A DNA stretch of 64,000 bases from assembly GCF_002221525.1 (NCBI RefSeq), contig NZ_CP011029.1, positions 620,001-684,000 of the forward strand, read 5' to 3'. Below are positions 1-64,000 of this stretch, piece by piece. How positions within the stretch are numbered: position 1 is the stretch's first letter; every line of letters starts with the position of its first letter. This stretch comes from Pseudoalteromonas espejiana DSM 9414 (GTDB lineage Bacteria > Pseudomonadota > Gammaproteobacteria > Enterobacterales > Alteromonadaceae). Made by a program: the position numbers and the translations under genes. Under the pieces are notes generated by a model. The model did not search any database. It was not told where the DNA came from and saw only the letters and a list, made by a program, of their open reading frames with translations.

Positions 1-354
1 ATTTACCATATCGGTAACAATAGCTTGCAACTCTGGTGAGCACTTTTCTACTAATAACTCAGAGATGAATACTTTTGGTTGATTTGGATCGCTGTGCTCG
101 TAGTGTTTAGCGTATAGCTTTTTAGCTTCAAAGTGGTATTCGCCACACTCTGTGTAACCTAGCGCTAAAAAGTGTGCTGCTAGTTTTTCAAGGCCTACTT
201 TTTCTATATTAAACGTACGTAGCGCAATATGATCGTTAATTATGTCGTCTTTTTGGGTTGAACCTAAAAGGTCATGAATTTTATCTGCCGATGGCGTAAC
301 GGCTAAATAGTTATCCCATAGGTTTTCAAATAATGTATTTACGTTGGTATGCAT
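1..354 (-). CDS. DUF1338 family protein (2-oxoadipate dioxygenase/decarboxylase-like), 3' end cut by window edge
   Basis: The first 118 codons are present and the rest lies beyond base 1. The N-terminal sequence resembles the DUF1338 family, whose characterised member HglS is an iron-dependent enzyme turning 2-oxoadipate into D-2-hydroxyglutarate in lysine breakdown. The segment DHIALRTF, with His at about residue 42, probably supplies a metal ligand. The ATG at 354 has a good ribosome site (AAGGA, seven bases upstream) and follows the astD stop by 21 bases, so it is likely the last gene seen of the ast operon. Family membership is fairly sure. The substrate is inferred and could be an arginine-pathway or lysine-pathway keto acid. 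Confidence 0.8.
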   Translation of the reverse strand, partial: MHTNVNTLFENLWDNYLAVTPSADKIHDLLGSTQKDDIINDHIALRTFNIEKVGLEKLAAHFLALGYTECGEYHFEAKKLYAKHYEHSDPNQPKVFISELLVEKCSPELQAIVTDMVN

Positions 355-375
355 GTTAAATCCTTAAAATGGGTA

Positions 376-1842
376 TTATTCTATTACTAAACCAGGTGCT
401 AAAGTTTGCGGTAAATTCACTTTGTCTGATTCAACCGACGCAACAGGGTAAGCGCAGTAATCGGCCGCATAATAAGCGCTAGCACGGTGATTACCACTTG
501 CACCAATACCACCAAACGGCGCAGCACTAGAGGCACCCGTAATAGGGCGGTTCCAATTTACAATACCAGCACGAATACGCTTTAAAAAGTGGCTGTAATC
601 ATCTTCTTTATCGCTAAGTAAGCCTGCTGATAGACCAAAGCTGGTGTTATTAGCTTCTGCTATTGCACTGTCAAAGTTGTTGTAGCGGTAAACTTTTATA
701 AGCGGGCCAAAGTGTTCTTCATCTGGCATGTTAGCTATGTGTGTAACATCAATAATACCTGGGCTTACAAAGCCTGTGCCTGCTTTTAGCTGCTTAAGCT
801 CAACGAGTATTTTGCCGCCGCTTTCAACTAATTCATTTTGCGCAGCAACCATACCAAGGGCTGCTCTTTCGCTTATCATTGCACCCATAAATGGCTGGTC
901 AGTTGCAAAACTGTCGTCAACAACAATATTTTTAGTCGCGCTAATTAGTTTTTCTAAAATGGCATCGCCATTGGTTGAATTCTCAATAAACACGCGGCGT
1001 GCACAAGTACAGCGCTGGCCAGAAGTAATAAAGCCAGATTGAATAATATCGTGCACTGCAGCGCTTACATCGGCTACATCTTTAACTATTAATGGGTTAT
1101 TCCCGCCCATTTCAAGCGCTAATATTTTACCTGGGTGGCCGGCAAACTGCTTATGTAATAAATGGCCAGTGTTTGAGCTGCCGGTAAAAAATAAGCCGTC
1201 TATGTCTTTATGTGAAGCAAGTGCTTTACCTGTTTCTACTTCACCTTGCACTAGGTTAATGACGCCCGCTGGTAAGCCTGCTTTTAACCAAAGTGATAAA
1301 GTAAACTCGGCAACGTGAGGTGTAAGCTCAGATGGTTTAAATACCACGGTGTTGCCCGCTAAAATAGCAGGTACTATGTGGCCGTTTGGTAAATGCCCTG
1401 GGAAGTTGTAAGGGCCAAATATAGCAACAACGCCGTGTGGTTTATGGCGTATAAATGCTTTAGCACCTGGCATTGGGTTTTCTGTTGTACCGGTGCGCTC
1501 ATTATAGGCTTTGATAGAAATGGCTACTTTACCAGTCATAGCGCCTACTTCTGTGCGTGTTTCCCAAAGAGGCTTGCCAGTTTCACGCGCTATAATGGCT
1601 GCAAATTCTTCTGTGTGCTCTTTTAATTGCGCTACAAAGTTTTCAAGTATGGTAATACGCGACTCAATTGGCGTATCTGCCCACTGCACTTGTGCTGCTC
1701 TAGCTGCATTAATTGCAGAATCTACTTGCTCGGCATTTGCGCCATTGCCTTGCCACACAATTTCGCCGTTACTTGGGTTAACAGAGTTAAAAGCGGGGCC
1801 TTGGCCTGTATGCCATTGGTTATTTATAAGGTGTGTGTTCAT
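376..1842 (-). CDS. astD: N-succinylglutamate 5-semialdehyde dehydrogenase
   Basis: This NAD-dependent aldehyde dehydrogenase oxidises N-succinylglutamate semialdehyde to N-succinylglutamate, the fourth step of the arginine succinyltransferase (AST) pathway in the cytoplasm. The ALDH marks are all visible: [13 protein letters not shown] near the substrate pocket, the NAD-contact segment FFTGSSNTG, the general-base Glu in [11 protein letters not shown] and the catalytic Cys in [11 protein letters not shown] start at ATG 1842 (488 residues, [10 protein letters not shown]), as in other AstD proteins. An in-frame extension to 1899 would run back into astA. The gene sits seven bases after astA and is probably co-transcribed with it. 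Confidence 0.95.
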
Positions 1843-1849
1843 ATTTGTT

Positions 1850-2884
1850 TTACAGGCGGAAAAAACGCGCTGCATCTCCTTGGGATAAATTAAGGGCATC
1901 AGCCACTTCTTGGCTTATTACTAATGTATGTTTTGCATGATTGTAGTGAGCGTGCTGGGTAAAGGTAGCTCTAAACCCACTTACACCTTGATTGCAAACG
2001 GCAAGTGTATCTGAGCTGTGCTGGCTAATATGTTCCAGCTCGCCAATCGTAATAGGGCATACTTGAGACTCACGAATACTGCGAATATTACCAAGTTTTG
2101 CTTCTACCGTTGGGCCTGCATCAAACAAATCTACGTAGCCCCGATGCTCAAAACCTTCTTTTTCAAGTAGTTTGAGCGCAGGCTTTGTTTTGTCATGTAC
2201 ATGGCCTATTACTGCTTGGGCTTTTTTACTTAATAAGTTTACGTAAATAGGGTATTTAGGCATTAACTCACTAATAAACACTTTATCGCCAAGCCCAACT
2301 AAGTGATCGGCCTGAGGAAACTCAATACTAAAAAAGTGCTCTTGCAACCACTGCCAAAACGGTGAATGGCCATCTTCGTCACTTACGCCGCGCATTTCAG
2401 CAATCACGGTATCGGCAAAACGTTCGCTGTGCTGCGCCATAAATAAAAAGCGTGAGCGTGATAAAAAGCGGCCGGTTAAACCTTTGCGGCTGTTTTCGCG
2501 CAAAAACAAAGTACATATTTCAGAACATCCGGTGTAATCGTTACACATGCTTAAAATATCAACGGTGTTATAAACATTAAGTGTAGGCGAGTGGTGTACT
2601 GTTTTACCTAAATGGTAATGATACAAAGGCACAGATAAACCAACAGCGGCTTCTATGGCGGTAGTACCAATGACTTCACCTGTTTCGCTATCTTCTAAAA
2701 CAAATAAGTAGCTTTCATCGAGTGGCTGATTAATATTTTTAGCAAAGCTTTTTTCGGCGCGGTCTATTTTTTCTTTTAATTGCTCATCATCTACAGGCAG
2801 TGAGGTGAATCCATGGCCTGACTCGATTGCAATTTGCTTAAGTGCAGCAAAATCTGCAGTGGTAATAGGACGTAATACTTGCAT
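1850..2884 (-). CDS. astA: Arginine N-succinyltransferase
   Basis: It transfers succinyl from succinyl-CoA to L-arginine, the committed step of the AST pathway. The 344-residue length is normal for AstA. The N-terminus [15 protein letters not shown] opens a GNAT-like acyltransferase fold, and segments such as [19 protein letters not shown] and the C-terminal [11 protein letters not shown] match the family as I know it. The order astC-astA-astD is that of the E. coli ast operon, but astB (succinylarginine dihydrolase) is not next to these genes and astE is not visible either. Both may lie left of base 1 or elsewhere in the genome. Confidence 0.95.
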
Positions 2885-2929
2885 TTATTACTTGCTCCAA
2901 CAGCGCGCCCTAGGGCGCGCCTTCTTAAA

Positions 2930-4317
<1,388 letters not shown>

Positions 4318-4746
4318 ATGATAACTCCACAAGATGAAAAGCTACTTTCAATTTTAAAAACCAATGCGCGTGCAAGTATTTCGGATTTGGCGCGTATGCT
4401 TAATTTATCGCGCTCTACCGTCCAAAGCCGTATGTTAAAGCTTGAAGAAACCGGTGTTATAAAAGGCTATAGCGTAGACTACGGTGAAGACTATTTAAGC
4501 AGTATGGTATCGGCTCATGTATCTATAAAGGTGATGCAAAAACTCACCACTAAAACCAATTTAGAGCTTAAGCAAATTGATGCTATTTCACAGCTTTATG
4601 CAATAAGCGGTGAGTTTGACTTAATTGCTGTAGTGCAAGCACAAAACTTAGAAAAGTTAAGCCACCTGCTTGATGATATTGGTAATTTAGATGGTGTGGA
4701 GCGCACAACATCATCGGTTATTCTAGAAACAAAATTTAAACGCTAA
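4318..4746 (+). CDS. Lrp/AsnC family transcriptional regulator
   Basis: A 142-residue Lrp/AsnC protein. Residues 1-60 form the helix-turn-helix (DEKLLSILKTNARASISDL, then LNLSRSTVQSRM). The rest is a RAM ligand-binding domain ending in the usual TTSSVILETKFKR. I start at ATG 4318; a TTG at 4276 would add 14 residues not seen in the family. It is divergent from astC, so an amino-acid-responsive control of arginine catabolism is the obvious inference. The effector (arginine, ornithine or another amino acid) is unknown. Confidence 0.9.
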   Translation: MITPQDEKLLSILKTNARASISDLARMLNLSRSTVQSRMLKLEETGVIKGYSVDYGEDYLSSMVSAHVSIKVMQKLTTKTNLELKQIDAISQLYAISGEFDLIAVVQAQNLEKLSHLLDDIGNLDGVERTTSSVILETKFKR

Positions 4747-5047
4747 TATCGCTTTACCTTGTACAACAACAAATTTTGTTTATTGTTGAGGAGTTTTAAA
4801 TATAGCTAAATTTGTACCCTAAACAACGTTTAAATTATTGTGTTTTTGCAATTGGATGGTAAAATTAAAAGCGTAAATATCATTTAAAATGAATGAACAA
4901 CAAGGAATTAACAACTCTTTTACACGGATGTTTGTAAGTACCACTCATGTACCCACGTAAACACCCTCAATAAACTTTATGTTAGAAGCAAGACTCATAG
5001 CCTTGTTTTAAAATGGAAGTAGTTTTACTACAGCATTAAGGAAAATG

Positions 5048-5416
5048 ATGAAAAAAATGATTATACTAATAGCATCAGTTATATCTATTGGCTATTACTT
5101 AAACGCAAAAGCAAGTCAGAGCTCATTCAAAAAAGAAACTGAAGTTAAAACGTTTAGCGATATATACTACAAAATTGAAACCTCCTCTGTAAGTATTGAT
5201 GAAATTATAATTGGCGCTACTGAGTTTGCTTTAACAATGTGTGCTGACCGATCTTATCAAGAAGCTTTGGGTAACACGGTTCAAAGTTGTAATCATCATT
5301 TTAAAATGACAAAGGACAGATGTGCGAGTTATTTAATTAAAAACTCTCAACGTTTTTATAAAGATAAAACAAAAGTTACTTTATTAACAGAGCGGTTTAT
5401 TAACTGTGTGAGTTAG
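5048..5416 (+). CDS. Small exported protein, unknown function
   Basis: About 122 residues. Residues 1-23 are a signal peptide (MKKMIILIASVISIGYYLNA, then K-A-S). The mature part is about 100 residues with four cysteines (in TMCADRS, VQSCNHH, DRCASYL and the C-terminal FINCVS), which would suit two disulfides in the periplasm. Two ATGs lie in tandem at 5045 and 5048; AAGGA at 5038-5042 is better spaced for the second. It stands alone, 300 bases after the Lrp gene and 90 before the next. I do not recognise the family. Confidence 0.6.
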   Translation: MKKMIILIASVISIGYYLNAKASQSSFKKETEVKTFSDIYYKIETSSVSIDEIIIGATEFALTMCADRSYQEALGNTVQSCNHHFKMTKDRCASYLIKNSQRFYKDKTKVTLLTERFINCVS

Positions 5417-5507
5417 TTTTTTGTGCTCCATAGTTATAATCAAACATGCTTTTTTTGCGCGCTTAACTATACTTACTTTAGTTTGTGCAATTATTTAGCA
5501 ATGGACT

Positions 5508-6674
5508 ATGCCTGTATATTTTTTATCGTTATTTTTAAATTTAGCCGAACCATTGCAGTTTGGCACAAATGCATCGCTTTCGACCCCAGATAACGCTGTA
5601 GACCAAGTACAATGTATCTTACACAATATGAATGCCCCTTTTGAATTACAAGCATTGCCTTGGCTTAGGGCTCGCAGAGAGGTCAAAGAAAAACGCCTTG
5701 ATGGTTACTTTACTACGCATTTAACATCGGAAATGAGCCATTATGGTCAGTTATCGTCACCTATATTTTTAGAAAATTGGTATTGGTTTACGCACCCTAA
5801 AAGTATTAGTAAAGACCCATCAAAATTACGCTATGGTGTTGTACATGGGAGCTATCAAGCTAATTGGTTTAAAACGCAAAAAATTACCTCGTTGGTTGAG
5901 GTAAACTCATTACAAGAAATTGTAAATGTTTTGCACCACCATAGAGTTGATAAAGTTTTATTGGATTTAGATGACTTTAACTTAGCTGCTAATAACCTCA
6001 AAATAGACCCTAGTATTTATAAAAAAGCATTTTATCGTTATGTACCGCTTGGTTTATTTGCAGCAAATAAGTTAATTGACGCTCATCCTAAGTTTTTAGA
6101 ACGGTTTGATGAGACTATACCGCAGTGCGCTCCAGATCCGTTTTCGTTGTCACATACTGAAAAAGAGCAAATACTAGCCAAGCTCTTTTCTGCTACTGAG
6201 CAGCTAATATCAGCGCCTTTAGTCGTTGAAGCTGTTAGACAAAGTAATAATAAAAAAATTGCCCAAGTGCAGATTTATAAGCAGGATAAAATTTGGATAG
6301 AAGAGGTTAAAAATAATAACCCAACTGCGGCCAATAAAATGCTAAAACAACCCGTGTCGCAGTATCTAAAAAGCTGGCAAATGCAATTTAATGGCGTAAT
6401 TACAGAGGTAATAGTTGCAGACAAACAGGGCAAAAATGTAGCTATTAGTAAAATAACTAGCGATTATTATCAAGCAGATGAAACTAAGTTTAATCAAATA
6501 TTTAATAAGCAATTAAACTATCATTTTGATTTTGTTGAGTATGATGCATCAACACATCATTTTCAGGTGCAAATGAGTGTACCAATAAAAAATAAAGCCG
6601 AGCACCATAGCGGTGTAATAATTTTAGGTGTTGATGTTGAAAAGGCACTTTTATCGTTAAACAAAAGCCTTTAG
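5508..6674 (+). CDS. Periplasmic solute-binding (SBP_bac_3-like) protein with a C-terminal PDC/Cache-like domain
   Basis: 388 residues. Residues 14-230 resemble the type 3 extracellular solute-binding fold seen in amino-acid ABC transporters (EPLQFGTNASLSTP start, LQALPWLRARREVKEKRLDG, later LRYGVVHGSY). Residues 235-385 read like a PDC/Cache sensor (VITEVIVADKQGKNVAISK, then DYYQADE, and the closing HHSGVIILGVDVEKAL). There is no kinase, GGDEF or chemotaxis output and no transporter gene beside it. The N-terminal hydrophobic stretch (MPVYFLSLFLNLA) is short with no basic residue, so export is uncertain; an in-frame stop just upstream excludes a longer start. The role is inferred as ligand sensing, perhaps for a partner elsewhere. 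Confidence 0.6.
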   Translation: MPVYFLSLFLNLAEPLQFGTNASLSTPDNAVDQVQCILHNMNAPFELQALPWLRARREVKEKRLDGYFTTHLTSEMSHYGQLSSPIFLENWYWFTHPKSISKDPSKLRYGVVHGSYQANWFKTQKITSLVEVNSLQEIVNVLHHHRVDKVLLDLDDFNLAANNLKIDPSIYKKAFYRYVPLGLFAANKLIDAHPKFLERFDETIPQCAPDPFSLSHTEKEQILAKLFSATEQLISAPLVVEAVRQSNNKKIAQVQIYKQDKIWIEEVKNNNPTAANKMLKQPVSQYLKSWQMQFNGVITEVIVADKQGKNVAISKITSDYYQADETKFNQIFNKQLNYHFDFVEYDASTHHFQVQMSVPIKNKAEHHSGVIILGVDVEKALLSLNKSL

Positions 6675-6722
6675 ATAAATAAAATAAAGATATTTAACCA
6701 AAGGTTAATGTGAGCGGATTAA

Positions 6723-7661
6723 TTAATTGTTTTTAGCAGAGGGTAAGTCAGTCACTTTTCTAATTATGTTTTTATCGGCTTCATCTAGTTTAATCACGTA
6801 TGCATTGCCTCCGACTAACCCTTTAAACTCCTCATCAGTAAAAATGAGTGTATTATTGTCATAAAAGGTAATTGCCTCTTTTTGCGTTACAATTCCTAAA
6901 TCTATACGCGACACATCACCTGAAAAAAACTTATCACCTTTAAAGTTTTCAAATAGCCAAATACTAGTAGAGTCTAATAAAACAAGCTTAGTTCTGTCTG
7001 GACTAAGTGCTGCCGAGGTGATCCAGCATAGCTTTTCAAGTGTTGTGCACGTTTTAAATGAATCAATAAGCTGCGCATCAAAATTAGCGGCATGGTCGCC
7101 CACCTTATAAACGTTTGTAATACCATCAAAAGGTTCTGTTCTGTTTTTAGTAAATAAATAAAGGTGACGATTATATTCAACAAACGCCTCTAAATCGAAG
7201 TTTCGCTTGTTGGGCTTTATAGGTGTCCCATCCATCTCAGGGTAGGTAAATTTTATAATTTCAGCTTCGGTGGTCTCTGTTTTTATATCTATTGGGTTTT
7301 CTATTTTGTAAATAGTAAGCCACTTTCTATCATTTTTATTATTACCAAAATCACCTAGAAAAAAATGACCAAATCTGTTTTGAGTCATGTCTTCCCAATC
7401 AATATTTTTAGCATTAGTTACTAATATTTCTTTTTCTATCGAGCCGTCTTCACTTAAACGGTAGAGTTTAGGGTCATCTCCACCATCGTTAATTGCCCAT
7501 AAACGGTTATTTTTATCAAATTCTATACCTGATATTTCTTTAAGTTTAGGGTCTACAGATAATTGTTTTTTACTATAAAGTGTATACGCAGAAAGGCTTA
7601 CAAAGGAGGCAACAATAATTAAAGCAATTGCCATAGTAAAGATAATGCTTTTTTTCAACAT
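6723..7661 (-). CDS. Membrane-anchored beta-propeller-like protein, unknown function
   Basis: 312 residues. An N-terminal hydrophobic segment (about residues 5-29) with leading lysines anchors or exports it. The rest has repeated short strands with Asp/Asn turns (EISGIEFDKNNRLWAINDGG, DWEDMTQNRFGHFFLGDFG, LVLLDSTSIWLFENF, YDNNTLIFTDEEFKG) typical of a six- or seven-bladed propeller of the SdiA-regulated or esterase-like-phytase type. No catalytic residues can be assigned. It faces the preceding gene tail-to-tail with 48 bases between, and lies divergent from the glycogen operon. Confidence 0.55.
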   Translation of the reverse strand: MLKKSIIFTMAIALIIVASFVSLSAYTLYSKKQLSVDPKLKEISGIEFDKNNRLWAINDGGDDPKLYRLSEDGSIEKEILVTNAKNIDWEDMTQNRFGHFFLGDFGNNKNDRKWLTIYKIENPIDIKTETTEAEIIKFTYPEMDGTPIKPNKRNFDLEAFVEYNRHLYLFTKNRTEPFDGITNVYKVGDHAANFDAQLIDSFKTCTTLEKLCWITSAALSPDRTKLVLLDSTSIWLFENFKGDKFFSGDVSRIDLGIVTQKEAITFYDNNTLIFTDEEFKGLVGGNAYVIKLDEADKNIIRKVTDLPSAKNN

Positions 7662-8042
7662 GAAATTTATGGTATTTCAGAGACTTTGGATGCTGTGTAT
7701 TATTACTTAAGCATACTGATAACGAAAGAATTTTATAATTTAGTATGAACTTTATATAAAGTTTAAGATCTGAACTTAAACGCTTTTTAATAAAAAATGA
7801 TTAAGTTGGTTTAATTATTGCTGATTAATAGCGAGTCATTAATATGCAGATAATATTTATATTTATCGCACTGGAAGTGTGCATACAAAAACTATTTTGC
7901 ACTGTAATAATGCGTAAATAAAAATTTGTTTAACTAACAATGTGTTTAATGATTTTGAATGGATTCCACATCGCCTTTTAAAGTGTTGTATCGGCCCTGT
8001 GGCAAAGATTAAGTACCCTTTTTGGTTTAGTTGGAGCCTGCT
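7662..8042. promoter_or_regulatory. Intergenic region upstream of the glycogen operon, with two palindromes
   Basis: This 381-base AT-rich gap between divergent genes should carry the glycogen-operon promoter. It holds a perfect 16-base palindrome at 7748-7763 (AACTTTATATAAAGTT) and, touching it, an inverted repeat at 7761-7781 with arms GTTTAAG and CTTAAAC around seven bases. These could be operators. I see no convincing CRP site and no small open frame with a ribosome site. Confidence 0.4.
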
Positions 8043-8345
8043 ATGTTGAATAAACGTTTTTTTAAAACAAAAGATGAAGCTGAAGTTACTTTCGAATTTA
8101 CCCACCCAGATGCCGAGCAAGTTTGCTTATTAGGCGAGTTTACAGATTGGCAACCAGTGCAAATGAAACTTAATAAAAAGCAGGGCGTGTTTAAGTGTAA
8201 GCAACGTTTACCTGTTGATAAGCAGTTTCATTTTCGATATTTAATTAATGGTGAAACGTGGGATAACGATCATCAAGCTGATGGTTACCTCCCCAATACT
8301 TTTGGAACAGAAAATAGCATAGTAAACACTCAACGTATTAGTTAA
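8043..8345 (+). CDS. Stand-alone CBM48 (isoamylase N-terminal / AMPK-beta-like) glycogen-binding protein
   Basis: A 100-residue protein that is almost only a CBM48 early-set domain: VTFEFTHPDAEQVCLLGEF, then TDWQPVQMKL, with HFRYLINGETWDND toward the end, as in the N-terminal domain of branching enzymes and of AMPK beta subunits. It has no catalytic domain. ATG 8043 has GGAG six bases upstream; an in-frame TTG at 8031 overlaps that site. It is the first gene of the glycogen operon, nine bases before malQ. It probably binds glycogen or maltodextrin, perhaps as a scaffold or sensor, but the function is inferred. Confidence 0.8.
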   Translation: MLNKRFFKTKDEAEVTFEFTHPDAEQVCLLGEFTDWQPVQMKLNKKQGVFKCKQRLPVDKQFHFRYLINGETWDNDHQADGYLPNTFGTENSIVNTQRIS

Positions 8346-8354
8346 GGCGAACAT

Positions 8355-10352
8355 ATGGACGCACTTTCGCAGTTGTTTTACCTGCACGGTATTGGTTATG
8401 AATTTACTAAATACACAGGCGAGCAGGTTATATTTAGCGAAGACACGCGCAAACGTGCCTTACAATGTTGTGGTGTTAATACAGAAAACGATAACCAAGT
8501 TGCACACCTTAATTATGAATTAGATGCTGCGACCTGGCTTGAACTCACGCCTAATACGTCGCTTTTTTCTTTAACGGATAAGCTATTACACGTTCGCATT
8601 GATGAGCGACAGCTAGGCCAGCATTTTAGTGTATCGATTAGTGAGCTCAACCTTAACTTTGAAAGAGAAAACTTACATGGTTTAGCTGTAACGGGTGAAT
8701 ATTATCTGCATGATGTGCGCTATATTGAAGTTGCAGTACCACTCGCGACTATGCCTGTTGGCTACTATAGCGCAGTAGTTAAGGTAGGTGAGCAAAGTAA
8801 ACAGACTCAACTATGGGCAACCCCTGAAAAAGTTTACCAAGTAGATGATAGCAAACGAACTGGGCTTTCTATTCAACTTTATACGGTAAAAAATAAAGCT
8901 GGCCTAGGTGTGGGTGACTTTAATGATTTACTTGAGCTATGTGAGTTATGCGCACAACAGCATATGGATTACATACTGCTTAACCCGTTGCATTTGTTAT
9001 TTGCAGAGCAACCAGAGCGAGCAAGTCCCTACAGTCCAAATAGCCGAGCTTTATTAAACCCACTTTATATATCTATTGAGCTGTGCGGCGACAGTAATAA
9101 TAACGCGCAATTAAACACATTATTGCAAAGCGATGAAGTACAAGCCATTATAAATAAGCATGAGCAGTTTATAGATTATGAGCTTGTTAGCAGAGCTAAA
9201 TATACCTTATTCAATGCGCTTTATACTCATTTTGAAGCAACTGCCTCTTCAGCGCGACGTGATGAATTTAATTTGTTTTGTGAGCAAAACCAAAGCACGT
9301 TGAAAACATTAAATTCAGCTAATCCGTCTTTTGATTATTACTTACAGTGGCAGGCCAGATTACAGTTAAATATTTGTCAGCAACATTGCTTAGATGCAGG
9401 TATGGCAATAGGCCTCATAAACGACTTAGCTGTAGGGTGCGCAGGTGATGGCGTTGAATATAAATCACAACAACCACTATTTAGCGAAAACGCAAATGTC
9501 GGCGCACCACCAGACCCATGGGCAGAAGCCGGACAAAATTGGGGCTTACCTGCACTAAATCCCCAGCAGCTAAAGAATGAACATTTCTCTTTTTATCGCG
9601 CGCTTATTCAGTCAAACATGCAAGGCGTTGGCGGGCTTAGAATTGACCATGTAATGGCACTTAGGCGTTTATGGTGGTGTTTTGAAAACAACCATAAGCA
9701 AGATGGCTGTTATGTTTATTACCCTTTTGAATATTTATTGGCTATCTTAAAAATAGAGTCTCACTTAAATAAAAGCATTGTTATAGGAGAAGACTTAGGC
9801 ATAGTGCCTCCCGAGGTAAAGCATGCGCTAGCCAGTAGTGGTATATATTCAAATAGCTTATTTTATTTTGAAAAACAACATGATGGCGAGTTTTTACCTT
9901 TAGAACACTTACCCAAACATTGCTTAATTATGATTGCTAATCATGATGTGCCACCATTTTGTGGCTGGTGGCAGTTAGATGATTTAAAAATAAAGCAGCA
10001 ATATCAATTAATAGATGAGCAGCAATATCATCAACAGGATCAACTGCGTAAAACAGAAAAGCAACGATTGCTTCGTTTTATAAATAGACACAGCCATGAA
10101 AGACTAAGCGAAAATAGTAACGCTATGACCGTTTATAGTGAACTTGCAAAAGCCTTAGCTCATGCAAACACACGGTTGTTTGCATTGCAGCTTGATGATT
10201 TAGATAAGCAAACTTACCCAGTAAATGTGCCTGGCACTAATACAGAATACCCAAACTGGCGGCGGGTATTAACTCATACCAGCAAAGAAATTTTTCAAAA
10301 TAATGCCAGTACCTTGGCTGCTATCAATTCAATAAGGAAAGGATATGCGTAG
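8355..10352 (+). CDS. malQ: 4-alpha-glucanotransferase (amylomaltase, GH77)
   Basis: It disproportionates maltodextrins, moving alpha-1,4-glucan segments between chains, in the cytoplasm. The GH77 signature residues are in place: the nucleophile Asp in GLRIDHVMALRR (about residue 428), the acid/base Glu in IGEDLGIVPP (about 479) and the third Asp in ANHDVPPF (about 528). VGAPPDPWAEAGQNWG is the typical 250s-loop segment. At 665 residues it is of the long type with an N-terminal extension. Its last eight bases overlap glgB (ATGCGTAG), which points to coupled translation. In this operon it would rework the oligosaccharides released by GlgX and GlgP. Confidence 0.93.
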   Translation: MDALSQLFYLHGIGYEFTKYTGEQVIFSEDTRKRALQCCGVNTENDNQVAHLNYELDAATWLELTPNTSLFSLTDKLLHVRIDERQLGQHFSVSISELNLNFERENLHGLAVTGEYYLHDVRYIEVAVPLATMPVGYYSAVVKVGEQSKQTQLWATPEKVYQVDDSKRTGLSIQLYTVKNKAGLGVGDFNDLLELCELCAQQHMDYILLNPLHLLFAEQPERASPYSPNSRALLNPLYISIELCGDSNNNAQLNTLLQSDEVQAIINKHEQFIDYELVSRAKYTLFNALYTHFEATASSARRDEFNLFCEQNQSTLKTLNSANPSFDYYLQWQARLQLNICQQHCLDAGMAIGLINDLAVGCAGDGVEYKSQQPLFSENANVGAPPDPWAEAGQNWGLPALNPQQLKNEHFSFYRALIQSNMQGVGGLRIDHVMALRRLWWCFENNHKQDGCYVYYPFEYLLAILKIESHLNKSIVIGEDLGIVPPEVKHALASSGIYSNSLFYFEKQHDGEFLPLEHLPKHCLIMIANHDVPPFCGWWQLDDLKIKQQYQLIDEQQYHQQDQLRKTEKQRLLRFINRHSHERLSENSNAMTVYSELAKALAHANTRLFALQLDDLDKQTYPVNVPGTNTEYPNWRRVLTHTSKEIFQNNASTLAAINSIRKGYA

Positions 10353-12564
10353 TACCGCACCAAAGGATCCCATGCATACACACTATGATGCGCAAGTTAA
10401 TGCATTACAAGGTGGCAGATTTAAAGACCCATTTAGTTTTTTAGGCGTGCATAGTTATAAAAGTAGCTACGAAATCCGTGTGTTTTTACCTGCAGCGCAA
10501 AGCGTAAGTATTAGTATAAATGATAAAAAAATAGCGGCTAAGCGTTATAACAACAGTGATTTATTTATTGCATGCGTAACCGAGGCGCCATGCGCACCTT
10601 ACATGTGCGAAGCCACTTACTCAGATTCGACGTTATGTTTTTTTGATGAATATAGTTTTGAGTCTAGTTTAGATAAAGACGCCATGTACCTTTTTAATGA
10701 GGGGAGTTTAGAACACGCTTATAAGCATTTAGGTGCTCACTTTGTTAGCCAGCAAGGTATTGAAGGCGTACGTTTTTGTGTATGGGCACCGAATGCTGCG
10801 AGTGTGTCTGTTATTGGTGAGTTTAACTTTTGGCAAGCTAATCGTCATTTTATGCGGTTTCATCCTGCAAGTGGAGTGTGGGAATTATTTATAGCGGAGC
10901 TTAAAGCGGATACCTGCTATAAGTTTTCAATTGTTACACAATCAGGTGAAGTACTTGAAAAAGCCGACCCCTTTGCTTTTAAAATGCAGCAAGCGCCTGG
11001 TACTGCCAGTGTATTACAACAAACAACTCCAGCAATTAAACTTAGCGACTCTGCGTTAAAAAACCGACAAAAACGCAACCACATTGACGCACCCGTTAGT
11101 ATTTACGAAGTGCATTTAGGGTCTTGGCAGCGCGCAGAGGGTAACAGATACCTAAGCTATAATGAACTTGCCGATAAGCTTATAGCGTACACGCTCGAAA
11201 TGGGTTTTACCCACATACAACTAATGCCTATTAGTGAATACCCATTTGATGGTTCTTGGGGTTATCAGCCTGTAGGATTATTTGCGCCTTCAAGTCGATT
11301 TGGTGATTACGCCAGCTTTAAATATTTTATAGAGCAATGCCATAAAGCTAATTTAGGCGTGTTGCTTGATTGGGTGCCTGGGCACTTTCCTAGTGACCCA
11401 CATGGGCTTCATCACTTTGACGGCACTCATTTATTTGAACATGCCGATGTACGCCAAGGGTTTCACCCAGATTGGAATACATATATTTACAACTACGATA
11501 GGCCTGAGGTTAAGAGCTTTTTAATCTCAAATGCAATGTATTGGCTAGAGCAATTTGGCCTTGATGGTTTGCGCGTAGATGCAGTGGCATCAATGCTTTA
11601 TTTAGATTACAGCCGTAAAGAAGGTGAGTGGGTTGCCAATTGCTATGGTGGTCGAGAAAACTTAGGGGCAATAGAGTGTCTAAAACAAGTTAATTTACGC
11701 AGCTACAAAAATAATCCCGGAATTATGATGGTTGCTGAAGAGTCAACCGCGTGGCCAGGTGTTACACAAAGCGTTGAACATAATGGTTTAGGTTTTGGTT
11801 ATAAATGGAATATGGGGTGGATGAACGACAGCTTGCATTACATGCAACACGATCCTTTGTATCGGCAGCATCATCACCACGAAATGACATTTTCGATGGT
11901 GTATGCATTTAGCGAAAATTACATATTACCGCTTAGCCACGATGAAGTCGTTCACGGTAAAGGCTCTTTAATTGAAAAAATGCCTGGGGACGAGTGGCAA
12001 AAATTTGCGAATTTACGTTCTTATTATGCCTTTATGTGGGCACATCCTGGCAAAAAACTATTATTTATGGGAAGTGAAATAGCGCAGCGAAAAGAGTGGG
12101 ATCATAACCACTCAATTGATTGGCACTTGCTTGAACATAAAAGCCATACTGGTATTCAAAACACCGTACAGGCCCTTAATAACATATATAAAACACACCC
12201 CGCACTTTATGAGCTAGATAGCAGCCCCGCAGGTTTTGAATGGATAGATAACAATAATAATGAGCAAAGCATATTTAGCTTTGTGCGTTATGCAAAAAAT
12301 GCGCATGACTTTGTCGTTGTTATCGCTAACTTTACCCCTGTGTCATATCGAAATTACGAGTTGGGCGTACCAAGTGCAGGAAAATATAAGGTTATTTTAA
12401 ATACCGATGAAGATAGTTTTTTTGGCTCCGGTGTTGAGGTAACAGCTAATGCACAAGGTGTTATAAGCGCTAAAAAAAGGAATGCTCATGGGTTTGCACA
12501 TACCATTAATATTTCAATTGGTGGATTAACCACTATTTATTTACAAAGGGTTGAAGATGAGTAA
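10345..12564 (+). CDS. glgB: 1,4-alpha-glucan branching enzyme (GH13)
   Basis: It introduces alpha-1,6 branches into glycogen. At 739 residues it has the two N-terminal early-set domains (the second, CBM48, around GVRFCVWAPNAASVSVIGEF) followed by the catalytic barrel. The catalytic triad is visible: Asp in DGLRVDAVASMLY (about residue 408), Glu in MVAEESTAWPG (about 462) and Asp in PLSHDEVVHGKGS (about 530). The start overlaps the malQ stop by eight bases, with GGAAAGG upstream inside malQ. A later ATG at 10372 (MHTHYDAQ) is an alternative. The stop overlaps glgX by eight bases. Confidence 0.95.
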   Translation: MRSTAPKDPMHTHYDAQVNALQGGRFKDPFSFLGVHSYKSSYEIRVFLPAAQSVSISINDKKIAAKRYNNSDLFIACVTEAPCAPYMCEATYSDSTLCFFDEYSFESSLDKDAMYLFNEGSLEHAYKHLGAHFVSQQGIEGVRFCVWAPNAASVSVIGEFNFWQANRHFMRFHPASGVWELFIAELKADTCYKFSIVTQSGEVLEKADPFAFKMQQAPGTASVLQQTTPAIKLSDSALKNRQKRNHIDAPVSIYEVHLGSWQRAEGNRYLSYNELADKLIAYTLEMGFTHIQLMPISEYPFDGSWGYQPVGLFAPSSRFGDYASFKYFIEQCHKANLGVLLDWVPGHFPSDPHGLHHFDGTHLFEHADVRQGFHPDWNTYIYNYDRPEVKSFLISNAMYWLEQFGLDGLRVDAVASMLYLDYSRKEGEWVANCYGGRENLGAIECLKQVNLRSYKNNPGIMMVAEESTAWPGVTQSVEHNGLGFGYKWNMGWMNDSLHYMQHDPLYRQHHHHEMTFSMVYAFSENYILPLSHDEVVHGKGSLIEKMPGDEWQKFANLRSYYAFMWAHPGKKLLFMGSEIAQRKEWDHNHSIDWHLLEHKSHTGIQNTVQALNNIYKTHPALYELDSSPAGFEWIDNNNNEQSIFSFVRYAKNAHDFVVVIANFTPVSYRNYELGVPSAGKYKVILNTDEDSFFGSGVEVTANAQGVISAKKRNAHGFAHTINISIGGLTTIYLQRVEDE

Positions 12565-14620
12565 TCGATTTGAGGTTTCACATGGACAACCTAAGCCGTT
12601 AGGCGCCAACCTAGCTGATAATGGCGTAAACTTCAGCCTTTATGCTCCGCATGCATCTCAAGCCTATGTTTGTTTATTTGATAAAAGCGGTCATTCTGAA
12701 ATTTTAAAAGTAACTATGCACATCAATGAAGGCGGTATATGGAGTGCCCACGTTGCGCCTTTAAATGAAGGCGCTTTATATGGCTTTCGTGTTGAAGGGG
12801 AATACAGCCCAGAAAAAGGTTTATTATTTAACGAAAATAAACTCCTTATAGACCCCTACGCAAAAGACTTATTTGGTGAATTTACTTGGAGTGAACGTCA
12901 TTACGGGCAAATGCCTATAGGCACAAAAAGCACCGTTAATAACGCGATAGATATTCCTAAATCGCGTGTAATAAATAGTAAGCCTTATACAGATAAAAAA
13001 CCAAATCATAGCTGGTGCAACACAGTTATATACGAATGTCATGTTAAAGGGGCTACTTGCCGCCATCCTAATATACCTAAAAACTTACAAGGCAAATTTT
13101 TAGGCCTAAGCCATCCTAGCTTTATTGAACACTTACACAATTTGGGCGTTACAGCCATTGAGCTACTTCCTGTGCACGCCTTTATTAGTGAGCAATTTTT
13201 AACAGCTAAAGGTTTGCAAAATTACTGGGGCTACAACACTTTAAACTTCTTTACACCGCATAAAGACTATTTAATTGATGATGATATCAATGAGTTTAAG
13301 CAAATGGTTAGTGAGCTGCACGCTGCAAATATAGAGGTGATTTTAGATGTTGTTTACAACCATACCGCAGAAGCTGGCACGGATGGGCCTATTTTATCGT
13401 TAAGAGGCTTAGACAATTTAGCTTACTACCGCACGGTACCCGATAAACCGAATGTTTATATTAACGATACAGGCTGTGGTAACACAGTTAATATCGATCA
13501 CCCTAAAACCTTAAAGCTGGTCCTCGATAGCTTACGCTATTGGGTCGAGGTTATGGGGGTAGACGGCTTTAGATTTGACTTAGCGACTATTTTGGGGCGT
13601 ACACAACATGGGTTTAATACAGCGCATGCTTTTTTTCAGGCTATAGAGCAAGACCCTGTATTAAGTGAGGTAAAACTGATTAGCGAGCCTTGGGATATTG
13701 GACCCGGTGGTTATCAGTTAGGTGCTTTTGCGGCTCCTTGGCGAGAGTGGAACGATCAATATAGAGATGTGATACGTCGCTTTTGGCAAAGTGAAGAAGG
13801 GGTAATCGCTAATGTTGCAAAGCGTATTCATGGCTCATTTGATATTTTTGAACATAGTCAACGTGGCCCCCTTAACAGCATAAATTTTATCACTAGCCAT
13901 GACGGTTTTACCCTTGCTGATTTAGTGAGTTATGAGCACAAACACAATGAGGAAAACGGCGAGCAAAATAGAGATGGGCACAGCGCTAATCACTCAATTA
14001 ACTGCGGTGTAGAAGGGTTTACTAACGACAGTAAAGTGATTGCACTTAGATTGCAGCAGCAAAAGAACTTTTTACTCACGCTTATACTCTCTAAAGGAGT
14101 GCCCATGATTGCCTCTGGTAGTGAAATGGGGCATTCACAAGGGGGCAATAATAACGCCTATTGCCAAAATAACCGTACAAGTTGGCTTGCGTGGAAAGAC
14201 TCTCAGTTAAATCATTCGTTGACTCGATTTATTGATGATGCGCTTAAAATAAGGCGCGGTCATAGTGCTTTTAAACACAGTGTGTTCTCAGAAGACATTG
14301 ATGAGCGTTTCACGGTTAAATGGTTTACCGAGCAGGGTATAAAAATGAGTAACGATCATTGGCATGAACCACACAGGCAATTTTTAATGTATAGCTTGTT
14401 GGATAAGCAAAATAAATACGCCTTATTGATCATTTTAAATGCGAGTAAAAAAACAGTTTTTTGTAAGTTACCCCCATCGCCAATTGCTGCGCAATGGGAA
14501 ATGGTTTTATCAAGTGTACATAACGCATCTGTTAGTAGTAAAGGAGATGCAATAGTCGAAATTTCAGCACAAAGTAGCTGGGTTTTTAGTGCCAATTTAG
14601 AGGACGAAGGTCATGTCTAA
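12557..14620 (+). CDS. glgX: Glycogen debranching enzyme (isoamylase type, GH13)
   Basis: It hydrolyses alpha-1,6 branches left after phosphorylase action. It has an N-terminal CBM48 (NGVNFSLYAPHASQAYVCLF) and a GH13 barrel. The nucleophile Asp is in GFRFDLATILGR (about residue 337), the acid/base Glu in LISEPWDIGPGGYQ (about 376) and the third Asp in FITSHDGFTLADLV (about 448). The Cys- and Asn-rich segment GNNNAYCQNN is typical of GlgX. I start at ATG 12557 (AAAGGG six bases upstream), giving 687 residues and an eight-base overlap with glgB (ATGAGTAA). The TTG at 12551 is unlikely. Its stop overlaps glgP in the same way. Confidence 0.94.
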   Translation: MSNRFEVSHGQPKPLGANLADNGVNFSLYAPHASQAYVCLFDKSGHSEILKVTMHINEGGIWSAHVAPLNEGALYGFRVEGEYSPEKGLLFNENKLLIDPYAKDLFGEFTWSERHYGQMPIGTKSTVNNAIDIPKSRVINSKPYTDKKPNHSWCNTVIYECHVKGATCRHPNIPKNLQGKFLGLSHPSFIEHLHNLGVTAIELLPVHAFISEQFLTAKGLQNYWGYNTLNFFTPHKDYLIDDDINEFKQMVSELHAANIEVILDVVYNHTAEAGTDGPILSLRGLDNLAYYRTVPDKPNVYINDTGCGNTVNIDHPKTLKLVLDSLRYWVEVMGVDGFRFDLATILGRTQHGFNTAHAFFQAIEQDPVLSEVKLISEPWDIGPGGYQLGAFAAPWREWNDQYRDVIRRFWQSEEGVIANVAKRIHGSFDIFEHSQRGPLNSINFITSHDGFTLADLVSYEHKHNEENGEQNRDGHSANHSINCGVEGFTNDSKVIALRLQQQKNFLLTLILSKGVPMIASGSEMGHSQGGNNNAYCQNNRTSWLAWKDSQLNHSLTRFIDDALKIRRGHSAFKHSVFSEDIDERFTVKWFTEQGIKMSNDHWHEPHRQFLMYSLLDKQNKYALLIILNASKKTVFCKLPPSPIAAQWEMVLSSVHNASVSSKGDAIVEISAQSSWVFSANLEDEGHV

Positions 14621-17150
14621 GCAAGACGAAAATGTGTGTGTGGTAAAAGGGTGGCAAGAAGGCCCTGTAATTGATGAAAGCACTTTAAAAGATGATTTAA
14701 CTCGGCATTTTTACTACAGCTTAGGGCGCGACAAAGTGGGTGAATCTCAGCTTTATTTATACCACGCCTTAGCGCTTACAATTCGCGATAGGTTAGTGGC
14801 GCGTTGCAGAGAAACCAACCAACAAATTAAACAAGAAAAACGACGTAAAACAGCGTATTTATCACTTGAATTTTTAATGGGTCGAGCACTGGGTAACGCT
14901 GTATTAAATTTAGACTTAGATGAGCAAGTATCATCAGCGCTACAAGAGTATTGCACAAGCATTGAAACTGTCGCAGAAGCAGAGCACGACGCAGGGCTTG
15001 GAAATGGAGGCCTGGGCCGTTTAGCTGCTTGCTTTTTAGATAGCTGTGCAAGCCTTGCGCTTCCCGTGGTTGGTTACGGTATTCGCTATGAATACGGCAT
15101 GTTTAATCAATCATTAAAAAATGGCCACCAAATAGAGCAACCTGATAATTGGCTTCGTGAAGGACACCCTTGGGAGCTTGCTGCGCCTGAACAAGCTAAG
15201 CGCGTAAAGTTTTTTGGTCATGTACAAAGTTACACAGATAAACACGGTCGCGAGCATCGTCAATGGATAGGCTGCCAAGATGTATTAGCCGTGCCTTATG
15301 ATGTGCCAATTCCAGGCTACAAAAACGATATAGTCAATACGCTGCGTTTATGGAAGTCAGAAGCCACAGATGAGTTTAATTTAACCGAATTCAATGCGGG
15401 TAGTTACTCAGAAGCCGTTGCACAAAAAAACTTAGCAGAACAAATTACCATGGTGCTGTACCCTAATGACAGCAGTGAAAATGGTAAAGAGCTGCGTCTT
15501 CGTCAGCAGTACTTTTTATCATCTGCCAGTATTCAAGATATCGTATCGCAATGGGTGGAGCAGTATGGTGAAGATTTTAGCGATTTTGCCAATCATCACG
15601 TATTTCAATTAAACGATACTCACCCAAGTATTGCCGTTGCCGAATTAATGCGTATTTTAGTAGATGACTATGAGCTTGATTGGGACAATGCATGGCAAAT
15701 TACTACCAGTACTATGGCGTATACAAACCATACGTTACTACCTGAGGCACTAGAGAAATGGTCAGTCCCATTATTTGCTAAATTATTACCTCGCATTTTA
15801 GAAATAATTTATGAAATTAACGCACGCTTTTTAGCTCAAGTTGCACAACATTGGCCTGGCGACGCTAACAAACAGCGTACATTGTCTTTAATAGAAGAAG
15901 GCGATGTACCGCAAATTCGTATGGCCTATTTAGCTATAGTGGGCAGCTACTCAGTTAATGGTGTAGCAGCGCTGCATACTCAGCTATTAAAAGAAGGCCT
16001 ATTTAAAGAGTTTTACGCGCTTTGGCCAAACAAATTTAACAACAAAACCAATGGGGTAACCCCAAGACGTTGGTTAGCGCATTGTAACCCTGCACTGAGT
16101 CAATTAATTACCGAAAAGATTGGCGATAAATGGATAAGTGACTTTGCGACAATCAGCCAATTACGCCGATACTACGATGACAAAAATTTCCACACGCAAT
16201 GGCAAGCCGTTAAGCGTGAAAACAAACAGCGTTTAGTTGATTTAGTTAAAGCGCGTTGCGATGTCGATTTTGATGTAAACATGATGTTTGACGTACAAGT
16301 AAAACGTATCCATGAATACAAGCGCCAGTTACTGAATGTACTTCATGTTATCCATTTATATGACCGAATACGCCGTGGTGATACACAAAACTTAGTCCCT
16401 CGTTGTGTGTTACTTGGTGGTAAGGCAGCCCCAGGTTATTACATGGCTAAAAAAATTATTAAATTAATTAATAACGTTGCAGAGGTTGTTAATAAAGACC
16501 CGCTTGCTGCGCCTTATTTACGTGTTGCCTTTTTGCCTAATTACAATGTAACCGCAATGGAAACTATTTGCCCAGCAACCGATTTATCTGAGCAAGTGTC
16601 TACCGCAGGTAAAGAAGCGTCTGGTACTGGTAACATGAAGTTTATGATGAATGGCGCTTTGACCATTGGCACATTAGATGGCGCAAACATTGAAATTAGA
16701 GATGCAGTCGGGGCTGATAACTTCTTTTTGTTTGGTGCACAAGCGCATGAAATTGACGATATTAAGTCGCGTTACAACCCAACAAATTTAATAGAGCAAA
16801 ACAGTGATTTAAAAAACGTTATGCAACTTTTAGAAAGTGGGCAATTTAACTTATTTGAGCCCAGTTTATTTGACGATATAGTTAATGCAATCAAAAGCCC
16901 TCACGATCCTTGGCTGGTTGCACACGACTTTGAAAGTTACATTAAAGCGCAAAAACAAGTAGAGCTTGCCTATACAGATCAAACTCATTGGACTCAAATG
17001 AGTATTTTAAATACCGCAGCAAGTGGAATTTTTTCAAGCGATAGAACCATAAGCCAATACAGTGAAGATATTTGGCACTTAACCCCCCTAACTATTAGTG
17101 AAACAGACTTACAAGCAACTAAGAGCCATGCCACTAAGAGCACAGACTAA
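14613..17150 (+). CDS. glgP: Glycogen/maltodextrin phosphorylase (GT35)
   Basis: This PLP enzyme cleaves glycogen ends with phosphate to give glucose-1-phosphate. At 845 residues it is full length. The PLP lysine lies in [19 protein letters not shown] (about residue 676), with TLDGANIEI following and [11 protein letters not shown] earlier, all hallmarks of alpha-glucan phosphorylases. The start overlaps glgX by eight bases (ATGTCTAA) and the stop precedes glgC by 14 bases. Co-location with glgC and glgA means breakdown and synthesis are transcribed together, so the balance is probably set by allostery rather than transcription. Confidence 0.96.
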
Positions 17151-17164
17151 ACGGAGAGAGTATT

Positions 17165-18466
17165 ATGCCTAGTTATGCAAATCGTTACATAAGTAGCTTA
17201 ACCCGAGATACATATGCGTTAATACTGGCTGGTGGACGCGGCTCACGCTTGCACGAGTTAACAGATTGGCGTGCAAAGCCCGCAGTTTACTTTGGCGGTA
17301 AGCACCGCATTATTGATTTTCCGCTATCAAACTGTATTAATTCAGGTGTGAGGCGAGTGGGTATTGCCACTCAATATAAGTCTCATTCACTTATTCGTCA
17401 TGTTAATCGCGCATGGGGGCACTTTAAAAAGGAGCTGGGAGAGTCTGTAGAGATTTTACCGGCGTCGCAACGTAATGGCGATGAATGGTATTGCGGTACC
17501 GCTGATGCCGTATTTCAAAATATGGATATTATTCGTCATGAGTTACCAAAGTACGTGATGATTTTATCAGGGGACCACGTATATCGAATGGATTACGGTG
17601 CACTGCTTGCTGAGCACGTACAAAAAGGCGCTGACATGACCGTATGTTGCCTTGAAGTACCCGTTGAGGAGGCGGCAGATACGTTTGGTGTTATGACCGT
17701 AGATGAACAAAGCCGCGTGTGTCGTTTTGATGAAAAGCCCGCTATACCAAGTTCAGTACCCGGTAAGCCAGGCACGTGTTTAGCATCAATGGGAAACTAT
17801 GTTTTCAACACTGAGTTTTTATTTGAGCAACTTAAAAAAGATGCACAAACAGAAGGCTCTGGGCGTGACTTTGGTCACGATATCATTCCTGCCATTATTG
17901 AAGAGCATAGTGTATATGCGTTTCCATTTAGAGATCCACTTCAAGAAGGGCAACCTTATTGGCGCGATGTAGGCACACTTGATTCATTTTGGGAAGCCAA
18001 TATGGAACTCGTTATGCCAGAGCCACAATTAGATTTATACGATCCAACGTGGCCTATTTGGACATACCAAGAGCAGCTTCCTCCAGCTAAGTTTATCTTT
18101 GATGATGAAGATAGACGTGGTATGGCAGTAGATTCAACGGTATCGGGTGGGTGTATTGTATCGGGCTCAGTGGTTAGAAAGTCATTACTGTTTTCTAATG
18201 TGCATGTGCGCTCATTTTGTGAAATTGAGCAATCGGTGATATTACCCGGTGCTGTTATTAATCGTAATTGTAAAATAAAACGCGCGATTATTGATAGAAG
18301 CTGTGAAATACCCGCAGGGCTTGAAATAGGTTTTGATAGAAAAACCGATGAAGAAAATGGCTTTAGAGTGTCTAAAAAAGGGATCGTGTTAGTAACCCGT
18401 GATATGCTCAGTGAGCTTGCTAAAAAGCTTGAGCGTCAATCTCAAGAAAACAAAAAATTCGCCTAA
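17165..18466 (+). CDS. glgC: Glucose-1-phosphate adenylyltransferase (ADP-glucose pyrophosphorylase)
   Basis: It makes ADP-glucose from ATP and glucose-1-phosphate, the controlled step of bacterial glycogen synthesis. At 433 residues it has the nucleotidyltransferase signature [20 protein letters not shown], the substrate segment [15 protein letters not shown], catalytic Asp in [12 protein letters not shown], and a C-terminal left-handed beta-helix ([30 protein letters not shown]). ATG 17165 has GGAGAG at a proper distance. The family is usually activated by glycolytic intermediates such as fructose-1,6-bisphosphate; which effector acts here is not readable. Confidence 0.96.
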
Positions 18467-18509
18467 CACATGTGCGAATAACGAAAAGGTTAAAGGAAGA
18501 AGTAAATAA

Positions 18510-20045
18510 ATGCATGTATTAATGGTTGCCGCAGAAAACGATGCTTTACCTAATGCTAAAGTTGGCGGGGTTGCAGATGTTGTAAGAGACGCCCCAAAAG
18601 CACTGGCAGCACAAGGCGTGAATGTAGATGTAATAATACCCGATTATGGTTTTGAGCATTTGCAGCGAGACTACATAGGTGACGTAACAGTTATTTTTAG
18701 AGCGCAACCACAGGTATTATCGTTATTTAAACTTTGTGACGACAACACACACATAAACCAATTTGTTATTTCGCACCCTTTGTTTAGTCAATCGGGTTCG
18801 GTGTATTGTAACGACGAACCCGGTCGCCCATTTGCAACTGACGCAACTAAATATGCTTTATTTAATGCCGCTGTTTGCGAAGCGCTTTTACAAGGACTCA
18901 TTAAACAGCCAAATGCACTGCATTTACACGATTGGCACAGTGCCTGTGTTGCCGTATTACTAAAGTTTGATAAACGATACCGTGATTTGGCAAATGTACA
19001 TATTGCATACACGGTGCATAACCTAGCACTACAAGGGATCAGGCCTTTTAAACATGATGAATCAAGTTTAGAAGCTTGGTTTCCTTCGTTAGGTTACAAC
19101 GGGCAACACTTATGTGACCCACGTTACCCACATTGTTTTAATCCTATGCGCAGTACAATAAACCTTGCAGACAAAGTACATTTGGTTTCGCCTACTTACA
19201 GCAAAGAAGTATTAAAACCAAGTGACTATCAGCAAGGTTTTTTTGGTGGAGAAGGCCTTGAGCTTGATTTACAAAATTGCGAAAAACAGGGCAAACTGCT
19301 TGGTATTTTAAATGGTTGTGAATACCCTGAGGAGCCCAGCCATAGTGCTAGTTTACCTCAATTATATCAACAGATTGAAAGCACACTATTTACTTGGATG
19401 GCAAAAAAGCCACAGCTTGAAAGTGGCTACTATATTGCTCATCAACGACTACAACAGTTTATGGCATCACCTGTTAAAGGGCCATTAGTTACAAGTGTTG
19501 GCAGGCTCACTGAGCAAAAAGTTTTACTGTTGTGTCAGTCTTTTGAAAGCTCATTAGCTATCGATAAAGTGTGTCAAATAGTGGATGAATTTAATGGTCG
19601 CATCATTATATTAGGTTCAGGAGAAGAAGCACTAGAAGAGGTATTTACTAAAGCAATGGCGCGCAATTCAAATCTTTTATTCTTGAAAGGTTACGGACAA
19701 GGTGTTGGTGATTTAATGTACCAATTAGGGGACTTGTTTTTAATGCCTAGCTCATTTGAACCTTGTGGTATTAGCCAAATGCTGGCAATGCGAGCAGGGC
19801 AGCCTTGTTTAGTTCACAGTGTTGGCGGACTAAAAGATACCGTAAAGCATAATGAAAACGGTTTTAGTTTTAATGCTGGTATGCTTAGTAAGCAAGCCGA
19901 TTCACTGCTAAAGTGTTTACATGAAACACTAACGTTACACAAAGAACAGCCTAAGCAATGGCAAAAAATTAAAGCTAATGCTAAAGGGGCACGTTTTTCG
20001 TGGACTCAAGTGGCAACTGATTATATTTCATACTTATATCAATAA
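18510..20045 (+). CDS. glgA: Glycogen synthase (ADP-glucose type, GT5)
   Basis: It elongates glycogen from ADP-glucose. The N-terminal Rossmann lobe starts MHVLMVAAENDALPNAKVGG; the sugar-nucleotide-binding loop, usually KTGGL, is KVGGV here (Lys at residue 17 kept). LHLHDWHSA and the C-terminal lobe motif PSSFEPCGISQMLAMRAG (about residues 412-430) complete the GT5 pattern. 511 residues, slightly longer than E. coli GlgA. It follows glgC by 43 bases with AAAGGAAG upstream and is the last enzyme gene of the operon. No convincing intrinsic terminator follows. Confidence 0.94.
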   Translation: MHVLMVAAENDALPNAKVGGVADVVRDAPKALAAQGVNVDVIIPDYGFEHLQRDYIGDVTVIFRAQPQVLSLFKLCDDNTHINQFVISHPLFSQSGSVYCNDEPGRPFATDATKYALFNAAVCEALLQGLIKQPNALHLHDWHSACVAVLLKFDKRYRDLANVHIAYTVHNLALQGIRPFKHDESSLEAWFPSLGYNGQHLCDPRYPHCFNPMRSTINLADKVHLVSPTYSKEVLKPSDYQQGFFGGEGLELDLQNCEKQGKLLGILNGCEYPEEPSHSASLPQLYQQIESTLFTWMAKKPQLESGYYIAHQRLQQFMASPVKGPLVTSVGRLTEQKVLLLCQSFESSLAIDKVCQIVDEFNGRIIILGSGEEALEEVFTKAMARNSNLLFLKGYGQGVGDLMYQLGDLFLMPSSFEPCGISQMLAMRAGQPCLVHSVGGLKDTVKHNENGFSFNAGMLSKQADSLLKCLHETLTLHKEQPKQWQKIKANAKGARFSWTQVATDYISYLYQ

Positions 20046-20137
20046 AGTTATTGTAAATACACCTTAGCTCCGTGACATAGCAGCTTATTTACGTTATTAA
20101 TTACTTGGTATTGGTAAATTTAATAAAAGTAGGTAAT

Positions 20138-21352
20138 GTGTCTGTATTTGTTGCAAGGCAAGCAATATTTAATCGTAAACAAAATGTAGTTGCTTATGAA
20201 CTATTATTTCGTAATAGTCCGAAAAACTTTTTTCCTGATATAGAAGAAGGTCATGCAACTGCACGCCTAATTATGGAGAATCAGCTTAATTTAGGCACTC
20301 GCCACATTACTTCTGGTAAAACTGCGCTAATAAATATAGGACCAGAGTCACTAAAACTCGACTTATGTGCTTTTTTACCTTGTAAAGATGTAGTCATAGA
20401 ACTACTCGAAACCATTGAACCAACAGACGATAATTACCAACTTTGCCGAGCGCTTTTTCATAACAATTATAAGCTCGCGCTTGATGACTTTGTATATAAA
20501 CCACAATGGGAACGTTTTTTAAAGTTTGTAAAGCTGGTTAAGTTTGATATTGCACAAACCCCCTTGAGCGAGATCACCTCGGTAGTTGCAAAATTAAAGC
20601 AGTATAAAAAAATAAAAATACTGGCAGAGAAAATAGAAACCCAAGCTGATTATCAACAAGCGCATAAAATGGGCTTTGACTATTTTCAGGGCTACTTTTT
20701 TGCAAAACCGACTATGCATGCACAAAAGGATATTGATTATAACTACGCATTAGTTATCGCTATTTATGCGCAGGTAATGAAGCCAAGCCCGGATGTAAAG
20801 CAAATTACTACCTTATTTGAAGCCGATGCAGCGCTTGCTTATAAACTGATGCGTTTACTAAATAGCGGCGTGTTTCCTATTCAAAGCAAAATTCATTCTA
20901 TTAAACAGGCATTGGTATACTTAGGTCATGAGCGCCTTAAAAAGTTTGTTAGTTTAATTGTTACTGCCCACACTACGGGGAAAAAGCCGGCAGAGTTGAT
21001 GCAAGTGTGTGTAGTAAGAGCGCGGTTTTGTGAGTTATTAGCTAAGCATGTGTCTAAACCGCTTGCGGGAGAAGCATTTTTAACTGGCTTGTTCTCACTA
21101 TTAGATGCAATACTTGATCAACCAATGAGTTTATTAGTTGAAAAGCTACCTTTTCCTGACGACATTAAAGCTGCACTATTAAACGAAAAAAACCAACTTT
21201 ACTACATCTTAAACGTTGTTAAAGCATACGAAACAGGAAGCTGGTGGGCGCTTGAGCAAGCGGTAGTACTATTAAATATAGATAGTAAAATTTTACCGGG
21301 CATATACAAGCAAGCCGTCGATTGGGCCGACAACTACAAAAATAACATTTAA
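20138..21352 (+). CDS. EAL-HDOD signalling protein with degenerate EAL domain
   Basis: About 404 residues, beginning most likely at GTG 20138 (VSVFVARQAIFNRKQ, with AGGT upstream); a TTG at 20105 is less likely. Residues 1-190 are an EAL-type domain of the YuxH class, in which the EAL motif reads YELLFRNS and the DDFG loop ALDDFVYKP; the ILAEKIET segment lacks the usual VAEGVE form. Catalytic c-di-GMP cleavage is therefore improbable. Residues 200-390 are an HDOD domain (ALAYKLMRLLNSG, IKQALVYLGHERLKKF). It sits 92 bases after glgA in the same direction and may be read through from it. The role is inferred as a scaffold or signalling adaptor. Confidence 0.85.
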   Translation: MSVFVARQAIFNRKQNVVAYELLFRNSPKNFFPDIEEGHATARLIMENQLNLGTRHITSGKTALINIGPESLKLDLCAFLPCKDVVIELLETIEPTDDNYQLCRALFHNNYKLALDDFVYKPQWERFLKFVKLVKFDIAQTPLSEITSVVAKLKQYKKIKILAEKIETQADYQQAHKMGFDYFQGYFFAKPTMHAQKDIDYNYALVIAIYAQVMKPSPDVKQITTLFEADAALAYKLMRLLNSGVFPIQSKIHSIKQALVYLGHERLKKFVSLIVTAHTTGKKPAELMQVCVVRARFCELLAKHVSKPLAGEAFLTGLFSLLDAILDQPMSLLVEKLPFPDDIKAALLNEKNQLYYILNVVKAYETGSWWALEQAVVLLNIDSKILPGIYKQAVDWADNYKNNI

Positions 21353-21372
21353 TAGGTACAAACGCTTTACTT

Positions 21373-22458
21373 ATGCGCAATTACAATATGGATTTTATAC
21401 GCGGTATTGCCGTGCTTTGCCTTGTTTATATGAACGGCTATGCATTTGGATTAGGGGACTATATCTATACACCACTAGCTAAGCCACCTTTTAGTGATGC
21501 CGTAATTCAAACCCTTAGTAGTATTTTTATTGATGGGCGCTTTAGAACCCTTTTCAGCCTTCTTTTTGGTGCTGGGCTATTTATACAATGGCAGCGCTAC
21601 AAAGCAACTATCCCTATTAAAGCGAGGCTTTATTGGCTTATTATTTTTGGTTTAGCGCATGGGTTTTTACTTTGGGCTGGCGATATTTTATTTGTGTACG
21701 GCGTATGTGGTTGGTGGGTACTTAAATACCTCGATAGCAATAATAATGTGCTTTTACAAAAGGGCATTTTATTTATGTTACTAACCTGCATTGTAAACTT
21801 TTTGTTTTTAATGAACATGCCTGATGAGAGTATTTATCGAGATTCTAAAGCATTTTCAGATTTATATAACCCACTCTATATTGACTATTTTATCAGTAAC
21901 TTAGGCTACAATATACTTGCAGTTATAGCGGTCCCATTTTTAGCTTTTTTTATGTTTGCGGGCATTATGCTAATTGGTATGTATTTATATAAGTTAGAGG
22001 TATTTAGCAAAGGACTTACTTCGCAGCAGTTATTTGTGTGCGTTAGTGGGGCGCTTACTTTTACAAGCTTAAGGTTATTAGTCCCTCAGGAAAATGATGG
22101 TTTAAGTATAGCGATTCAAGAATTAGTAAATGCATACGCAGCACTTTTTGTCGCTGTACTTTACATACACCTTATTGCTAAGTTGTGTAATAACCGTGCA
22201 CATGTCGGTACGCTTATTCAACAAGCGGGTCGATTAGCATTTACCCTATATATAAGCCAAACCTTAATGCAATTACTGCTTTATAAAGTTTTATTCCCAC
22301 ACTGGGCATTAAGCTTTAACCGCATAGATTATTGGTTAGTGGCAACCGCTTTGGTCGTTGTGCAACTGTTATTCACAGCGCTTTATAGCCGTTTTTATAC
22401 ACAAGGGCCGCTTGAATTTATATGGCGCAAGCTCACTCAAGCAAAAATTAGTGCCTAA
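21373..22458 (+). CDS. DUF418-like multi-pass membrane protein
   Basis: 361 residues with about nine hydrophobic segments. It begins MRNYNMDFIRGIAVLCLVYM and has FRTLFSLLFGAGLFIQWQRY, both typical of the DUF418/heparan-alpha-glucosaminide N-acetyltransferase-like superfamily, with a late GRLAFTLYISQTLMQLLLY segment. Proteins of this group are inner-membrane and mostly uncharacterised; some may be acyltransferases. It lies 20 bases after the EAL-HDOD gene and is probably co-transcribed. Confidence 0.75.
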   Translation: MRNYNMDFIRGIAVLCLVYMNGYAFGLGDYIYTPLAKPPFSDAVIQTLSSIFIDGRFRTLFSLLFGAGLFIQWQRYKATIPIKARLYWLIIFGLAHGFLLWAGDILFVYGVCGWWVLKYLDSNNNVLLQKGILFMLLTCIVNFLFLMNMPDESIYRDSKAFSDLYNPLYIDYFISNLGYNILAVIAVPFLAFFMFAGIMLIGMYLYKLEVFSKGLTSQQLFVCVSGALTFTSLRLLVPQENDGLSIAIQELVNAYAALFVAVLYIHLIAKLCNNRAHVGTLIQQAGRLAFTLYISQTLMQLLLYKVLFPHWALSFNRIDYWLVATALVVVQLLFTALYSRFYTQGPLEFIWRKLTQAKISA

Positions 22459-22543
22459 ACACCTATTTATATTAAATTAGGGGCGAAAAATATGTGTGTG
22501 TGGTTTACACTAGTCGCCTTTAAAATTACGACTGTTAAGTGCC

Positions 22544-23530
22544 ATGACCGAATTAAAACGTTTAAATAAATTTATTAGTGAAACTGGGTTTTGCTCTCGC
22601 CGAGAAGCCGATAAATATATTGAGCAAGGTCGTGTAACGGTTAACGGTAATGTGCCAGAAATGGGCGTTAAAGTAGCAGATATTGATATCGTTTTGGTTG
22701 ATGGTAATCCGCTTCGTGAAAAGCCAAAGCGTGTATACATAGCTTATAACAAACCAGTTGGTATTACGTGCACAACCGAAAGTAAAATTCAAAGTAACAT
22801 AGTTAAAGCCGTTAACTACCCAACTCGTATTTTCCCTATTGGGCGATTAGATAGACCATCAGAAGGGCTAATCTTTTTAACCAACGAAGGGGATATCGTA
22901 AATAAAATTTTGCGCGCTGGTAATAATCACGAAAAAGAATACGTAGTCACGGTAGATAAACCACTAAATCGCCAGTTTGTAACCAAAATGGCAAACGGCA
23001 TCCCTATTTTAGATACTGTTACTAAAAAGTGTAAAGTTACTCAAACTGCTCCGCAAGAATTTAAAATTGTCCTTACTCAGGGTTTAAACCGCCAAATTCG
23101 CCGTATGTGCGAATACTTAGGCTATGAAGTTGTTACATTAAAACGTACACGCATTATGAACGTGACGCTAAAGGGCTTAAAAGTAGGGCAGTGGCGACAT
23201 TTAACCGATGTAGAAATGGCGCAAATTAACGACTCGATAGCCGATTCGGGTAAAACACAAGAGCACTCGGTTGATAACAATAAGCAAAATAGCACCGGTA
23301 ATAACAATAAAGGCGAGCCTAAAAAGCGTGATTTTCAGGGCGAAAACCCACGTGCATTTAATAATGAACGAGGCACACGCACGCAAAGAAGTAACTCACC
23401 CTTTCAAAAACGATCAACTACTTATGTTGGTAAAGGCGGAGTAGGTAAAAATACGCAAGGCGATGGTAAAAACTCAAGTAATAAAAAGCCAGCAAATCGT
23501 AAAGCTGGCACGTTAAGTTTAAAAAAGTAG
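22544..23530 (+). CDS. rluF: 23S rRNA pseudouridine(2604) synthase
   Basis: An S4 domain ([20 protein letters not shown]) is followed by a RsuA/RluB-type catalytic domain. The catalytic Asp is in [13 protein letters not shown], and [17 protein letters not shown] and [17 protein letters not shown] match E. coli RluF closely. It modifies U2604 in 23S rRNA. After about residue 240 comes a low-complexity tail of roughly 85 residues rich in Asn, Lys, Gly and Ser; E. coli RluF also has a basic tail, so this is a family trait with a lineage-specific composition. It is a single gene, ending 17 bases from a convergent neighbour. Confidence 0.92.
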
Positions 23531-23546
23531 TGTAAATATACCCTAA

Positions 23547-24131
23547 CTACCACTGTATTTGATGAACTATAGCCCCTAGAGGGCTTTTAACGCCCACTAT
23601 GTTTATATTTTCGTTTTGTAAGCGCTGTAGCTTACTCTTATCTAAATACCATCTAAAAGAGCGCTTTCTGTAATTATTTAAATCTAGCACAACCAGCTTA
23701 GCGCAGCTGTATTCGTAATCAGTCGGGCATGCCTCTACAGCAACTAGCTGATACTCTTGCTGCCAACTATTATCGCTATAATAATAAGCCCACAATTTTA
23801 TTGAAATACAAAAAGCAGCCCACAGCCATAAGTAAACTAGAACAGGTATAAACAAAATACCAAGCCAGCCCCTAAGCTTCCCATCGTGTTCTAGATAATC
23901 TTTAAAATTTGATTTAAATGTTATACATGCGTTGTACTTTTTATATCCGTACATACCTGCTGCAATGCTTAGTACCACTGATAAAACAGGGAATAACTTA
24001 TGTGTTAAAAAATCATAAGCGGTGTTGGCAATAAATGGCGGGTCTAGGTTCTCGTCCCAAGCAATAAAAAGTAGGGGCGGGAATAGTAAGCTAGACGTCA
24101 TTATTATTCTAAAAAGTTGCTTTGCTGTCAC
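23547..24131 (-). CDS. Membrane protein of unknown function
   Basis: 194 residues starting at GTG 24131, or 184 from ATG 24101. There are three hydrophobic segments (about residues 8-28, 45-62 and 88-112), then a soluble C-terminal part of about 80 residues with two cysteines (VEACPTDYEYSCAKL). I do not recognise the family. It lies 15 bases after another small membrane gene on the same strand, and the two probably form a unit. Confidence 0.55.
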   Translation of the reverse strand: MTAKQLFRIIMTSSLLFPPLLFIAWDENLDPPFIANTAYDFLTHKLFPVLSVVLSIAAGMYGYKKYNACITFKSNFKDYLEHDGKLRGWLGILFIPVLVYLWLWAAFCISIKLWAYYYSDNSWQQEYQLVAVEACPTDYEYSCAKLVVLDLNNYRKRSFRWYLDKSKLQRLQNENINIVGVKSPLGAIVHQIQW

Positions 24132-24146
24132 TCGAGGTTCTACTTA

Positions 24147-24401
24147 TTAAATGCTAAAGCCAATATAAAATAAGAGTATACCTAAATAAATAGCAATCGC
24201 CGATAATGAGTTTTTAGAACGTAGGCGGTTAATTAAGTCTTGGGTGCCATCAATCATGCCGGAAACTACCAGCAATAAGCCCCCTGTAAATCGATAGTTA
24301 TTTAAGTTTACGTTACCTTTTTCGTCGGTTATAAAACATAAATAGCCAAAAAGTATAAAAACACAGCCCGTCATTAATATTATTAATTTTAAATTATGCA
24401 C
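24147..24401 (-). CDS. Small membrane protein, unknown function
   Basis: 84 residues with three hydrophobic stretches (about 5-22, 36-50 and 66-82) separated by short polar loops (TDEKGNVNLNN; DGTQDLINRLRSKNS). AAAGG lies upstream of ATG 24401. It is the first of a two-gene leftward unit. No family is recognised. Confidence 0.55.
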   Translation of the reverse strand: MHNLKLIILMTGCVFILFGYLCFITDEKGNVNLNNYRFTGGLLLVVSGMIDGTQDLINRLRSKNSLSAIAIYLGILLFYIGFSI

Positions 24402-24420
24402 TGTTGTACCTTTACCTTGA

Positions 24421-24457
24421 ATACAAAAATGCCATAACCGGATAGGCTATGGCATTT
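24421..24457 (-). terminator. Rho-independent terminator of the ABM-type gene
   Basis: Arms AAATGCCATA (24427-24436) and TATGGCATTT (24448-24457) form a ten-pair stem, with two more C-G pairs inside. Read leftward, it is followed by a T-rich run. It lies 70 bases after the stop at 24528. Confidence 0.75.
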
Positions 24458-24527
24458 AACTATAAGGTATCAATAGAGCAAGCTGCAATAATATTTGCTC
24501 AACTCGATTGTTATTAAAAGAGTCAGA

Positions 24528-25268
24528 TTACTTAGCAAAACCACCTAATGGTTTAAGTAATAATGGTGCTAGTGCTGCGTGTTTATCTGTCAGCTCTTTT
24601 GGTAAATCACCTAAATGTACCATGCGAGTGGGTGTTGCTGCAGCAATCCAACGCTCAGCGTGATCGTCCCAGTTTTGAATATGAATGTGCGATGCTTCTA
24701 AATCTTTAAAACGCTCGTAAACCATAATGTCGCCATCGTCAGACATATAATATTGGTAGTTTAGTGTGCCAGGCTCTGTTTTAGCGCGCTCTACTTGTGA
24801 ATTCATAACTTCACGAAATTCTTCTAGTTTACCTGGGTTTAGTTTAGCCTCTACAATCCAGCCAAAGTTTTCAAATGTTGTGTTGCCGTCTTTTTCAACT
24901 TGGCTTGTTTGTGCTTCTTCGCGAGCAAAACCACCAAAAGGTTTTAACCATAATGGGCTTAGTGCTGCATGGCGCTGGCGCACATCATCAGGTAAGTCGC
25001 CTAAATGCACCATGCGAGTTGGTGCTGCAGCTGCTATCCAACGCTCTGCGTGGTCATCCCAGTTTTCAATGTGTTCGTGTGAAGAGTCTGCATCAGCAAA
25101 GCGTTCATATACAAGTACATCACCTGCATCAGATAGGTAGTACTGATAATTTTTTGTGCCCACTTCTGTTAGTGCGCGGTTTACTTGAGAGTTCATAACA
25201 GCTTTAAAGTTTTCTAATTCACCAGCGTTAAGTTTAGCTTCTACTATCCATCCAAAATTCTTAAACAT
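24528..25268 (-). CDS. Tandem ABM-type (antibiotic biosynthesis monooxygenase-like) protein
   Basis: 246 residues from ATG 25268 (MFKNFGWIVEAK). The protein is two copies of the same unit of about 115 residues: residues 3-117 and 132-246 share FGWIVEAKLN, VMNSQV, NYQYY, VYERF, NWDDHAERWIAAA, PTRMVHLGDLP, HAAL and GGFA. Each unit looks like a dimeric alpha-beta barrel of the ABM/quinol-monooxygenase family, so the duplication would build the usual two-subunit barrel from one chain. It is a single gene with its own terminator. The substrate is unknown; ABM proteins range from quinol oxidases to heme-degrading enzymes. Confidence 0.7.
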   Translation of the reverse strand: MFKNFGWIVEAKLNAGELENFKAVMNSQVNRALTEVGTKNYQYYLSDAGDVLVYERFADADSSHEHIENWDDHAERWIAAAAPTRMVHLGDLPDDVRQRHAALSPLWLKPFGGFAREEAQTSQVEKDGNTTFENFGWIVEAKLNPGKLEEFREVMNSQVERAKTEPGTLNYQYYMSDDGDIMVYERFKDLEASHIHIQNWDDHAERWIAAATPTRMVHLGDLPKELTDKHAALAPLLLKPLGGFAK

Positions 25269-25512
25269 AATAATCTCACTTATAAATAGGCCCACACAAA
25301 GGGCAATTAAAATTAAAAGCAGTGATTTTCCTGCAATTAATACCTAGCGTTTGCGTTAACTAGATAATGAAGTAAGTTTACATCTGAAATTTTAAATTGA
25401 TAATGGAGCTCATTGTGAAATGAATTTTTAGATTTTCTATATAATAGCCAAGTTGAATAGAATTAGATTAGTTAATGCTAAATTTGAGTGGGATTAAATT
25501 AAAAATACAGCC

Positions 25513-25550
25513 CATAAAAAAAACGCAGCTCATAAAAAGGAGCTGCGTTT
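25513..25550 (-). terminator. Rho-independent terminator of the RND efflux operon
   Basis: Arms AAACGCAGCTC (25521-25531) and GAGCTGCGTTT (25540-25550) form an 11-pair stem with an eight-base loop, followed leftward by eight Ts. It sits 24 bases after the RND permease stop. The rest of the 305-base gap between 25268 and 25574 shows nothing beyond AT-rich promoter-like DNA for the ABM gene. Confidence 0.9.
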
Positions 25551-25573
25551 AAAGTGTTTACAGTTTTATTAGA

Positions 25574-28500
25574 TTACTTTCTTGGTTCGTAATCAATCTT
25601 AAATACCACGGTGTAAAGTACCGGTACCACAATTAGCGTTAGTATGGTGGCAAAGCCTAAACCAAACATTATAGTTACCGCCATTGACTGGAAGAACACG
25701 TCAAATAATAGTGGGATCATACCTAAAATAGTGGTTATTGCGGCCATTGCTACAGGGCGCACACGGCTAACACCCGATTCAAACACAGCTTGATAAGGCG
25801 ATTTACCATCGCGGAGCTCAAGATTTATTTGATCGACCAACACAATGCCGTTTTTAATTAACATGCCGCTTAAGCTTAATAAGCCAAGCAATGCCATAAA
25901 GCTAAATGGCGCATTCATTATTAACATGCCCGCACTTACACCAATAATAGCAAGTGGCACAGTAGCCCAAATAACTAAAGGTTGTTTAAGCGAGTTAAAT
26001 AACAGTATGGTTACCGCAAACATAGCTAAATAGCCTAATGGTAACGAGCCAAAAATAGCGGCCTGCGCATCAGATGACGATTCATATTCGCCGCCCCATT
26101 CTAATTTATAACCACGCGGAAGCTCTATCGCTTCTACCGGCCCTCGTATACGGGCAAATAATTTAGCCGCGGTTTCATCACCTAAAACGTTTTGATCCGC
26201 CATTACCGTTATTGTACGTTTACGGTCGCGGCGCATAATTAAGCTGTCTTCCCACTCAACCACAAACTCGTCAACCACTTGCGTTACTGGCACAAACACG
26301 CCAAGTACTGGGCTGTAAATTTGTAAATCGTGAACGCTTTCTACATTTAAACGCTCATTAGCAGGGGAGCGGGCAATAATAGGCAACAGTTGCGTACCAT
26401 CTCTGTATACGCCCACTTGTTTACCAGAGAGGCTAGTAAGCAGCACATCATCAAGGTCAGATTTACTAATACCTAAACGGCGCGCTTTTTGTTCGTTAAA
26501 CTGTGGGCGAATCATTTTAGTACGCGCACGCCAGTCATCACGAATATTATAAGCCCCTTCATCCTTTGCTATAACGTCTTCTGCTTTAGCTGCAAGTTTT
26601 CTAAGCACTACTGGGTCTGGGCCTGTAAAGCGAGCTTCAATTTTAGCATCGGTAGATGGGCCAATTTCCATCGGCTTAATTTTAAGCTCGGCTGAAAGAG
26701 GCGTACTTTGCGAATATTCACGCACCTTTTGCATTACTACAGCAACCGCCTCGCGGTTTTTTACTCTAATAATAAGCTGTCCATAAGAAGAGTACGATTT
26801 TTGAGGGGCATAAGTAAGCATAAAGCGCGGCGCACCTTGACCTGTTGTACTTGTTATTTCTTCAACGAGCTCTTCTTTTTGTAAGTAGTTTTCTAGCTTT
26901 TTAATGCCATCGAGCGTTGCACGTATATCTGAGCCTTGTTGCTGCCAGTAATCTACATAAAACATCGGCGTATTAGAGGCTGGGAAAAACGACTGTTTAA
27001 CCGCGCCAAAGCCAACTACTGCAGAGCAAAGTAATACAACCATAAGAACAAGTGTTGTTTTACGATAATGCATAGACACATCTAAAAGTGCTTTATAGCC
27101 TGTAAAAATAAAGCCTTTGTATGGGTCGTCGTCTTCCTCTTCGCCCTCAGCATTTTTACCTTTTTTAAACTCGTCTTGTTTAAACATTAAGTTTGCAAAA
27201 AATGGCGTAAGGGTGATGGCGGTGATCCAGCTTAATAAAAGCGAAATAAATAATACCCAAAATAAGCTGCCAGCAAATTCACCCGTGGCATCAGAGCTTA
27301 ATCCAATGGGAGCAAATGCAGTAATACCAATAACTGTCGCGCCTAGTAGTGGCCATTTAGTTTGCTCAACAATATTAACTGCCGCTTTTAATTTAGTTTG
27401 GCCACGTTTTAAATTTATTAATATGCCCTCGGTTACTACTATGGCGTTATCTACCAGCATACCTAGGGCAATAATAAGTGCGCCCAAAGAAATACGTTGC
27501 AGGTCTATGGCAAACAGCTTCATAAATATAAAGGTGCCTAAAACGGTCAGCAACAAAATACCGCCAATTAAAATACCGCTTTTTAAACCCATAAATATAA
27601 GCAGTACCACAATTACAATGGCAATAGCCTCTACAAGGCTTACAATAAAACCATCTACCGACTTTTCTACTTCTTTAGGTTGGTTATATACCGATTCAAC
27701 ATGTATGCCGTGTGGGCGCTGGTATTCAAGCTCTGCTAAGTGCTCGTCAATACGTTTACCTACATCAACTACGTTAACCCCGTTCATAAACGACACACCA
27801 ATTAACAGTGCTTGCTCTGAGTTGTAACGAATAACATTAGTAGGTACTTCTGCGTATTCTCTAAATACTTTTGCTACATCGCCTAAATAAATAAGCTCAC
27901 TTGCACCAGGTTTTGAAATAAGCAGGGTTTCAAGCTCACTTACATCTTTAAATTCTCCGGTTGGGTGAAAGCGAATAGACTCATCGCCAACGCGTATTTT
28001 GCCCGCGTTAGACACCGTATTTTGTGATTGCAGCAAACCAAAAATATGGCTTGGGGCTATACCTAGTTGAGCCAATTTACGTGTAGATACTTCAACCATA
28101 ACTTGTGGTTGTTGCTCACCAGCAATAGTCACTTTACTTACACCTTTAACAAGTACTAGTTCACGCTTTAAGTAATCGGTGTAGTCTTTTAGTTCATCGT
28201 AAGAGTAGCCATCGCCAGTAACCGAATATAAAACGCCGTATACATCGCCAAAGTCGTCTAAAATAGTGCTTGGGTAAACGCCGCTTGGCAGCGAAGGAGA
28301 AAGGTCATTAATTTTACGACGCATTTCATCCCAAATTTGGCGCAGCTGCTCTTTTCGGTAGGTGCTTTTCATTTCTACCGAAATTTGAGATTTACCATTT
28401 GATGAAATAGAGGTCACGTAATCAACATATGGGAGCTGCTGAATCGCATTTTCAATAGGGAAGGTGACTTCTTCCTCTACTTGCTGCGGCGACGCACCCG

Positions 28501-28654
28501 GGTACATGGTAATAACCATGGCTGTTTTAAGCGTAAACTCTGGGTCTTCTAATTGGCCTAAGTCAAAATACGACACACTACCGCCAATTAACAGCAGCAG
28601 TGCAAACATCCAACTAATTACTTTTTTCTCTATGGAGAGTTGCGCAAAGCTCAT
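25574..28654 (-). CDS. RND efflux transporter permease (HAE-1/AcrB-like)
   Basis: 1026 residues, the usual size for an inner-membrane proton-driven drug/metabolite exporter. TM1 is at residues 12-30 (ISWMFALLLLIGG), the large periplasmic loops lie at about 35-330 and 550-860, and two blocks of TM segments follow each. The proton-relay signature in TM4, ALIIALGMLVDNAIVVTEG (about 393-411), keeps one Asp, as in many marine VmeB/Vex-type pumps. The gene starts two bases after the adaptor gene. No outer-membrane channel gene is present, so it must borrow a TolC-like protein. The substrate cannot be told. Confidence 0.93.
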   Translation of the reverse strand: MSFAQLSIEKKVISWMFALLLLIGGSVSYFDLGQLEDPEFTLKTAMVITMYPGASPQQVEEEVTFPIENAIQQLPYVDYVTSISSNGKSQISVEMKSTYRKEQLRQIWDEMRRKINDLSPSLPSGVYPSTILDDFGDVYGVLYSVTGDGYSYDELKDYTDYLKRELVLVKGVSKVTIAGEQQPQVMVEVSTRKLAQLGIAPSHIFGLLQSQNTVSNAGKIRVGDESIRFHPTGEFKDVSELETLLISKPGASELIYLGDVAKVFREYAEVPTNVIRYNSEQALLIGVSFMNGVNVVDVGKRIDEHLAELEYQRPHGIHVESVYNQPKEVEKSVDGFIVSLVEAIAIVIVVLLIFMGLKSGILIGGILLLTVLGTFIFMKLFAIDLQRISLGALIIALGMLVDNAIVVTEGILINLKRGQTKLKAAVNIVEQTKWPLLGATVIGITAFAPIGLSSDATGEFAGSLFWVLFISLLLSWITAITLTPFFANLMFKQDEFKKGKNAEGEEEDDDPYKGFIFTGYKALLDVSMHYRKTTLVLMVVLLCSAVVGFGAVKQSFFPASNTPMFYVDYWQQQGSDIRATLDGIKKLENYLQKEELVEEITSTTGQGAPRFMLTYAPQKSYSSYGQLIIRVKNREAVAVVMQKVREYSQSTPLSAELKIKPMEIGPSTDAKIEARFTGPDPVVLRKLAAKAEDVIAKDEGAYNIRDDWRARTKMIRPQFNEQKARRLGISKSDLDDVLLTSLSGKQVGVYRDGTQLLPIIARSPANERLNVESVHDLQIYSPVLGVFVPVTQVVDEFVVEWEDSLIMRRDRKRTITVMADQNVLGDETAAKLFARIRGPVEAIELPRGYKLEWGGEYESSSDAQAAIFGSLPLGYLAMFAVTILLFNSLKQPLVIWATVPLAIIGVSAGMLIMNAPFSFMALLGLLSLSGMLIKNGIVLVDQINLELRDGKSPYQAVFESGVSRVRPVAMAAITTILGMIPLLFDVFFQSMAVTIMFGLGFATILTLIVVPVLYTVVFKIDYEPRK

Positions 28655-28656
28655 AA

Positions 28657-29739
28657 TTATAAGCCTCGCTCTTTATTCCATGGACGTACTTTCATGCCTT
28701 CATCTAGTGAGTGCACACCGGCAGATACAACCATTTGGCCTTCTTTAATACCGCTAAGTACTTCAATACCATCACGGTGAACTTGCCCTACTTTTACAGC
28801 CTGCTTATTAACAACACCTGTTTCTGGGTTGTATAACCACACATACGCGTTATCAGAGACGCTTTCTTTTGCTTCAGAAAAAACCGACTCAACGGGTAAT
28901 ATGGTATACGCTACTTGCGAGCTAGTAACTTTAGATAAATCAATAAATACACGCCCTGTCATACCGGCAAGTAAATTAAAGTCATTAGGTACTGGCAGCG
29001 AAAAAACAACTTGGTAGGTCAGGGTGGTTGGATCGGCCTGTGTATCCCACTCTTTTAAATCAAGGGTGTATTCTTTTTTTGCAAATCCATCAAACACAAC
29101 GGTAGGGTGGTAATCGGTCCCTTTTTTAATGCGCGCTATTATTTTTTCAGGAACTTGTATTTCTACATCCATTAAGTCGCGTGTTTCTAAGCGTAAAATG
29201 TTTTGCTTGGCTTGAATGTTTTCAAAGTTTTTAACAAACACTTTAGCCACAGTGCCTGCAAATGGTGCGCGTAATTCGCTGTATTCTAGGTTTGTTTCGG
29301 CAATTTTAAAGGCAGATTCAGCTACCTGCATATTGGCTAATGCTTCATCGTATTCAGACTGGCTTGCGATTCTTTTTTCAAGTAATTGCTCAATACGACC
29401 AAGTTGCGACTTAGCAAGCTCATAGCGGGCTTTTCTATCATCGTATTGTAATTGAAAGTCTTCTGGGTCAAGCTTTGCCAGTAGCTGACCTTTTTTAACT
29501 TCTTCACCTGCTAAAACCGGAAACTCAACAAGCTCACCATTTACTCTAAACGCCAAGTAAGAGCCTTGGTTTGCAACTACTTCAGCAGGAAAGCTGCGTA
29601 CATTTGTTTGCGAATCATGTCCAATATTAAATAATTTAACAGGCCTTATGGGCTCTTCTTTTACTTGCTTTTCAGGCTCTGAACAGGCCATTAAGGTAAG
29701 TAAAGTCGTAGTAAGTATACATAGACGAAAGAGTTTCAT
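28657..29739 (-). CDS. RND periplasmic adaptor (membrane fusion) lipoprotein
   Basis: 360 residues from ATG 29739, with GGAGAA upstream. A lipoprotein signal ends at Cys19 (LLTLMAC). Then come the biotinyl-lipoyl half (GSYLAFRVNGELVEFPVLAG), the alpha-helical hairpin (about residues 85-145, QLQYDDRKARYELAKSQLGR) and the barrel and proximal domains (LRAPFAGTVAKVFV, later GIEVLSGIKEGQMVVSAGVH). It links the permease to an outer-membrane channel. It is the first gene of a two-gene operon, divergent from a LysR gene that probably regulates it. An upstream in-frame start at 29796 would spoil the signal peptide. Confidence 0.93.
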   Translation of the reverse strand: MKLFRLCILTTTLLTLMACSEPEKQVKEEPIRPVKLFNIGHDSQTNVRSFPAEVVANQGSYLAFRVNGELVEFPVLAGEEVKKGQLLAKLDPEDFQLQYDDRKARYELAKSQLGRIEQLLEKRIASQSEYDEALANMQVAESAFKIAETNLEYSELRAPFAGTVAKVFVKNFENIQAKQNILRLETRDLMDVEIQVPEKIIARIKKGTDYHPTVVFDGFAKKEYTLDLKEWDTQADPTTLTYQVVFSLPVPNDFNLLAGMTGRVFIDLSKVTSSQVAYTILPVESVFSEAKESVSDNAYVWLYNPETGVVNKQAVKVGQVHRDGIEVLSGIKEGQMVVSAGVHSLDEGMKVRPWNKERGL

Positions 29740-29862
29740 GTCTTCTCCGTGGCAATGATGGGCAAAATAAGTAAGTGCAGGATACGCTGCAACCATATAA
29801 AATAAAATTCATTAAATTTTAGAAACATAATAAGTTTTATTTATGATCATGTTGAGCGCAGT

Positions 29863-30765
29863 ATGAAGCTGAATCAATTACAAATTTTAGATGCCATTGT
29901 ACAAAGTGCAAGTTTAAGTGGCGCGGCGCTTAAATTACATAAAACTCAACCAGCGCTTACGCTTGCCATAAAAAACCTTGAAGCAAAAATAGGTTTTGAG
30001 TTACTAGATAGAACCAAGTACCGATTACAGTTAACTGAAAAGGGGCGCGTTTTTCATCGCGAAGCACAGCAACTTTTACACGCTAACGATGAATTAGCGC
30101 AACTTGCCAAAGAGCTCGCTTTAGGTAACGAGCCGCAATTTAGAATATGCTACGAGCAAATTTGCCAAAAGCAAAGTTACAACGAGATCATAAGTAATAC
30201 TTTTAGGTTGTTTAAACGTACAGAATTTAATTTAACCAGTGGCAAACGCTTTGTTTCTTTAGAGCAAGTAAATAGCGGTCAAGTAGAGCTAGGCATTGGC
30301 CCGTGGTTTGATTTATTCCATGCAACAGGGCACTTAGAAAGCCTGCCAATAGGTAAACTTAATATTGGTATAATTGCAGCGGCCAATACGTTTCCAAAAA
30401 ATATCACCTTTAGCGAGTTACAAAATTACCCCTGTTTGGCCATGTTTGAAAGCGACTTAAGTATAGACAGCGATAAGCTTTCATATTCCAAAGGCTCAGC
30501 CTTAATGAAAATAGATGACGTAACCAATTTAAAATCGTTTTTATTACAAGGCGCAGGCTGGGCAATGATGAATATAGATTACTGCGCGCCGGAAATAGAA
30601 GCTGGGCTTTTACAGCAAATACATATAAACGACAGAGAAGATGAGTTTGGTATAGAAGTTCGCGCATTCAGGCGAGATGCAATTCATCACGGGCCCGTTG
30701 CCCGCTCAATTTGGGATCAGTTTAAAGTACTCAGTGAGGCGTATTTAAATGAACGAGGATATTAA
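29863..30765 (+). CDS. LysR family transcriptional regulator
   Basis: 300 residues. The winged helix-turn-helix lies at residues 1-60 (SLSGAALKLHKTQPALTLAI) and the periplasmic-binding-like effector domain from about 90 to 295. It starts 123 bases from, and divergent to, the RND efflux operon, so control of that operon is the likeliest role. The last 17 bases overlap the alkyltransferase-like gene, which suggests coupled expression of a regulator and a DNA repair protein. The effector is unknown. Confidence 0.9.
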   Translation: MKLNQLQILDAIVQSASLSGAALKLHKTQPALTLAIKNLEAKIGFELLDRTKYRLQLTEKGRVFHREAQQLLHANDELAQLAKELALGNEPQFRICYEQICQKQSYNEIISNTFRLFKRTEFNLTSGKRFVSLEQVNSGQVELGIGPWFDLFHATGHLESLPIGKLNIGIIAAANTFPKNITFSELQNYPCLAMFESDLSIDSDKLSYSKGSALMKIDDVTNLKSFLLQGAGWAMMNIDYCAPEIEAGLLQQIHINDREDEFGIEVRAFRRDAIHHGPVARSIWDQFKVLSEAYLNERGY

Positions 30766-31060
30766 TAAAGAAACCCTCATTTACACCATTATTGCAAATA
30801 TACCTGCAGGTTTTGTGGCAAGTTACGGGCAAGTAGCAACGCTTGCAGGTTACCCGCAAAATTCACGTTTGGTAGGGCGCTTATTAAAGGTAATGCCAAA
30901 CGACTCGGTGATACCTTGGCACAGGGTAGTAAACAGCCAAGGAAAAATATCGTTTCCTGAAGGCAGTGATAAATACCAAGAACAACGCCAAAAGCTATTA
31001 TCAGAAGGTGTTAGTTTTAAAAATGATAAAGTGAATATGCGCGAGTGTAGATGGGAGTGA
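30749..31060 (+). CDS. Alkyltransferase-like DNA-binding protein (Atl/YbaZ type)
   Basis: 103 residues matching the DNA-binding domain of O6-alkylguanine DNA alkyltransferases. The active-site motif PCHRV is PWHRV here (Trp57 for Cys), the mark of Atl proteins, which bind alkylated guanines without repairing them and hand them to nucleotide excision repair. The Arg finger is in NSRLVGRLL (Arg40), and GFVASYGQVATLAG is the typical helix-turn-helix entry. The ATG lies inside the end of the LysR gene. Confidence 0.9.
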   Translation: MNEDINKETLIYTIIANIPAGFVASYGQVATLAGYPQNSRLVGRLLKVMPNDSVIPWHRVVNSQGKISFPEGSDKYQEQRQKLLSEGVSFKNDKVNMRECRWE

Positions 31061-31089
31061 TAAGACAACTCGTGAAAGATAAGTGCTAG

Positions 31090-31123
31090 TGTAGGTCGGG
31101 TAAGCGAAGCGCCATCCGACACA
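31090..31123. repeat. REP-like palindromic element, single copy
   Basis: An imperfect palindrome with outer arms GTCGG and CCGAC and flanking GTGTAG / ACAC, around a GC-rich centre (TAAGCGAAGCGCCAT). It is far richer in G+C than the sequence around it and resembles REP elements of enterobacteria and pseudomonads in layout. It lies just after the Atl gene and could also stabilise or end the transcript. No second copy is visible in this window. Confidence 0.55.
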
Positions 31124-31284
31124 GTAAAATACCTAGCCAATTATTCTCAATATTTTATGATGTCGAGTGGCTAGAGAGTGCCAATTGCAGACTCTCTGGA
31201 GTTAAGGTTTGTCGCTTTTAATTGATGCTTATATACATAGAAAATGAAACTACCTTCAATATAAATATGCCTCACAGCTGATTA

Positions 31285-31985
31285 TCAATCGTCCATGCCA
31301 CCATTTTCTTTAATTACATGCCTTAAATGGGTAATGGTATTGTCGAAACTTATCAAATTTATCTCATTATTATCGTAACCATGTCTGCGTAAATGCTCTA
31401 TGGCCATCTCAGCATTAGTTACTGCAGCGCATAGTGATCGAACAATAATATCCCGCTGAATGATTTTATAACTGCTCAATTTATCTGGAATATCATATTT
31501 GAGGTTGTGCATCTCACTCAGTAAAGTTCTTGCGGATTTGACTACCTGTATTCTTGATTTATCTAAGCTGCTATTAAGTATTTCGATTCCTACAGTGCGA
31601 ACCAAATTACTCTGTGCCTTAAAGCATAAAGCATAAAGCATAAAGCATTCTCATTTTGAAGACTTACCTCAAAGTTTTCTTGCCGTTTCTCTTCAACTCT
31701 AATTTGTAGCTCATTTGCATGTTTTCGATTGTCTTCTGCTCTTTGATTTGAGTAAGCTTGCTGTTTATTACTTTCCCCTTGTGTACGTATTGTTATAAGT
31801 ACGCCAATAAGCGATAGCAAAGCAAGCAAAGGACTAACTATACCGCTAAAGAAAGCCCCAAAGTGGGACCATGCTTCAGTTGTACCACCGTGACCAAGTC
31901 CAAAGTTTTTACTCCATAAAAACAGTGGTATGGACATAAAAACTCCCGCTAATACCAATGCAATCCCGATATATCTTTTTTTCAT
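31285..31985 (-). pseudogene. Putative abortive-infection (AbiC-like) membrane protein, split into two frames at a heptanucleotide repeat
   Basis: The 5' half (31590-31985) encodes two hydrophobic segments (residues 5-25 and about 44-66, with WSHFGAFFSGIVSPLLALLS) and a charged helix. It continues in another frame from the repeat to 31285, giving a helical C-terminal half (LRRHGYDNNEINLISFDN). The switch falls within four copies of a 7-bp unit at 31621-31648. As read, the upstream frame ends as a 131-residue protein with a spurious tail. Two or five copies would join the halves into 228 or 235 residues. The N-terminal layout recalls the putative phage abortive infection family (putAbiC); that assignment is by memory and moderate. 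It could be a phase-variable gene, a dead one or an assembly error. Confidence 0.6.
31621..31648. repeat. Perfect tandem repeat, 4 x AAAGCAT
   Basis: Four exact, adjacent copies of a 7-base unit lie inside the coding region of the split AbiC-like gene (leftward the unit reads ATGCTTT). Because seven is not a multiple of three, each gain or loss of a copy shifts the frame. This is the form of a slipped-strand contingency repeat, though four copies is short. Confidence 0.9.
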
Positions 31986-32344
31986 ATTCCCTCACAACGT
32001 CAGAGCATTTTGGTGATTTTATAAGATTACCTTTGCCATTTTTAATGAGATTTAAGCTACTTTCGCAAAAAGCATGATCTACAAGCGCTCATATTTTCTC
32101 CACTATAAAAATTAAGCATCTGGTTCTCGCGTCCTATTTATGGCTTATATAGACATCCCAGGATTTATTTAGATCTTTTAGGGTTAGTTCTTCATATTTC
32201 TCTAATAATTTTAAAATTATTAAAGTTAAACTTTGCACAACCCCTACATTTCAGCTCGCTTTTAATTAACAGGCACTAGCATGGCGTACTCAATACGAAA
32301 AGCTGCCGGATTTTGTACCTATGAAGCAACAATCAATGCATGAT
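31986..32344. other. Gene-free accessory spacer
   Basis: A 359-base AT-rich gap between two leftward genes of unknown function. I see no open frame with a ribosome site beyond a 20-codon frame at 32281, no repeats and no clear promoter. It may contain decayed coding DNA. Confidence 0.4.
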
Positions 32345-32845
32345 TTAACGACTCGTTAACGGGATGATTTTAAAAATGTAATTTTTCTGCCCGTCTCTGA
32401 CATAACTGATTTCCATACACTGGCCTTTAGTGATGAAGTTATCGGTATGATCATCTCCAGTAAAATATAAACTTTGAGTGTAATTACTAAATTGGAATCT
32501 TGTATTTTCAATTACGAACGTTTCCGTACGGTAGTTTGTTGGTGAAGTCTCAGAATTGTAATGTTTCACGCATCCAGCTACCACCTGATACTTTTTCTCA
32601 TCAATGATTTGGCGTAAATGTGAAACTTTAAAGTAACCAAAGATACTATCCGATACCAAAACGCAAGATAAAAATCCAAATCCCAAAAGAAATTTTTGGC
32701 TACTTATTTTTAAAATCTCTGAAATATATTGAGTAATATCAGAAAATTTAAATAACATAAATAAAATCAGTACTATTGGGAAAATAGGTAAAAGCTGAAC
32801 TAAGGCAAAACCTATCTGAGTTTCAAAATATGCACCTGAGTTCAA
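32345..32845 (-). CDS. Membrane protein, unknown function
   Basis: 166 residues: two hydrophobic segments (about 11-32 and 51-70), then a C-terminal soluble part of about 90 residues (residues 75-166) with alternating strand-like stretches (VVAGCVKHYNSETSPTNYR, ETFVIENTRFQFSNYTQSLY) and Cys at KGQCMEISYV. The N-terminus MNSGAYFETQIGF has no signal-peptide look, so it is probably an inner-membrane protein with a periplasmic domain. It is isolated in the accessory stretch beside the split AbiC-like gene. Confidence 0.55.
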   Translation of the reverse strand: MNSGAYFETQIGFALVQLLPIFPIVLILFMLFKFSDITQYISEILKISSQKFLLGFGFLSCVLVSDSIFGYFKVSHLRQIIDEKKYQVVAGCVKHYNSETSPTNYRTETFVIENTRFQFSNYTQSLYFTGDDHTDNFITKGQCMEISYVRDGQKNYIFKIIPLTSR

Positions 32846-32863
32846 TTTAGTCCTGATAATAAT

Positions 32864-33022
32864 TTAATAGTGCGCTAGTCGCGCATACTTCTGTCGACGC
32901 CACGCTAATTTTCCTGCATGATATAGTTTTAGCAAATAACCTAAGGTATTACTATCACTAAGTTTTCTAAAATTTTTAGGTAAAGTTAAGTGAACCAATA
33001 TGCGCGCAGTGCTCATTTTCAT
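32864..33022 (-). CDS. Possible small basic protein or gene remnant
   Basis: A 52-codon open frame (MKMSTARILVHLTLPKNFRK at its start, ending RRQKYARLAHY) with no obvious ribosome site. In the same frame, before a single TGA, another 29 codons read openly (ending RRGLIGRLLFVH), which could mean a decayed longer gene. I do not recognise it. Very uncertain. Confidence 0.2.
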   Translation of the reverse strand: MKMSTARILVHLTLPKNFRKLSDSNTLGYLLKLYHAGKLAWRRQKYARLAHY

Positions 33023-33123
33023 GAATCAATGCACAAAGAGCAGCCTACCAATTAATCCACGACGATATTTGGCCAATCTCAATATCCAGCTATCGCTCAA
33101 ACCAGACCAATGGCTTCACTAGC

Positions 33124-33753
33124 CTAATAAACATATTTACTAATGGAAATATAATGGCAAACACACCCAGCAATCACAAACAAATGCCAAATAGCATGGC
33201 TAAATTGGGTGCTTTTAGCGCTGTAAAATAAAGTACCTAAGCTGTAAAAAATGCCACCGGCGAGTAACCAATAAAGTGCGTTTACATCAATATTTAAATA
33301 AAGCGGGTATACAATAGCTAGGGCAAACCAGCCCATGAGTAGGTAAGTAGCTAACGATACTTTTTTGTTACCATTTTTAACTAGTATTTTATAAGCAACG
33401 CCACCAAGCGCGACTGCCCAAATAAAGCTAAGCGTACCCCAAGACCAAGCGCCATTTAGCGATAGTAATAAAAAGGGGGTATAAGTACCGGCTATTAATA
33501 CGTAAATTGCGCAGTGATCACACTTTTTATAAAAGGCACGCAGTTTAGGTTGTACGCTTGCGTGATAAAGAGTGGATGATAAAAACAAAATAAATAAGCT
33601 TGCCCCATAAACAGCTGTGCTTATATATGCTTTGGCACTGCTTGCTTGTTTAAACAAATCCCACATTACAAATACAGCAAAAACAATACCTAATGCGTGG
33701 CTAATTACATTGAGTTTTTCTTCTTTACGGGAATAAGGCGCGTCTATTGTCAT
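33124..33753 (-). CDS. Hemolysin III / PAQR family membrane protein
   Basis: 209 residues from ATG 33753 (AGGA seven bases upstream), with seven hydrophobic segments. The conserved features of the HlyIII/YqfA family are visible: EEKLNVISHALGI at the start, SSTLYHASVQPKLR, CDHCAIYVLIAGTYTPF and the final HAIWHLFVIAGCVCHY. Its histidines correspond to the metal site of PAQR receptors. Despite the name, lysis of cells is not established for most members; a membrane hydrolase or lipid-homeostasis role is more likely. Confidence 0.9.
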   Translation of the reverse strand: MTIDAPYSRKEEKLNVISHALGIVFAVFVMWDLFKQASSAKAYISTAVYGASLFILFLSSTLYHASVQPKLRAFYKKCDHCAIYVLIAGTYTPFLLLSLNGAWSWGTLSFIWAVALGGVAYKILVKNGNKKVSLATYLLMGWFALAIVYPLYLNIDVNALYWLLAGGIFYSLGTLFYSAKSTQFSHAIWHLFVIAGCVCHYISISKYVY

Positions 33754-33938
33754 AACAAGTCCTACCACTATTTAATTGTATTTGAGTGTACATGTGTACG
33801 CTCAAAGTTTCAATTCATGTTTAGTAACTCTTAGTAGTAGTCTTTTAATTATAAGTTTTTATTTTTTAATTGATTTTAAAAGGAATTAATACACTATAAC
33901 GCAGTCGAACGATTTCAATTATTTTAGGTTCATTGATC

Positions 33939-34298
33939 ATGAAAATAGAAAATAAAGCCGCATTATTGAGCGCTATTGTTTACCCAGGTGCTGGCCATTT
34001 TGCGTTAAAAAAGTACTTAATAGGGTGTATTTTTGCTGGCGTATTCACTGTATTACTGTTTATGACGCTTGGCGACATTATGGCTATTGCACAGTGCAGC
34101 GCGAATGAAATTTTATCAGGGAAAATACCAATGACTGCTACTGGTATTTTACAAGCAGCCCAAAACCCATCACCTGAGTGCGCAAAGCTTGCTGAGTATA
34201 AATACGTGCCGTTAATGGTTGTTATTTGGCTACTAACCGTTATTGATTCATATCGGCTAGGTAGAAAAGCTGCAGAGCTTTCTGGCGTAAGTAAGTAA
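33939..34298 (+). CDS. Small membrane protein (TM2-like layout), unknown function
   Basis: 119 residues from ATG 33939. The start KAALLSAIVYPGAGHFALKK, followed by YLIGCIFAGVFTVLLFM, resembles proteins with TM2-like segments where PGxGHF..K marks the first turn. Another TM lies at about 90-106 (YVPLMVVIWLLTVIDSYRLG). The central loop of about 40 residues holds two cysteines and faces the other side. Function unknown. Confidence 0.6.
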   Translation: MKIENKAALLSAIVYPGAGHFALKKYLIGCIFAGVFTVLLFMTLGDIMAIAQCSANEILSGKIPMTATGILQAAQNPSPECAKLAEYKYVPLMVVIWLLTVIDSYRLGRKAAELSGVSK

Positions 34299-34526
34299 TG
34301 TATTGATGCTAATGAATATAAGAATAAAACTATGGTTTACATATTCCCTAAAAATTAGTCAAAACGTTAATTTTATTGGCCAAATTAACCAGCGCTGAAT
34401 GTTGTGTTTATAAGTGAGTGTAAATAAAGTTATTTAAAAACAATTGGTTAAATTTTAGTTTTTTGTTGGCACAACCCTTGATTATGTTATTGCGTCTAAA
34501 CAATATACAAAACAAGGAATACCATT

Positions 34527-34799
34527 ATGAAACATTCAATTAAAATCGCTATGGCAAGTTTATTAGTATTAGGTTCTACGCAAGTACACGCCAATGAAGT
34601 TGACCTAGATGTAACTGATATGATTACCAAAAATGTAAAAAGCTATGTGAATCAAGCTACCGCTGAGTTTAAACAATCAGTTTCGCAAAGTCTAAGCTTT
34701 GATGCCCAAGCTGTTTTTGATGAGTTAGTTGAACAAGCTCAGCAAGATGACGACAAAAGTGCAAAACAGCCAGTAACTACTGAAGCTAACGTTAAATAA
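34527..34799 (+). CDS. Small exported protein, unknown function
   Basis: 90 residues with a clean signal peptide (MKHSIKIAMASLLVLGSTQV, cleavage after HANA-type HAN near residue 23). The mature part of about 67 residues is acidic and helical (VDLDVTDMITKNVKSYVNQA, FDELVEQAQQDDDKS). AAGGAA precedes the ATG. It is followed 17 bases later by a 37-residue membrane protein, probably on the same message. No known family is recognised. Confidence 0.65.
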   Translation: MKHSIKIAMASLLVLGSTQVHANEVDLDVTDMITKNVKSYVNQATAEFKQSVSQSLSFDAQAVFDELVEQAQQDDDKSAKQPVTTEANVK

Positions 34800-34816
34800 G
34801 CACAAGGAATAAGACG

Positions 34817-34930
34817 ATGAGCAATGAATTAGGATTATTTGCACTTATGTTAGCGCCCGTTGTAAGCATGATTAGTGTTTACTGTATGGTTCAGGTTATA
34901 AAAAGTATGGGAAGCTGGATTAACTTTTGA
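34817..34930 (+). CDS. Single-span small membrane protein (37 residues)
   Basis: An open frame of 37 codons with one hydrophobic span (LGLFALMLAPVVSMISVYCM) and a short basic tail. AAGGA lies nine bases before the ATG, and the spacing from the upstream gene (17 bases) suggests a two-gene operon. The ribosome site and clear TM segment argue that it is translated. Confidence 0.6.
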   Translation: MSNELGLFALMLAPVVSMISVYCMVQVIKSMGSWINF

Positions 34931-34961
34931 TAACTGGGTAAATAATTCGATTTAATAAAGC

Positions 34962-34990
34962 TGATCGACTTAATAAATGCGCACGTAAAT
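34962..34990 (+). promoter_or_regulatory. Predicted ECF sigma (RpoE-ChrR type) promoter before the LON-N gene
   Basis: TGATCG at 34962-34967 and CGTAAAT at 34984-34990, 16 bases apart. The RpoE-ChrR regulon promoters known from Rhodobacter, Vibrio and Shewanella have TGATC at -35 and CGTA-like -10 elements. The same pair at the same spacing recurs before the sigma gene. The ATG is 31 bases downstream. Confidence 0.7.
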
Positions 34991-35021
34991 AAAGGCAGAG
35001 TAATTTAAAGAAGTAGACTTT

Positions 35022-35603
35022 ATGAAACGTGCGATTTTCCCATTACCAATATTTGTGTTACCTGAAGGCTATACGCGTTTGCGTATTTTTGAGCCAAGGT
35101 ATTTAAATATGGTAAAAACCGCACTACAAAACAACCAAGGTTTTGTACTTTGCACATACCAACATGACACCCCTTTTAATATTAGCGCTCAAGGCTGCTT
35201 AGTTGACATAATTGATTTTGATCAAGATACCAGCAATATGTTGCTGATTGACGTATACGCTTGCAAAAGCGTGCAAATAAACGATGTGTATCAAGACGAA
35301 GATTCACTTCGTCACGGCTTGCTAAGCGAGTGTAATACGCCTTATTGGTACAACGATAGCAATGCTGACATTAGCCCTGACAACCAAAGGCTTGCTGATT
35401 CGCTGCACAATGTGTTTATAAACAATGAAGAACTTTTAACTCTTTATACACAAACCAAGTTTGATAATTTGGCGTGGGTTGCCGCCCGCTGGCTTGAGTT
35501 ACTACCCATATCAATCGATAAAAAACAGCAACTTGCGTTTGAAAGTAACTTTGCCAACTTACTAAACTTCCTCCATACTGTGATTAACAATGAATTTGCC
35601 TAA
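35022..35603 (+). CDS. LON substrate-binding (LON-N) domain protein without protease
   Basis: 193 residues consisting only of the N-terminal substrate-recognition domain of Lon-type proteases: AIFPLPIFVLPEGYTRLRIF, EPRYLNMVKTAL, then the later helical part (WVAARWLELLPISIDKKQQL). The AAA and peptidase domains are absent. It is the first gene of the photo-oxidative cluster, with its own predicted ECF promoter. It may act as an adaptor or chaperone; the function of stand-alone LON-N proteins is largely unknown. Confidence 0.85.
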   Translation: MKRAIFPLPIFVLPEGYTRLRIFEPRYLNMVKTALQNNQGFVLCTYQHDTPFNISAQGCLVDIIDFDQDTSNMLLIDVYACKSVQINDVYQDEDSLRHGLLSECNTPYWYNDSNADISPDNQRLADSLHNVFINNEELLTLYTQTKFDNLAWVAARWLELLPISIDKKQQLAFESNFANLLNFLHTVINNEFA

Positions 35604-35610
35604 TTTAATG

Positions 35611-35639
35611 TGATCTGTGTGTGTTTAAGTAGCGTATTA
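35611..35639 (+). promoter_or_regulatory. Predicted autoregulatory ECF promoter before the sigma gene
   Basis: TGATCT at 35611-35616 and CGTATTA at 35633-35639, again 16 bases apart, so identical in form to the site at 34962. It places the transcription start shortly before ATG 35673 and so argues against longer translation starts for the sigma factor. Positive autoregulation is usual for ECF sigma factors. Confidence 0.75.
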
Positions 35640-35672
35640 CTCTCTACAAAAGCATTCACGGGAATAATTATT

Positions 35673-36296
35673 ATGGTAAGTCAACAACCGTCACCACGTT
35701 GTGAACCTAATACAGGTAAATATACTGCCATGCCAGAAACGCCAAGTGCAGAGCTTATGCAAGCTTTGCTTGATGTTGCAAGCTCGCGAGATAAAAGAGC
35801 GTTTGCTTACTTATTCGAATATTTTTCGCCAAAAATAAAACGTTTTGGCATTAAGCAATTTGGCTCAGAAGCCCAGGCTATGGAGCTTGTGCAAGAAACG
35901 TTAACCTCAGTATGGCGTAAAGCCCATTTGTACCATAGCGATAAAGGTGCTGCTACCACGTGGGTTTACACCGTAATGCGTAATGCGTCGTTCGATATGC
36001 TTCGTAAAATGAAAAGTAATAAAGAAGAAAATATCAGCGAAGACATTTGGCCATTGCTGAACGAAACACAAGATACATCGCACGAATTTAGTGACCATTT
36101 AGAAGATAAACAAATTAAGCGCTACCTCGATAAATTACCGAGCGCGCAACGTGAAGTTGTTAGAGGCGTTTATTTTCAAGATATGTCACAAGAGCAACTA
36201 GCTCAACAACTTAATATTCCTGTAGGCACGGTAAAGTCACGACTACGTTTAGCCTTGCAAAAATTACGTAATGAAATGGGAGATCAGCATGATTAA
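35673..36296 (+). CDS. ECF sigma factor, RpoE-ChrR (ECF11) type
   Basis: 207 residues from ATG 35673. Region 2 is at about residues 40-105 (FAYLFEYFSPKIKRFGIKQF, then WVYTVMRNASFDMLRK). Region 4 is at about 140-200 (LPSAQREVVRGVYFQDMSQE, then LNIPVGTVKSRLRLALQKLR). The next gene, overlapping by eight bases (ATGATTAA), is a ChrR anti-sigma factor, which identifies the subgroup. In Rhodobacter this pair responds to singlet oxygen. Here it heads or sits within a cluster with a photolyase and lipid enzymes, and is probably autoregulated. Confidence 0.92.
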   Translation: MVSQQPSPRCEPNTGKYTAMPETPSAELMQALLDVASSRDKRAFAYLFEYFSPKIKRFGIKQFGSEAQAMELVQETLTSVWRKAHLYHSDKGAATTWVYTVMRNASFDMLRKMKSNKEENISEDIWPLLNETQDTSHEFSDHLEDKQIKRYLDKLPSAQREVVRGVYFQDMSQEQLAQQLNIPVGTVKSRLRLALQKLRNEMGDQHD

Positions 36297-36960
36297 ATAT
36301 CACCCTAGTGAATCTTTACTAGCTCAATATTGTTCAGCGCAGTTACCTGCATCTTTAAGTGTTGCGGTATCTATTCATGTAGATATGTGCCCGGTTTGCC
36401 AAGCAAAAGTGGCAAAGCTTGAAGCGCAAAACGCTGAGCTTGCTTTTGACGAAAAATCAAACACACAACCTTATGTTGAAACTAACGAGTTGGCAGATTT
36501 TGATGATGATTTACTTAACTTAATTACTGCTGATGAAAGTATTGATGAAGTTTACGAGGTTGAGCCTGTTACTGTACAGGTAAATGAGCAAAATTATCAG
36601 CTGCCTCGTGCACTTACTCGTATTTCGCACGGGCGTTTTACGCAAGTTGGTAAACTTGCTCGTTCACGAGTAGCCATTGACGATGGTCCGCTTCGCTCAA
36701 GCTTATTACATATTGGTGCTGGCGGTGAAATACCTGAGCACACCCACACAGGTTTTGAGGTTACTTTATTATTAGACGGGGAGTTTAGTGATGAAGATGG
36801 AAACTACGTCCCGGGTGACTTTATTTGGCAAGATGGTACACATCAGCACACACCTCTTACAAAAGATGGGTGTTTATGCTTTACAGTAGTCAGTAGTGCG
36901 CTACATTTTAATAAGGGACTCAGTAAGTTACTTAATCCTATAGGTAACTTGATTTATTAA
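36289..36960 (+). CDS. chrR: ChrR-type zinc anti-sigma factor with cupin domain
   Basis: 223 residues. The N-terminal anti-sigma domain has His5, His30, Cys34 and Cys37, matching the zinc ligands His6, His31, Cys35 and Cys38 of Rhodobacter sphaeroides ChrR. The C-terminal cupin has His151, His153, Glu157 and His187 (PEHTHTGFE, then THQHTPL), matching the second metal site with a constant offset of ten. In Rhodobacter the cupin is needed to release sigma under singlet oxygen. With every ligand kept, this should be a working light-stress sensor. It is translated in coupling with the sigma gene and is nine bases from the next gene. Confidence 0.93.
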   Translation: MIKYHPSESLLAQYCSAQLPASLSVAVSIHVDMCPVCQAKVAKLEAQNAELAFDEKSNTQPYVETNELADFDDDLLNLITADESIDEVYEVEPVTVQVNEQNYQLPRALTRISHGRFTQVGKLARSRVAIDDGPLRSSLLHIGAGGEIPEHTHTGFEVTLLLDGEFSDEDGNYVPGDFIWQDGTHQHTPLTKDGCLCFTVVSSALHFNKGLSKLLNPIGNLIY

Positions 36961-36968
36961 GAGAATTT

Positions 36969-37922
36969 ATGCAAACAGACACAATAAAAATAGGTATAAG
37001 CGCCTGCCTAGCAGGCGAAAAAGTTCGATTTGATACGGGCCATAAAAAGTCTAATTTCTGTATGGATGAATTAGGTAAACACGTAGAGTACACACGTTTT
37101 TGCCCAGAAGTTGCAGTAGGCTTGCCAATACCAAGGCCGACTATTCGCCAAGTTAGGGTAGGTGATACCATAAAAGTGTGTAGACCAGATGGTTCTGGCG
37201 ATGTTGGCCCTCAACTAACCGAGTACGGTAAAAAAGTAGCTACTGAGCAAGCACAAGATTTAAGTGGTTTTGTGTTTTGTGCTAAAAGCCCGAGCTGTGG
37301 CATGGAACGGATTAAAATTTATAACGAAGCCGGAACAGGTAATACATCTGAGGGTGTAGGTTTTTTTGCCGAGCAAATAATGAAGCATAACCCGTTGTTA
37401 CCTTGCGAAGAAAATGGTCGCCTTAATGACATGCATCTGCGCGAAAACTTTGTTATGCGTGTGTTTGCTTACAAGCAATGGCAATTATTAGCTGCAGAAC
37501 CTTTGAGTGTTCATAAGTTAACTCAGTTTCATTCTCAATATAAATACCTGTTAATGGCCCACAATTACCAAGCTTACCGAGATTTAGGTAATTTACTTGG
37601 TACCTACACAGGCGATGATATTAATGCGCTAGCTGATGAGTACATACTAGGCCTGATGAACGGCCTTAAAAAACCAGCTTCGCGTAGAAATAACTGTAAC
37701 ACGCTAATGCATTTACAAGGTTATTTTAAAAAAGATTTATCTAAAGTTGAAAAGCAAGAGCTTAGAGATGCAATAGATGAATACAGAGAAGGCTTAGTAC
37801 CTTTATATGTACCGCTTACTTTATTAAAACACCACCTTAAGGTTCACCCTAATGAATACCTAGAAAAGCAGGTATTTTTTAATCCTTACCCTAATGAATT
37901 AAAATTACGTTACGGCATATAA
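36969..37922 (+). CDS. DUF523-DUF1722 fusion protein (TudS-like desulfidase / YbgA domain)
   Basis: 317 residues. Residues 5-150 are DUF523 (IGISACLAGEKVRFD, YTRFCPEVAVGLPIPRP, VFCAKSPSCGMERIK); its cysteines could hold the [4Fe-4S] cluster known in the TudS thiouracil desulfurase. Residues 190-310 are DUF1722/YbgA (FHSQYKYLLMAHNYQAYRDL, CNTLMHLQGYFKKDLS). YbgA-type genes are commonly next to photolyase genes, as here, where the stop overlaps phrB by one base (TAATG). A role in removing or repairing thiolated (photosensitive) bases is possible but inferred. Confidence 0.88.
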   Translation: MQTDTIKIGISACLAGEKVRFDTGHKKSNFCMDELGKHVEYTRFCPEVAVGLPIPRPTIRQVRVGDTIKVCRPDGSGDVGPQLTEYGKKVATEQAQDLSGFVFCAKSPSCGMERIKIYNEAGTGNTSEGVGFFAEQIMKHNPLLPCEENGRLNDMHLRENFVMRVFAYKQWQLLAAEPLSVHKLTQFHSQYKYLLMAHNYQAYRDLGNLLGTYTGDDINALADEYILGLMNGLKKPASRRNNCNTLMHLQGYFKKDLSKVEKQELRDAIDEYREGLVPLYVPLTLLKHHLKVHPNEYLEKQVFFNPYPNELKLRYGI

Positions 37923-39316
37923 TGAATACACTATTTTGGTTTAGGCGCGATTTGCGCCTTTTTTCTAATGAAGCGCTCATTGAAGCGTTAAATAATGGCG
38001 CTAATCAGGCCATTTTTTTTGTTTGCGAAAAACAATGGCAGCAACATAACACAGCCCCAATACAAATTGATTTACTCAAACGACGTGTTAAATACATACG
38101 CGAGCATTTAGCTGATTTTGGCGTTACGCTGCATGTTATAAGTGCTCCTTATTTTGATGATTGCGATGATGCGCTTTTGTCATTTTGCGATAAAAATAAA
38201 ATAGAACATATTGTTGCAAACACTGAGTATGAGCTAAACGAAGTAAATCGTGATGCGAGAATTTTAGCCAAGTGTGATGATAAAAATATTACCTTTACGT
38301 TATACGAGGGAGATTTAATTGCCCCTGTTGGTAGTGTAAAAAATCAAAGTAACGAAATGTACAAAGTGTTTACGCCTTTTAAAAATCAATGGCTTAAGCA
38401 ACACCAAGACACACATTTTAGTTTATTACCTTGGACTGCTAAAAAAAATAAAATTGATGTAGCCAGCACTGATTTACTAGAAGGGGACGGCAGCTCAGAA
38501 AAGTGGCCAATAGATGATGATAGTTTAGCCAGCATAGTCGATAACTTTATTTGCGATAAAATGAGCAGCTATGATGACCAACGAGATATACCAAGTATAA
38601 AAGGTACTTCGGGTTTGAGCCCTTATTTGGCATTAGGTATTGTGAGCACAAAGCAATTACTAGTAAATATTCAAAACCGCTATCCAGATATTTTAACCAC
38701 TTCAAAAAGCAAAACATTTACGTGGGTTAACGAGCTTATTTGGCGAGAGTTTTACCGACACCTGTTGAGTGAATATACCAAACTTTCGCGCGGAGAAAAC
38801 TTTAACGAAAAGTATAATGCTGTTAAATGGCGCAAAAGTGACAGTGAATTTAAAGCTTGGTGCGAAGGCAAAACAGGTTATCCGTTAGTTGACGCAGCAA
38901 TGAGGCAGTTAGTGCAAACGGGCTGGATGCATAACCGTTTAAGAATGGTTGTAGCAAGCTTTTTAACTAAGCACTTATTAATTGACTGGCGCGAAGGCGA
39001 ACGCTTTTTTATGCAGCACTTAATTGATGGCGATTTAGCCTCTAACAATGGTGGCTGGCAGTGGGCTGCAAGTACCGGATGTGACGCGCAACCTTATTTT
39101 AGAGTATTTAATCCTATTACCCAAAGCGAACGCTTTGATCCTAACGGCAAGTTTATACGTAAATATTTGCCAGAACTCGAAAAAGTACCAGATAAACACA
39201 TACATTTTCCTCATGCATATTTAGCATCAATAGGTGCTGATAAGCAGTGTTACTGGCCTGCAATAGTGGATCATAAAGCAGCGCGAGAACGTGCGTTAGC
39301 TGCATTTAAGGTGTGA
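37922..39316 (+). CDS. phrB: Deoxyribodipyrimidine photolyase (class I CPD photolyase)
   Basis: 464 residues. The N-terminal photolyase Rossmann domain (MNTLFWFRRDLRLFSNEALI) binds an antenna cofactor. The C-terminal FAD domain has FTWVNELIWREFYRHLLSEY, TGWMHNRLRMVVASFLTKHL, GDLASNNGGWQWAASTGCDA and FRVFNPITQSERFDP, the standard CPD photolyase motifs. It splits cyclobutane pyrimidine dimers with blue light. It lies in the RpoE-ChrR cluster between the DUF523 gene (one-base overlap) and the NTF2-like gene (one base apart). Confidence 0.95.
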   Translation: MNTLFWFRRDLRLFSNEALIEALNNGANQAIFFVCEKQWQQHNTAPIQIDLLKRRVKYIREHLADFGVTLHVISAPYFDDCDDALLSFCDKNKIEHIVANTEYELNEVNRDARILAKCDDKNITFTLYEGDLIAPVGSVKNQSNEMYKVFTPFKNQWLKQHQDTHFSLLPWTAKKNKIDVASTDLLEGDGSSEKWPIDDDSLASIVDNFICDKMSSYDDQRDIPSIKGTSGLSPYLALGIVSTKQLLVNIQNRYPDILTTSKSKTFTWVNELIWREFYRHLLSEYTKLSRGENFNEKYNAVKWRKSDSEFKAWCEGKTGYPLVDAAMRQLVQTGWMHNRLRMVVASFLTKHLLIDWREGERFFMQHLIDGDLASNNGGWQWAASTGCDAQPYFRVFNPITQSERFDPNGKFIRKYLPELEKVPDKHIHFPHAYLASIGADKQCYWPAIVDHKAARERALAAFKV

Positions 39317-39317
39317 T

Positions 39318-39746
39318 ATGGAAACAGTATTACCGGTTGCAAAATTTGTAGAAATTTACCAGCAGCTCGACAAAACTAACCTTCATTTACTCGACGAAAT
39401 ATACAGTGAGCAAATAAAATTTGTAGATCCGATGCACGAAATAAATGGTTTGGGTGAGCTTACTCGATATTTTTCAAACCTATACAGTAACGTAAAGCAT
39501 TGTCAGTTTGATATTAGCGACACCTATGAGAGTGACGATAAAGCATTTTTGTACTGGACTATGCATTATGCGCATCCAAAGCTTGCTTCAGGAAAAACCA
39601 TTTCTGTAGAAGGCCACAGCAAGCTTGTGTTTAACGACGGAAAAATTATAAACCACCGAGATTACTTTAATGTTGGCGAAATGCTTTACAAGCATATTCC
39701 TTTATTAGGTGGCGTTATAAATTACATTGATAAGCGAGCAGGGTAG
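39318..39746 (+). CDS. NTF2-like / SnoaL family protein
   Basis: 142 residues with the alpha-plus-beta NTF2 cone: a helical start (VAKFVEIYQQLDKTNLHLLD), IYSEQIKFVDPMHEINGLGE, then strands (AFLYWTMHYAHPKLASGKT, VEGHSKLVFNDGKIINHRDY). The last motif, with HRDYF, is common in members of this cluster. It may bind a hydrophobic ligand such as an oxidised lipid; catalysis is not shown. It is packed between phrB and the SDR gene with one- and two-base gaps, so it certainly belongs to the same operon. Confidence 0.85.
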   Translation: METVLPVAKFVEIYQQLDKTNLHLLDEIYSEQIKFVDPMHEINGLGELTRYFSNLYSNVKHCQFDISDTYESDDKAFLYWTMHYAHPKLASGKTISVEGHSKLVFNDGKIINHRDYFNVGEMLYKHIPLLGGVINYIDKRAG

Positions 39747-39748
39747 CT

Positions 39749-40459
39749 ATGAATATATTAATTACGGGCGCAACCTCAGGCATTGGTGAACAACTTGCAA
39801 TAAAATATGCAAAGCAAGGAAATACCGTTATTGCATGTGGTAGAAACCTTGAAAAGCTATCTGAGCTTGAAAAGCATACTAATATTAAAGCATGCCAATT
39901 TGATGCTACTGATTTGGCCGATATAAAACAGGCAACGCTTGGTTTTCCAGCGTTTGATAAAGTTATTCTTAACGCAGGAAACTGCGAGTACGTTGATGAC
40001 GCCCGTAACTTTGATAGTGCTTTGTTTGAGCGTGTTATTTCGGTTAATTTACTCGCTATGGGCTACTGCCTTGAGGCATTATTGCCGAAAATAAGCTCTG
40101 GCGGTCAGCTTGTGTTGGTAAGTTCAAGTGTTACGTATTTACCTTTACCTCGCTCAGAGGCTTATGGTGCTTCAAAAGCTGGCGTTAGTTATTTAGCAAA
40201 AAGTTTAGCAATAGACTTAAACGATGTAGATGTCACTTTAGTACATCCAGGTTTTGTAAAAACCCCACTAACTGATAAAAACGACTTTCCAATGCCCATG
40301 GCTGTTACCGCAGAGCAAGCTGCCGATTACATGCTTAAAGGTATTAATAAGCGCCGTAAAGAAGTTCATTTTCCGTATCGTTTTACGCTTTTTTTAAAAG
40401 CACTTCGTATATTACCGTTACCACTTTGGTTACGTTTAGCAAAAGGATTAACCCGTTGA
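39749..40459 (+). CDS. Short-chain dehydrogenase/reductase (SDR)
   Basis: 236 residues with the classical SDR pattern: the cofactor loop GATSGIGEQLAIKYAKQG, NAG in VILNAGNCEYV, catalytic Ser in LVLVSSSVTYLPLP and YGASKAGVSYLAK with Tyr and Lys. The Arg of ACGRNLEKL after strand 2 suggests NADP(H). The substrate is unknown; its place among lipid-modifying genes of the RpoE-ChrR cluster suggests an oxidised fatty acid or aldehyde. The end overlaps the FAD enzyme gene by four bases. Confidence 0.9.
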   Translation: MNILITGATSGIGEQLAIKYAKQGNTVIACGRNLEKLSELEKHTNIKACQFDATDLADIKQATLGFPAFDKVILNAGNCEYVDDARNFDSALFERVISVNLLAMGYCLEALLPKISSGGQLVLVSSSVTYLPLPRSEAYGASKAGVSYLAKSLAIDLNDVDVTLVHPGFVKTPLTDKNDFPMPMAVTAEQAADYMLKGINKRRKEVHFPYRFTLFLKALRILPLPLWLRLAKGLTR

Positions 40460-41712
40460 AAAAAATAGCAATAATAGGTTCTGGCGTATCGGGGTTAACC
40501 TGTGCTCATTTACTACATAAGCATTATGACGTAACAGTATTTGAAAAAAATGATTATATTGGTGGTCATACAGCGACGGTAGATATAACAGATGGTGGTA
40601 TTAAGCGTGCTATTGATACTGGCTTTATTGTATTTAATGACCGCACATACCCTTACTTTGAAAAACTACTAGCAAGAATTGGTATTGACCGCCAAGAAAC
40701 GCAAATGAGTTTTAGTGTGCATAACCAAGCTACAGGTTTTGAATATAACGGCCACACATTTGCGAGTTTATTTGCACAAAAAAGAAATATATTCAGACCA
40801 AAGTTTTGGCGTTTATTAAGCGACATAGTTAAGTTTAATAAGCTATGTAAAGCAATGCATAGTGAGCAAAGCTACAAAAAAGATCAAACATTAGGGCAAT
40901 TGCTTGACGATAATGGGTTTAACGATTTTTTTAAATACCATTATATACTTCCTATGGGTGCGGCCATTTGGTCAACCAGTATTAAAGAAATGCAAAATGT
41001 GGGTGTAGAGTTTTTTGTTAACTTTTTTTATAACCATGGCTTGCTTGATGTAACCAACAGACCCCAATGGTATGTGATCCCAGGTGGTTCTAGGCAGTAT
41101 ATAAAGCCGTTGATAAAAGGCTTTGCAGAAAAAATAAAATTAAACAGCAATATCCAATCTGTATCACGCGCTGATGATAATGTAACTATTACTTTTGAAA
41201 ACGGCGCGCAAGAGCACTTCGACAAAGTTGTGTTTGCATGTCATTCCGACCAAGCTCTTGCATTACTTAACGATGCCACAGAGCAAGAACAATCAGTACT
41301 AGGTGCCATTCCGTATACAGAAAATTCGGTAGTGCTGCACTCAGACACAAGCCTGTTGCCCGATAGAAAGGCTGCTTGGGCAAGTTGGAATTATTTACTA
41401 AATAATAATACCGACAAAGCGGCAGTGGTAACTTATTCAATGAATATTTTACAAGGTATTGATTCTGATACTCAATATTGTGTGACCCTTAATCACCTTG
41501 AGGGAATTGATGAAGCTAAAATTTTACGCGAGTTTACCTATCACCACCCTGTATTTAATGAGTCATCTATTGCAGCGCAAAATCTTAAACACACAGTAGA
41601 TGGCCAAAATAATAGCTTTTTTTGCGGTGCGTATTGGTACAACGGTTTTCATGAAGATGGTGTGCGAAGCGGTGTAGATGTAGCTAGGCAATTAGGTGTT
41701 GAATTTGAATAG
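40456..41712 (+). CDS. FAD-dependent amine-oxidase-like protein (candidate fatty-acid desaturase, UfaD-like)
   Basis: 418 residues from TTG 40456, which overlaps the SDR stop (TTGA) and has AAAGGA upstream. A GTG at 40426 lies deep in the SDR gene and is less likely. The FAD motif is IAIIGSGVSGLTCAHLL, followed by VFEKNDYIGGHTATV, and the C-terminus has FFCGAYWYNGFHEDGVRSGV, typical of the NAD/FAD-binding amine oxidase group found beside DUF1365 and Cfa genes. Related ChrR-controlled genes of Rhodobacter are, as I recall, needed for furan fatty acid synthesis. The reaction here is inferred. Confidence 0.85.
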   Translation: MKKIAIIGSGVSGLTCAHLLHKHYDVTVFEKNDYIGGHTATVDITDGGIKRAIDTGFIVFNDRTYPYFEKLLARIGIDRQETQMSFSVHNQATGFEYNGHTFASLFAQKRNIFRPKFWRLLSDIVKFNKLCKAMHSEQSYKKDQTLGQLLDDNGFNDFFKYHYILPMGAAIWSTSIKEMQNVGVEFFVNFFYNHGLLDVTNRPQWYVIPGGSRQYIKPLIKGFAEKIKLNSNIQSVSRADDNVTITFENGAQEHFDKVVFACHSDQALALLNDATEQEQSVLGAIPYTENSVVLHSDTSLLPDRKAAWASWNYLLNNNTDKAAVVTYSMNILQGIDSDTQYCVTLNHLEGIDEAKILREFTYHHPVFNESSIAAQNLKHTVDGQNNSFFCGAYWYNGFHEDGVRSGVDVARQLGVEFE

Positions 41713-42442
41713 CGCCGTTTACTTAGGCGATGTTAGGCATCGCCGTTTTGCTGTAAAAAGCCATCAGTTTAAGTACCCACTTTACATGATGTGGGTTGAC
41801 CTTAAAAACCCACTATTACTTAATAATATCCACCCTATGCTAGGTACTTTTGGGTTTAAAGCTCTTCGCTTTAACCAGGCAGATTACCTAGAAATAACGC
41901 AAGGTTCGGAGCCTTTAAATATTATTGAGCGTGCGCAGTGCCAAATTGAAAAATTAGGGGTTAATAAAAAATTTTCCCATATTTATATGTTGGGGCAATT
42001 GAGGTGTTTAGGTATTTATTTTAGCCCGGTTAATTTTTACTTTTATGGCAATAGTGAAGACAATTTTGAGTACATGGTGGCTGAAGTGAGTAATACACCG
42101 TGGAATGAACGTCACTATTATTTAGTACCTTTACAAAAAAAAGTGAACTTTAAGAAGGTGTTTTCCGTATCACCCTTTATGAATTTGGATATGGACTACC
42201 ATTGGCATGTAAAACACACTGCTGATAACACATTAATTCATATAGAAAATAAACGTGGTGACGAGTTATTGTTTGACGCATCATTACGATTAAAGCGAAG
42301 TCAGCTAACAAAACAACAGATAAGCGTGCTGCTAAAGCAGTTCCCTGCTATGACTTGGTCTATTTTCAAAGGTATTTATGTTCAGGCACTAAAGTTATTT
42401 ATAAAAAGGGTTCCTTTTTTAGGTCATTCAGGGAAGCCCTAG
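41705..42442 (+). CDS. DUF1365 family protein
   Basis: About 245 residues. I favour TTG 41705 (NSAVYLGDVRHRRFAVKSHQ), with AGGTG six bases upstream and an eight-base overlap with the previous stop; GTG 41696 is an alternative. Family marks are HRRF..H.F.YPLYMMWVDL, CLGIYFSPVNFYFYG, VAEVSNTPWNERHYY and FSVSPFMNLDMDYHW. DUF1365 genes regularly pair with an FAD amine-oxidase-like gene and a cyclopropane-synthase-like gene, as here, so a role in altering membrane fatty acids is inferred. No cofactor site is evident. Confidence 0.88.
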   Translation: MNSAVYLGDVRHRRFAVKSHQFKYPLYMMWVDLKNPLLLNNIHPMLGTFGFKALRFNQADYLEITQGSEPLNIIERAQCQIEKLGVNKKFSHIYMLGQLRCLGIYFSPVNFYFYGNSEDNFEYMVAEVSNTPWNERHYYLVPLQKKVNFKKVFSVSPFMNLDMDYHWHVKHTADNTLIHIENKRGDELLFDASLRLKRSQLTKQQISVLLKQFPAMTWSIFKGIYVQALKLFIKRVPFLGHSGKP

Positions 42443-42495
42443 TATATTAACTGATAGGTACACGCCGGTAGTTATATAATTATAAAGGGTTTAAA

Positions 42496-43758
42496 ATGGA
42501 AAAAGTGTCGAGTATAAGCTGCCAAGAGCAAACTGGTTGGTTTACTAATTTATATAAAAAGCTAGTCACAAAAGCCTTTTCAAGCATTGAAACGGGCCAA
42601 ATTGTACTTGTAGAGAACAACAACTCTACGGTTTTTGGTAACCAACATGCTGACTTAAAAACCACTATTACTGTTAACGATACCGCCATGTATAAAGCGT
42701 TCGCGCTTTCTGGCAGCGTTGGTGCCGGGGAGTCTTATATACTCGGTCATTGGTCGTGCGACAACCTCACTAAATTAATCGAAATCTTTGCAATTAATCA
42801 AGACCAACTCGACGCATTTGAGAAAAAGTTCTCCTTCTTTAGTGGTTTAGCCCATCGATTTAATCATATTAAAAATAGCAATTCAGAGTTAGGCTCTAAA
42901 AAAAATATTGTTGCTCATTACGACCTTGGTAATGATTTATATGAGTCATTTTTAAGTAAAGAGATGCTGTATTCGTGTGCGGTATACCCTTCGCAAAATG
43001 CTAGCCTTGAGCAAGCACAGCAAAATAAACTTAAGAAAATTTGTGAACAAGTTGAAATTAATGAAGGTGATACAATTGTAGAGATTGGCACAGGCTGGGG
43101 CGCATTTGCAATTTATGCGGCTACTCATTACAACTGTCATGTTACAACAACAACCATTTCTGATGAACAGTACGCGTATGTCGAAAACAAAATTAAAGAG
43201 CTTGGGCTTGAGCAAAACATTACGCTCTTAAAGCTTGATTATCGGTTGCTTAAAGGGCAATACGACAAGCTTGTATCTATCGAAATGATAGAGGCGGTAG
43301 GGCATGAGTATTTGCCTAGCTTTTTTAAGCAATGTAATAGCTTATTAAAAGAAGATGGCTCAATGTTGATTCAGGCAATAACCATTGGCGATCAACGCTA
43401 TCAACATTACTTAAAAAATTCAGACTTTATTCAACAGTATATTTTCCCTGGTGGCTGCTTACCCTCACTTAATGAAATGAGCGAGCAAATTAAAAATAAC
43501 ACTAACATGGTTATTCATACCGTTAACGACATTGGTGCCCACTACGCCAGAACGCTTGCCGATTGGCGTACAAAATTTTTAGATAATTGGCACACCTTAG
43601 ATAGCAATAAGTTTGACGAGCGCTTTCAGCGTTTGTGGTTATTTTATTTTGCTTACTGCGAGGGCGCCTTTAGAACACGCGCTACCAGTACAGTTCATTT
43701 AATGGCACGTAAACCTCGTTTTGTAAGTCAAAATGACGAAATTGCCCTTAATTATTAA
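42496..43758 (+). CDS. cfa: Cyclopropane-fatty-acyl-phospholipid synthase family methyltransferase
   Basis: 420 residues. The N-terminal third is the Cfa lipid-binding region (GAGESYILGHWSCDNLTKLI). The SAM-dependent methyltransferase core has VEIGTGWGAFAIYAA (about residue 196), SIEMIEAVGHEYLPSFF and SDFIQQYIFPGGCLPS. It methylates unsaturated phospholipid acyl chains, making either cyclopropane rings or methyl-branched chains. The neighbouring FAD and DUF1365 genes favour the branched or furan route (UfaM-like), but that is inference. It lies 53 bases after DUF1365 and overlaps the DUF2878 gene by 26 bases. Confidence 0.92.
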   Translation: MEKVSSISCQEQTGWFTNLYKKLVTKAFSSIETGQIVLVENNNSTVFGNQHADLKTTITVNDTAMYKAFALSGSVGAGESYILGHWSCDNLTKLIEIFAINQDQLDAFEKKFSFFSGLAHRFNHIKNSNSELGSKKNIVAHYDLGNDLYESFLSKEMLYSCAVYPSQNASLEQAQQNKLKKICEQVEINEGDTIVEIGTGWGAFAIYAATHYNCHVTTTTISDEQYAYVENKIKELGLEQNITLLKLDYRLLKGQYDKLVSIEMIEAVGHEYLPSFFKQCNSLLKEDGSMLIQAITIGDQRYQHYLKNSDFIQQYIFPGGCLPSLNEMSEQIKNNTNMVIHTVNDIGAHYARTLADWRTKFLDNWHTLDSNKFDERFQRLWLFYFAYCEGAFRTRATSTVHLMARKPRFVSQNDEIALNY

Positions 43759-44242
43759 TTTTGTGCTTTTTCAAACAGTGTGGTTTTTATCACTGTTTTT
43801 AGAAGCTGACTCTCTTCCTTATACCTTGACCATTGTTGTGCTTATGTTTGCTTTATCTAAGCAGCATAAGCACGATGCACTCATTTTGCTCAAAGGCTTA
43901 CCCATAGCGTTGCTTGGTGAATATATTGCAGTAAACTTAAATTTACTTGAGTTTGAAGTTTGGCCATTCCCTTTATGGCTTGTTGTTTTATGGGCGGCTT
44001 TGTTGCTATGTATTAACACCTCAATGTCATTTTTGAATGGGCTGAAGTTTTGGCAAGCCTACTTAGTGTGTTTAGCTTTTGCGCCTATTAGTTATTACTC
44101 TGGCGCTCAGTTTGGTGTGCTTACTATTTATAAGCCGCTTTGGTTATTTTGGTTGATTTATGGTGCTATTTGGGCTGCTGGGTTTACTTTAATTCTTGTT
44201 ATTAATTCAAAAATAGCGTCATTTCTAAAGTTTAGTAAATAA
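43733..44242 (+). CDS. DUF2878 membrane protein
   Basis: 169 residues with five or six hydrophobic segments (FVLFQTVWFLSLFLEADSLP at the start, LWLVVLWAALLLCINTSMSF in the middle, LWLFWLIYGAIWAAGF near the end). It matches the DUF2878 family, inner-membrane proteins linked to the Cfa/DUF1365 cluster. The ATG at 43733 lies inside cfa (26-base overlap). It may handle or flip the modified lipid, but nothing in the sequence shows this directly. Confidence 0.8.
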   Translation: MTKLPLIINFVLFQTVWFLSLFLEADSLPYTLTIVVLMFALSKQHKHDALILLKGLPIALLGEYIAVNLNLLEFEVWPFPLWLVVLWAALLLCINTSMSFLNGLKFWQAYLVCLAFAPISYYSGAQFGVLTIYKPLWLFWLIYGAIWAAGFTLILVINSKIASFLKFSK

Positions 44243-44256
44243 CAGTAGGAGGTTTT

Positions 44257-44763
44257 ATGAACCCTTCAGCAAAAGTATGTTTATTACTTGTGTGCATTAG
44301 TTTTGCTTCCTTAGTGTCACCCTGTAGCGCTGCGAAAACAAATTTTAAAAAGGTGGGTGATGCACGCATGGAGTACTTATTTTGGGATGTATACGACGCG
44401 AGCCTTTATACACCTTCTGGGCAGTATGAAAGTGGTAGTAACCCAGTAAAATTTACGCTTACCTACTTACGCGATTTTGCCGCAAAAGACATAGTAAAAG
44501 CAACAAAGGAGCAGTGGCAGCATTTAGGAAAAACCGATTTAGCCCCTAAATATGCCTCGCAACTTTTAGCAATGTGGCCGGATATAAAAAAAGGTGAGTC
44601 ACTTAGTTTAAAAACTTCGGACTCTGGGGTAGCTCGCTTTTATCATGATGGGGAGCTACTTGGTGAAATATCAGACCCAGATTTTGCCGCTGATTTTTTA
44701 GCCATTTGGCTAAGCCCCCAAACATCGGAGCCAAAACTTCGTAAACAACTATTAGGGATTTGA
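44257..44763 (+). CDS. Exported chalcone-isomerase-like protein
   Basis: 168 residues with a signal peptide (residues 1-26, ending SPCSAA). The mature part has the chalcone isomerase-like fold signature: MEYLFWDVYDASLYTPSGQY, LTYLRDFAAKDIVKATKEQW and VARFYHDGELLGEISDPDFA. Related non-plant proteins bind fatty acids rather than isomerise flavonoids, which fits a periplasmic lipid-binding role in this cluster. AGGAGG-like sequence precedes the ATG. One base separates it from the next gene. Confidence 0.85.
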   Translation: MNPSAKVCLLLVCISFASLVSPCSAAKTNFKKVGDARMEYLFWDVYDASLYTPSGQYESGSNPVKFTLTYLRDFAAKDIVKATKEQWQHLGKTDLAPKYASQLLAMWPDIKKGESLSLKTSDSGVARFYHDGELLGEISDPDFAADFLAIWLSPQTSEPKLRKQLLGI

Positions 44764-44764
44764 T

Positions 44765-45304
44765 ATGCGTAATTTTAACACTTTTACTAAACTGTTGATT
44801 TTAGCTTGCACACTGTTTTTAGTAAGTTGCTCTGCGCCTAAAGTAGAGCATTATAATGACAGTAACCCAGAATTTGATTTTAAATCATTTTTTAATGGCA
44901 AATTAAAAGCCTACGGCGTTGTACAAGATTATAAAGGTGAACTAACCCGCAAGCTCGTAGTTGAAATGAATGCGACGTGGGAGGGCAATCGAGGCGTTAT
45001 AGAAGAAGATTTTGTGTATGACGATGGTGAAACACAAAAACGTATTTGGTATGTCACTTTAAATAACGATAACAGCTTAATTGGCCGTGCCGATGATGTG
45101 CTTGGTACTGCGACAGGTAAAAGCGCCGGAAGTGTTTTTCATTGGAATTATAATGTGGCACTGCCGTATGACGGCAGTACGCTTGAGGTTAATTTTGATG
45201 ATTGGATGTACCTGGTTACACAATCGCGCTTGATAAACCGTACGTCTATTGTTAAGTTTGGTGTCGAGGTTGGGGAAGTGACCTTAGTGATCGAAAAAAT
45301 ATAG
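44765..45304 (+). CDS. DUF3833 lipoprotein
   Basis: 179 residues with a lipoprotein signal ending at Cys22 (LFLVSC). The body is a lipocalin-like run of strands: FKSFFNGKLKAYGVVQDYKG, LIGRADDVLGTATGKSAGSV, NVALPYDGSTLEVNFDDWMY. DUF3833 proteins are regularly the last member of the sigma/photolyase/Cfa cluster. It is probably an outer- or inner-membrane-tethered carrier for modified lipids. Function inferred. Confidence 0.85.
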   Translation: MRNFNTFTKLLILACTLFLVSCSAPKVEHYNDSNPEFDFKSFFNGKLKAYGVVQDYKGELTRKLVVEMNATWEGNRGVIEEDFVYDDGETQKRIWYVTLNNDNSLIGRADDVLGTATGKSAGSVFHWNYNVALPYDGSTLEVNFDDWMYLVTQSRLINRTSIVKFGVEVGEVTLVIEKI

Positions 45305-45320
45305 AGCAGTTTGTTGTTTC

Positions 45321-45353
45321 AAGTGCGCCTTTTGTGCACTTAAATTAAGTTTT
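45321..45353 (+). terminator. Possible terminator of the RpoE-ChrR cluster
   Basis: Arms AAGTGCGC and GTGCACTT (45321-45328, 45334-45341) make an eight-pair stem with one G-U, 17 bases after the DUF3833 stop. The following T-run is weak and broken, so the call is tentative. Confidence 0.4.
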
Positions 45354-45510
45354 AGTTAACCCAACACGCTGTATTTTACCGAGAATTATTAAAATTTTAC
45401 GCATTTTCGAAGTATTTAGGCAAAAAACGCAATTTGCTGTTGCTAACTCCTTAAAAATGCATAAAGATAGGTTTTGCGAAGGCAAAATAATAACGAATAG
45501 GAATCTAACA

Positions 45511-45786
45511 ATGAATAAAGCTCAATTAGTTGAAAAAATCGCTACTGATGCAGAAATCTCTAAAGCTGCTGCTACACGTGCACTTGACGCGTTTACTGGC
45601 GCTGTAACTACTTCTTTAAAAGAAGGTAATTCAGTTGCATTAGTAGGTTTTGGTACTTTCTCAGTTAAAGAACGTGCAGCACGTACTGGCCGTAACCCTC
45701 AAACGGGTGCTGAGATCCAAATCGCAGCGGCAACTATCCCAAGCTTTAAAGCAGGTAAAGGTCTTAAAGACCAAGTAAACCCTTAA
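45511..45786 (+). CDS. hupB: DNA-binding protein HU-beta
   Basis: 91 residues, one of the most abundant nucleoid proteins, bending DNA as a dimer. The whole chain fits the HU/IHF family: [40 protein letters not shown] and [19 protein letters not shown]. The [15 protein letters not shown] stretch is nearer to E. coli HU-beta than HU-alpha. ATG 45511 has AGGA eight bases upstream; an in-frame extension to 45457 is not HU-like. It has its own long leader and a strong terminator, so it is a single-gene unit. Confidence 0.96.
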
Positions 45787-45808
45787 TTGGCGCTTTACAG
45801 AATTTTTT

Positions 45809-45838
45809 AAAAAAGAGCTATTTAGCTCTTTTTTTTTG
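45809..45838 (+). terminator. Rho-independent terminator of hupB
   Basis: Arms AAAGAGCTA (45812-45820) and TAGCTCTTT (45823-45831) with a two-base loop, then a run of Ts to 45837. It is 25 bases after the hupB stop. Confidence 0.9.
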
Positions 45839-45843
45839 CCTTC

Positions 45844-45869
45844 AAAAAAAGCCACGAATAGTGGCTTTT
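45844..45869 (-). terminator. Rho-independent terminator of ilvIH
   Basis: Arms AAAAGCCAC (45847-45855) and GTGGCTTTT (45861-45869) with a five-base loop. Read leftward, seven Ts follow. It closes the leftward ilvIH message and stands back-to-back with the hupB terminator. Confidence 0.88.
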
Positions 45870-45895
45870 AATTTATAAATTTAGTTAAGCAGGCT

Positions 45896-46393
45896 TTATG
45901 CTTTTAAGGCCTTATCACCACGGCCAATACCTACAGCGCCTGAGCGTACCACTTCAATAATATCTGTTTCATGACGCAAGGTGTCTAAAAACGATTCTAT
46001 TTTATCTGTACTACTTACCAGTTGTAAGCTGTAGCTTTGGCGTCCCATATCTAAAATAGCACCTTGGAACACATCTACAACGCGTGTAACAGCAGCGCGG
46101 GTGGTTTCGTCTTGGGCAAATACTTTTACTAGTAATAGTTCACGTTCTATGTGACTCATCTCTGTTAAATCAATAATTTTTAGTACATCAACTAACTTAT
46201 TAACTTGTTTAGTGATTTGTTCAACAATTCTGTCATTGCCCATTGTTGTTATGGTAATACGTGATAATGACTCATCATCGGTTGTGCCTACAGTTAAGCT
46301 ATCTATGTTGTACGCACGTTGTGAAAAAAGCCCTACAATGCGCGACAAAGCACCAGGTTCATTTTCTAATAATATAGATAATATACGACGCAT
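45896..46393 (-). CDS. ilvH: Acetolactate synthase, small regulatory subunit
   Basis: 165 residues with an N-terminal ACT domain (RRILSILLENEPGALSRIVG, NIDSLTVGTTDDESLSRITI) and a C-terminal regulatory domain (DIIEVVRSGAVGIGRGDK). It activates the large subunit and confers valine feedback inhibition. Its ATG overlaps the ilvI stop by one base (TAATG), so the two are translationally coupled. The length is typical of IlvH. Confidence 0.96.
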   Translation of the reverse strand: MRRILSILLENEPGALSRIVGLFSQRAYNIDSLTVGTTDDESLSRITITTMGNDRIVEQITKQVNKLVDVLKIIDLTEMSHIERELLLVKVFAQDETTRAAVTRVVDVFQGAILDMGRQSYSLQLVSSTDKIESFLDTLRHETDIIEVVRSGAVGIGRGDKALKA

Positions 46394-48117
46394 TATGCTT
46401 TTACTCCTTTACGTAACCACATCTCATCAATGCCACCTAGTTTAATTTGCATTGGATATACATGTTCTTTTTCATCAACGTTTATATCTAAAAATACTAA
46501 ACGGTCGTTAATGCTCATTGCTTTATCAATGGCAGGTTGTAGCTCATCGAGCGTGTCGACTTTAATACCTACATGGCCATAGCTTTCAACTAGTTTTACA
46601 AAATCAGGTAGTGAGTCCATGTAAGATGATGAATGGCGACCACCATAAATCATATCTTGCCATTGGCGTACCATGCCCAATGAGCGATTATTTAGTGATA
46701 CCACTTTTACCGCTAAGTTATATTGCAAACACGTTGATAGCTCTTGAATGTTCATTTGAATAGAGCCATCACCTGTAACACATACAGATTCTTTATCTGG
46801 GAACGCTAGTTTTACACCCATCGCTGCTGGTAAACCAAAGCCCATGGTGCCTAAGCCACCAGAGTTAATCCACTGGCGCGGGTTTTTAAATGGGTAATAC
46901 TGCGCGGCAAACATTTGGTGTTGACCCACATCAGAGCTTACGTATGCATCGCCATTTGTTGCTTTGTAAACTGCTTCTATAACTGCTTGAGGCTTAATTT
47001 TATCGCCATCTGTGTTGTAGCTTAAGCACTTTTGTTCACGCCAGCTTATAATTTGGCGCCACCAATCTTCTTGTGCGCTTCTATCAATTTGAATACTGCT
47101 TTTATCTATGCCTGCCTGTAGTTGCTCCATAACGGTTGCTAAGCAACCTACAACAGGTATGTGCGCTTTAATTGTTTTAGAGATAGAGGTTGGGTCTACA
47201 TCAACATGAACAATCGTTGCGTTAGGGCAAAACTTTTTAACGTTATTGGTTACACGATCATCAAAACGTGCACCTAGGGCTAAAATTACATCGGCGTTTG
47301 CCATGGCTTTATTTGCTTCTAACGTGCCATGCATACCTAACATACCCACGTAATTTGGATGAATGCCTGAAATACCGCCTAAGCCCATTAGCGTATTTGT
47401 AATAGGGGCATTTAATGACTCAACCAAGCGTGTTAGTTGCTCTGAGGTATTAGATAAAATGATGCCACCGCCAGAATAAACAACCAGTTTTTTCGCTTCT
47501 AAAATAGCCGTTACTGCTTTTCGGATTTGCTTAGAGTGGCCTTTAGTATTGGGGCTGTATGTTCTAAGTTCGGTAGTTTGCGGGAAGTCGTATTCAAATT
47601 TTACCGCAGGGTTAAGCATATCTTTTGGCAATTCAACCACTACTGGACCAGGGCGGCCTGTGCTGGCTATGTAAAATGCTTTAGCTAATATCGCAGGGAT
47701 TTCTTTTGCGCTTCTACAGTTAAAGCTGTGTTTTACAACAGGGCGTGAACAACCAACAATGTCGGTTTCTTGGAATGCATCGTCACCAATTAAGCTTGTT
47801 GGTACTTGCCCTGATAAAACCACCATAGGAATTGAATCCATATACGCGGTGGCAATACCTGTTATACAGTTTGTGGCACCAGGTCCTGAGGTAGCAAGTA
47901 CAACACCAACTTCGCCAGTGGCACGGGCGTAACCGTCAGCCATATGAGTAGCGGCTTGTTCGTGGCGTACTAAAATATGTTCAATGTCTTCTTGTTGAAA
48001 AAGCGCATCGTATAAATCTAAGACCGATCCACCAGGGTAGCCAAAAATATACTTAACCTTTAACTCTTTTAATGCCTGAACAACTAGTTCAGAACCATTA
48101 TACTCTTGTTTGCTCAT
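46393..48117 (-). CDS. ilvI: Acetolactate synthase, large catalytic subunit
   Basis: 574 residues. This TPP- and FAD-binding enzyme condenses pyruvate (or pyruvate with 2-oxobutyrate) at the head of valine, leucine and isoleucine synthesis. The catalytic Glu is in [28 protein letters not shown]-like [12 protein letters not shown] follows, and the TPP motif is [21 protein letters not shown] start at ATG 48117, with GAGGAA about seven bases upstream; the ATG at 48123 overlaps that site. It lies behind a leader peptide and attenuator, so expression should follow branched-chain aminoacyl-tRNA supply. Confidence 0.95.
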
Positions 48118-48146
48118 CCTCATTCCTCTGTGCGCTGTTTATGCAT

Positions 48147-48175
48147 AAAAAAACCCCCGCGTAGTGCGAGGGTTT
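48147..48175 (-). terminator. Attenuator hairpin of the ilvIH leader
   Basis: Arms AAACCCCCGC (48151-48160) and GCGAGGGTTT (48166-48175) with a five-base loop. Read leftward, it is followed by a T-run. It lies between the leader peptide and ilvI, 30 bases before the ilvI start, where a transcription attenuator is expected. Confidence 0.9.
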
Positions 48176-48195
48176 TTAAAAAGCAATTTCACTTT

Positions 48196-48267
48196 TTAAT
48201 ACATCCCCGCTGGGCTTATCACTAAGACCAGTACGAGCACGATTAAAAGGTGAAGTTGTTTTTTCAT
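48196..48267 (-). CDS. ilv operon leader peptide
   Basis: A 23-residue open frame: MKKQLHLLIVLVLVLVISPA, then Gly-Met-Tyr. Eleven of the residues between 5 and 17 are Leu, Val or Ile, including an unbroken LLIVLVLVLVI. That is the classic design of a branched-chain attenuation leader: ribosome stalling on these codons would stop the downstream terminator hairpin forming. It is too short for ordinary gene finders and lies 78 bases before ilvI. Confidence 0.92.
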   Translation of the reverse strand: MKKQLHLLIVLVLVLVISPAGMY

Positions 48268-48326
48268 AATTGTCACTTTATAAAAAGCAAAATGCTGCTT
48301 TAGATTAAAAATTCTTTATGGGGTTA

Positions 48327-48355
48327 TTTTTAAGGGTTTTACGCGCTTATGTCAA
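48327..48355 (-). promoter_or_regulatory. Predicted sigma-70 promoter of ilvIH
   Basis: On the minus strand a perfect -35 box TTGACA (48355-48350), 17 bases, then TAAAAA (48332-48327) as a four-of-six -10 box. The start of transcription would fall near 48320, about 50 bases before the leader peptide. Confidence 0.65.
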
Positions 48356-48560
48356 CCGTGAATAGGGTGTTTTGGATTAAAATTTCAAATTAATTTGTTT
48401 TTAGTTAAAAAGCTTGCAGCTTATTTTGAGTTATATGAAAAATATGAAGAAATTATGCTTATTTTAATGGGTAACTATAATCGGTAAATACACCTATATG
48501 CACTATGCTTTAAGTATATTTTAGGTATCATAAGGCTATAATCTGTTTGGGGAAATTACA

Positions 48561-51500
48561 GTGAAAAAAATAACATGGTTAAGTTTGTTGCTAAGCAGTT
48601 TAAGTGTCAATGCAGCAAGTGAAAGCCCGCATGACCCTGGTGTTATCAATAAAGAGCGCATTGCGTATTGGCTTAATAAACGCGCTGAAAATTCACAAAT
48701 AACAAATATGCATACAACAAGTGCATCTAATACAAATAGTGTAGAGAGTTACCTGCAAAATACGTCTTACAACAGTGCTCGTTCGCTCAAGCGTGTATCA
48801 GCTATGAAAGCGCGTTTAACAAAGGCGCCTAATACTAAAAATTCAGTAGCGTATTCATCAACGATTAGCCCAAACGATACAGTCACTAACGCTAAAGTGC
48901 TTGCTATTTTAATTGATTTTCCTGACTTAAAGCACAATAACAACCAGTTAAGTGCACAAGACACAGATATGTTTTATGAAAGCTATACGCCTGAGCACTA
49001 TCAAAACATGCTATTTAATAGCGAAGGCTTTTTAGGTCCAAATAACGAAACATTGACTAGCGTTTATCAATATTACTACGGAGCATCTGGGCAAAGCTTT
49101 ATTTTTAATGGGCAAGTATATGGCTGGGTAACTGCCGATTTTAACGCCAAAGAGTATGGCGAGCGCGTAGGGAATACCCGAGATATAAATGCCCCAGCGC
49201 TAATTCAAGAGGCTGTAGAAAAAGCAGTAAGCCAGTTTGATATTGATTTAACACAGTACGATTTAACTGATCTCGATGATATAGACAATGATGGCATTAT
49301 TAACGAACCAAACGGTATTATTGACCATGTTATGGTGTTTCATTCTAGTGTTGGTGAAGAGGCCGGTGGCGGTTACTTAGGCACAGATGCAATTTGGTCG
49401 CACCGCTACTATGTATTTGATGAAAACAGTGACCCCGTTACTATAGCTGGGAGCAACATTAAGTTATCGGGTTACACAATTAATCCTATTGATGCAAGTA
49501 TTGGTGTTGTCGCCCATGAATTTGGCCACGACTTAGGGTTACCTGATGAATACGATTTACAATCTAATACTGTAGGAGAGCCTGTTGCCTCGTGGTCTAT
49601 TATGTCAACGGGTAGCTGGGCAGGCGCGCTGCGTGGTTCACAACCTGTGATGTTTAGTGCTCAAGCGTTAGCGTACTTACAGCAAAGATATAACGGTAAT
49701 TGGGTTAATCAGCTCAATTTAGCGATGGAAGAGGTAAACGATAATTCATTACAAAGCCTAGTATATTCAAGCAGTAGCTTGCAGGAACAAAGTCAAATTA
49801 AAGTAACCTTGCCTAACCGGTTAGAAGCTTTTAAAACCCCTGTAGAAGGGGATTTTCAGTTTTTTTCTGGTACAGGGAATAACCTGACTAATTCGCTTAA
49901 TCAAACAATTACTTTGCCCGAAACTTCACTTGCGCTAACGCTCAACTTTTTAGCTTTTTATAGCATTGAGCGCGATTATGATATAGTGCAGGTAAAGGTA
50001 AATCAAACGCCAATTGCGGGTAATTATACCCAAGCTGTAAATCCTTATTATGGCGATATTGGCCCGTATTTAACCGGAGATTCTTTTTTAAATGCGGATG
50101 CACAGCAGCCCAATGGCTACTTAAACCATCAATTTGATTTAAGTGACTATGCAGGGCAAACCATAAGCCTAAGCATTGAATACATTACAGACACCAACAC
50201 TAATTACTATGGTTTTGTGGCTGATGATATCAAAGTGACAAATGGCTCATCGGTAATTTGGCAAAATAACGCAGAACAACCAAGTTCTACCCTTGCTTTA
50301 AATGGGTTTAGCAGAGTAGGTGCGTATATTTACGCTAAGCCATCGTACTATTACTTACAGCTACGTGCTCACAAGGGAATGGATTCAGGACTTCAAAATG
50401 AGCAGTACTCACCTGGCGTATTACTATGGTATAGCAACACTGCGTTTGATGATAACAACACTACAGAGCATCCAGGAGGCGGTTTTAATTTGGTGGTTGA
50501 TGCAGATCAAAACCCCATTTATCGTGGCTCAAGTAGTACTACACTTGCTGATACGCCCATACAAATGCGCGATGCGACATTTAGTTTATATCAGCAAAGT
50601 GCAGGTTTAGGCGATCAAAATTTAGCGGCAATTAACACATTTGACGACAGTGTTGATTATGGTTTTTCACCGCAAGCTGAGTCGGGAGTTGACCTTGTTA
50701 AGCAGGGTTTCAGTTTCGAAATAATTAGCCAACAAGCTGACAGTGAAAACGCTGAGCTTATGCTTAACTATAACGCACAGCAGCAAATTACAGCCGATAT
50801 TGATAATTTATCGGTGAGCTTTGATGTTACGGGCGTAGAGCTAACGCCCACCGATACTTTTTTGTGGGACTTTGGTGACGGACAAACAAGCTCTGATTTA
50901 TCAAGTAACCATACCTATGAGGATTTTGGCAGTTACACGGTCACATTTGAAGCCCAGGGTGACAATGGCACTACAAAACAAACAAAGCAAATTACCTTAG
51001 TAAAAGCGCTTGAAATAGAAAGCGTGAGTTATCAGCTAACTGATGGGCAGCTAAGTGCACAAGCCGAGGTTTCGGGCGGCGGCGCACCGTATAGCTATAG
51101 CTGGACTATAGATAACAACTCGCCTGTACAAACACAAAGCTTTGACTACCAATTTAGTTATTCAGGCAATTACACATTGGCGCTAGTTGTAACCGATGCG
51201 CAAGGTACTTCACGTACAAATAGCCAAGTTTTAAGTGTTGAGGTAGCGCTGCAACTTAATAGTAGCGTGTTAACTAACGCCTTAACAGCTCATTTTTCAA
51301 GCACTGCTTTAGGTGGCTCTGCTAATTATAATTATAGTTGGGACTTTGGTGATAGCACTCAGGCAGTGACTTCGCAAAACCCAAGCCATACTTATCAAAA
51401 TCCAGGTACTTATTCAGTCAAACTTGTAGTTACAGATAGCGTGTCAAATGAAGTGTTAACTAATGAGCTTACAGTCACAGTGCAAAATGCGAAAAGTGAA

Positions 51501-51581
51501 TCTTCATCGGGGGGAGGCGCAATAGGGTATTTAATGGCTTTACTATTAATAGGCAGTATTGGCAGGCGATTAAATAGCTAA
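48561..51581 (+). CDS. Secreted M6 family metalloprotease with PKD domains and GlyGly-CTERM
   Basis: 1006 residues. Signal peptide 1-18 (ending SVNA), propeptide-like region to about 110, then an M6 (immune inhibitor A-like) domain with the zinc motif GVVAHEFGHDLGLPDEYD (about residue 318) and a later WSIMSTGSWAG Met-turn. Three PKD-like domains follow at about 750-980, two with WDFGDG/WDFGDS. The C-terminus SSSGGGAIGYLMALLLIG, then RR, is a GlyGly-CTERM signal, cut by rhombosortase in type II secretion. It should degrade extracellular protein. It is a lone gene. Confidence 0.93.
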   Translation: MKKITWLSLLLSSLSVNAASESPHDPGVINKERIAYWLNKRAENSQITNMHTTSASNTNSVESYLQNTSYNSARSLKRVSAMKARLTKAPNTKNSVAYSSTISPNDTVTNAKVLAILIDFPDLKHNNNQLSAQDTDMFYESYTPEHYQNMLFNSEGFLGPNNETLTSVYQYYYGASGQSFIFNGQVYGWVTADFNAKEYGERVGNTRDINAPALIQEAVEKAVSQFDIDLTQYDLTDLDDIDNDGIINEPNGIIDHVMVFHSSVGEEAGGGYLGTDAIWSHRYYVFDENSDPVTIAGSNIKLSGYTINPIDASIGVVAHEFGHDLGLPDEYDLQSNTVGEPVASWSIMSTGSWAGALRGSQPVMFSAQALAYLQQRYNGNWVNQLNLAMEEVNDNSLQSLVYSSSSLQEQSQIKVTLPNRLEAFKTPVEGDFQFFSGTGNNLTNSLNQTITLPETSLALTLNFLAFYSIERDYDIVQVKVNQTPIAGNYTQAVNPYYGDIGPYLTGDSFLNADAQQPNGYLNHQFDLSDYAGQTISLSIEYITDTNTNYYGFVADDIKVTNGSSVIWQNNAEQPSSTLALNGFSRVGAYIYAKPSYYYLQLRAHKGMDSGLQNEQYSPGVLLWYSNTAFDDNNTTEHPGGGFNLVVDADQNPIYRGSSSTTLADTPIQMRDATFSLYQQSAGLGDQNLAAINTFDDSVDYGFSPQAESGVDLVKQGFSFEIISQQADSENAELMLNYNAQQQITADIDNLSVSFDVTGVELTPTDTFLWDFGDGQTSSDLSSNHTYEDFGSYTVTFEAQGDNGTTKQTKQITLVKALEIESVSYQLTDGQLSAQAEVSGGGAPYSYSWTIDNNSPVQTQSFDYQFSYSGNYTLALVVTDAQGTSRTNSQVLSVEVALQLNSSVLTNALTAHFSSTALGGSANYNYSWDFGDSTQAVTSQNPSHTYQNPGTYSVKLVVTDSVSNEVLTNELTVTVQNAKSESSSGGGAIGYLMALLLIGSIGRRLNS

Positions 51582-51694
51582 TTTTGTTTGGGTAAAAAAC
51601 AAGATGCTAGTGCTTTAAAATCTAGAGCTCTTAAATTTAGTACCCTAAAACCAGTTTGCACGATTATTTAGAAGTAGCTTACTAATTTTTTAAA

Positions 51695-51725
51695 AGTAAA
51701 AAGCCAGCAAATAGCTGGCTTTTTA
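51695..51725. terminator. Bidirectional terminator between the protease and isocitrate dehydrogenase genes
   Basis: Arms AAAAGCCAGC (51699-51708) and GCTGGCTTTT (51714-51723) with a five-base loop and T-runs on both sides in the respective directions. It lies between the two convergent genes, 28 bases from the stop at 51754. Confidence 0.85.
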
Positions 51726-51753
51726 GGCTTAAAACAAGGTTAACTTATTTTAA

Positions 51754-52761
51754 TTATAAACGGTCAATTACTGATTGAGTGAAATCAGTTGTACCGTGGC
51801 TGCCGCCTAAATCGCGCGTTGTACGGTCGCCAGATTTAATTACATCTGCAACAGCACTACGAATACGCTCAGCAGTGTCGCCCATGTTTAAATGCTCAAG
51901 CATTTGAATAGACGCTAAAATTACAGATGTTGGGTTAGCTAGGTTTTTACCTGCAATATCTGGTGCACTGCCGTGTACAGCTTCAAAAATAGCAGCATCT
52001 TCACCAATGTTTGCACCTGGTGCCATACCTAAACCACCTACTAAACCAGCACAAAGGTCAGATAAAATGTCGCCAAATAAGTTAGTTGTCACTACAACAT
52101 CAAATTCTTCTGGCGTCATTACAAGTTTCATACACGTTGCATCAACAATCATTTCAGTTGATTCGATTTGTGGATAACGCTCAGCTACTTCACGTGCTAC
52201 TTTTAAAAATAAGCCAGATGTAGATTTTAAGATGTTTGCTTTATGTACAGCGGTTACTTTTTTACGGCCTTCACGTACAGCGAGTTCGTATGCAAATGTT
52301 ACGATTTTTTCTGCGCCTTCACGTGTAATTACTGATTTAGCTTCAGCTTCGTTACCATCTTCGCTAACTACTTGGCCTGCACCTGAGTACATACCTTGTG
52401 TGTTTTCACGAATAGTAATGATATCGATATCGTCGTAACGTGCTTTAGTACCAACAAATGATTTAACAGGGCGTACGTTTGCATATAAACCAAACTGCTT
52501 ACGTAGTGTTACGTTAATAGATGTAAAACCTTCACCTACTGGCGTAGTTAATGGGCCTTTTAGGGTGATTTTGTTTTTAGCGATTGTATCAATTGTTTCT
52601 TGAGGAAGTAGCTCGCCAGTTTTTTCTAGTGCAGCAAGGCCTGCATCAACAAATTCATAATCAAAATCGCAACCTGCGGCTTTTAATATTTCAAGTGCTG
52701 AGTCGATAATGCTCGGACCGATGCCGTCGCCTTTGATCACTGTGATGGTTTGTTTGGCCAT
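51754..52761 (-). CDS. NAD-dependent isocitrate dehydrogenase
   Basis: 335 residues of the isocitrate/isopropylmalate dehydrogenase family (TITVIKGDGIGPSIIDSALE). The substrate helix has TSINVTLRKQFGLYANVRP, and RENTQGMYSGAGQ and NLFGDILSDLCAGLVGGLG carry the catalytic Tyr and metal Asp residues. Its shape matches the short NAD-linked enzymes of Shewanella and Pseudoalteromonas rather than the long NADP-linked Icd or LeuB. It makes 2-oxoglutarate in the TCA cycle. Isopropylmalate or homoisocitrate specificity cannot be wholly excluded from sequence. Confidence 0.87.
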   Translation of the reverse strand: MAKQTITVIKGDGIGPSIIDSALEILKAAGCDFDYEFVDAGLAALEKTGELLPQETIDTIAKNKITLKGPLTTPVGEGFTSINVTLRKQFGLYANVRPVKSFVGTKARYDDIDIITIRENTQGMYSGAGQVVSEDGNEAEAKSVITREGAEKIVTFAYELAVREGRKKVTAVHKANILKSTSGLFLKVAREVAERYPQIESTEMIVDATCMKLVMTPEEFDVVVTTNLFGDILSDLCAGLVGGLGMAPGANIGEDAAIFEAVHGSAPDIAGKNLANPTSVILASIQMLEHLNMGDTAERIRSAVADVIKSGDRTTRDLGGSHGTTDFTQSVIDRL

Positions 52762-52907
52762 TGACTTTTCCTTTAAAAGAATAAAAAACGAACATAAATT
52801 ATTACTATTTATAGTAACTGCTTGTTAGGTCATTTATGTTACGTATGTGGATATATTTTGAGGGCGCATTTATACCAACTTATTACTCATTTTGCCAGTT
52901 TATAGTA

Positions 52908-52935
52908 TAAATACAGGGTATAACCTGTGTTTATA
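52908..52935 (-). terminator. Possible terminator of the 564-residue unknown gene
   Basis: Inverted repeat ACAGG (52913-52917) and CCTGT (52924-52928) with a six-base loop, 16 bases beyond the stop at 52951. Read leftward, an ATTTAT run follows. The stem is short, so the call is tentative. Confidence 0.35.
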
Positions 52936-52950
52936 GTCGCCATAAGTAAC

Positions 52951-54645
52951 TTAAATGCTGTTATAAAGCGATAACCCTTGCAGTTGCTCAAAAAAGTCGT
53001 TGTTAGAATCAAAGCCTTGCACTTTTAATTGCTCGTTTAATGTTTGTTGCTGCCACGGAGTTAACTGCAAAGATGGCTTAAAAATAGTTTGTGCTACTAC
53101 CTTTAAACTAATCCATAACTTGTTTTTTTCGTTCAGCTGCTTTTTTGGTTGTTGTTCAGCTTCAAGTAGTGGCACTGTCCATGGGTTGTCTAGAAGTAAA
53201 TGGGTGAGTGTTGAATTTAAGTGATCGTTATTAATCACTTCTACACCAAAAAAAGTAGCTAACGTTGCACTGTAGGTTTTATTTGGCGTGCGACTAATAC
53301 ATACCTTTGGTGAAACTTGTGCACTGCAATGAGTTAGTAGGTAATGTACATAACCATAAATAGGCAGTGCTAAATGCTCAAATTGATGATTAGGGTTTTT
53401 ACTTACCAGTAACGCTAATATATCAATAAAGCAATGGAGCTTATTACGCACTAAGTGTTTATGTGGATGGGCAGAAGAGTCAACCAATTGCTCAAAGATG
53501 ACACGTTGAATAATAGCAGGTGCATTATCGTAACCAACCATAGATAAGCTATGACGAAGGTCTTTAGCTGCTTGGTGTTCTTTGTTATAGGGTTTAACTG
53601 CTTGGCATAACTTAGCTTTTACTTCGTTAAAAGGCGTTAGTAATTTGTCTAGCCCTTTAAAGCTATACTCATGGGCAACTTTAATATGACTCACTAAATC
53701 TATTAAATCATGTTCATTACTTTGAACGGCAGCAGTGTGGCTAGGGCTTGGAATGTGCTCAGTATTCCATGCTAAAAATAAAATGCGTTTATCACTACAT
53801 TGCCATTGTAGGGGTTGATCTTTCAAGGTTGTTTTTACTTTGTACCAAGCCAACTTTTGCTCATTAGTAGCATTAATCAGTATATGCTTATTTGCTTTAT
53901 CACTACCTAGATACACCATAGCTTGATCTGAGTAAATAATTCGGCTACCCGGTAAATGCGGGCCAATATTAGCTATTAAATCTTTAATAAGTTTTTGCGC
54001 GAAAGGATTAGCTGTTTTTACGTATAATTCGCCCAGCGCTTTGTAAAAGCTCAGGGGGTTTTTCTTTACAGTATAGGTAATGTTCATCGCAACAATATTA
54101 CACAGTGCGCACAAGGTAATAGCATTATCATAAAGCATGATATCGCTGGTACTTAGCAATGCATGCTTGTATTTATTTAGTTTTGCTAATATATGAACCA
54201 TAGTTTGCGCTGGTGGTTTGGCAGTGAGTAACACCTTTGCAGCCAGTTGATGGCGAAAACGCCAGGCTTTTTTATCACCAACCGTGAGCATTGTTTGCTG
54301 GGAAATTTTATTAAGCTGTGTAACTACGCAGCAGTGCTCTAATAACGCAATGCTTATATACAACTCGGTTAATTCTTCGTCATAGTGTTGGCTGGAGCAA
54401 ATAGCTGCACTTAGCACGCACTGATTAATAACAAGATTTGTGGCAAAGTTGTATTGGCTCATATACAAACTCATGCGTGCTTGCATTGCGTACGGATGTT
54501 GCTTATAAAGCTCTCTATACTGCTGAGCAGTGTGTACTACAAGCGGGTAGAGGTGCTGCCATTGCTCTTTATCATTATAAACTTTAAGTATTTGGTTGGT
54601 GTTGTGCATTAACCGTAATAGCTGTTTCGAAATTGGCTCATCCAT
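52951..54645 (-). CDS. Large helical protein of unknown function
   Basis: 564 residues, almost wholly helical, with no signal peptide or TM segment. The N-terminal 200 residues are rich in Leu, Ala, Cys and His (NLVINQCVLSAAICSSQHYD, YISIALLEHCCVVTQLNK). The middle has RHSLSMVGYDNAPAIIQRVI, which recalls the turn-helix of HDOD/HD-type domains, though no HD metal motif is evident. It may be a signalling protein of the HDOD type, but I cannot assign it. It lies seven bases after the DUF3192 gene stop and is probably in an operon with it. Confidence 0.6.
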   Translation of the reverse strand: MDEPISKQLLRLMHNTNQILKVYNDKEQWQHLYPLVVHTAQQYRELYKQHPYAMQARMSLYMSQYNFATNLVINQCVLSAAICSSQHYDEELTELYISIALLEHCCVVTQLNKISQQTMLTVGDKKAWRFRHQLAAKVLLTAKPPAQTMVHILAKLNKYKHALLSTSDIMLYDNAITLCALCNIVAMNITYTVKKNPLSFYKALGELYVKTANPFAQKLIKDLIANIGPHLPGSRIIYSDQAMVYLGSDKANKHILINATNEQKLAWYKVKTTLKDQPLQWQCSDKRILFLAWNTEHIPSPSHTAAVQSNEHDLIDLVSHIKVAHEYSFKGLDKLLTPFNEVKAKLCQAVKPYNKEHQAAKDLRHSLSMVGYDNAPAIIQRVIFEQLVDSSAHPHKHLVRNKLHCFIDILALLVSKNPNHQFEHLALPIYGYVHYLLTHCSAQVSPKVCISRTPNKTYSATLATFFGVEVINNDHLNSTLTHLLLDNPWTVPLLEAEQQPKKQLNEKNKLWISLKVVAQTIFKPSLQLTPWQQQTLNEQLKVQGFDSNNDFFEQLQGLSLYNSI

Positions 54646-54651
54646 TTGCCA

Positions 54652-55038
54652 TCACCTAGTGTTTTCTTGAAAAGTTGAATACGCGCTTGGTCCCCATAAA
54701 AACAGTTCACCGTTTTTAAATAGCAAACCAGTGCACTCATCCATGGTTGTTATTCCATCTGATGTTTTATGCTGTGTGCGGTAAAAAATAATTTGCCATA
54801 CTTGGTCTTTATTACGCTTTGCATAGGTTAAGTCGGGGCTACCTAAATAGTCTAATACAGTATTAAGCGTTACCGATTCATCAATAGAGAGCTTTTTTAT
54901 GTAGCGCTCGTTAAAGGCTTCACGGTCTTGCCAAATCATCGCTTGTGGGTCGTCTTTATAAAATGTGATCACTAAGGTGGCAATAAGCGCATATAGCCCT
55001 AACCCTAATATTAAGTATCTTATAAATTTTTTAATCAT
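54652..55038 (-). CDS. DUF3192 protein (SmpA/OmlA-like fold), membrane-anchored
   Basis: 128 residues from ATG 55038. One N-terminal hydrophobic segment (IRYLILGLGLYALIATLVIT), then the DUF3192 pattern: MIWQDREAFNERYIKKL, SVTLNTVLDYLGSPDLTYAK, IIFYRTQHKTSDGITTMDEC and TGLLFKNGELFLWG. Members resemble the BamE/SmpA fold. The N-terminus looks like a membrane anchor rather than a lipobox here. In-frame codons to 55086 lack a good start. It lies between xni and the 564-residue gene. Confidence 0.83.
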   Translation of the reverse strand: MIKKFIRYLILGLGLYALIATLVITFYKDDPQAMIWQDREAFNERYIKKLSIDESVTLNTVLDYLGSPDLTYAKRNKDQVWQIIFYRTQHKTSDGITTMDECTGLLFKNGELFLWGPSAYSTFQENTR

Positions 55039-55107
55039 TATTAACCCAAGCCTAAAACAATAAAGTGAGTATATGCCCAGCGCCACATCAGTGCTATTAA
55101 CATGCGA

Positions 55108-55881
55108 CTAATTCAACCTTAATTGCTTTAAACTAAAGCCTAGTTGTATATCTGTGCGTAAAGTTACTAATTGCTTAGAAATTACATACATATTTTTTTG
55201 TTCAACTAACTTTTTTTGAATACCGATTGCTAAGCTATCATCACCTATTGCGTCATCTATTGTTTTGTAATTATTTACAATTTGCTGAGCAGACTTAGTA
55301 CCAATACCTTTAACCCCGGGTACATCGTTAGTTTTATCACCAGCGAGCGCCCAAAAGTCAACTAGCTTAGCTTGCTCCACACCAAAACGTTCTTTAATGC
55401 TGTGTTGATCTAGGTATGACTTTTTAAAGTAATCGTAAACGCAAATATGGGTATTTAAAAAAGGTAAAAAGCCTTTATCGGTAGATACAATCGTGCTATT
55501 TATTTGATTAGTGGCGGCTTTATCTGCAAGGGTTGCAATAATATCGTCTGCTTCGTCATTTATAGGCTCAAATACCACAATACCTGTTTGTTCAATAGCG
55601 TGTTTAAAATCCACTAACGCATTTTTTAGCGTTTGTGGCATGGGGGCTCTTGAATGTTTGTAATCTTTATAAAAATGGTAACGCCAGCTTTTATCACCAT
55701 CAAAAACAGCAATTGCATGAGTTGCATTGCTCGATTGCAATAGTTTTTTACAGGCATGCGCTACACGAGCGCAGCTTGCTTTTAGCATTTGCTCATCACT
55801 ATGGTGGGTTTGGTTTGCGTCTACAGCGTAAATGCGCCTAATTAAATTAAGCGCATCAATTAAAAGTAAATGGGGTTTCAA
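55108..55881 (-). CDS. xni: Flap endonuclease Xni
   Basis: 257 residues, homologous to the 5'-nuclease part of DNA polymerase I (E. coli Xni/ExoIX). Metal-site acidic residues are in HLLLIDALNLIRRIYA, AIAVFDGDKSWR, NDEADDIIATLADKA and STDKGFLPFL. The helix-hairpin-helix is DVPGVKGIGTKSAQQIVNNY. It trims flap structures during replication and repair. It lies 11 bases after ppnN on the same strand, an association also seen in enterobacteria. Confidence 0.93.
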   Translation of the reverse strand: MKPHLLLIDALNLIRRIYAVDANQTHHSDEQMLKASCARVAHACKKLLQSSNATHAIAVFDGDKSWRYHFYKDYKHSRAPMPQTLKNALVDFKHAIEQTGIVVFEPINDEADDIIATLADKAATNQINSTIVSTDKGFLPFLNTHICVYDYFKKSYLDQHSIKERFGVEQAKLVDFWALAGDKTNDVPGVKGIGTKSAQQIVNNYKTIDDAIGDDSLAIGIQKKLVEQKNMYVISKQLVTLRTDIQLGFSLKQLRLN

Positions 55882-55891
55882 ATAATCTAAC

Positions 55892-57235
55892 TCATGCTTT
55901 TATTTTATAACAAGGAATATACTTACTACCTGGCAATTTCATACGGCCCTGATCAACAAAAGCTTGTAGAAGTTTATCCATATCTTTCATTAAGTCGGGT
56001 TCGCCACTTAAAATATACGGGCCATGTGCTTTTATAGCGCGTAAACCTTCATCTTTTACATTACCAGCCACAATGCCCGAAAACGCCCTGCGCAAATTAG
56101 CCGCTAATTGCTGCTTAGGTTGTTCAAGGTGTAAATCTAGACTCGCCATGTTTTCGTGGGTTGGGGCAAACGGCTGCTGAAAGTCGTTGTCAATTTTAAG
56201 TGTCCAATTAAAGTAATACGCATCGCCTTGGCTTTTACGATAATTACGAACGTTAGCCATACCAGACTTTAATTTTTGTCCAACGAGGGCGGGATCATCA
56301 ATGATCACCTCAAATTTATCAAGCGCTTCTTTACCTAGTGTTAGTTCAACAAACTTACACAGCTCGCTAAAATAGGCTTCGCTTTCTTTAGGGCCGGTTA
56401 AAATAACAGGCAAACACTGTTTTTTGTTATCTGGATGCAGCAAAATACCTAATAAATAAAGCAGCTCTTCTGCAGTACCCGCGCCACCAGGAAAAATAAT
56501 AATTGCATGGGCCGTTCTGATAAAGGCTTCAAGGCGCTTTTCAATGTCGGGTAAAATTACAAGTTCGTTTACTATTGGATTAGGTGGCTCTGCTGCAATA
56601 ATGCTTGGCTCTGTTAAGCCCAAATAGCGGTTTTCACTAATTCTTTGCTTTGCATGGCCAATTGTAGCGCCTTTCATAGGGCCCTTCATTGCACCGGGTC
56701 CACAACCTGTACAAATGTTTAAACCGCGCAAGCCTAGTTCGTAGCCTACTTGTTTTGTGTATTTATATTCGGTTTCATTTATTGAATGCCCGCCCCAGCA
56801 AACAATCATATTGGGCTCGCTGTTGACTCGTAAGGCTCCTGCATTTCTAAGCATATCAAACACCATGTGAGTAATGGCTTTTTGCTCTTTTAAATCTTTT
56901 TCGTATTTTTGGCAGATAAATAAAATATCGCGAATAACAGAAAAAATATGCTCGTGAATACCGGTAATTATTTCGCCATCAACAAAGGCTGTTTCGGGTG
57001 GGTTTTCAAGTTCAATTTTAATGCCGCGTTCGCGGCTTACTAGGCGAATATCAAAGTCTTGGTATTTATTGTATATTTCGTTACTTTCGTCGGTATGGCT
57101 ACCTACATTAAGTACGGCCAGCGCACAGTTTCTAAAAAGTCTGTAGCGTTCACTGGCTGAAGATTGCTCTAATAAATCAACTTCTAATTGCGACAGTAAA
57201 TCTAAAACCCCTGTTGGGTTTAACTGTATTAACAT
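55892..57235 (-). CDS. ppnN: Pyrimidine/purine nucleotide 5'-monophosphate nucleosidase
   Basis: 447 residues from ATG 57235 (AAGGAG seven bases upstream; the ATG two codons earlier is too close to it). It matches E. coli PpnN (YgdH) throughout: [52 protein letters not shown], the LOG-type motif [20 protein letters not shown] and the C-terminal [14 protein letters not shown]. It cleaves nucleotide monophosphates to base and ribose-5-phosphate and is stimulated by (p)ppGpp in E. coli. First gene of the ppnN-xni pair. Confidence 0.94.
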
Positions 57236-57315
57236 CGGCATTCTCCTTGCTGCTTTAAATGTAAAAAACGACATGTCATTAATAATAGCACTCAAAGTAA
57301 TTGAGAATTATGACA

Positions 57316-58851
57316 TTATTTACTAATGCAAAGACGATCCCGACCTGTATTTTTAGCTTCGTAGAGGGCGTCATCAGCTCTATCAAATGCTTTGAGCGGG
57401 GTATCGCCTTGTTTAAATTGCGTAGCGCCTAACGAAATTGTAATTTCTATCTCTTTTTCTCTAAATTTAAAAGGAATATTTTTAATTACTTTTCTAAGTT
57501 TATCAAGCGGCTGGGCTGCATGAGAAAGTGAAAGCCCAGGCATAAGTAGTACAAACTCTTCACCGCCATAACGGGCAATAAAGTCAGACTGCCTTACCGA
57601 TTTTTGCAGTGCTTTGGCTATTACTTGTAACGTTATATCGCCTGCTGTGTGGCCAAACCTATCGTTAATTGACTTAAAGTGGTCTACATCAATAACAACT
57701 AGAGTAACATCAGATGCCTGCACATTAAACAAATGCATTTCGTGATTGTAGCGCTCATCAAAGGCAGCTCTATTTGGCAGCTTAGTTAAGCTATCAAGTA
57801 GGCTTTTAAAGCGCTGCTCGTTTAAGCGCTTTTTATATTTGCTTAACTTTCCTTCTAAGCTGCCAATACGCTCATTAATTTCATCAAAACTGGTAATGAG
57901 CATTTCACGGTCTTTTCGCTCGAGCTGCTCTTTGGCTATAAAATCTTGGCTTAGCGATTTTAATTCGTTATCAACCAGTTCTTTTAAAGACGAAATAGAC
58001 GTAGCGCTTTGCGTTTGCTCATTTAAATGTTTAATTTTTCCTTCAATGCGTTTATTTAAAGAGTCAAATTCGACCCCCATAGACTTAGAATGCTGGCTAG
58101 TCGAAACGATTGATGAGTGAAGTTCTTCAAGAGTTTGATTTAGAGAAACTAAAAAACTTTGCGCAGATTGACGCTCTTTACTGATATTTTTAACAACAAC
58201 ACTAATTATATTTATAGCGGCTTGAAGCAACTCTTCGAGATTGTCGCTCTCTGTAATCGCATTTTTAATTTGTTTAATTTGCTCAGTTGATTCATCTTCT
58301 AACACTAACTCGTTTGCAAGCTCAAGTAGCTTATTAGCCATTTTAGGCGAAACAGCACATTGCTCACTATCACTGCTTGAAAGTTTACTATGTAACGCAT
58401 GATGATAAAAATTAATCAGCTGATTGAGAAGCGGGATATAATCATGGGTAGACTGAACATTGTTTATGTCGTGATCGAGTAAGTGCCTCAAAGTACGGCG
58501 GGTGTCATCGGGTAAGCCTTTTGTTTTTTGTAAAAGCTTGCCTGCATTTTGTACGCTTGAAAATAGCTCTCGTTGATGCGCAATTTGAAGTGCTTCTTGA
58601 TTTTGTAAAATTAATAAAATGTCATCAATTAAAGGCGATAGTATTTCAAAACCAACACCTTTATTTAATGAATTTCTAAATTTAGCTAATCTGTTATCCA
58701 GCTCAGTATCAAGCCCTTTGCAACTTAAAGACAGTTTCGAAGTTAAATTAGACAAGGTATCTACTTGGTATTTGCGCGCACTTTCTACGGCCATCCTTGC
58801 TTCAATTGCTTGCTTTAACTTTTTATCTGTAGCGTTAGAGTTTTCAGACAC
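57316..58851 (-). CDS. Diguanylate cyclase with helical N-terminal region
   Basis: 511 residues. Residues 1-340 are helical with coiled-coil stretches (SLEGKLSKYKKRLNEQRFKS just before the catalytic domain) and no TM segment. The GGDEF domain, residues 345-510, has LLDSLTKLPNRAAFDERYN, VDHFKSINDRFGHTAGDITL and the active motif ARYGGEEFVLLMPG (about residue 427), so c-di-GMP synthesis is expected. No RxxD inhibition site precedes the motif at the normal spacing: the SVRQSDFIARYGGEEF stretch has RQSD, five residues before RYGGEEF, and that does fit an I-site (RxxD). Monocistronic. Confidence 0.92.
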   Translation of the reverse strand: MSENSNATDKKLKQAIEARMAVESARKYQVDTLSNLTSKLSLSCKGLDTELDNRLAKFRNSLNKGVGFEILSPLIDDILLILQNQEALQIAHQRELFSSVQNAGKLLQKTKGLPDDTRRTLRHLLDHDINNVQSTHDYIPLLNQLINFYHHALHSKLSSSDSEQCAVSPKMANKLLELANELVLEDESTEQIKQIKNAITESDNLEELLQAAINIISVVVKNISKERQSAQSFLVSLNQTLEELHSSIVSTSQHSKSMGVEFDSLNKRIEGKIKHLNEQTQSATSISSLKELVDNELKSLSQDFIAKEQLERKDREMLITSFDEINERIGSLEGKLSKYKKRLNEQRFKSLLDSLTKLPNRAAFDERYNHEMHLFNVQASDVTLVVIDVDHFKSINDRFGHTAGDITLQVIAKALQKSVRQSDFIARYGGEEFVLLMPGLSLSHAAQPLDKLRKVIKNIPFKFREKEIEITISLGATQFKQGDTPLKAFDRADDALYEAKNTGRDRLCISK

Positions 58852-59055
58852 CTAAGCGTACCGCCATCGTGTTAATTACATTACCTTCAGTTTACAACAA
58901 AATCATATTAAGTGTAGTTATCTAATTAAAAACTTAGCATTTTTAACATTTCTTATGCGTGTAAACCGAGCTAATAGGGCGTTTATCGTTTTTAATTCAC
59001 TTTTAATTTATGCCTTGTTAGTCTTGCTGCAAATAATAAGTAACCTTGAGTGATT

Positions 59056-60843
59056 ATGAAAAAGCGTTTAGCCCTTTGTATTTTAGCCGCGTGTTCAGCC
59101 CCTGCATTAGCCGATGTAAATTATTCTTTGAGCATTACCGAACCACAACACCATTTAGGTGATGTAAGTGTTGAGTTTCCTAAATCGGCGCAGTCACATA
59201 TTGATGTAAAACTACCTGCATGGCGCACTGGTCGTTACGAAATTTTAAACTTAGCAAATGGCGTACGCTACTTTGAAGCAAAAGATGATGCTGGCAAAGC
59301 ACTTAAGTGGGAAAAAATTAACCACAGCACATGGCGTGTGCATTTGAATGAACCTACAGAAGTTAATATTGATTACCAAGTTTATGCCAACGAGCTAGGT
59401 AAACGTGCACGCCATATTGATGATAGCCATGCATTTGTTGATGCATCGGGTTTTTTCATGTTTAGTGAGTCGTTTCGCCAAGAAACTGTAACAGTAAATT
59501 TAAATGTGCCTAAACAGTGGCGCTCTGTTTCAGGAATGGATAACCATAAAAACAAGCATAGCTTTAAAGCTGCAGATTACGATGTGCTTGTAGACTCACC
59601 AATTGAAACAGGTATTAATAAGTTACATAAATTTGAAGTTGAAGGGCGTAAATACGAACTCGTCATTTGGGGAGAAGGCAATTACGATGAGCAATTAATG
59701 CTTACCGACTTAAAAAAACTGGTTACTACAGGCAACGTAATTTGGGATAGCTACCCGTATGAACGCTATGTATTTATGGTACATGCTACATCTGGCGCGG
59801 GTGGTGCAACAGAGCATTTAAATTCGACGATTATTCAACGTCCACGAGACCGTTTTGGTAGCCGCGAAGATTATTTAGGCTTTATAAGTACCGCTGCGCA
59901 CGAATTTATTCATACTTGGAACGTAAAAGCATATCGCCCTAAAGGGCTTGCGCCATACGATTATACGAATATGAATTATTCAAACCTACTGTGGATTTCA
60001 GAAGGCTCTACCAGTTACTTCGAAGATCATTTGCTCGTGCGTTCAGGCATTGAAACTACCGATGAGTTTTTTAAACTTTTAGGAAAAACTATAAACCGCC
60101 ACTTACAAACACCAGGTCGCGAAGTGCAAAGTGCAAGCGAAACAAGTTTTGATAAATGGATTAACCAAGGCGGAGACCACGCCCGTAACTACAGTACTAA
60201 CATATACTTAGAAGGCTCATTGCTTTCAATGCTATTGGACATTAAGTTATTAGAGTCGACTAAGGCAAAGGTTAATTATCGACAAGTTCACAATGCGTTA
60301 TATAACGAGCATAAGCTACCTGCAGGTTTTACTGAGCAAGATGTATTAAACATTTTAAAAGAACTTACCGGTGAAGATTACGCAACTTGGTGGCATGATA
60401 ATGTTAGTACCCCAGCTAGTATAGACTTTGATGCTTTGTTAAATAAAGTTGGCTTAAAACTCGAGCGCCCAGCCAAAGCTAAATCATTAGCAAGTATTGA
60501 TGCGAGCGCTAAAAACACCGGTGAATTACTTACTCTTACACATGTACGTAGAGGCGGTGCCGCTTGGCGAGCGGGTTTAACAACAGATGATAAAATAGTG
60601 GCTGTAAACAAGCATCATGTTGGTAAAGATTTAAAAGCGAGCCTAGAAGTATTTAAAGCAGGCGATAAAGTGACTATTGACTACATACGTCGTGACGCGC
60701 TTGAATCAACAACACTTGTGCTATCAGAAGACTTTGATATGCCTAAAAAGGTTGTACCTAACAAAGCTGCTAACTTAACACAGCGTGCATTATTTAAAGC
60801 GTGGATGGGCGTTGAACACCCATTAAATGCTGCAGCTGATTAA
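59056..60843 (+). CDS. M61 family glycyl-aminopeptidase-like metalloprotease with PDZ domain
   Basis: 595 residues from ATG 59056. Signal peptide 1-20 (ending APALA), a beta-rich N-terminal domain, then the gluzincin motif STAAHEFIHTWNVKAYRP (about residue 280) with the downstream Glu in LLWISEGSTSYFEDHLL. A PDZ domain lies at about 490-565 (TLTHVRRGGAAWRAGLTTDD). M61 enzymes remove N-terminal Gly and Ala from peptides; here it should act in the periplasm. A GTG at 59050 in frame adds only two residues. Confidence 0.92.
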   Translation: MKKRLALCILAACSAPALADVNYSLSITEPQHHLGDVSVEFPKSAQSHIDVKLPAWRTGRYEILNLANGVRYFEAKDDAGKALKWEKINHSTWRVHLNEPTEVNIDYQVYANELGKRARHIDDSHAFVDASGFFMFSESFRQETVTVNLNVPKQWRSVSGMDNHKNKHSFKAADYDVLVDSPIETGINKLHKFEVEGRKYELVIWGEGNYDEQLMLTDLKKLVTTGNVIWDSYPYERYVFMVHATSGAGGATEHLNSTIIQRPRDRFGSREDYLGFISTAAHEFIHTWNVKAYRPKGLAPYDYTNMNYSNLLWISEGSTSYFEDHLLVRSGIETTDEFFKLLGKTINRHLQTPGREVQSASETSFDKWINQGGDHARNYSTNIYLEGSLLSMLLDIKLLESTKAKVNYRQVHNALYNEHKLPAGFTEQDVLNILKELTGEDYATWWHDNVSTPASIDFDALLNKVGLKLERPAKAKSLASIDASAKNTGELLTLTHVRRGGAAWRAGLTTDDKIVAVNKHHVGKDLKASLEVFKAGDKVTIDYIRRDALESTTLVLSEDFDMPKKVVPNKAANLTQRALFKAWMGVEHPLNAAAD

Positions 60844-60864
60844 CAGCTTAAATTGTACGTAAAT

Positions 60865-60889
60865 AAAGGAGCTTAGGCTCCTTTTTTTA
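60865..60889 (+). terminator. Rho-independent terminator of the M61 peptidase gene
   Basis: Arms AAAGGAGC (60865-60872) and GCTCCTTT (60877-60884) with loop TTAG, followed by a T-run to 60888. It is 22 bases after the stop. Confidence 0.92.
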
Positions 60890-60990
60890 TATCTAATACA
60901 AAAATAATATTAACTTAAAACTAATCTTAAAGTGCTAATTAAAAAACATCTTCTATTATTAATTTAATAATGATTGAAGGTTAGGTTTAA

Positions 60991-63060
60991 ATGAAGTCAT
61001 TAAAAACGGTTCAAACACTGTCGCATCAATTTGTACTTAATGACCCACTGCATCAGTTATTTGATGCGGTTAACGCTATTTCTGTGCAGGGTTATGACGA
61101 GCAACGCCAAGTTATATATTGGAATAAGGGGAGTGAACTGTTATATGGCTACACTAAAGATGAAGCTACGGGTAAAAAGTTAGAAGATTTAATTATTCCT
61201 CCCCCCATGCGTGAAGCCGTTATAGAGGCCCACAGTAACTGGTTAGTACACGATATTGAAATACCCGCCGCCGAGCTGACATTAACTAAAAAAAATGGCA
61301 TTAATGTCACGGTTTTTTCTAGCCATGTAATGTTTACTAATCAGCATGGGTTGAAGCAAATGTACTGCATAGATATAGATTTAAGCGATGTAAAACACGC
61401 TCAAGCGCAGGCAATGTACAAGCAACACATGTTAGAAAAAATATTTGAAGCAATTCCTGACTTGTTCTTTTTACTAAAACCCGATGGCACAATTGTTGAT
61501 TACCATGCAAACGATATGAGCAGTCTGTATTTAAAACCAGAACTTTTTTTAAGTAAAACAATGTACGAAGTACTGCCAGGTACGGTGGCTAAGATTTTTC
61601 AAGCAAATATTGAAGAGCTATTAATTCACAAGCACAACTTAAGCTTTGAATATGAGCTTTTAGTGCCTCGGGGTGTTTTATACTTTGAGGCAAGGGTGAG
61701 TTATTTACATCACTCAGGCCAAGTTATGATCATAATCAGAGATATAACAGAGCAGCATAAATCAGATAAACTAATACGAAAACAAGCTTATTACGATAGC
61801 TTAACGCTACTGCCTAACCGCTTTTATTCATTAGAGCAACTTTCTCAGCTTATAGATAAAGCAAGTAAAAAAAATAAAATTGCAGCTGTTATTTTTATAG
61901 ATTTAGATGACTTTAAAAAGGTAAATGACACCTTAGGCCACGAAATTGGCGACTCTTTACTTATTAGTGCAGCTAAAAAGCTCACTGAGTTAGTGAGTGA
62001 CAATGCAATTGTAGGGCGCTTAGGTGGAGATGAATTTATTATTATATTGCCTGAGCTTTGTAATAAACAGAAAGTTGATTTAATTGTAAATACTTTGCTC
62101 CAAAGCTTTAGGAGCCCATTTAAAATAGATGGCCGCGAACTATTATTAACCCTGAGTATTGGTGTTGCTTTGTATCCTGAAAACGGTAAAACCGCATCAG
62201 ATTTATTACGCCATGCTGATACTGCTATGTACCAAGCAAAAGCATTAGGTAGAAATACATATACCTGTTTTACCAACGAAATGAATACCGCTATTAAGCG
62301 CCGCTTAGCCATTGAAGAACAAATGCACACAGCCCTCGAAAATAACGAGTTTGAACTTTTCTACCAACCTAAATGTGATTTAAAAACAAATAAAATAATG
62401 GGGGCGGAGGCTTTATTGCGTTGGAATAACCGTGTGCTTGGCAATGTAACACCCGATGAGTTTATTCCTTTGGCAGAGCAAACAGGTTTGATTATACCTA
62501 TTGGTAAATTTGTTATAGAGCGTGCATTAAGTTTTTTATCTCAGTGGCAGGCTACGGCTAAACAAAACTACAGCATGGCAATTAATTTATCACCCAGTCA
62601 ATTTAGAGACTCAGAGTTATTGAATTTTATAAAGCGTACATTAGATAAAACTAAAATAAGTGCAACCAATGTGGAGCTAGAAATTACCGAAGGGGTACTT
62701 ATGAGCGCGCAAACTAACATACAGCATTCACTTAATGCGATTGCTGCGTTAGGGATTAAGCTTTCAATGGACGACTTTGGTACAGGGTACTCTTCGCTTA
62801 GTTATTTAAGGCAATACCCTTTTGAAGTACTAAAAATTGATCGAAGCTTTATAAATGGTATCACTGATAACCAAGAGGACTGCAGTTTAGTCAAAGCGAC
62901 GATTGCCATGTCGCACAGTCTGGGTTTAACAGTGGTTGCAGAAGGTGTTGAGACACTAGCACAACAACATTTACTAGCCGAATTAAATTGCGATCTCATA
63001 CAAGGTTATTTTTTTAGCAAACCGCTACCTGCTATGCAGCTACTATGCTTTGAAGGTTGA
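60991..63060 (+). CDS. PAS-PAS-GGDEF-EAL c-di-GMP signalling protein
   Basis: 689 residues, soluble. PAS 1 at about 25-130 (RQVIYWNKGSELLYGYTKDE), PAS 2 at about 150-250 (IPDLFFLLKPDGTIVDYHAN), GGDEF at 260-425 with an intact GRLGGDEFIIILPE (about 341), and EAL at 440-685 with an intact MGAEALLRWNNRV (about 470), ITEGVLM and MDDFGTGYSSLSYL. Both domains could be active, so net output depends on regulation. The PAS domains show no clear heme Cys/His or flavin Cys motif. Monocistronic. Confidence 0.93.
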   Translation: MKSLKTVQTLSHQFVLNDPLHQLFDAVNAISVQGYDEQRQVIYWNKGSELLYGYTKDEATGKKLEDLIIPPPMREAVIEAHSNWLVHDIEIPAAELTLTKKNGINVTVFSSHVMFTNQHGLKQMYCIDIDLSDVKHAQAQAMYKQHMLEKIFEAIPDLFFLLKPDGTIVDYHANDMSSLYLKPELFLSKTMYEVLPGTVAKIFQANIEELLIHKHNLSFEYELLVPRGVLYFEARVSYLHHSGQVMIIIRDITEQHKSDKLIRKQAYYDSLTLLPNRFYSLEQLSQLIDKASKKNKIAAVIFIDLDDFKKVNDTLGHEIGDSLLISAAKKLTELVSDNAIVGRLGGDEFIIILPELCNKQKVDLIVNTLLQSFRSPFKIDGRELLLTLSIGVALYPENGKTASDLLRHADTAMYQAKALGRNTYTCFTNEMNTAIKRRLAIEEQMHTALENNEFELFYQPKCDLKTNKIMGAEALLRWNNRVLGNVTPDEFIPLAEQTGLIIPIGKFVIERALSFLSQWQATAKQNYSMAINLSPSQFRDSELLNFIKRTLDKTKISATNVELEITEGVLMSAQTNIQHSLNAIAALGIKLSMDDFGTGYSSLSYLRQYPFEVLKIDRSFINGITDNQEDCSLVKATIAMSHSLGLTVVAEGVETLAQQHLLAELNCDLIQGYFFSKPLPAMQLLCFEG

Positions 63061-63114
63061 GGTATTTAAATTTAATCAGTTTATGACCCTTTAATATATT
63101 TCATGTGCATTTTA

Positions 63115-63135
63115 TAACCTAAAAATGCTAGGTTA
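63115..63135. promoter_or_regulatory. Inverted repeat upstream of the O-acetylhomoserine sulfhydrylase gene
   Basis: Perfect arms TAACCTA (63115-63121) and TAGGTTA (63129-63135) around seven bases, ending 28 bases before the next ATG. The position suits an operator or a 5' leader hairpin. No T-run follows, so it is not a standard terminator, and it does not look like a MetJ box. Confidence 0.35.
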
Positions 63136-63163
63136 AAACAACACAATATTAAAGGATATAAAT

Positions 63164-64000
63164 ATGAAACTAGAGTCATTAGCACTGCACCATGGTTACG
63201 AATCTGAGGCCACGACAAAATCTGCAGCGGTGCCTATTTACCATACTTCATCGTACACGTTCGATAACACGCAACATGGTGCCGATTTATTCGATTTAAA
63301 AGTACCCGGAAATATCTATACCCGCATAATGAACCCAACTAATGCCGTGCTTGAGCAACGTATTGCCGCGATGGAAGGAGGGATTGGTGCGCTGGCTGTT
63401 GCCTCAGGGATGGCGGCTATTACGTATGCTATTCAATGTTTGTGTGAAGTAGGCACTAATATTGTAAGCACCAGTCAAGTCTATGGCGGCACGTATAATT
63501 TATTTGCCCATACATTACCACGCCAAGGTATTGAAGCGCGTATGATAAAGGCTGATGACTTTAGCGCATTCGAGGACGCCATTGACGACAATACCCGTGC
63601 TGTTTTTTGTGAATCTATTGGTAACCCTGCAGGTAATATTGTTGATATTGAGCGTTTAGCTAAGATTGCTCATAGCAAAGGTGTGCCACTTATTGTTGAT
63701 AATACCGTGGCTACACCGTATTTATGCCGCCCATTTGAACTAGGCGCCGATATAGTGGTGCACTCGCTCACAAAATACATAAACGGACACGGCACTGCCA
63801 TTGGTGGCATGATTGTTGATTCCGGTAAGTTTGATTGGAAAGCAAATGCTACACGCTTTGCAATGATGAACGAGCCCGATCCGTCGTATCACAATGTAGT
63901 TTATACCGAAGCCTTTGCAGAAGCGGCTTTTATAGGTCGTTGCAGAGTAGTGCCACTTAGAAATACCGGCGCAGCGCTTGCACCTAAAAACTCATCTGAC
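63164..64000 (+). CDS. metY: O-acetylhomoserine sulfhydrylase (aminocarboxypropyltransferase), 3' end cut by window edge
   Basis: The first 279 codons are seen. This PLP enzyme of the Cys/Met-metabolism class adds sulfide to O-acetylhomoserine to make homocysteine. Marks are VPIYHTSSYTFDNTQHGADL, YTRIMNPTNAVLEQRIAAME, GMAAITYAIQ, VYGGTYNLFAHTLPRQGI, VDNTVATPYLCRPFELGAD and the PLP lysine in VVHSLTKYINGHGTAIGG (about residue 206). ATG 63164 has AAAGGA upstream. MetB/MetC-type relatives lack the long insertion after the lysine that is starting here (MIVDSGKFDWKANATRF). Confidence 0.92.
   Translation, partial: MKLESLALHHGYESEATTKSAAVPIYHTSSYTFDNTQHGADLFDLKVPGNIYTRIMNPTNAVLEQRIAAMEGGIGALAVASGMAAITYAIQCLCEVGTNIVSTSQVYGGTYNLFAHTLPRQGIEARMIKADDFSAFEDAIDDNTRAVFCESIGNPAGNIVDIERLAKIAHSKGVPLIVDNTVATPYLCRPFELGADIVVHSLTKYINGHGTAIGGMIVDSGKFDWKANATRFAMMNEPDPSYHNVVYTEAFAEAAFIGRCRVVPLRNTGAALAPKNSSD

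Follow-up and report, generated by a model that had tools for sequence, protein, structure and literature searches.

In the window, i.e., the whole stretch of 64 kb that was analysed (C2:620001-684000), two leftward open frames meet at a short tandem repeat. The N-terminal open frame (31590..31985, minus strand; 131 aa in the ORF listing) encodes two predicted membrane helices and the beginning of a long helix, and residues 4-118 of the C-terminal open frame (31285..31641, minus strand; 118 aa in the ORF listing) represent the remainder of the same protein. Four perfect copies of AAAGCAT (31621..31648; coding strand ATGCTTT) set the two frames out of register, and the terminal residues of the N frame past the repeat are out of frame. 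This arrangement had been described in a sequence-only reading of the locus, and sequence, coordinates as well as frames were confirmed. Its bookkeeping of the copy numbers that rejoin the frames also holds: with four copies, the frames are not continuous. Beyond the heptamer shift, neither half contains a further stop or frameshift, as judged from reading the sequence. The array is a coding tandem repeat with a unit that is not a multiple of three, which is one feature of a simple-sequence contingency gene.

Tandem repeats can be miscounted, and an assembly or sequencing error would imply that the true copy number is in frame. Such an error is extremely improbable, as the assembly consists of only two contigs (4,500,451 bases, rated 100% complete), the copies are perfect and an array of 28 bp fits within ordinary reads. 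A promoter and terminator scan was uninformative (7 and 1 sites vs. 9.6 and 1.5 in shuffles).

The split gene lies in a variable cargo interval (31061..33123), which is bordered by two conserved genes in convergent orientation and was delimited by searching 108 genomes at the DNA level. The left conserved flank encodes an MGMT-like DNA-binding-domain protein (30749..31060, plus strand; Pfam PF01035, E 1.2e-21) and the right one a HlyIII (haemolysin-III-related) membrane protein (33124..33768, minus strand; Pfam PF03006, E 1.2e-39). The gap between the flank matches ranges from 2 to 11,527 bp in 30 fetched loci having both flanks, which were chosen from the matches listed in that search (nine gaps of at most 27 bp, one of 122 bp and 20 of at least 407 bp). 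Here, the interval further contains a second cargo gene of 166 aa without a Pfam match (32345..32845, minus strand) and two dispersed repeat elements, one at 31085..31192 and one of about 245 bp at 32856..33101, both found by DNA search of the genus genomes. A 90% identical paralogue of the 166-aa gene is present on the other (main) chromosome C1 (L090:1357-1854), and beside it lies a second copy of the 31085-31192 element. Both elements recur elsewhere in a number of genus genomes and are possibly MITE- or REP-like.

Orthologues and the repeat site

A protein search with the N frame returned six proteins of 220-230 aa (P0001-P0006), each of which spans both halves as a single chain. The two frames are thus one gene split in two, as the sequence-only reading had proposed. 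Since P0004 equals P0003 minus its first four residues, five distinct orthologues are available. The closest relative is P0001 from Pseudoalteromonas sp. S3178, with an identity of 97-98% on each side. Here, 97 of 99 residues of the N frame are identical (two differences), and the C frame aligned to P0001 residues 108-222 yields 112 identical and 115 positive positions out of 115, both alignments being ungapped. The three differences in the C-terminal half are all conservative.

At the joint, P0001 reads NENALCFKAQ, which is the expected product of two heptamer units. Deduced from the protein in this one comparison, the S3178 gene would have two units vs. four in the window. P0002-P0006, which share 60-64% identity with P0001, carry NAMS(I/F)(R/K)AQ at this site, with the same length and no trace of a repeat. 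If P0001 is read as a two-unit allele, the four-copy allele of the window is out of frame. Since both halves are otherwise intact and the differences in the C-terminal half are conservative, the expansion looks recent.

A four-copy allele could still yield a useful protein, either through -1 ribosomal frameshifting in the repeat or if the two pieces are translated separately. Relative to the N frame, the C frame is indeed shifted by -1, with an ORF that opens at an ATG within the repeat, and the N piece alone retains both membrane helices. On the other side, the tract has no T run longer than three, no obvious ribosome-binding site is seen by eye before the inner ATG, and all six orthologous proteins found are single chains, which makes this outcome very unlikely.

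The N-terminus of P0001 deviates as well. Its first 12 residues are different and apparently unrelated, and the native first membrane helix is absent, for which reason the nearest relative may itself be defective. The S3178 gene may therefore be damaged at the opposite end, which would fit a gene that is easily lost. An insertion-sequence origin of residues 1-12 was considered and found no support, the back-translated exact pattern being present in 0 of 108 genomes.

Among the 108 genus genomes, a match to the C-terminal half was found in the own genome (G000) only. Against the genome contigs, a set that may omit near relatives, the C-terminal half detected no orthologue DNA and the profile of the gene and its relatives (A2) detected one distant locus, L040. 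At E<=1e-8, the 395 family genomes contained seven matching genomes besides G000, with the N-terminal module alone. A protein search with the C-terminal half of P0001 returned P0001 alone; it is weakly informative, since P0002-P0006 were missed too. No match at E<=1e-3 was obtained with P0001 as query against plasmids or with P0006 against phage records.

Structurally, an AlphaFold2 model of P0005 (mean pLDDT 80.6, pTM 0.56, ten-row alignment), which is weak around residues 21-50 (pLDDT 48-59 in those blocks), predicts a helix at residues 2-26, a very long helix at 37-135 and a helical C-terminal part. By alignment, the repeat site corresponds to P0005 residues 115-118, within the predicted long helix. 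Three heptamer units encode seven residues, i.e., one heptad, and in-frame alleles three units apart could preserve a coiled-coil register. The C-terminal part has no named domain in Pfam, NCBIfam or PDB sequences, and a fold search with the P0005 model yielded nothing usable (Foldseek, lowest E of 0.11 against PDB and of 0.05 against BFVD).

Taken together, we consider it probable that the locus represents an accessory, membrane-anchored and presumably anti-phage cargo gene, which was recently switched off by slippage at the heptamer and is revertible in principle. Here, substitutions would have produced a two-unit tandem in this lineage, followed by a later expansion by two units, either at once or stepwise in two events. 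Slipped-strand replication at the heptamer tandem would be the cause of the frame shift, which would interrupt the long helix midway and leave the gene OFF, a state that we infer at the protein level. The intact product, as modelled on the orthologue, would comprise two N-terminal membrane helices, the long helix and the helical C-terminal part. With both halves intact, the same slippage could in principle reverse the change, although at a low rate. The gene would be carried as exchangeable cargo between the MGMT-like and HlyIII genes.

The N-terminal module and putAbiC

The sequence-only reading had likened the N-terminal half to the putAbiC family of putative phage defence proteins. This likeness stands in part. 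The two-helix N module is homologous to that of putAbiC members in the genus, but the C-terminal domain modelled by PF16872 is absent. In detail, the module aligned to that of PF16872-carrying proteins (hhalign A2 vs. A5) with a probability of 97.5% over 60 columns (E 8.6e-12 for the single comparison), with profiles of 5-7 sequences each and membrane-rich stretches that can inflate such scores, and no similarity was found past the module. The corresponding comparison with a 250-aa Pseudoalteromonas subfamily (A6) reached 99.8% over 108 columns, stopping where the C-terminal parts begin, and this subfamily in turn aligned to the PF16872 proteins with 99.0% over 119 columns.

The PF16872 model (80 positions; cut-off 22 bits) aligns further downstream than the membrane module, e.g., at G074:C47 78772-79005 vs. 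78157-78468 for the module, and is present in three of the 30 aligned proteins. The proposed match to this model was not obtained, neither with the two frames at E<=1 nor with P0001, P0002, P0003, P0005 and P0006 at E<=10, and the own genome contains no match either. Membership in PF16872 is therefore rejected, as the model covers a C-terminal domain that the gene lacks. The putAbiC resemblance is real though distant, and by profile comparison it appears to reside in the anchor rather than in the putAbiC-defining domain.

The N module of about 110 residues is widespread, as the A2 profile matches 21 of the 108 genus genomes (G000 included) at E<=0.001, and its relatives carry differing C-terminal parts. 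Two phage protein families of unknown function, phrog_8999 and phrog_33781, likewise match the module (best E 4.7e-9 and 2.5e-4). They resemble the gene in the N module only, since their matches in the five orthologues end at residue 115 or earlier and do not reach the C-terminal part. No paper that mentions putAbiC, PF16872 or “putative phage abortive infection” turned up in the literature searched. Among the papers listed for phase variation in combination with abortive infection or simple repeats, none was seen to deal with the present gene family.

Genomic context and the question of a defence role

For eight distinct module relatives (L005, L006, L008, L009, L010, L011, L031, and L032) the neighbours were listed; these comprise the seven best-scoring of 25 non-own loci plus one viral record, the L031 protein being that of L007 and L040. 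A phage integrase adjoins three of the eight, with about 1.5 kb per side covered at most other loci, so that more distant integrases would be missed. At L006 the neighbour matches PF00589 (E 7.2e-18), and at L031 a PHROG integrase (E 3.1e-25; Pfam below cut-off). The putative integrase at L032 is a 391-aa neighbour that opens with the same residues as that of L031. A terminase is present in both viral records. Accessory defence genes are often located at such prophage edges.

The spot between the MGMT-like and HlyIII genes holds mixed cargo. Ten proteins from five of the 20 loci with a gap of at least 407 bp, chosen by eye as defence-like, were scanned with PADLOC, and strong matches were obtained in two of the five loci, which belong to two other species. 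The cargo of L085 includes an Old-like ATPase (E 1.8e-72), and that of L083 a kinase (best E 4.9e-27) beside a HEC-08-like protein (E 1.2e-68). One weak match was seen in L081 (E 3.2e-4), and the remaining six of the ten hand-chosen proteins had no PADLOC match. Other cargo is metabolic or transport-related (transporters, oxidoreductases), as assigned by Pfam or by look. An enrichment of the spot for defence genes is thus at most suggested.

The variable cargo spot, together with an N module common to putAbiC-type and integrase-side genes, was counted toward the explanation as anti-phage cargo, and on the sequence evidence we lean toward a defence role. It is nevertheless quite possible, if somewhat less probable, that the gene is a membrane-anchored sensor or stress gene, whose likeness to putAbiC-type and prophage proteins is confined to the N-terminal anchor; this question is separate from that of the frameshift. 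The C-terminal part without a named relative in the searches run would fit such a function, as would the transporters and oxidoreductases among the spot cargo. PADLOC also gave no significant match for the gene itself (no family for the two frames at E<=1; best E 0.012 for the five orthologues at E<=10). The integrases beside three of the eight module relatives and the defence-like cargo, chosen by eye, that two species carry in this spot argue against a function outside defence.

The heptamer array and possible switching

The array is more than would be expected by chance. TRF reports 4.1 perfect copies at 31620-31648, and none of the 16 further rows that it lists for the window exceeds 2.6 copies. 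Three exact tandem AAAGCAT units occur at this site alone in the 4.5 Mb genome; of the 108 Pseudoalteromonas genomes searched, the 107 others gave no such match, nor did any of 100 shuffles of the window. A search of viral contigs for the repeat site gave 0 matches.

For comparison, a total of 864 kb from the own genome (the 64 kb window plus 40 sampled stretches of 20 kb) was screened for perfect arrays of four or more copies with a 5-12 bp unit, a gene-sized frame being defined as at least 80 aa. Five such arrays were found, and the AAAGCAT array is the only one in a gene-sized frame with a unit that is not a multiple of three. The others are TGATAGC x8 and GCTAACC x6, both between genes, and two frame-neutral 9-mers, namely AGCGTATTT x6.1, which lies in a 56-aa frame only, and TCGTGTTCA x7.6 in an FtsX/MacB-like gene (L137:4207-4274). 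In 464 kb (the window plus 400 kb sampled from C1) four perfect arrays have at least four copies. Ten Markov sequences, each 464 kb long, contained no such array and 15 arrays with at least three copies. Heptamer runs in an 800 kb sample have two whole copies (55 cases), six (one) or eight (one), with nothing in between. Bacterial genomes are reported to contain long simple sequence repeats with a 7-nt unit (Mrazek et al., 2007, as related in PMC4679880). The AAAGCAT array is genic, in contrast to the other heptamer arrays of the own-genome sample, which are intergenic.

The TGATAGC array (L105:11916-11971, at about G000:C1 471916-471971) lies between genes, with a Wzz chain-length gene (PF02706) starting 18 bp downstream and a promoter-like sequence, as judged by eye, on its other side. 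The copies upstream of wzz number 8, 9, 8, 9, and 12 in five genus genomes. The length of heptamer tracts evidently differs between Pseudoalteromonas species, these tracts being longer than the present one and made of other units. The TGATAGC tract may serve to tune expression of surface polysaccharide. A query with this region matches at least 38 of the 108 genomes, many over the array alone and some tiling hundreds of bases. Overlapping matches tile about 550-600 bases at G100:C2:100908-101513 and G100:C1:2962742-2963287, and similar arrays are dispersed across a number of Pseudoalteromonas genomes.

An evolved phase-variable switch, with frequent copy-number change and populations mixing ON and OFF cells, would overlap with the explanation given above. 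In favour of such a switch, the copies are perfect, the array is the sole gene-borne one with a non-triplet unit in the 864 kb, and the wzz-upstream tract, which varies between 8 and 12 copies, indicates that heptamer tracts of the genus change length. Moreover, three units equal one heptad inside a helix that is predicted to be continuous, so longer in-frame alleles might fold. Against this stand the short length of only four copies, the non-repetitive site in the P0002-P0006 proteins and the mere two copy-number states, one of which is deduced from protein. In addition, the other module loci scanned (L005-L040 without L025; unit 5-12) contain no array of at least three copies. An evolved switch is therefore regarded as unlikely.

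By analogy, neuO of the E. coli K1 prophage CUS-3 may be considered the nearest mechanistic precedent for such a switch. It is described as a phase-variable O-acetyltransferase gene with a heptanucleotide VNTR of 2 to 93 copies, three units of which encode one heptad (PMC3046976). Both genes share a coding heptanucleotide tandem, a frame set by copy number and three units per heptad. In contrast, the gene here has four units in its middle and encodes an unrelated protein. The combination of phage resistance with phase variation is already known, e.g., from the reported phase-variable PglX of the Pgl/BREX system (PMC9122589), and CwpV of C. difficile is likewise described as an anti-phage gene under phase variation (PMC4737114). 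These proteins differ from the one here, for which defence and switching are candidate properties.

The gene recently switched off by slippage remains our preferred reading. In a far-reaching variant that combines the claims above, a new family of membrane-anchored anti-phage proteins, with a putAbiC-type anchor, its own C-terminal domain and an exchangeable spot, would be turned ON and OFF stochastically by the heptamer. A clonal population would then always be mixed for a costly defence, and three-unit steps, each lengthening the long helix by one heptad, would create graded variants in addition to on/off ones; we regard this as a long shot. Simple-sequence phase variation is known mainly from surface structures and restriction-modification. 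A switching tract would carry this phenomenon over to a small membrane-anchored defence-type gene in a marine bacterium, and bet-hedging against phage could then be tested cleanly. Should the frameshift be a single event, the locus would still point to a variable cargo spot and to a C-terminal domain for which the libraries searched hold no named family. It also brings heptamer arrays to attention as a source of variation in Pseudoalteromonas.

Two further tracts may be mentioned here. The nonamer tract TCGTGTTCA in the FtsX/MacB-like gene represents a frame-neutral segment, the length of which could vary. In G097, which is another species, the cargo spot contains TGGTTAA x11.7 (L072:4462-4543), with a DsbA-like gene on one side and, on the other, a gene of 184 aa that has no Pfam match.
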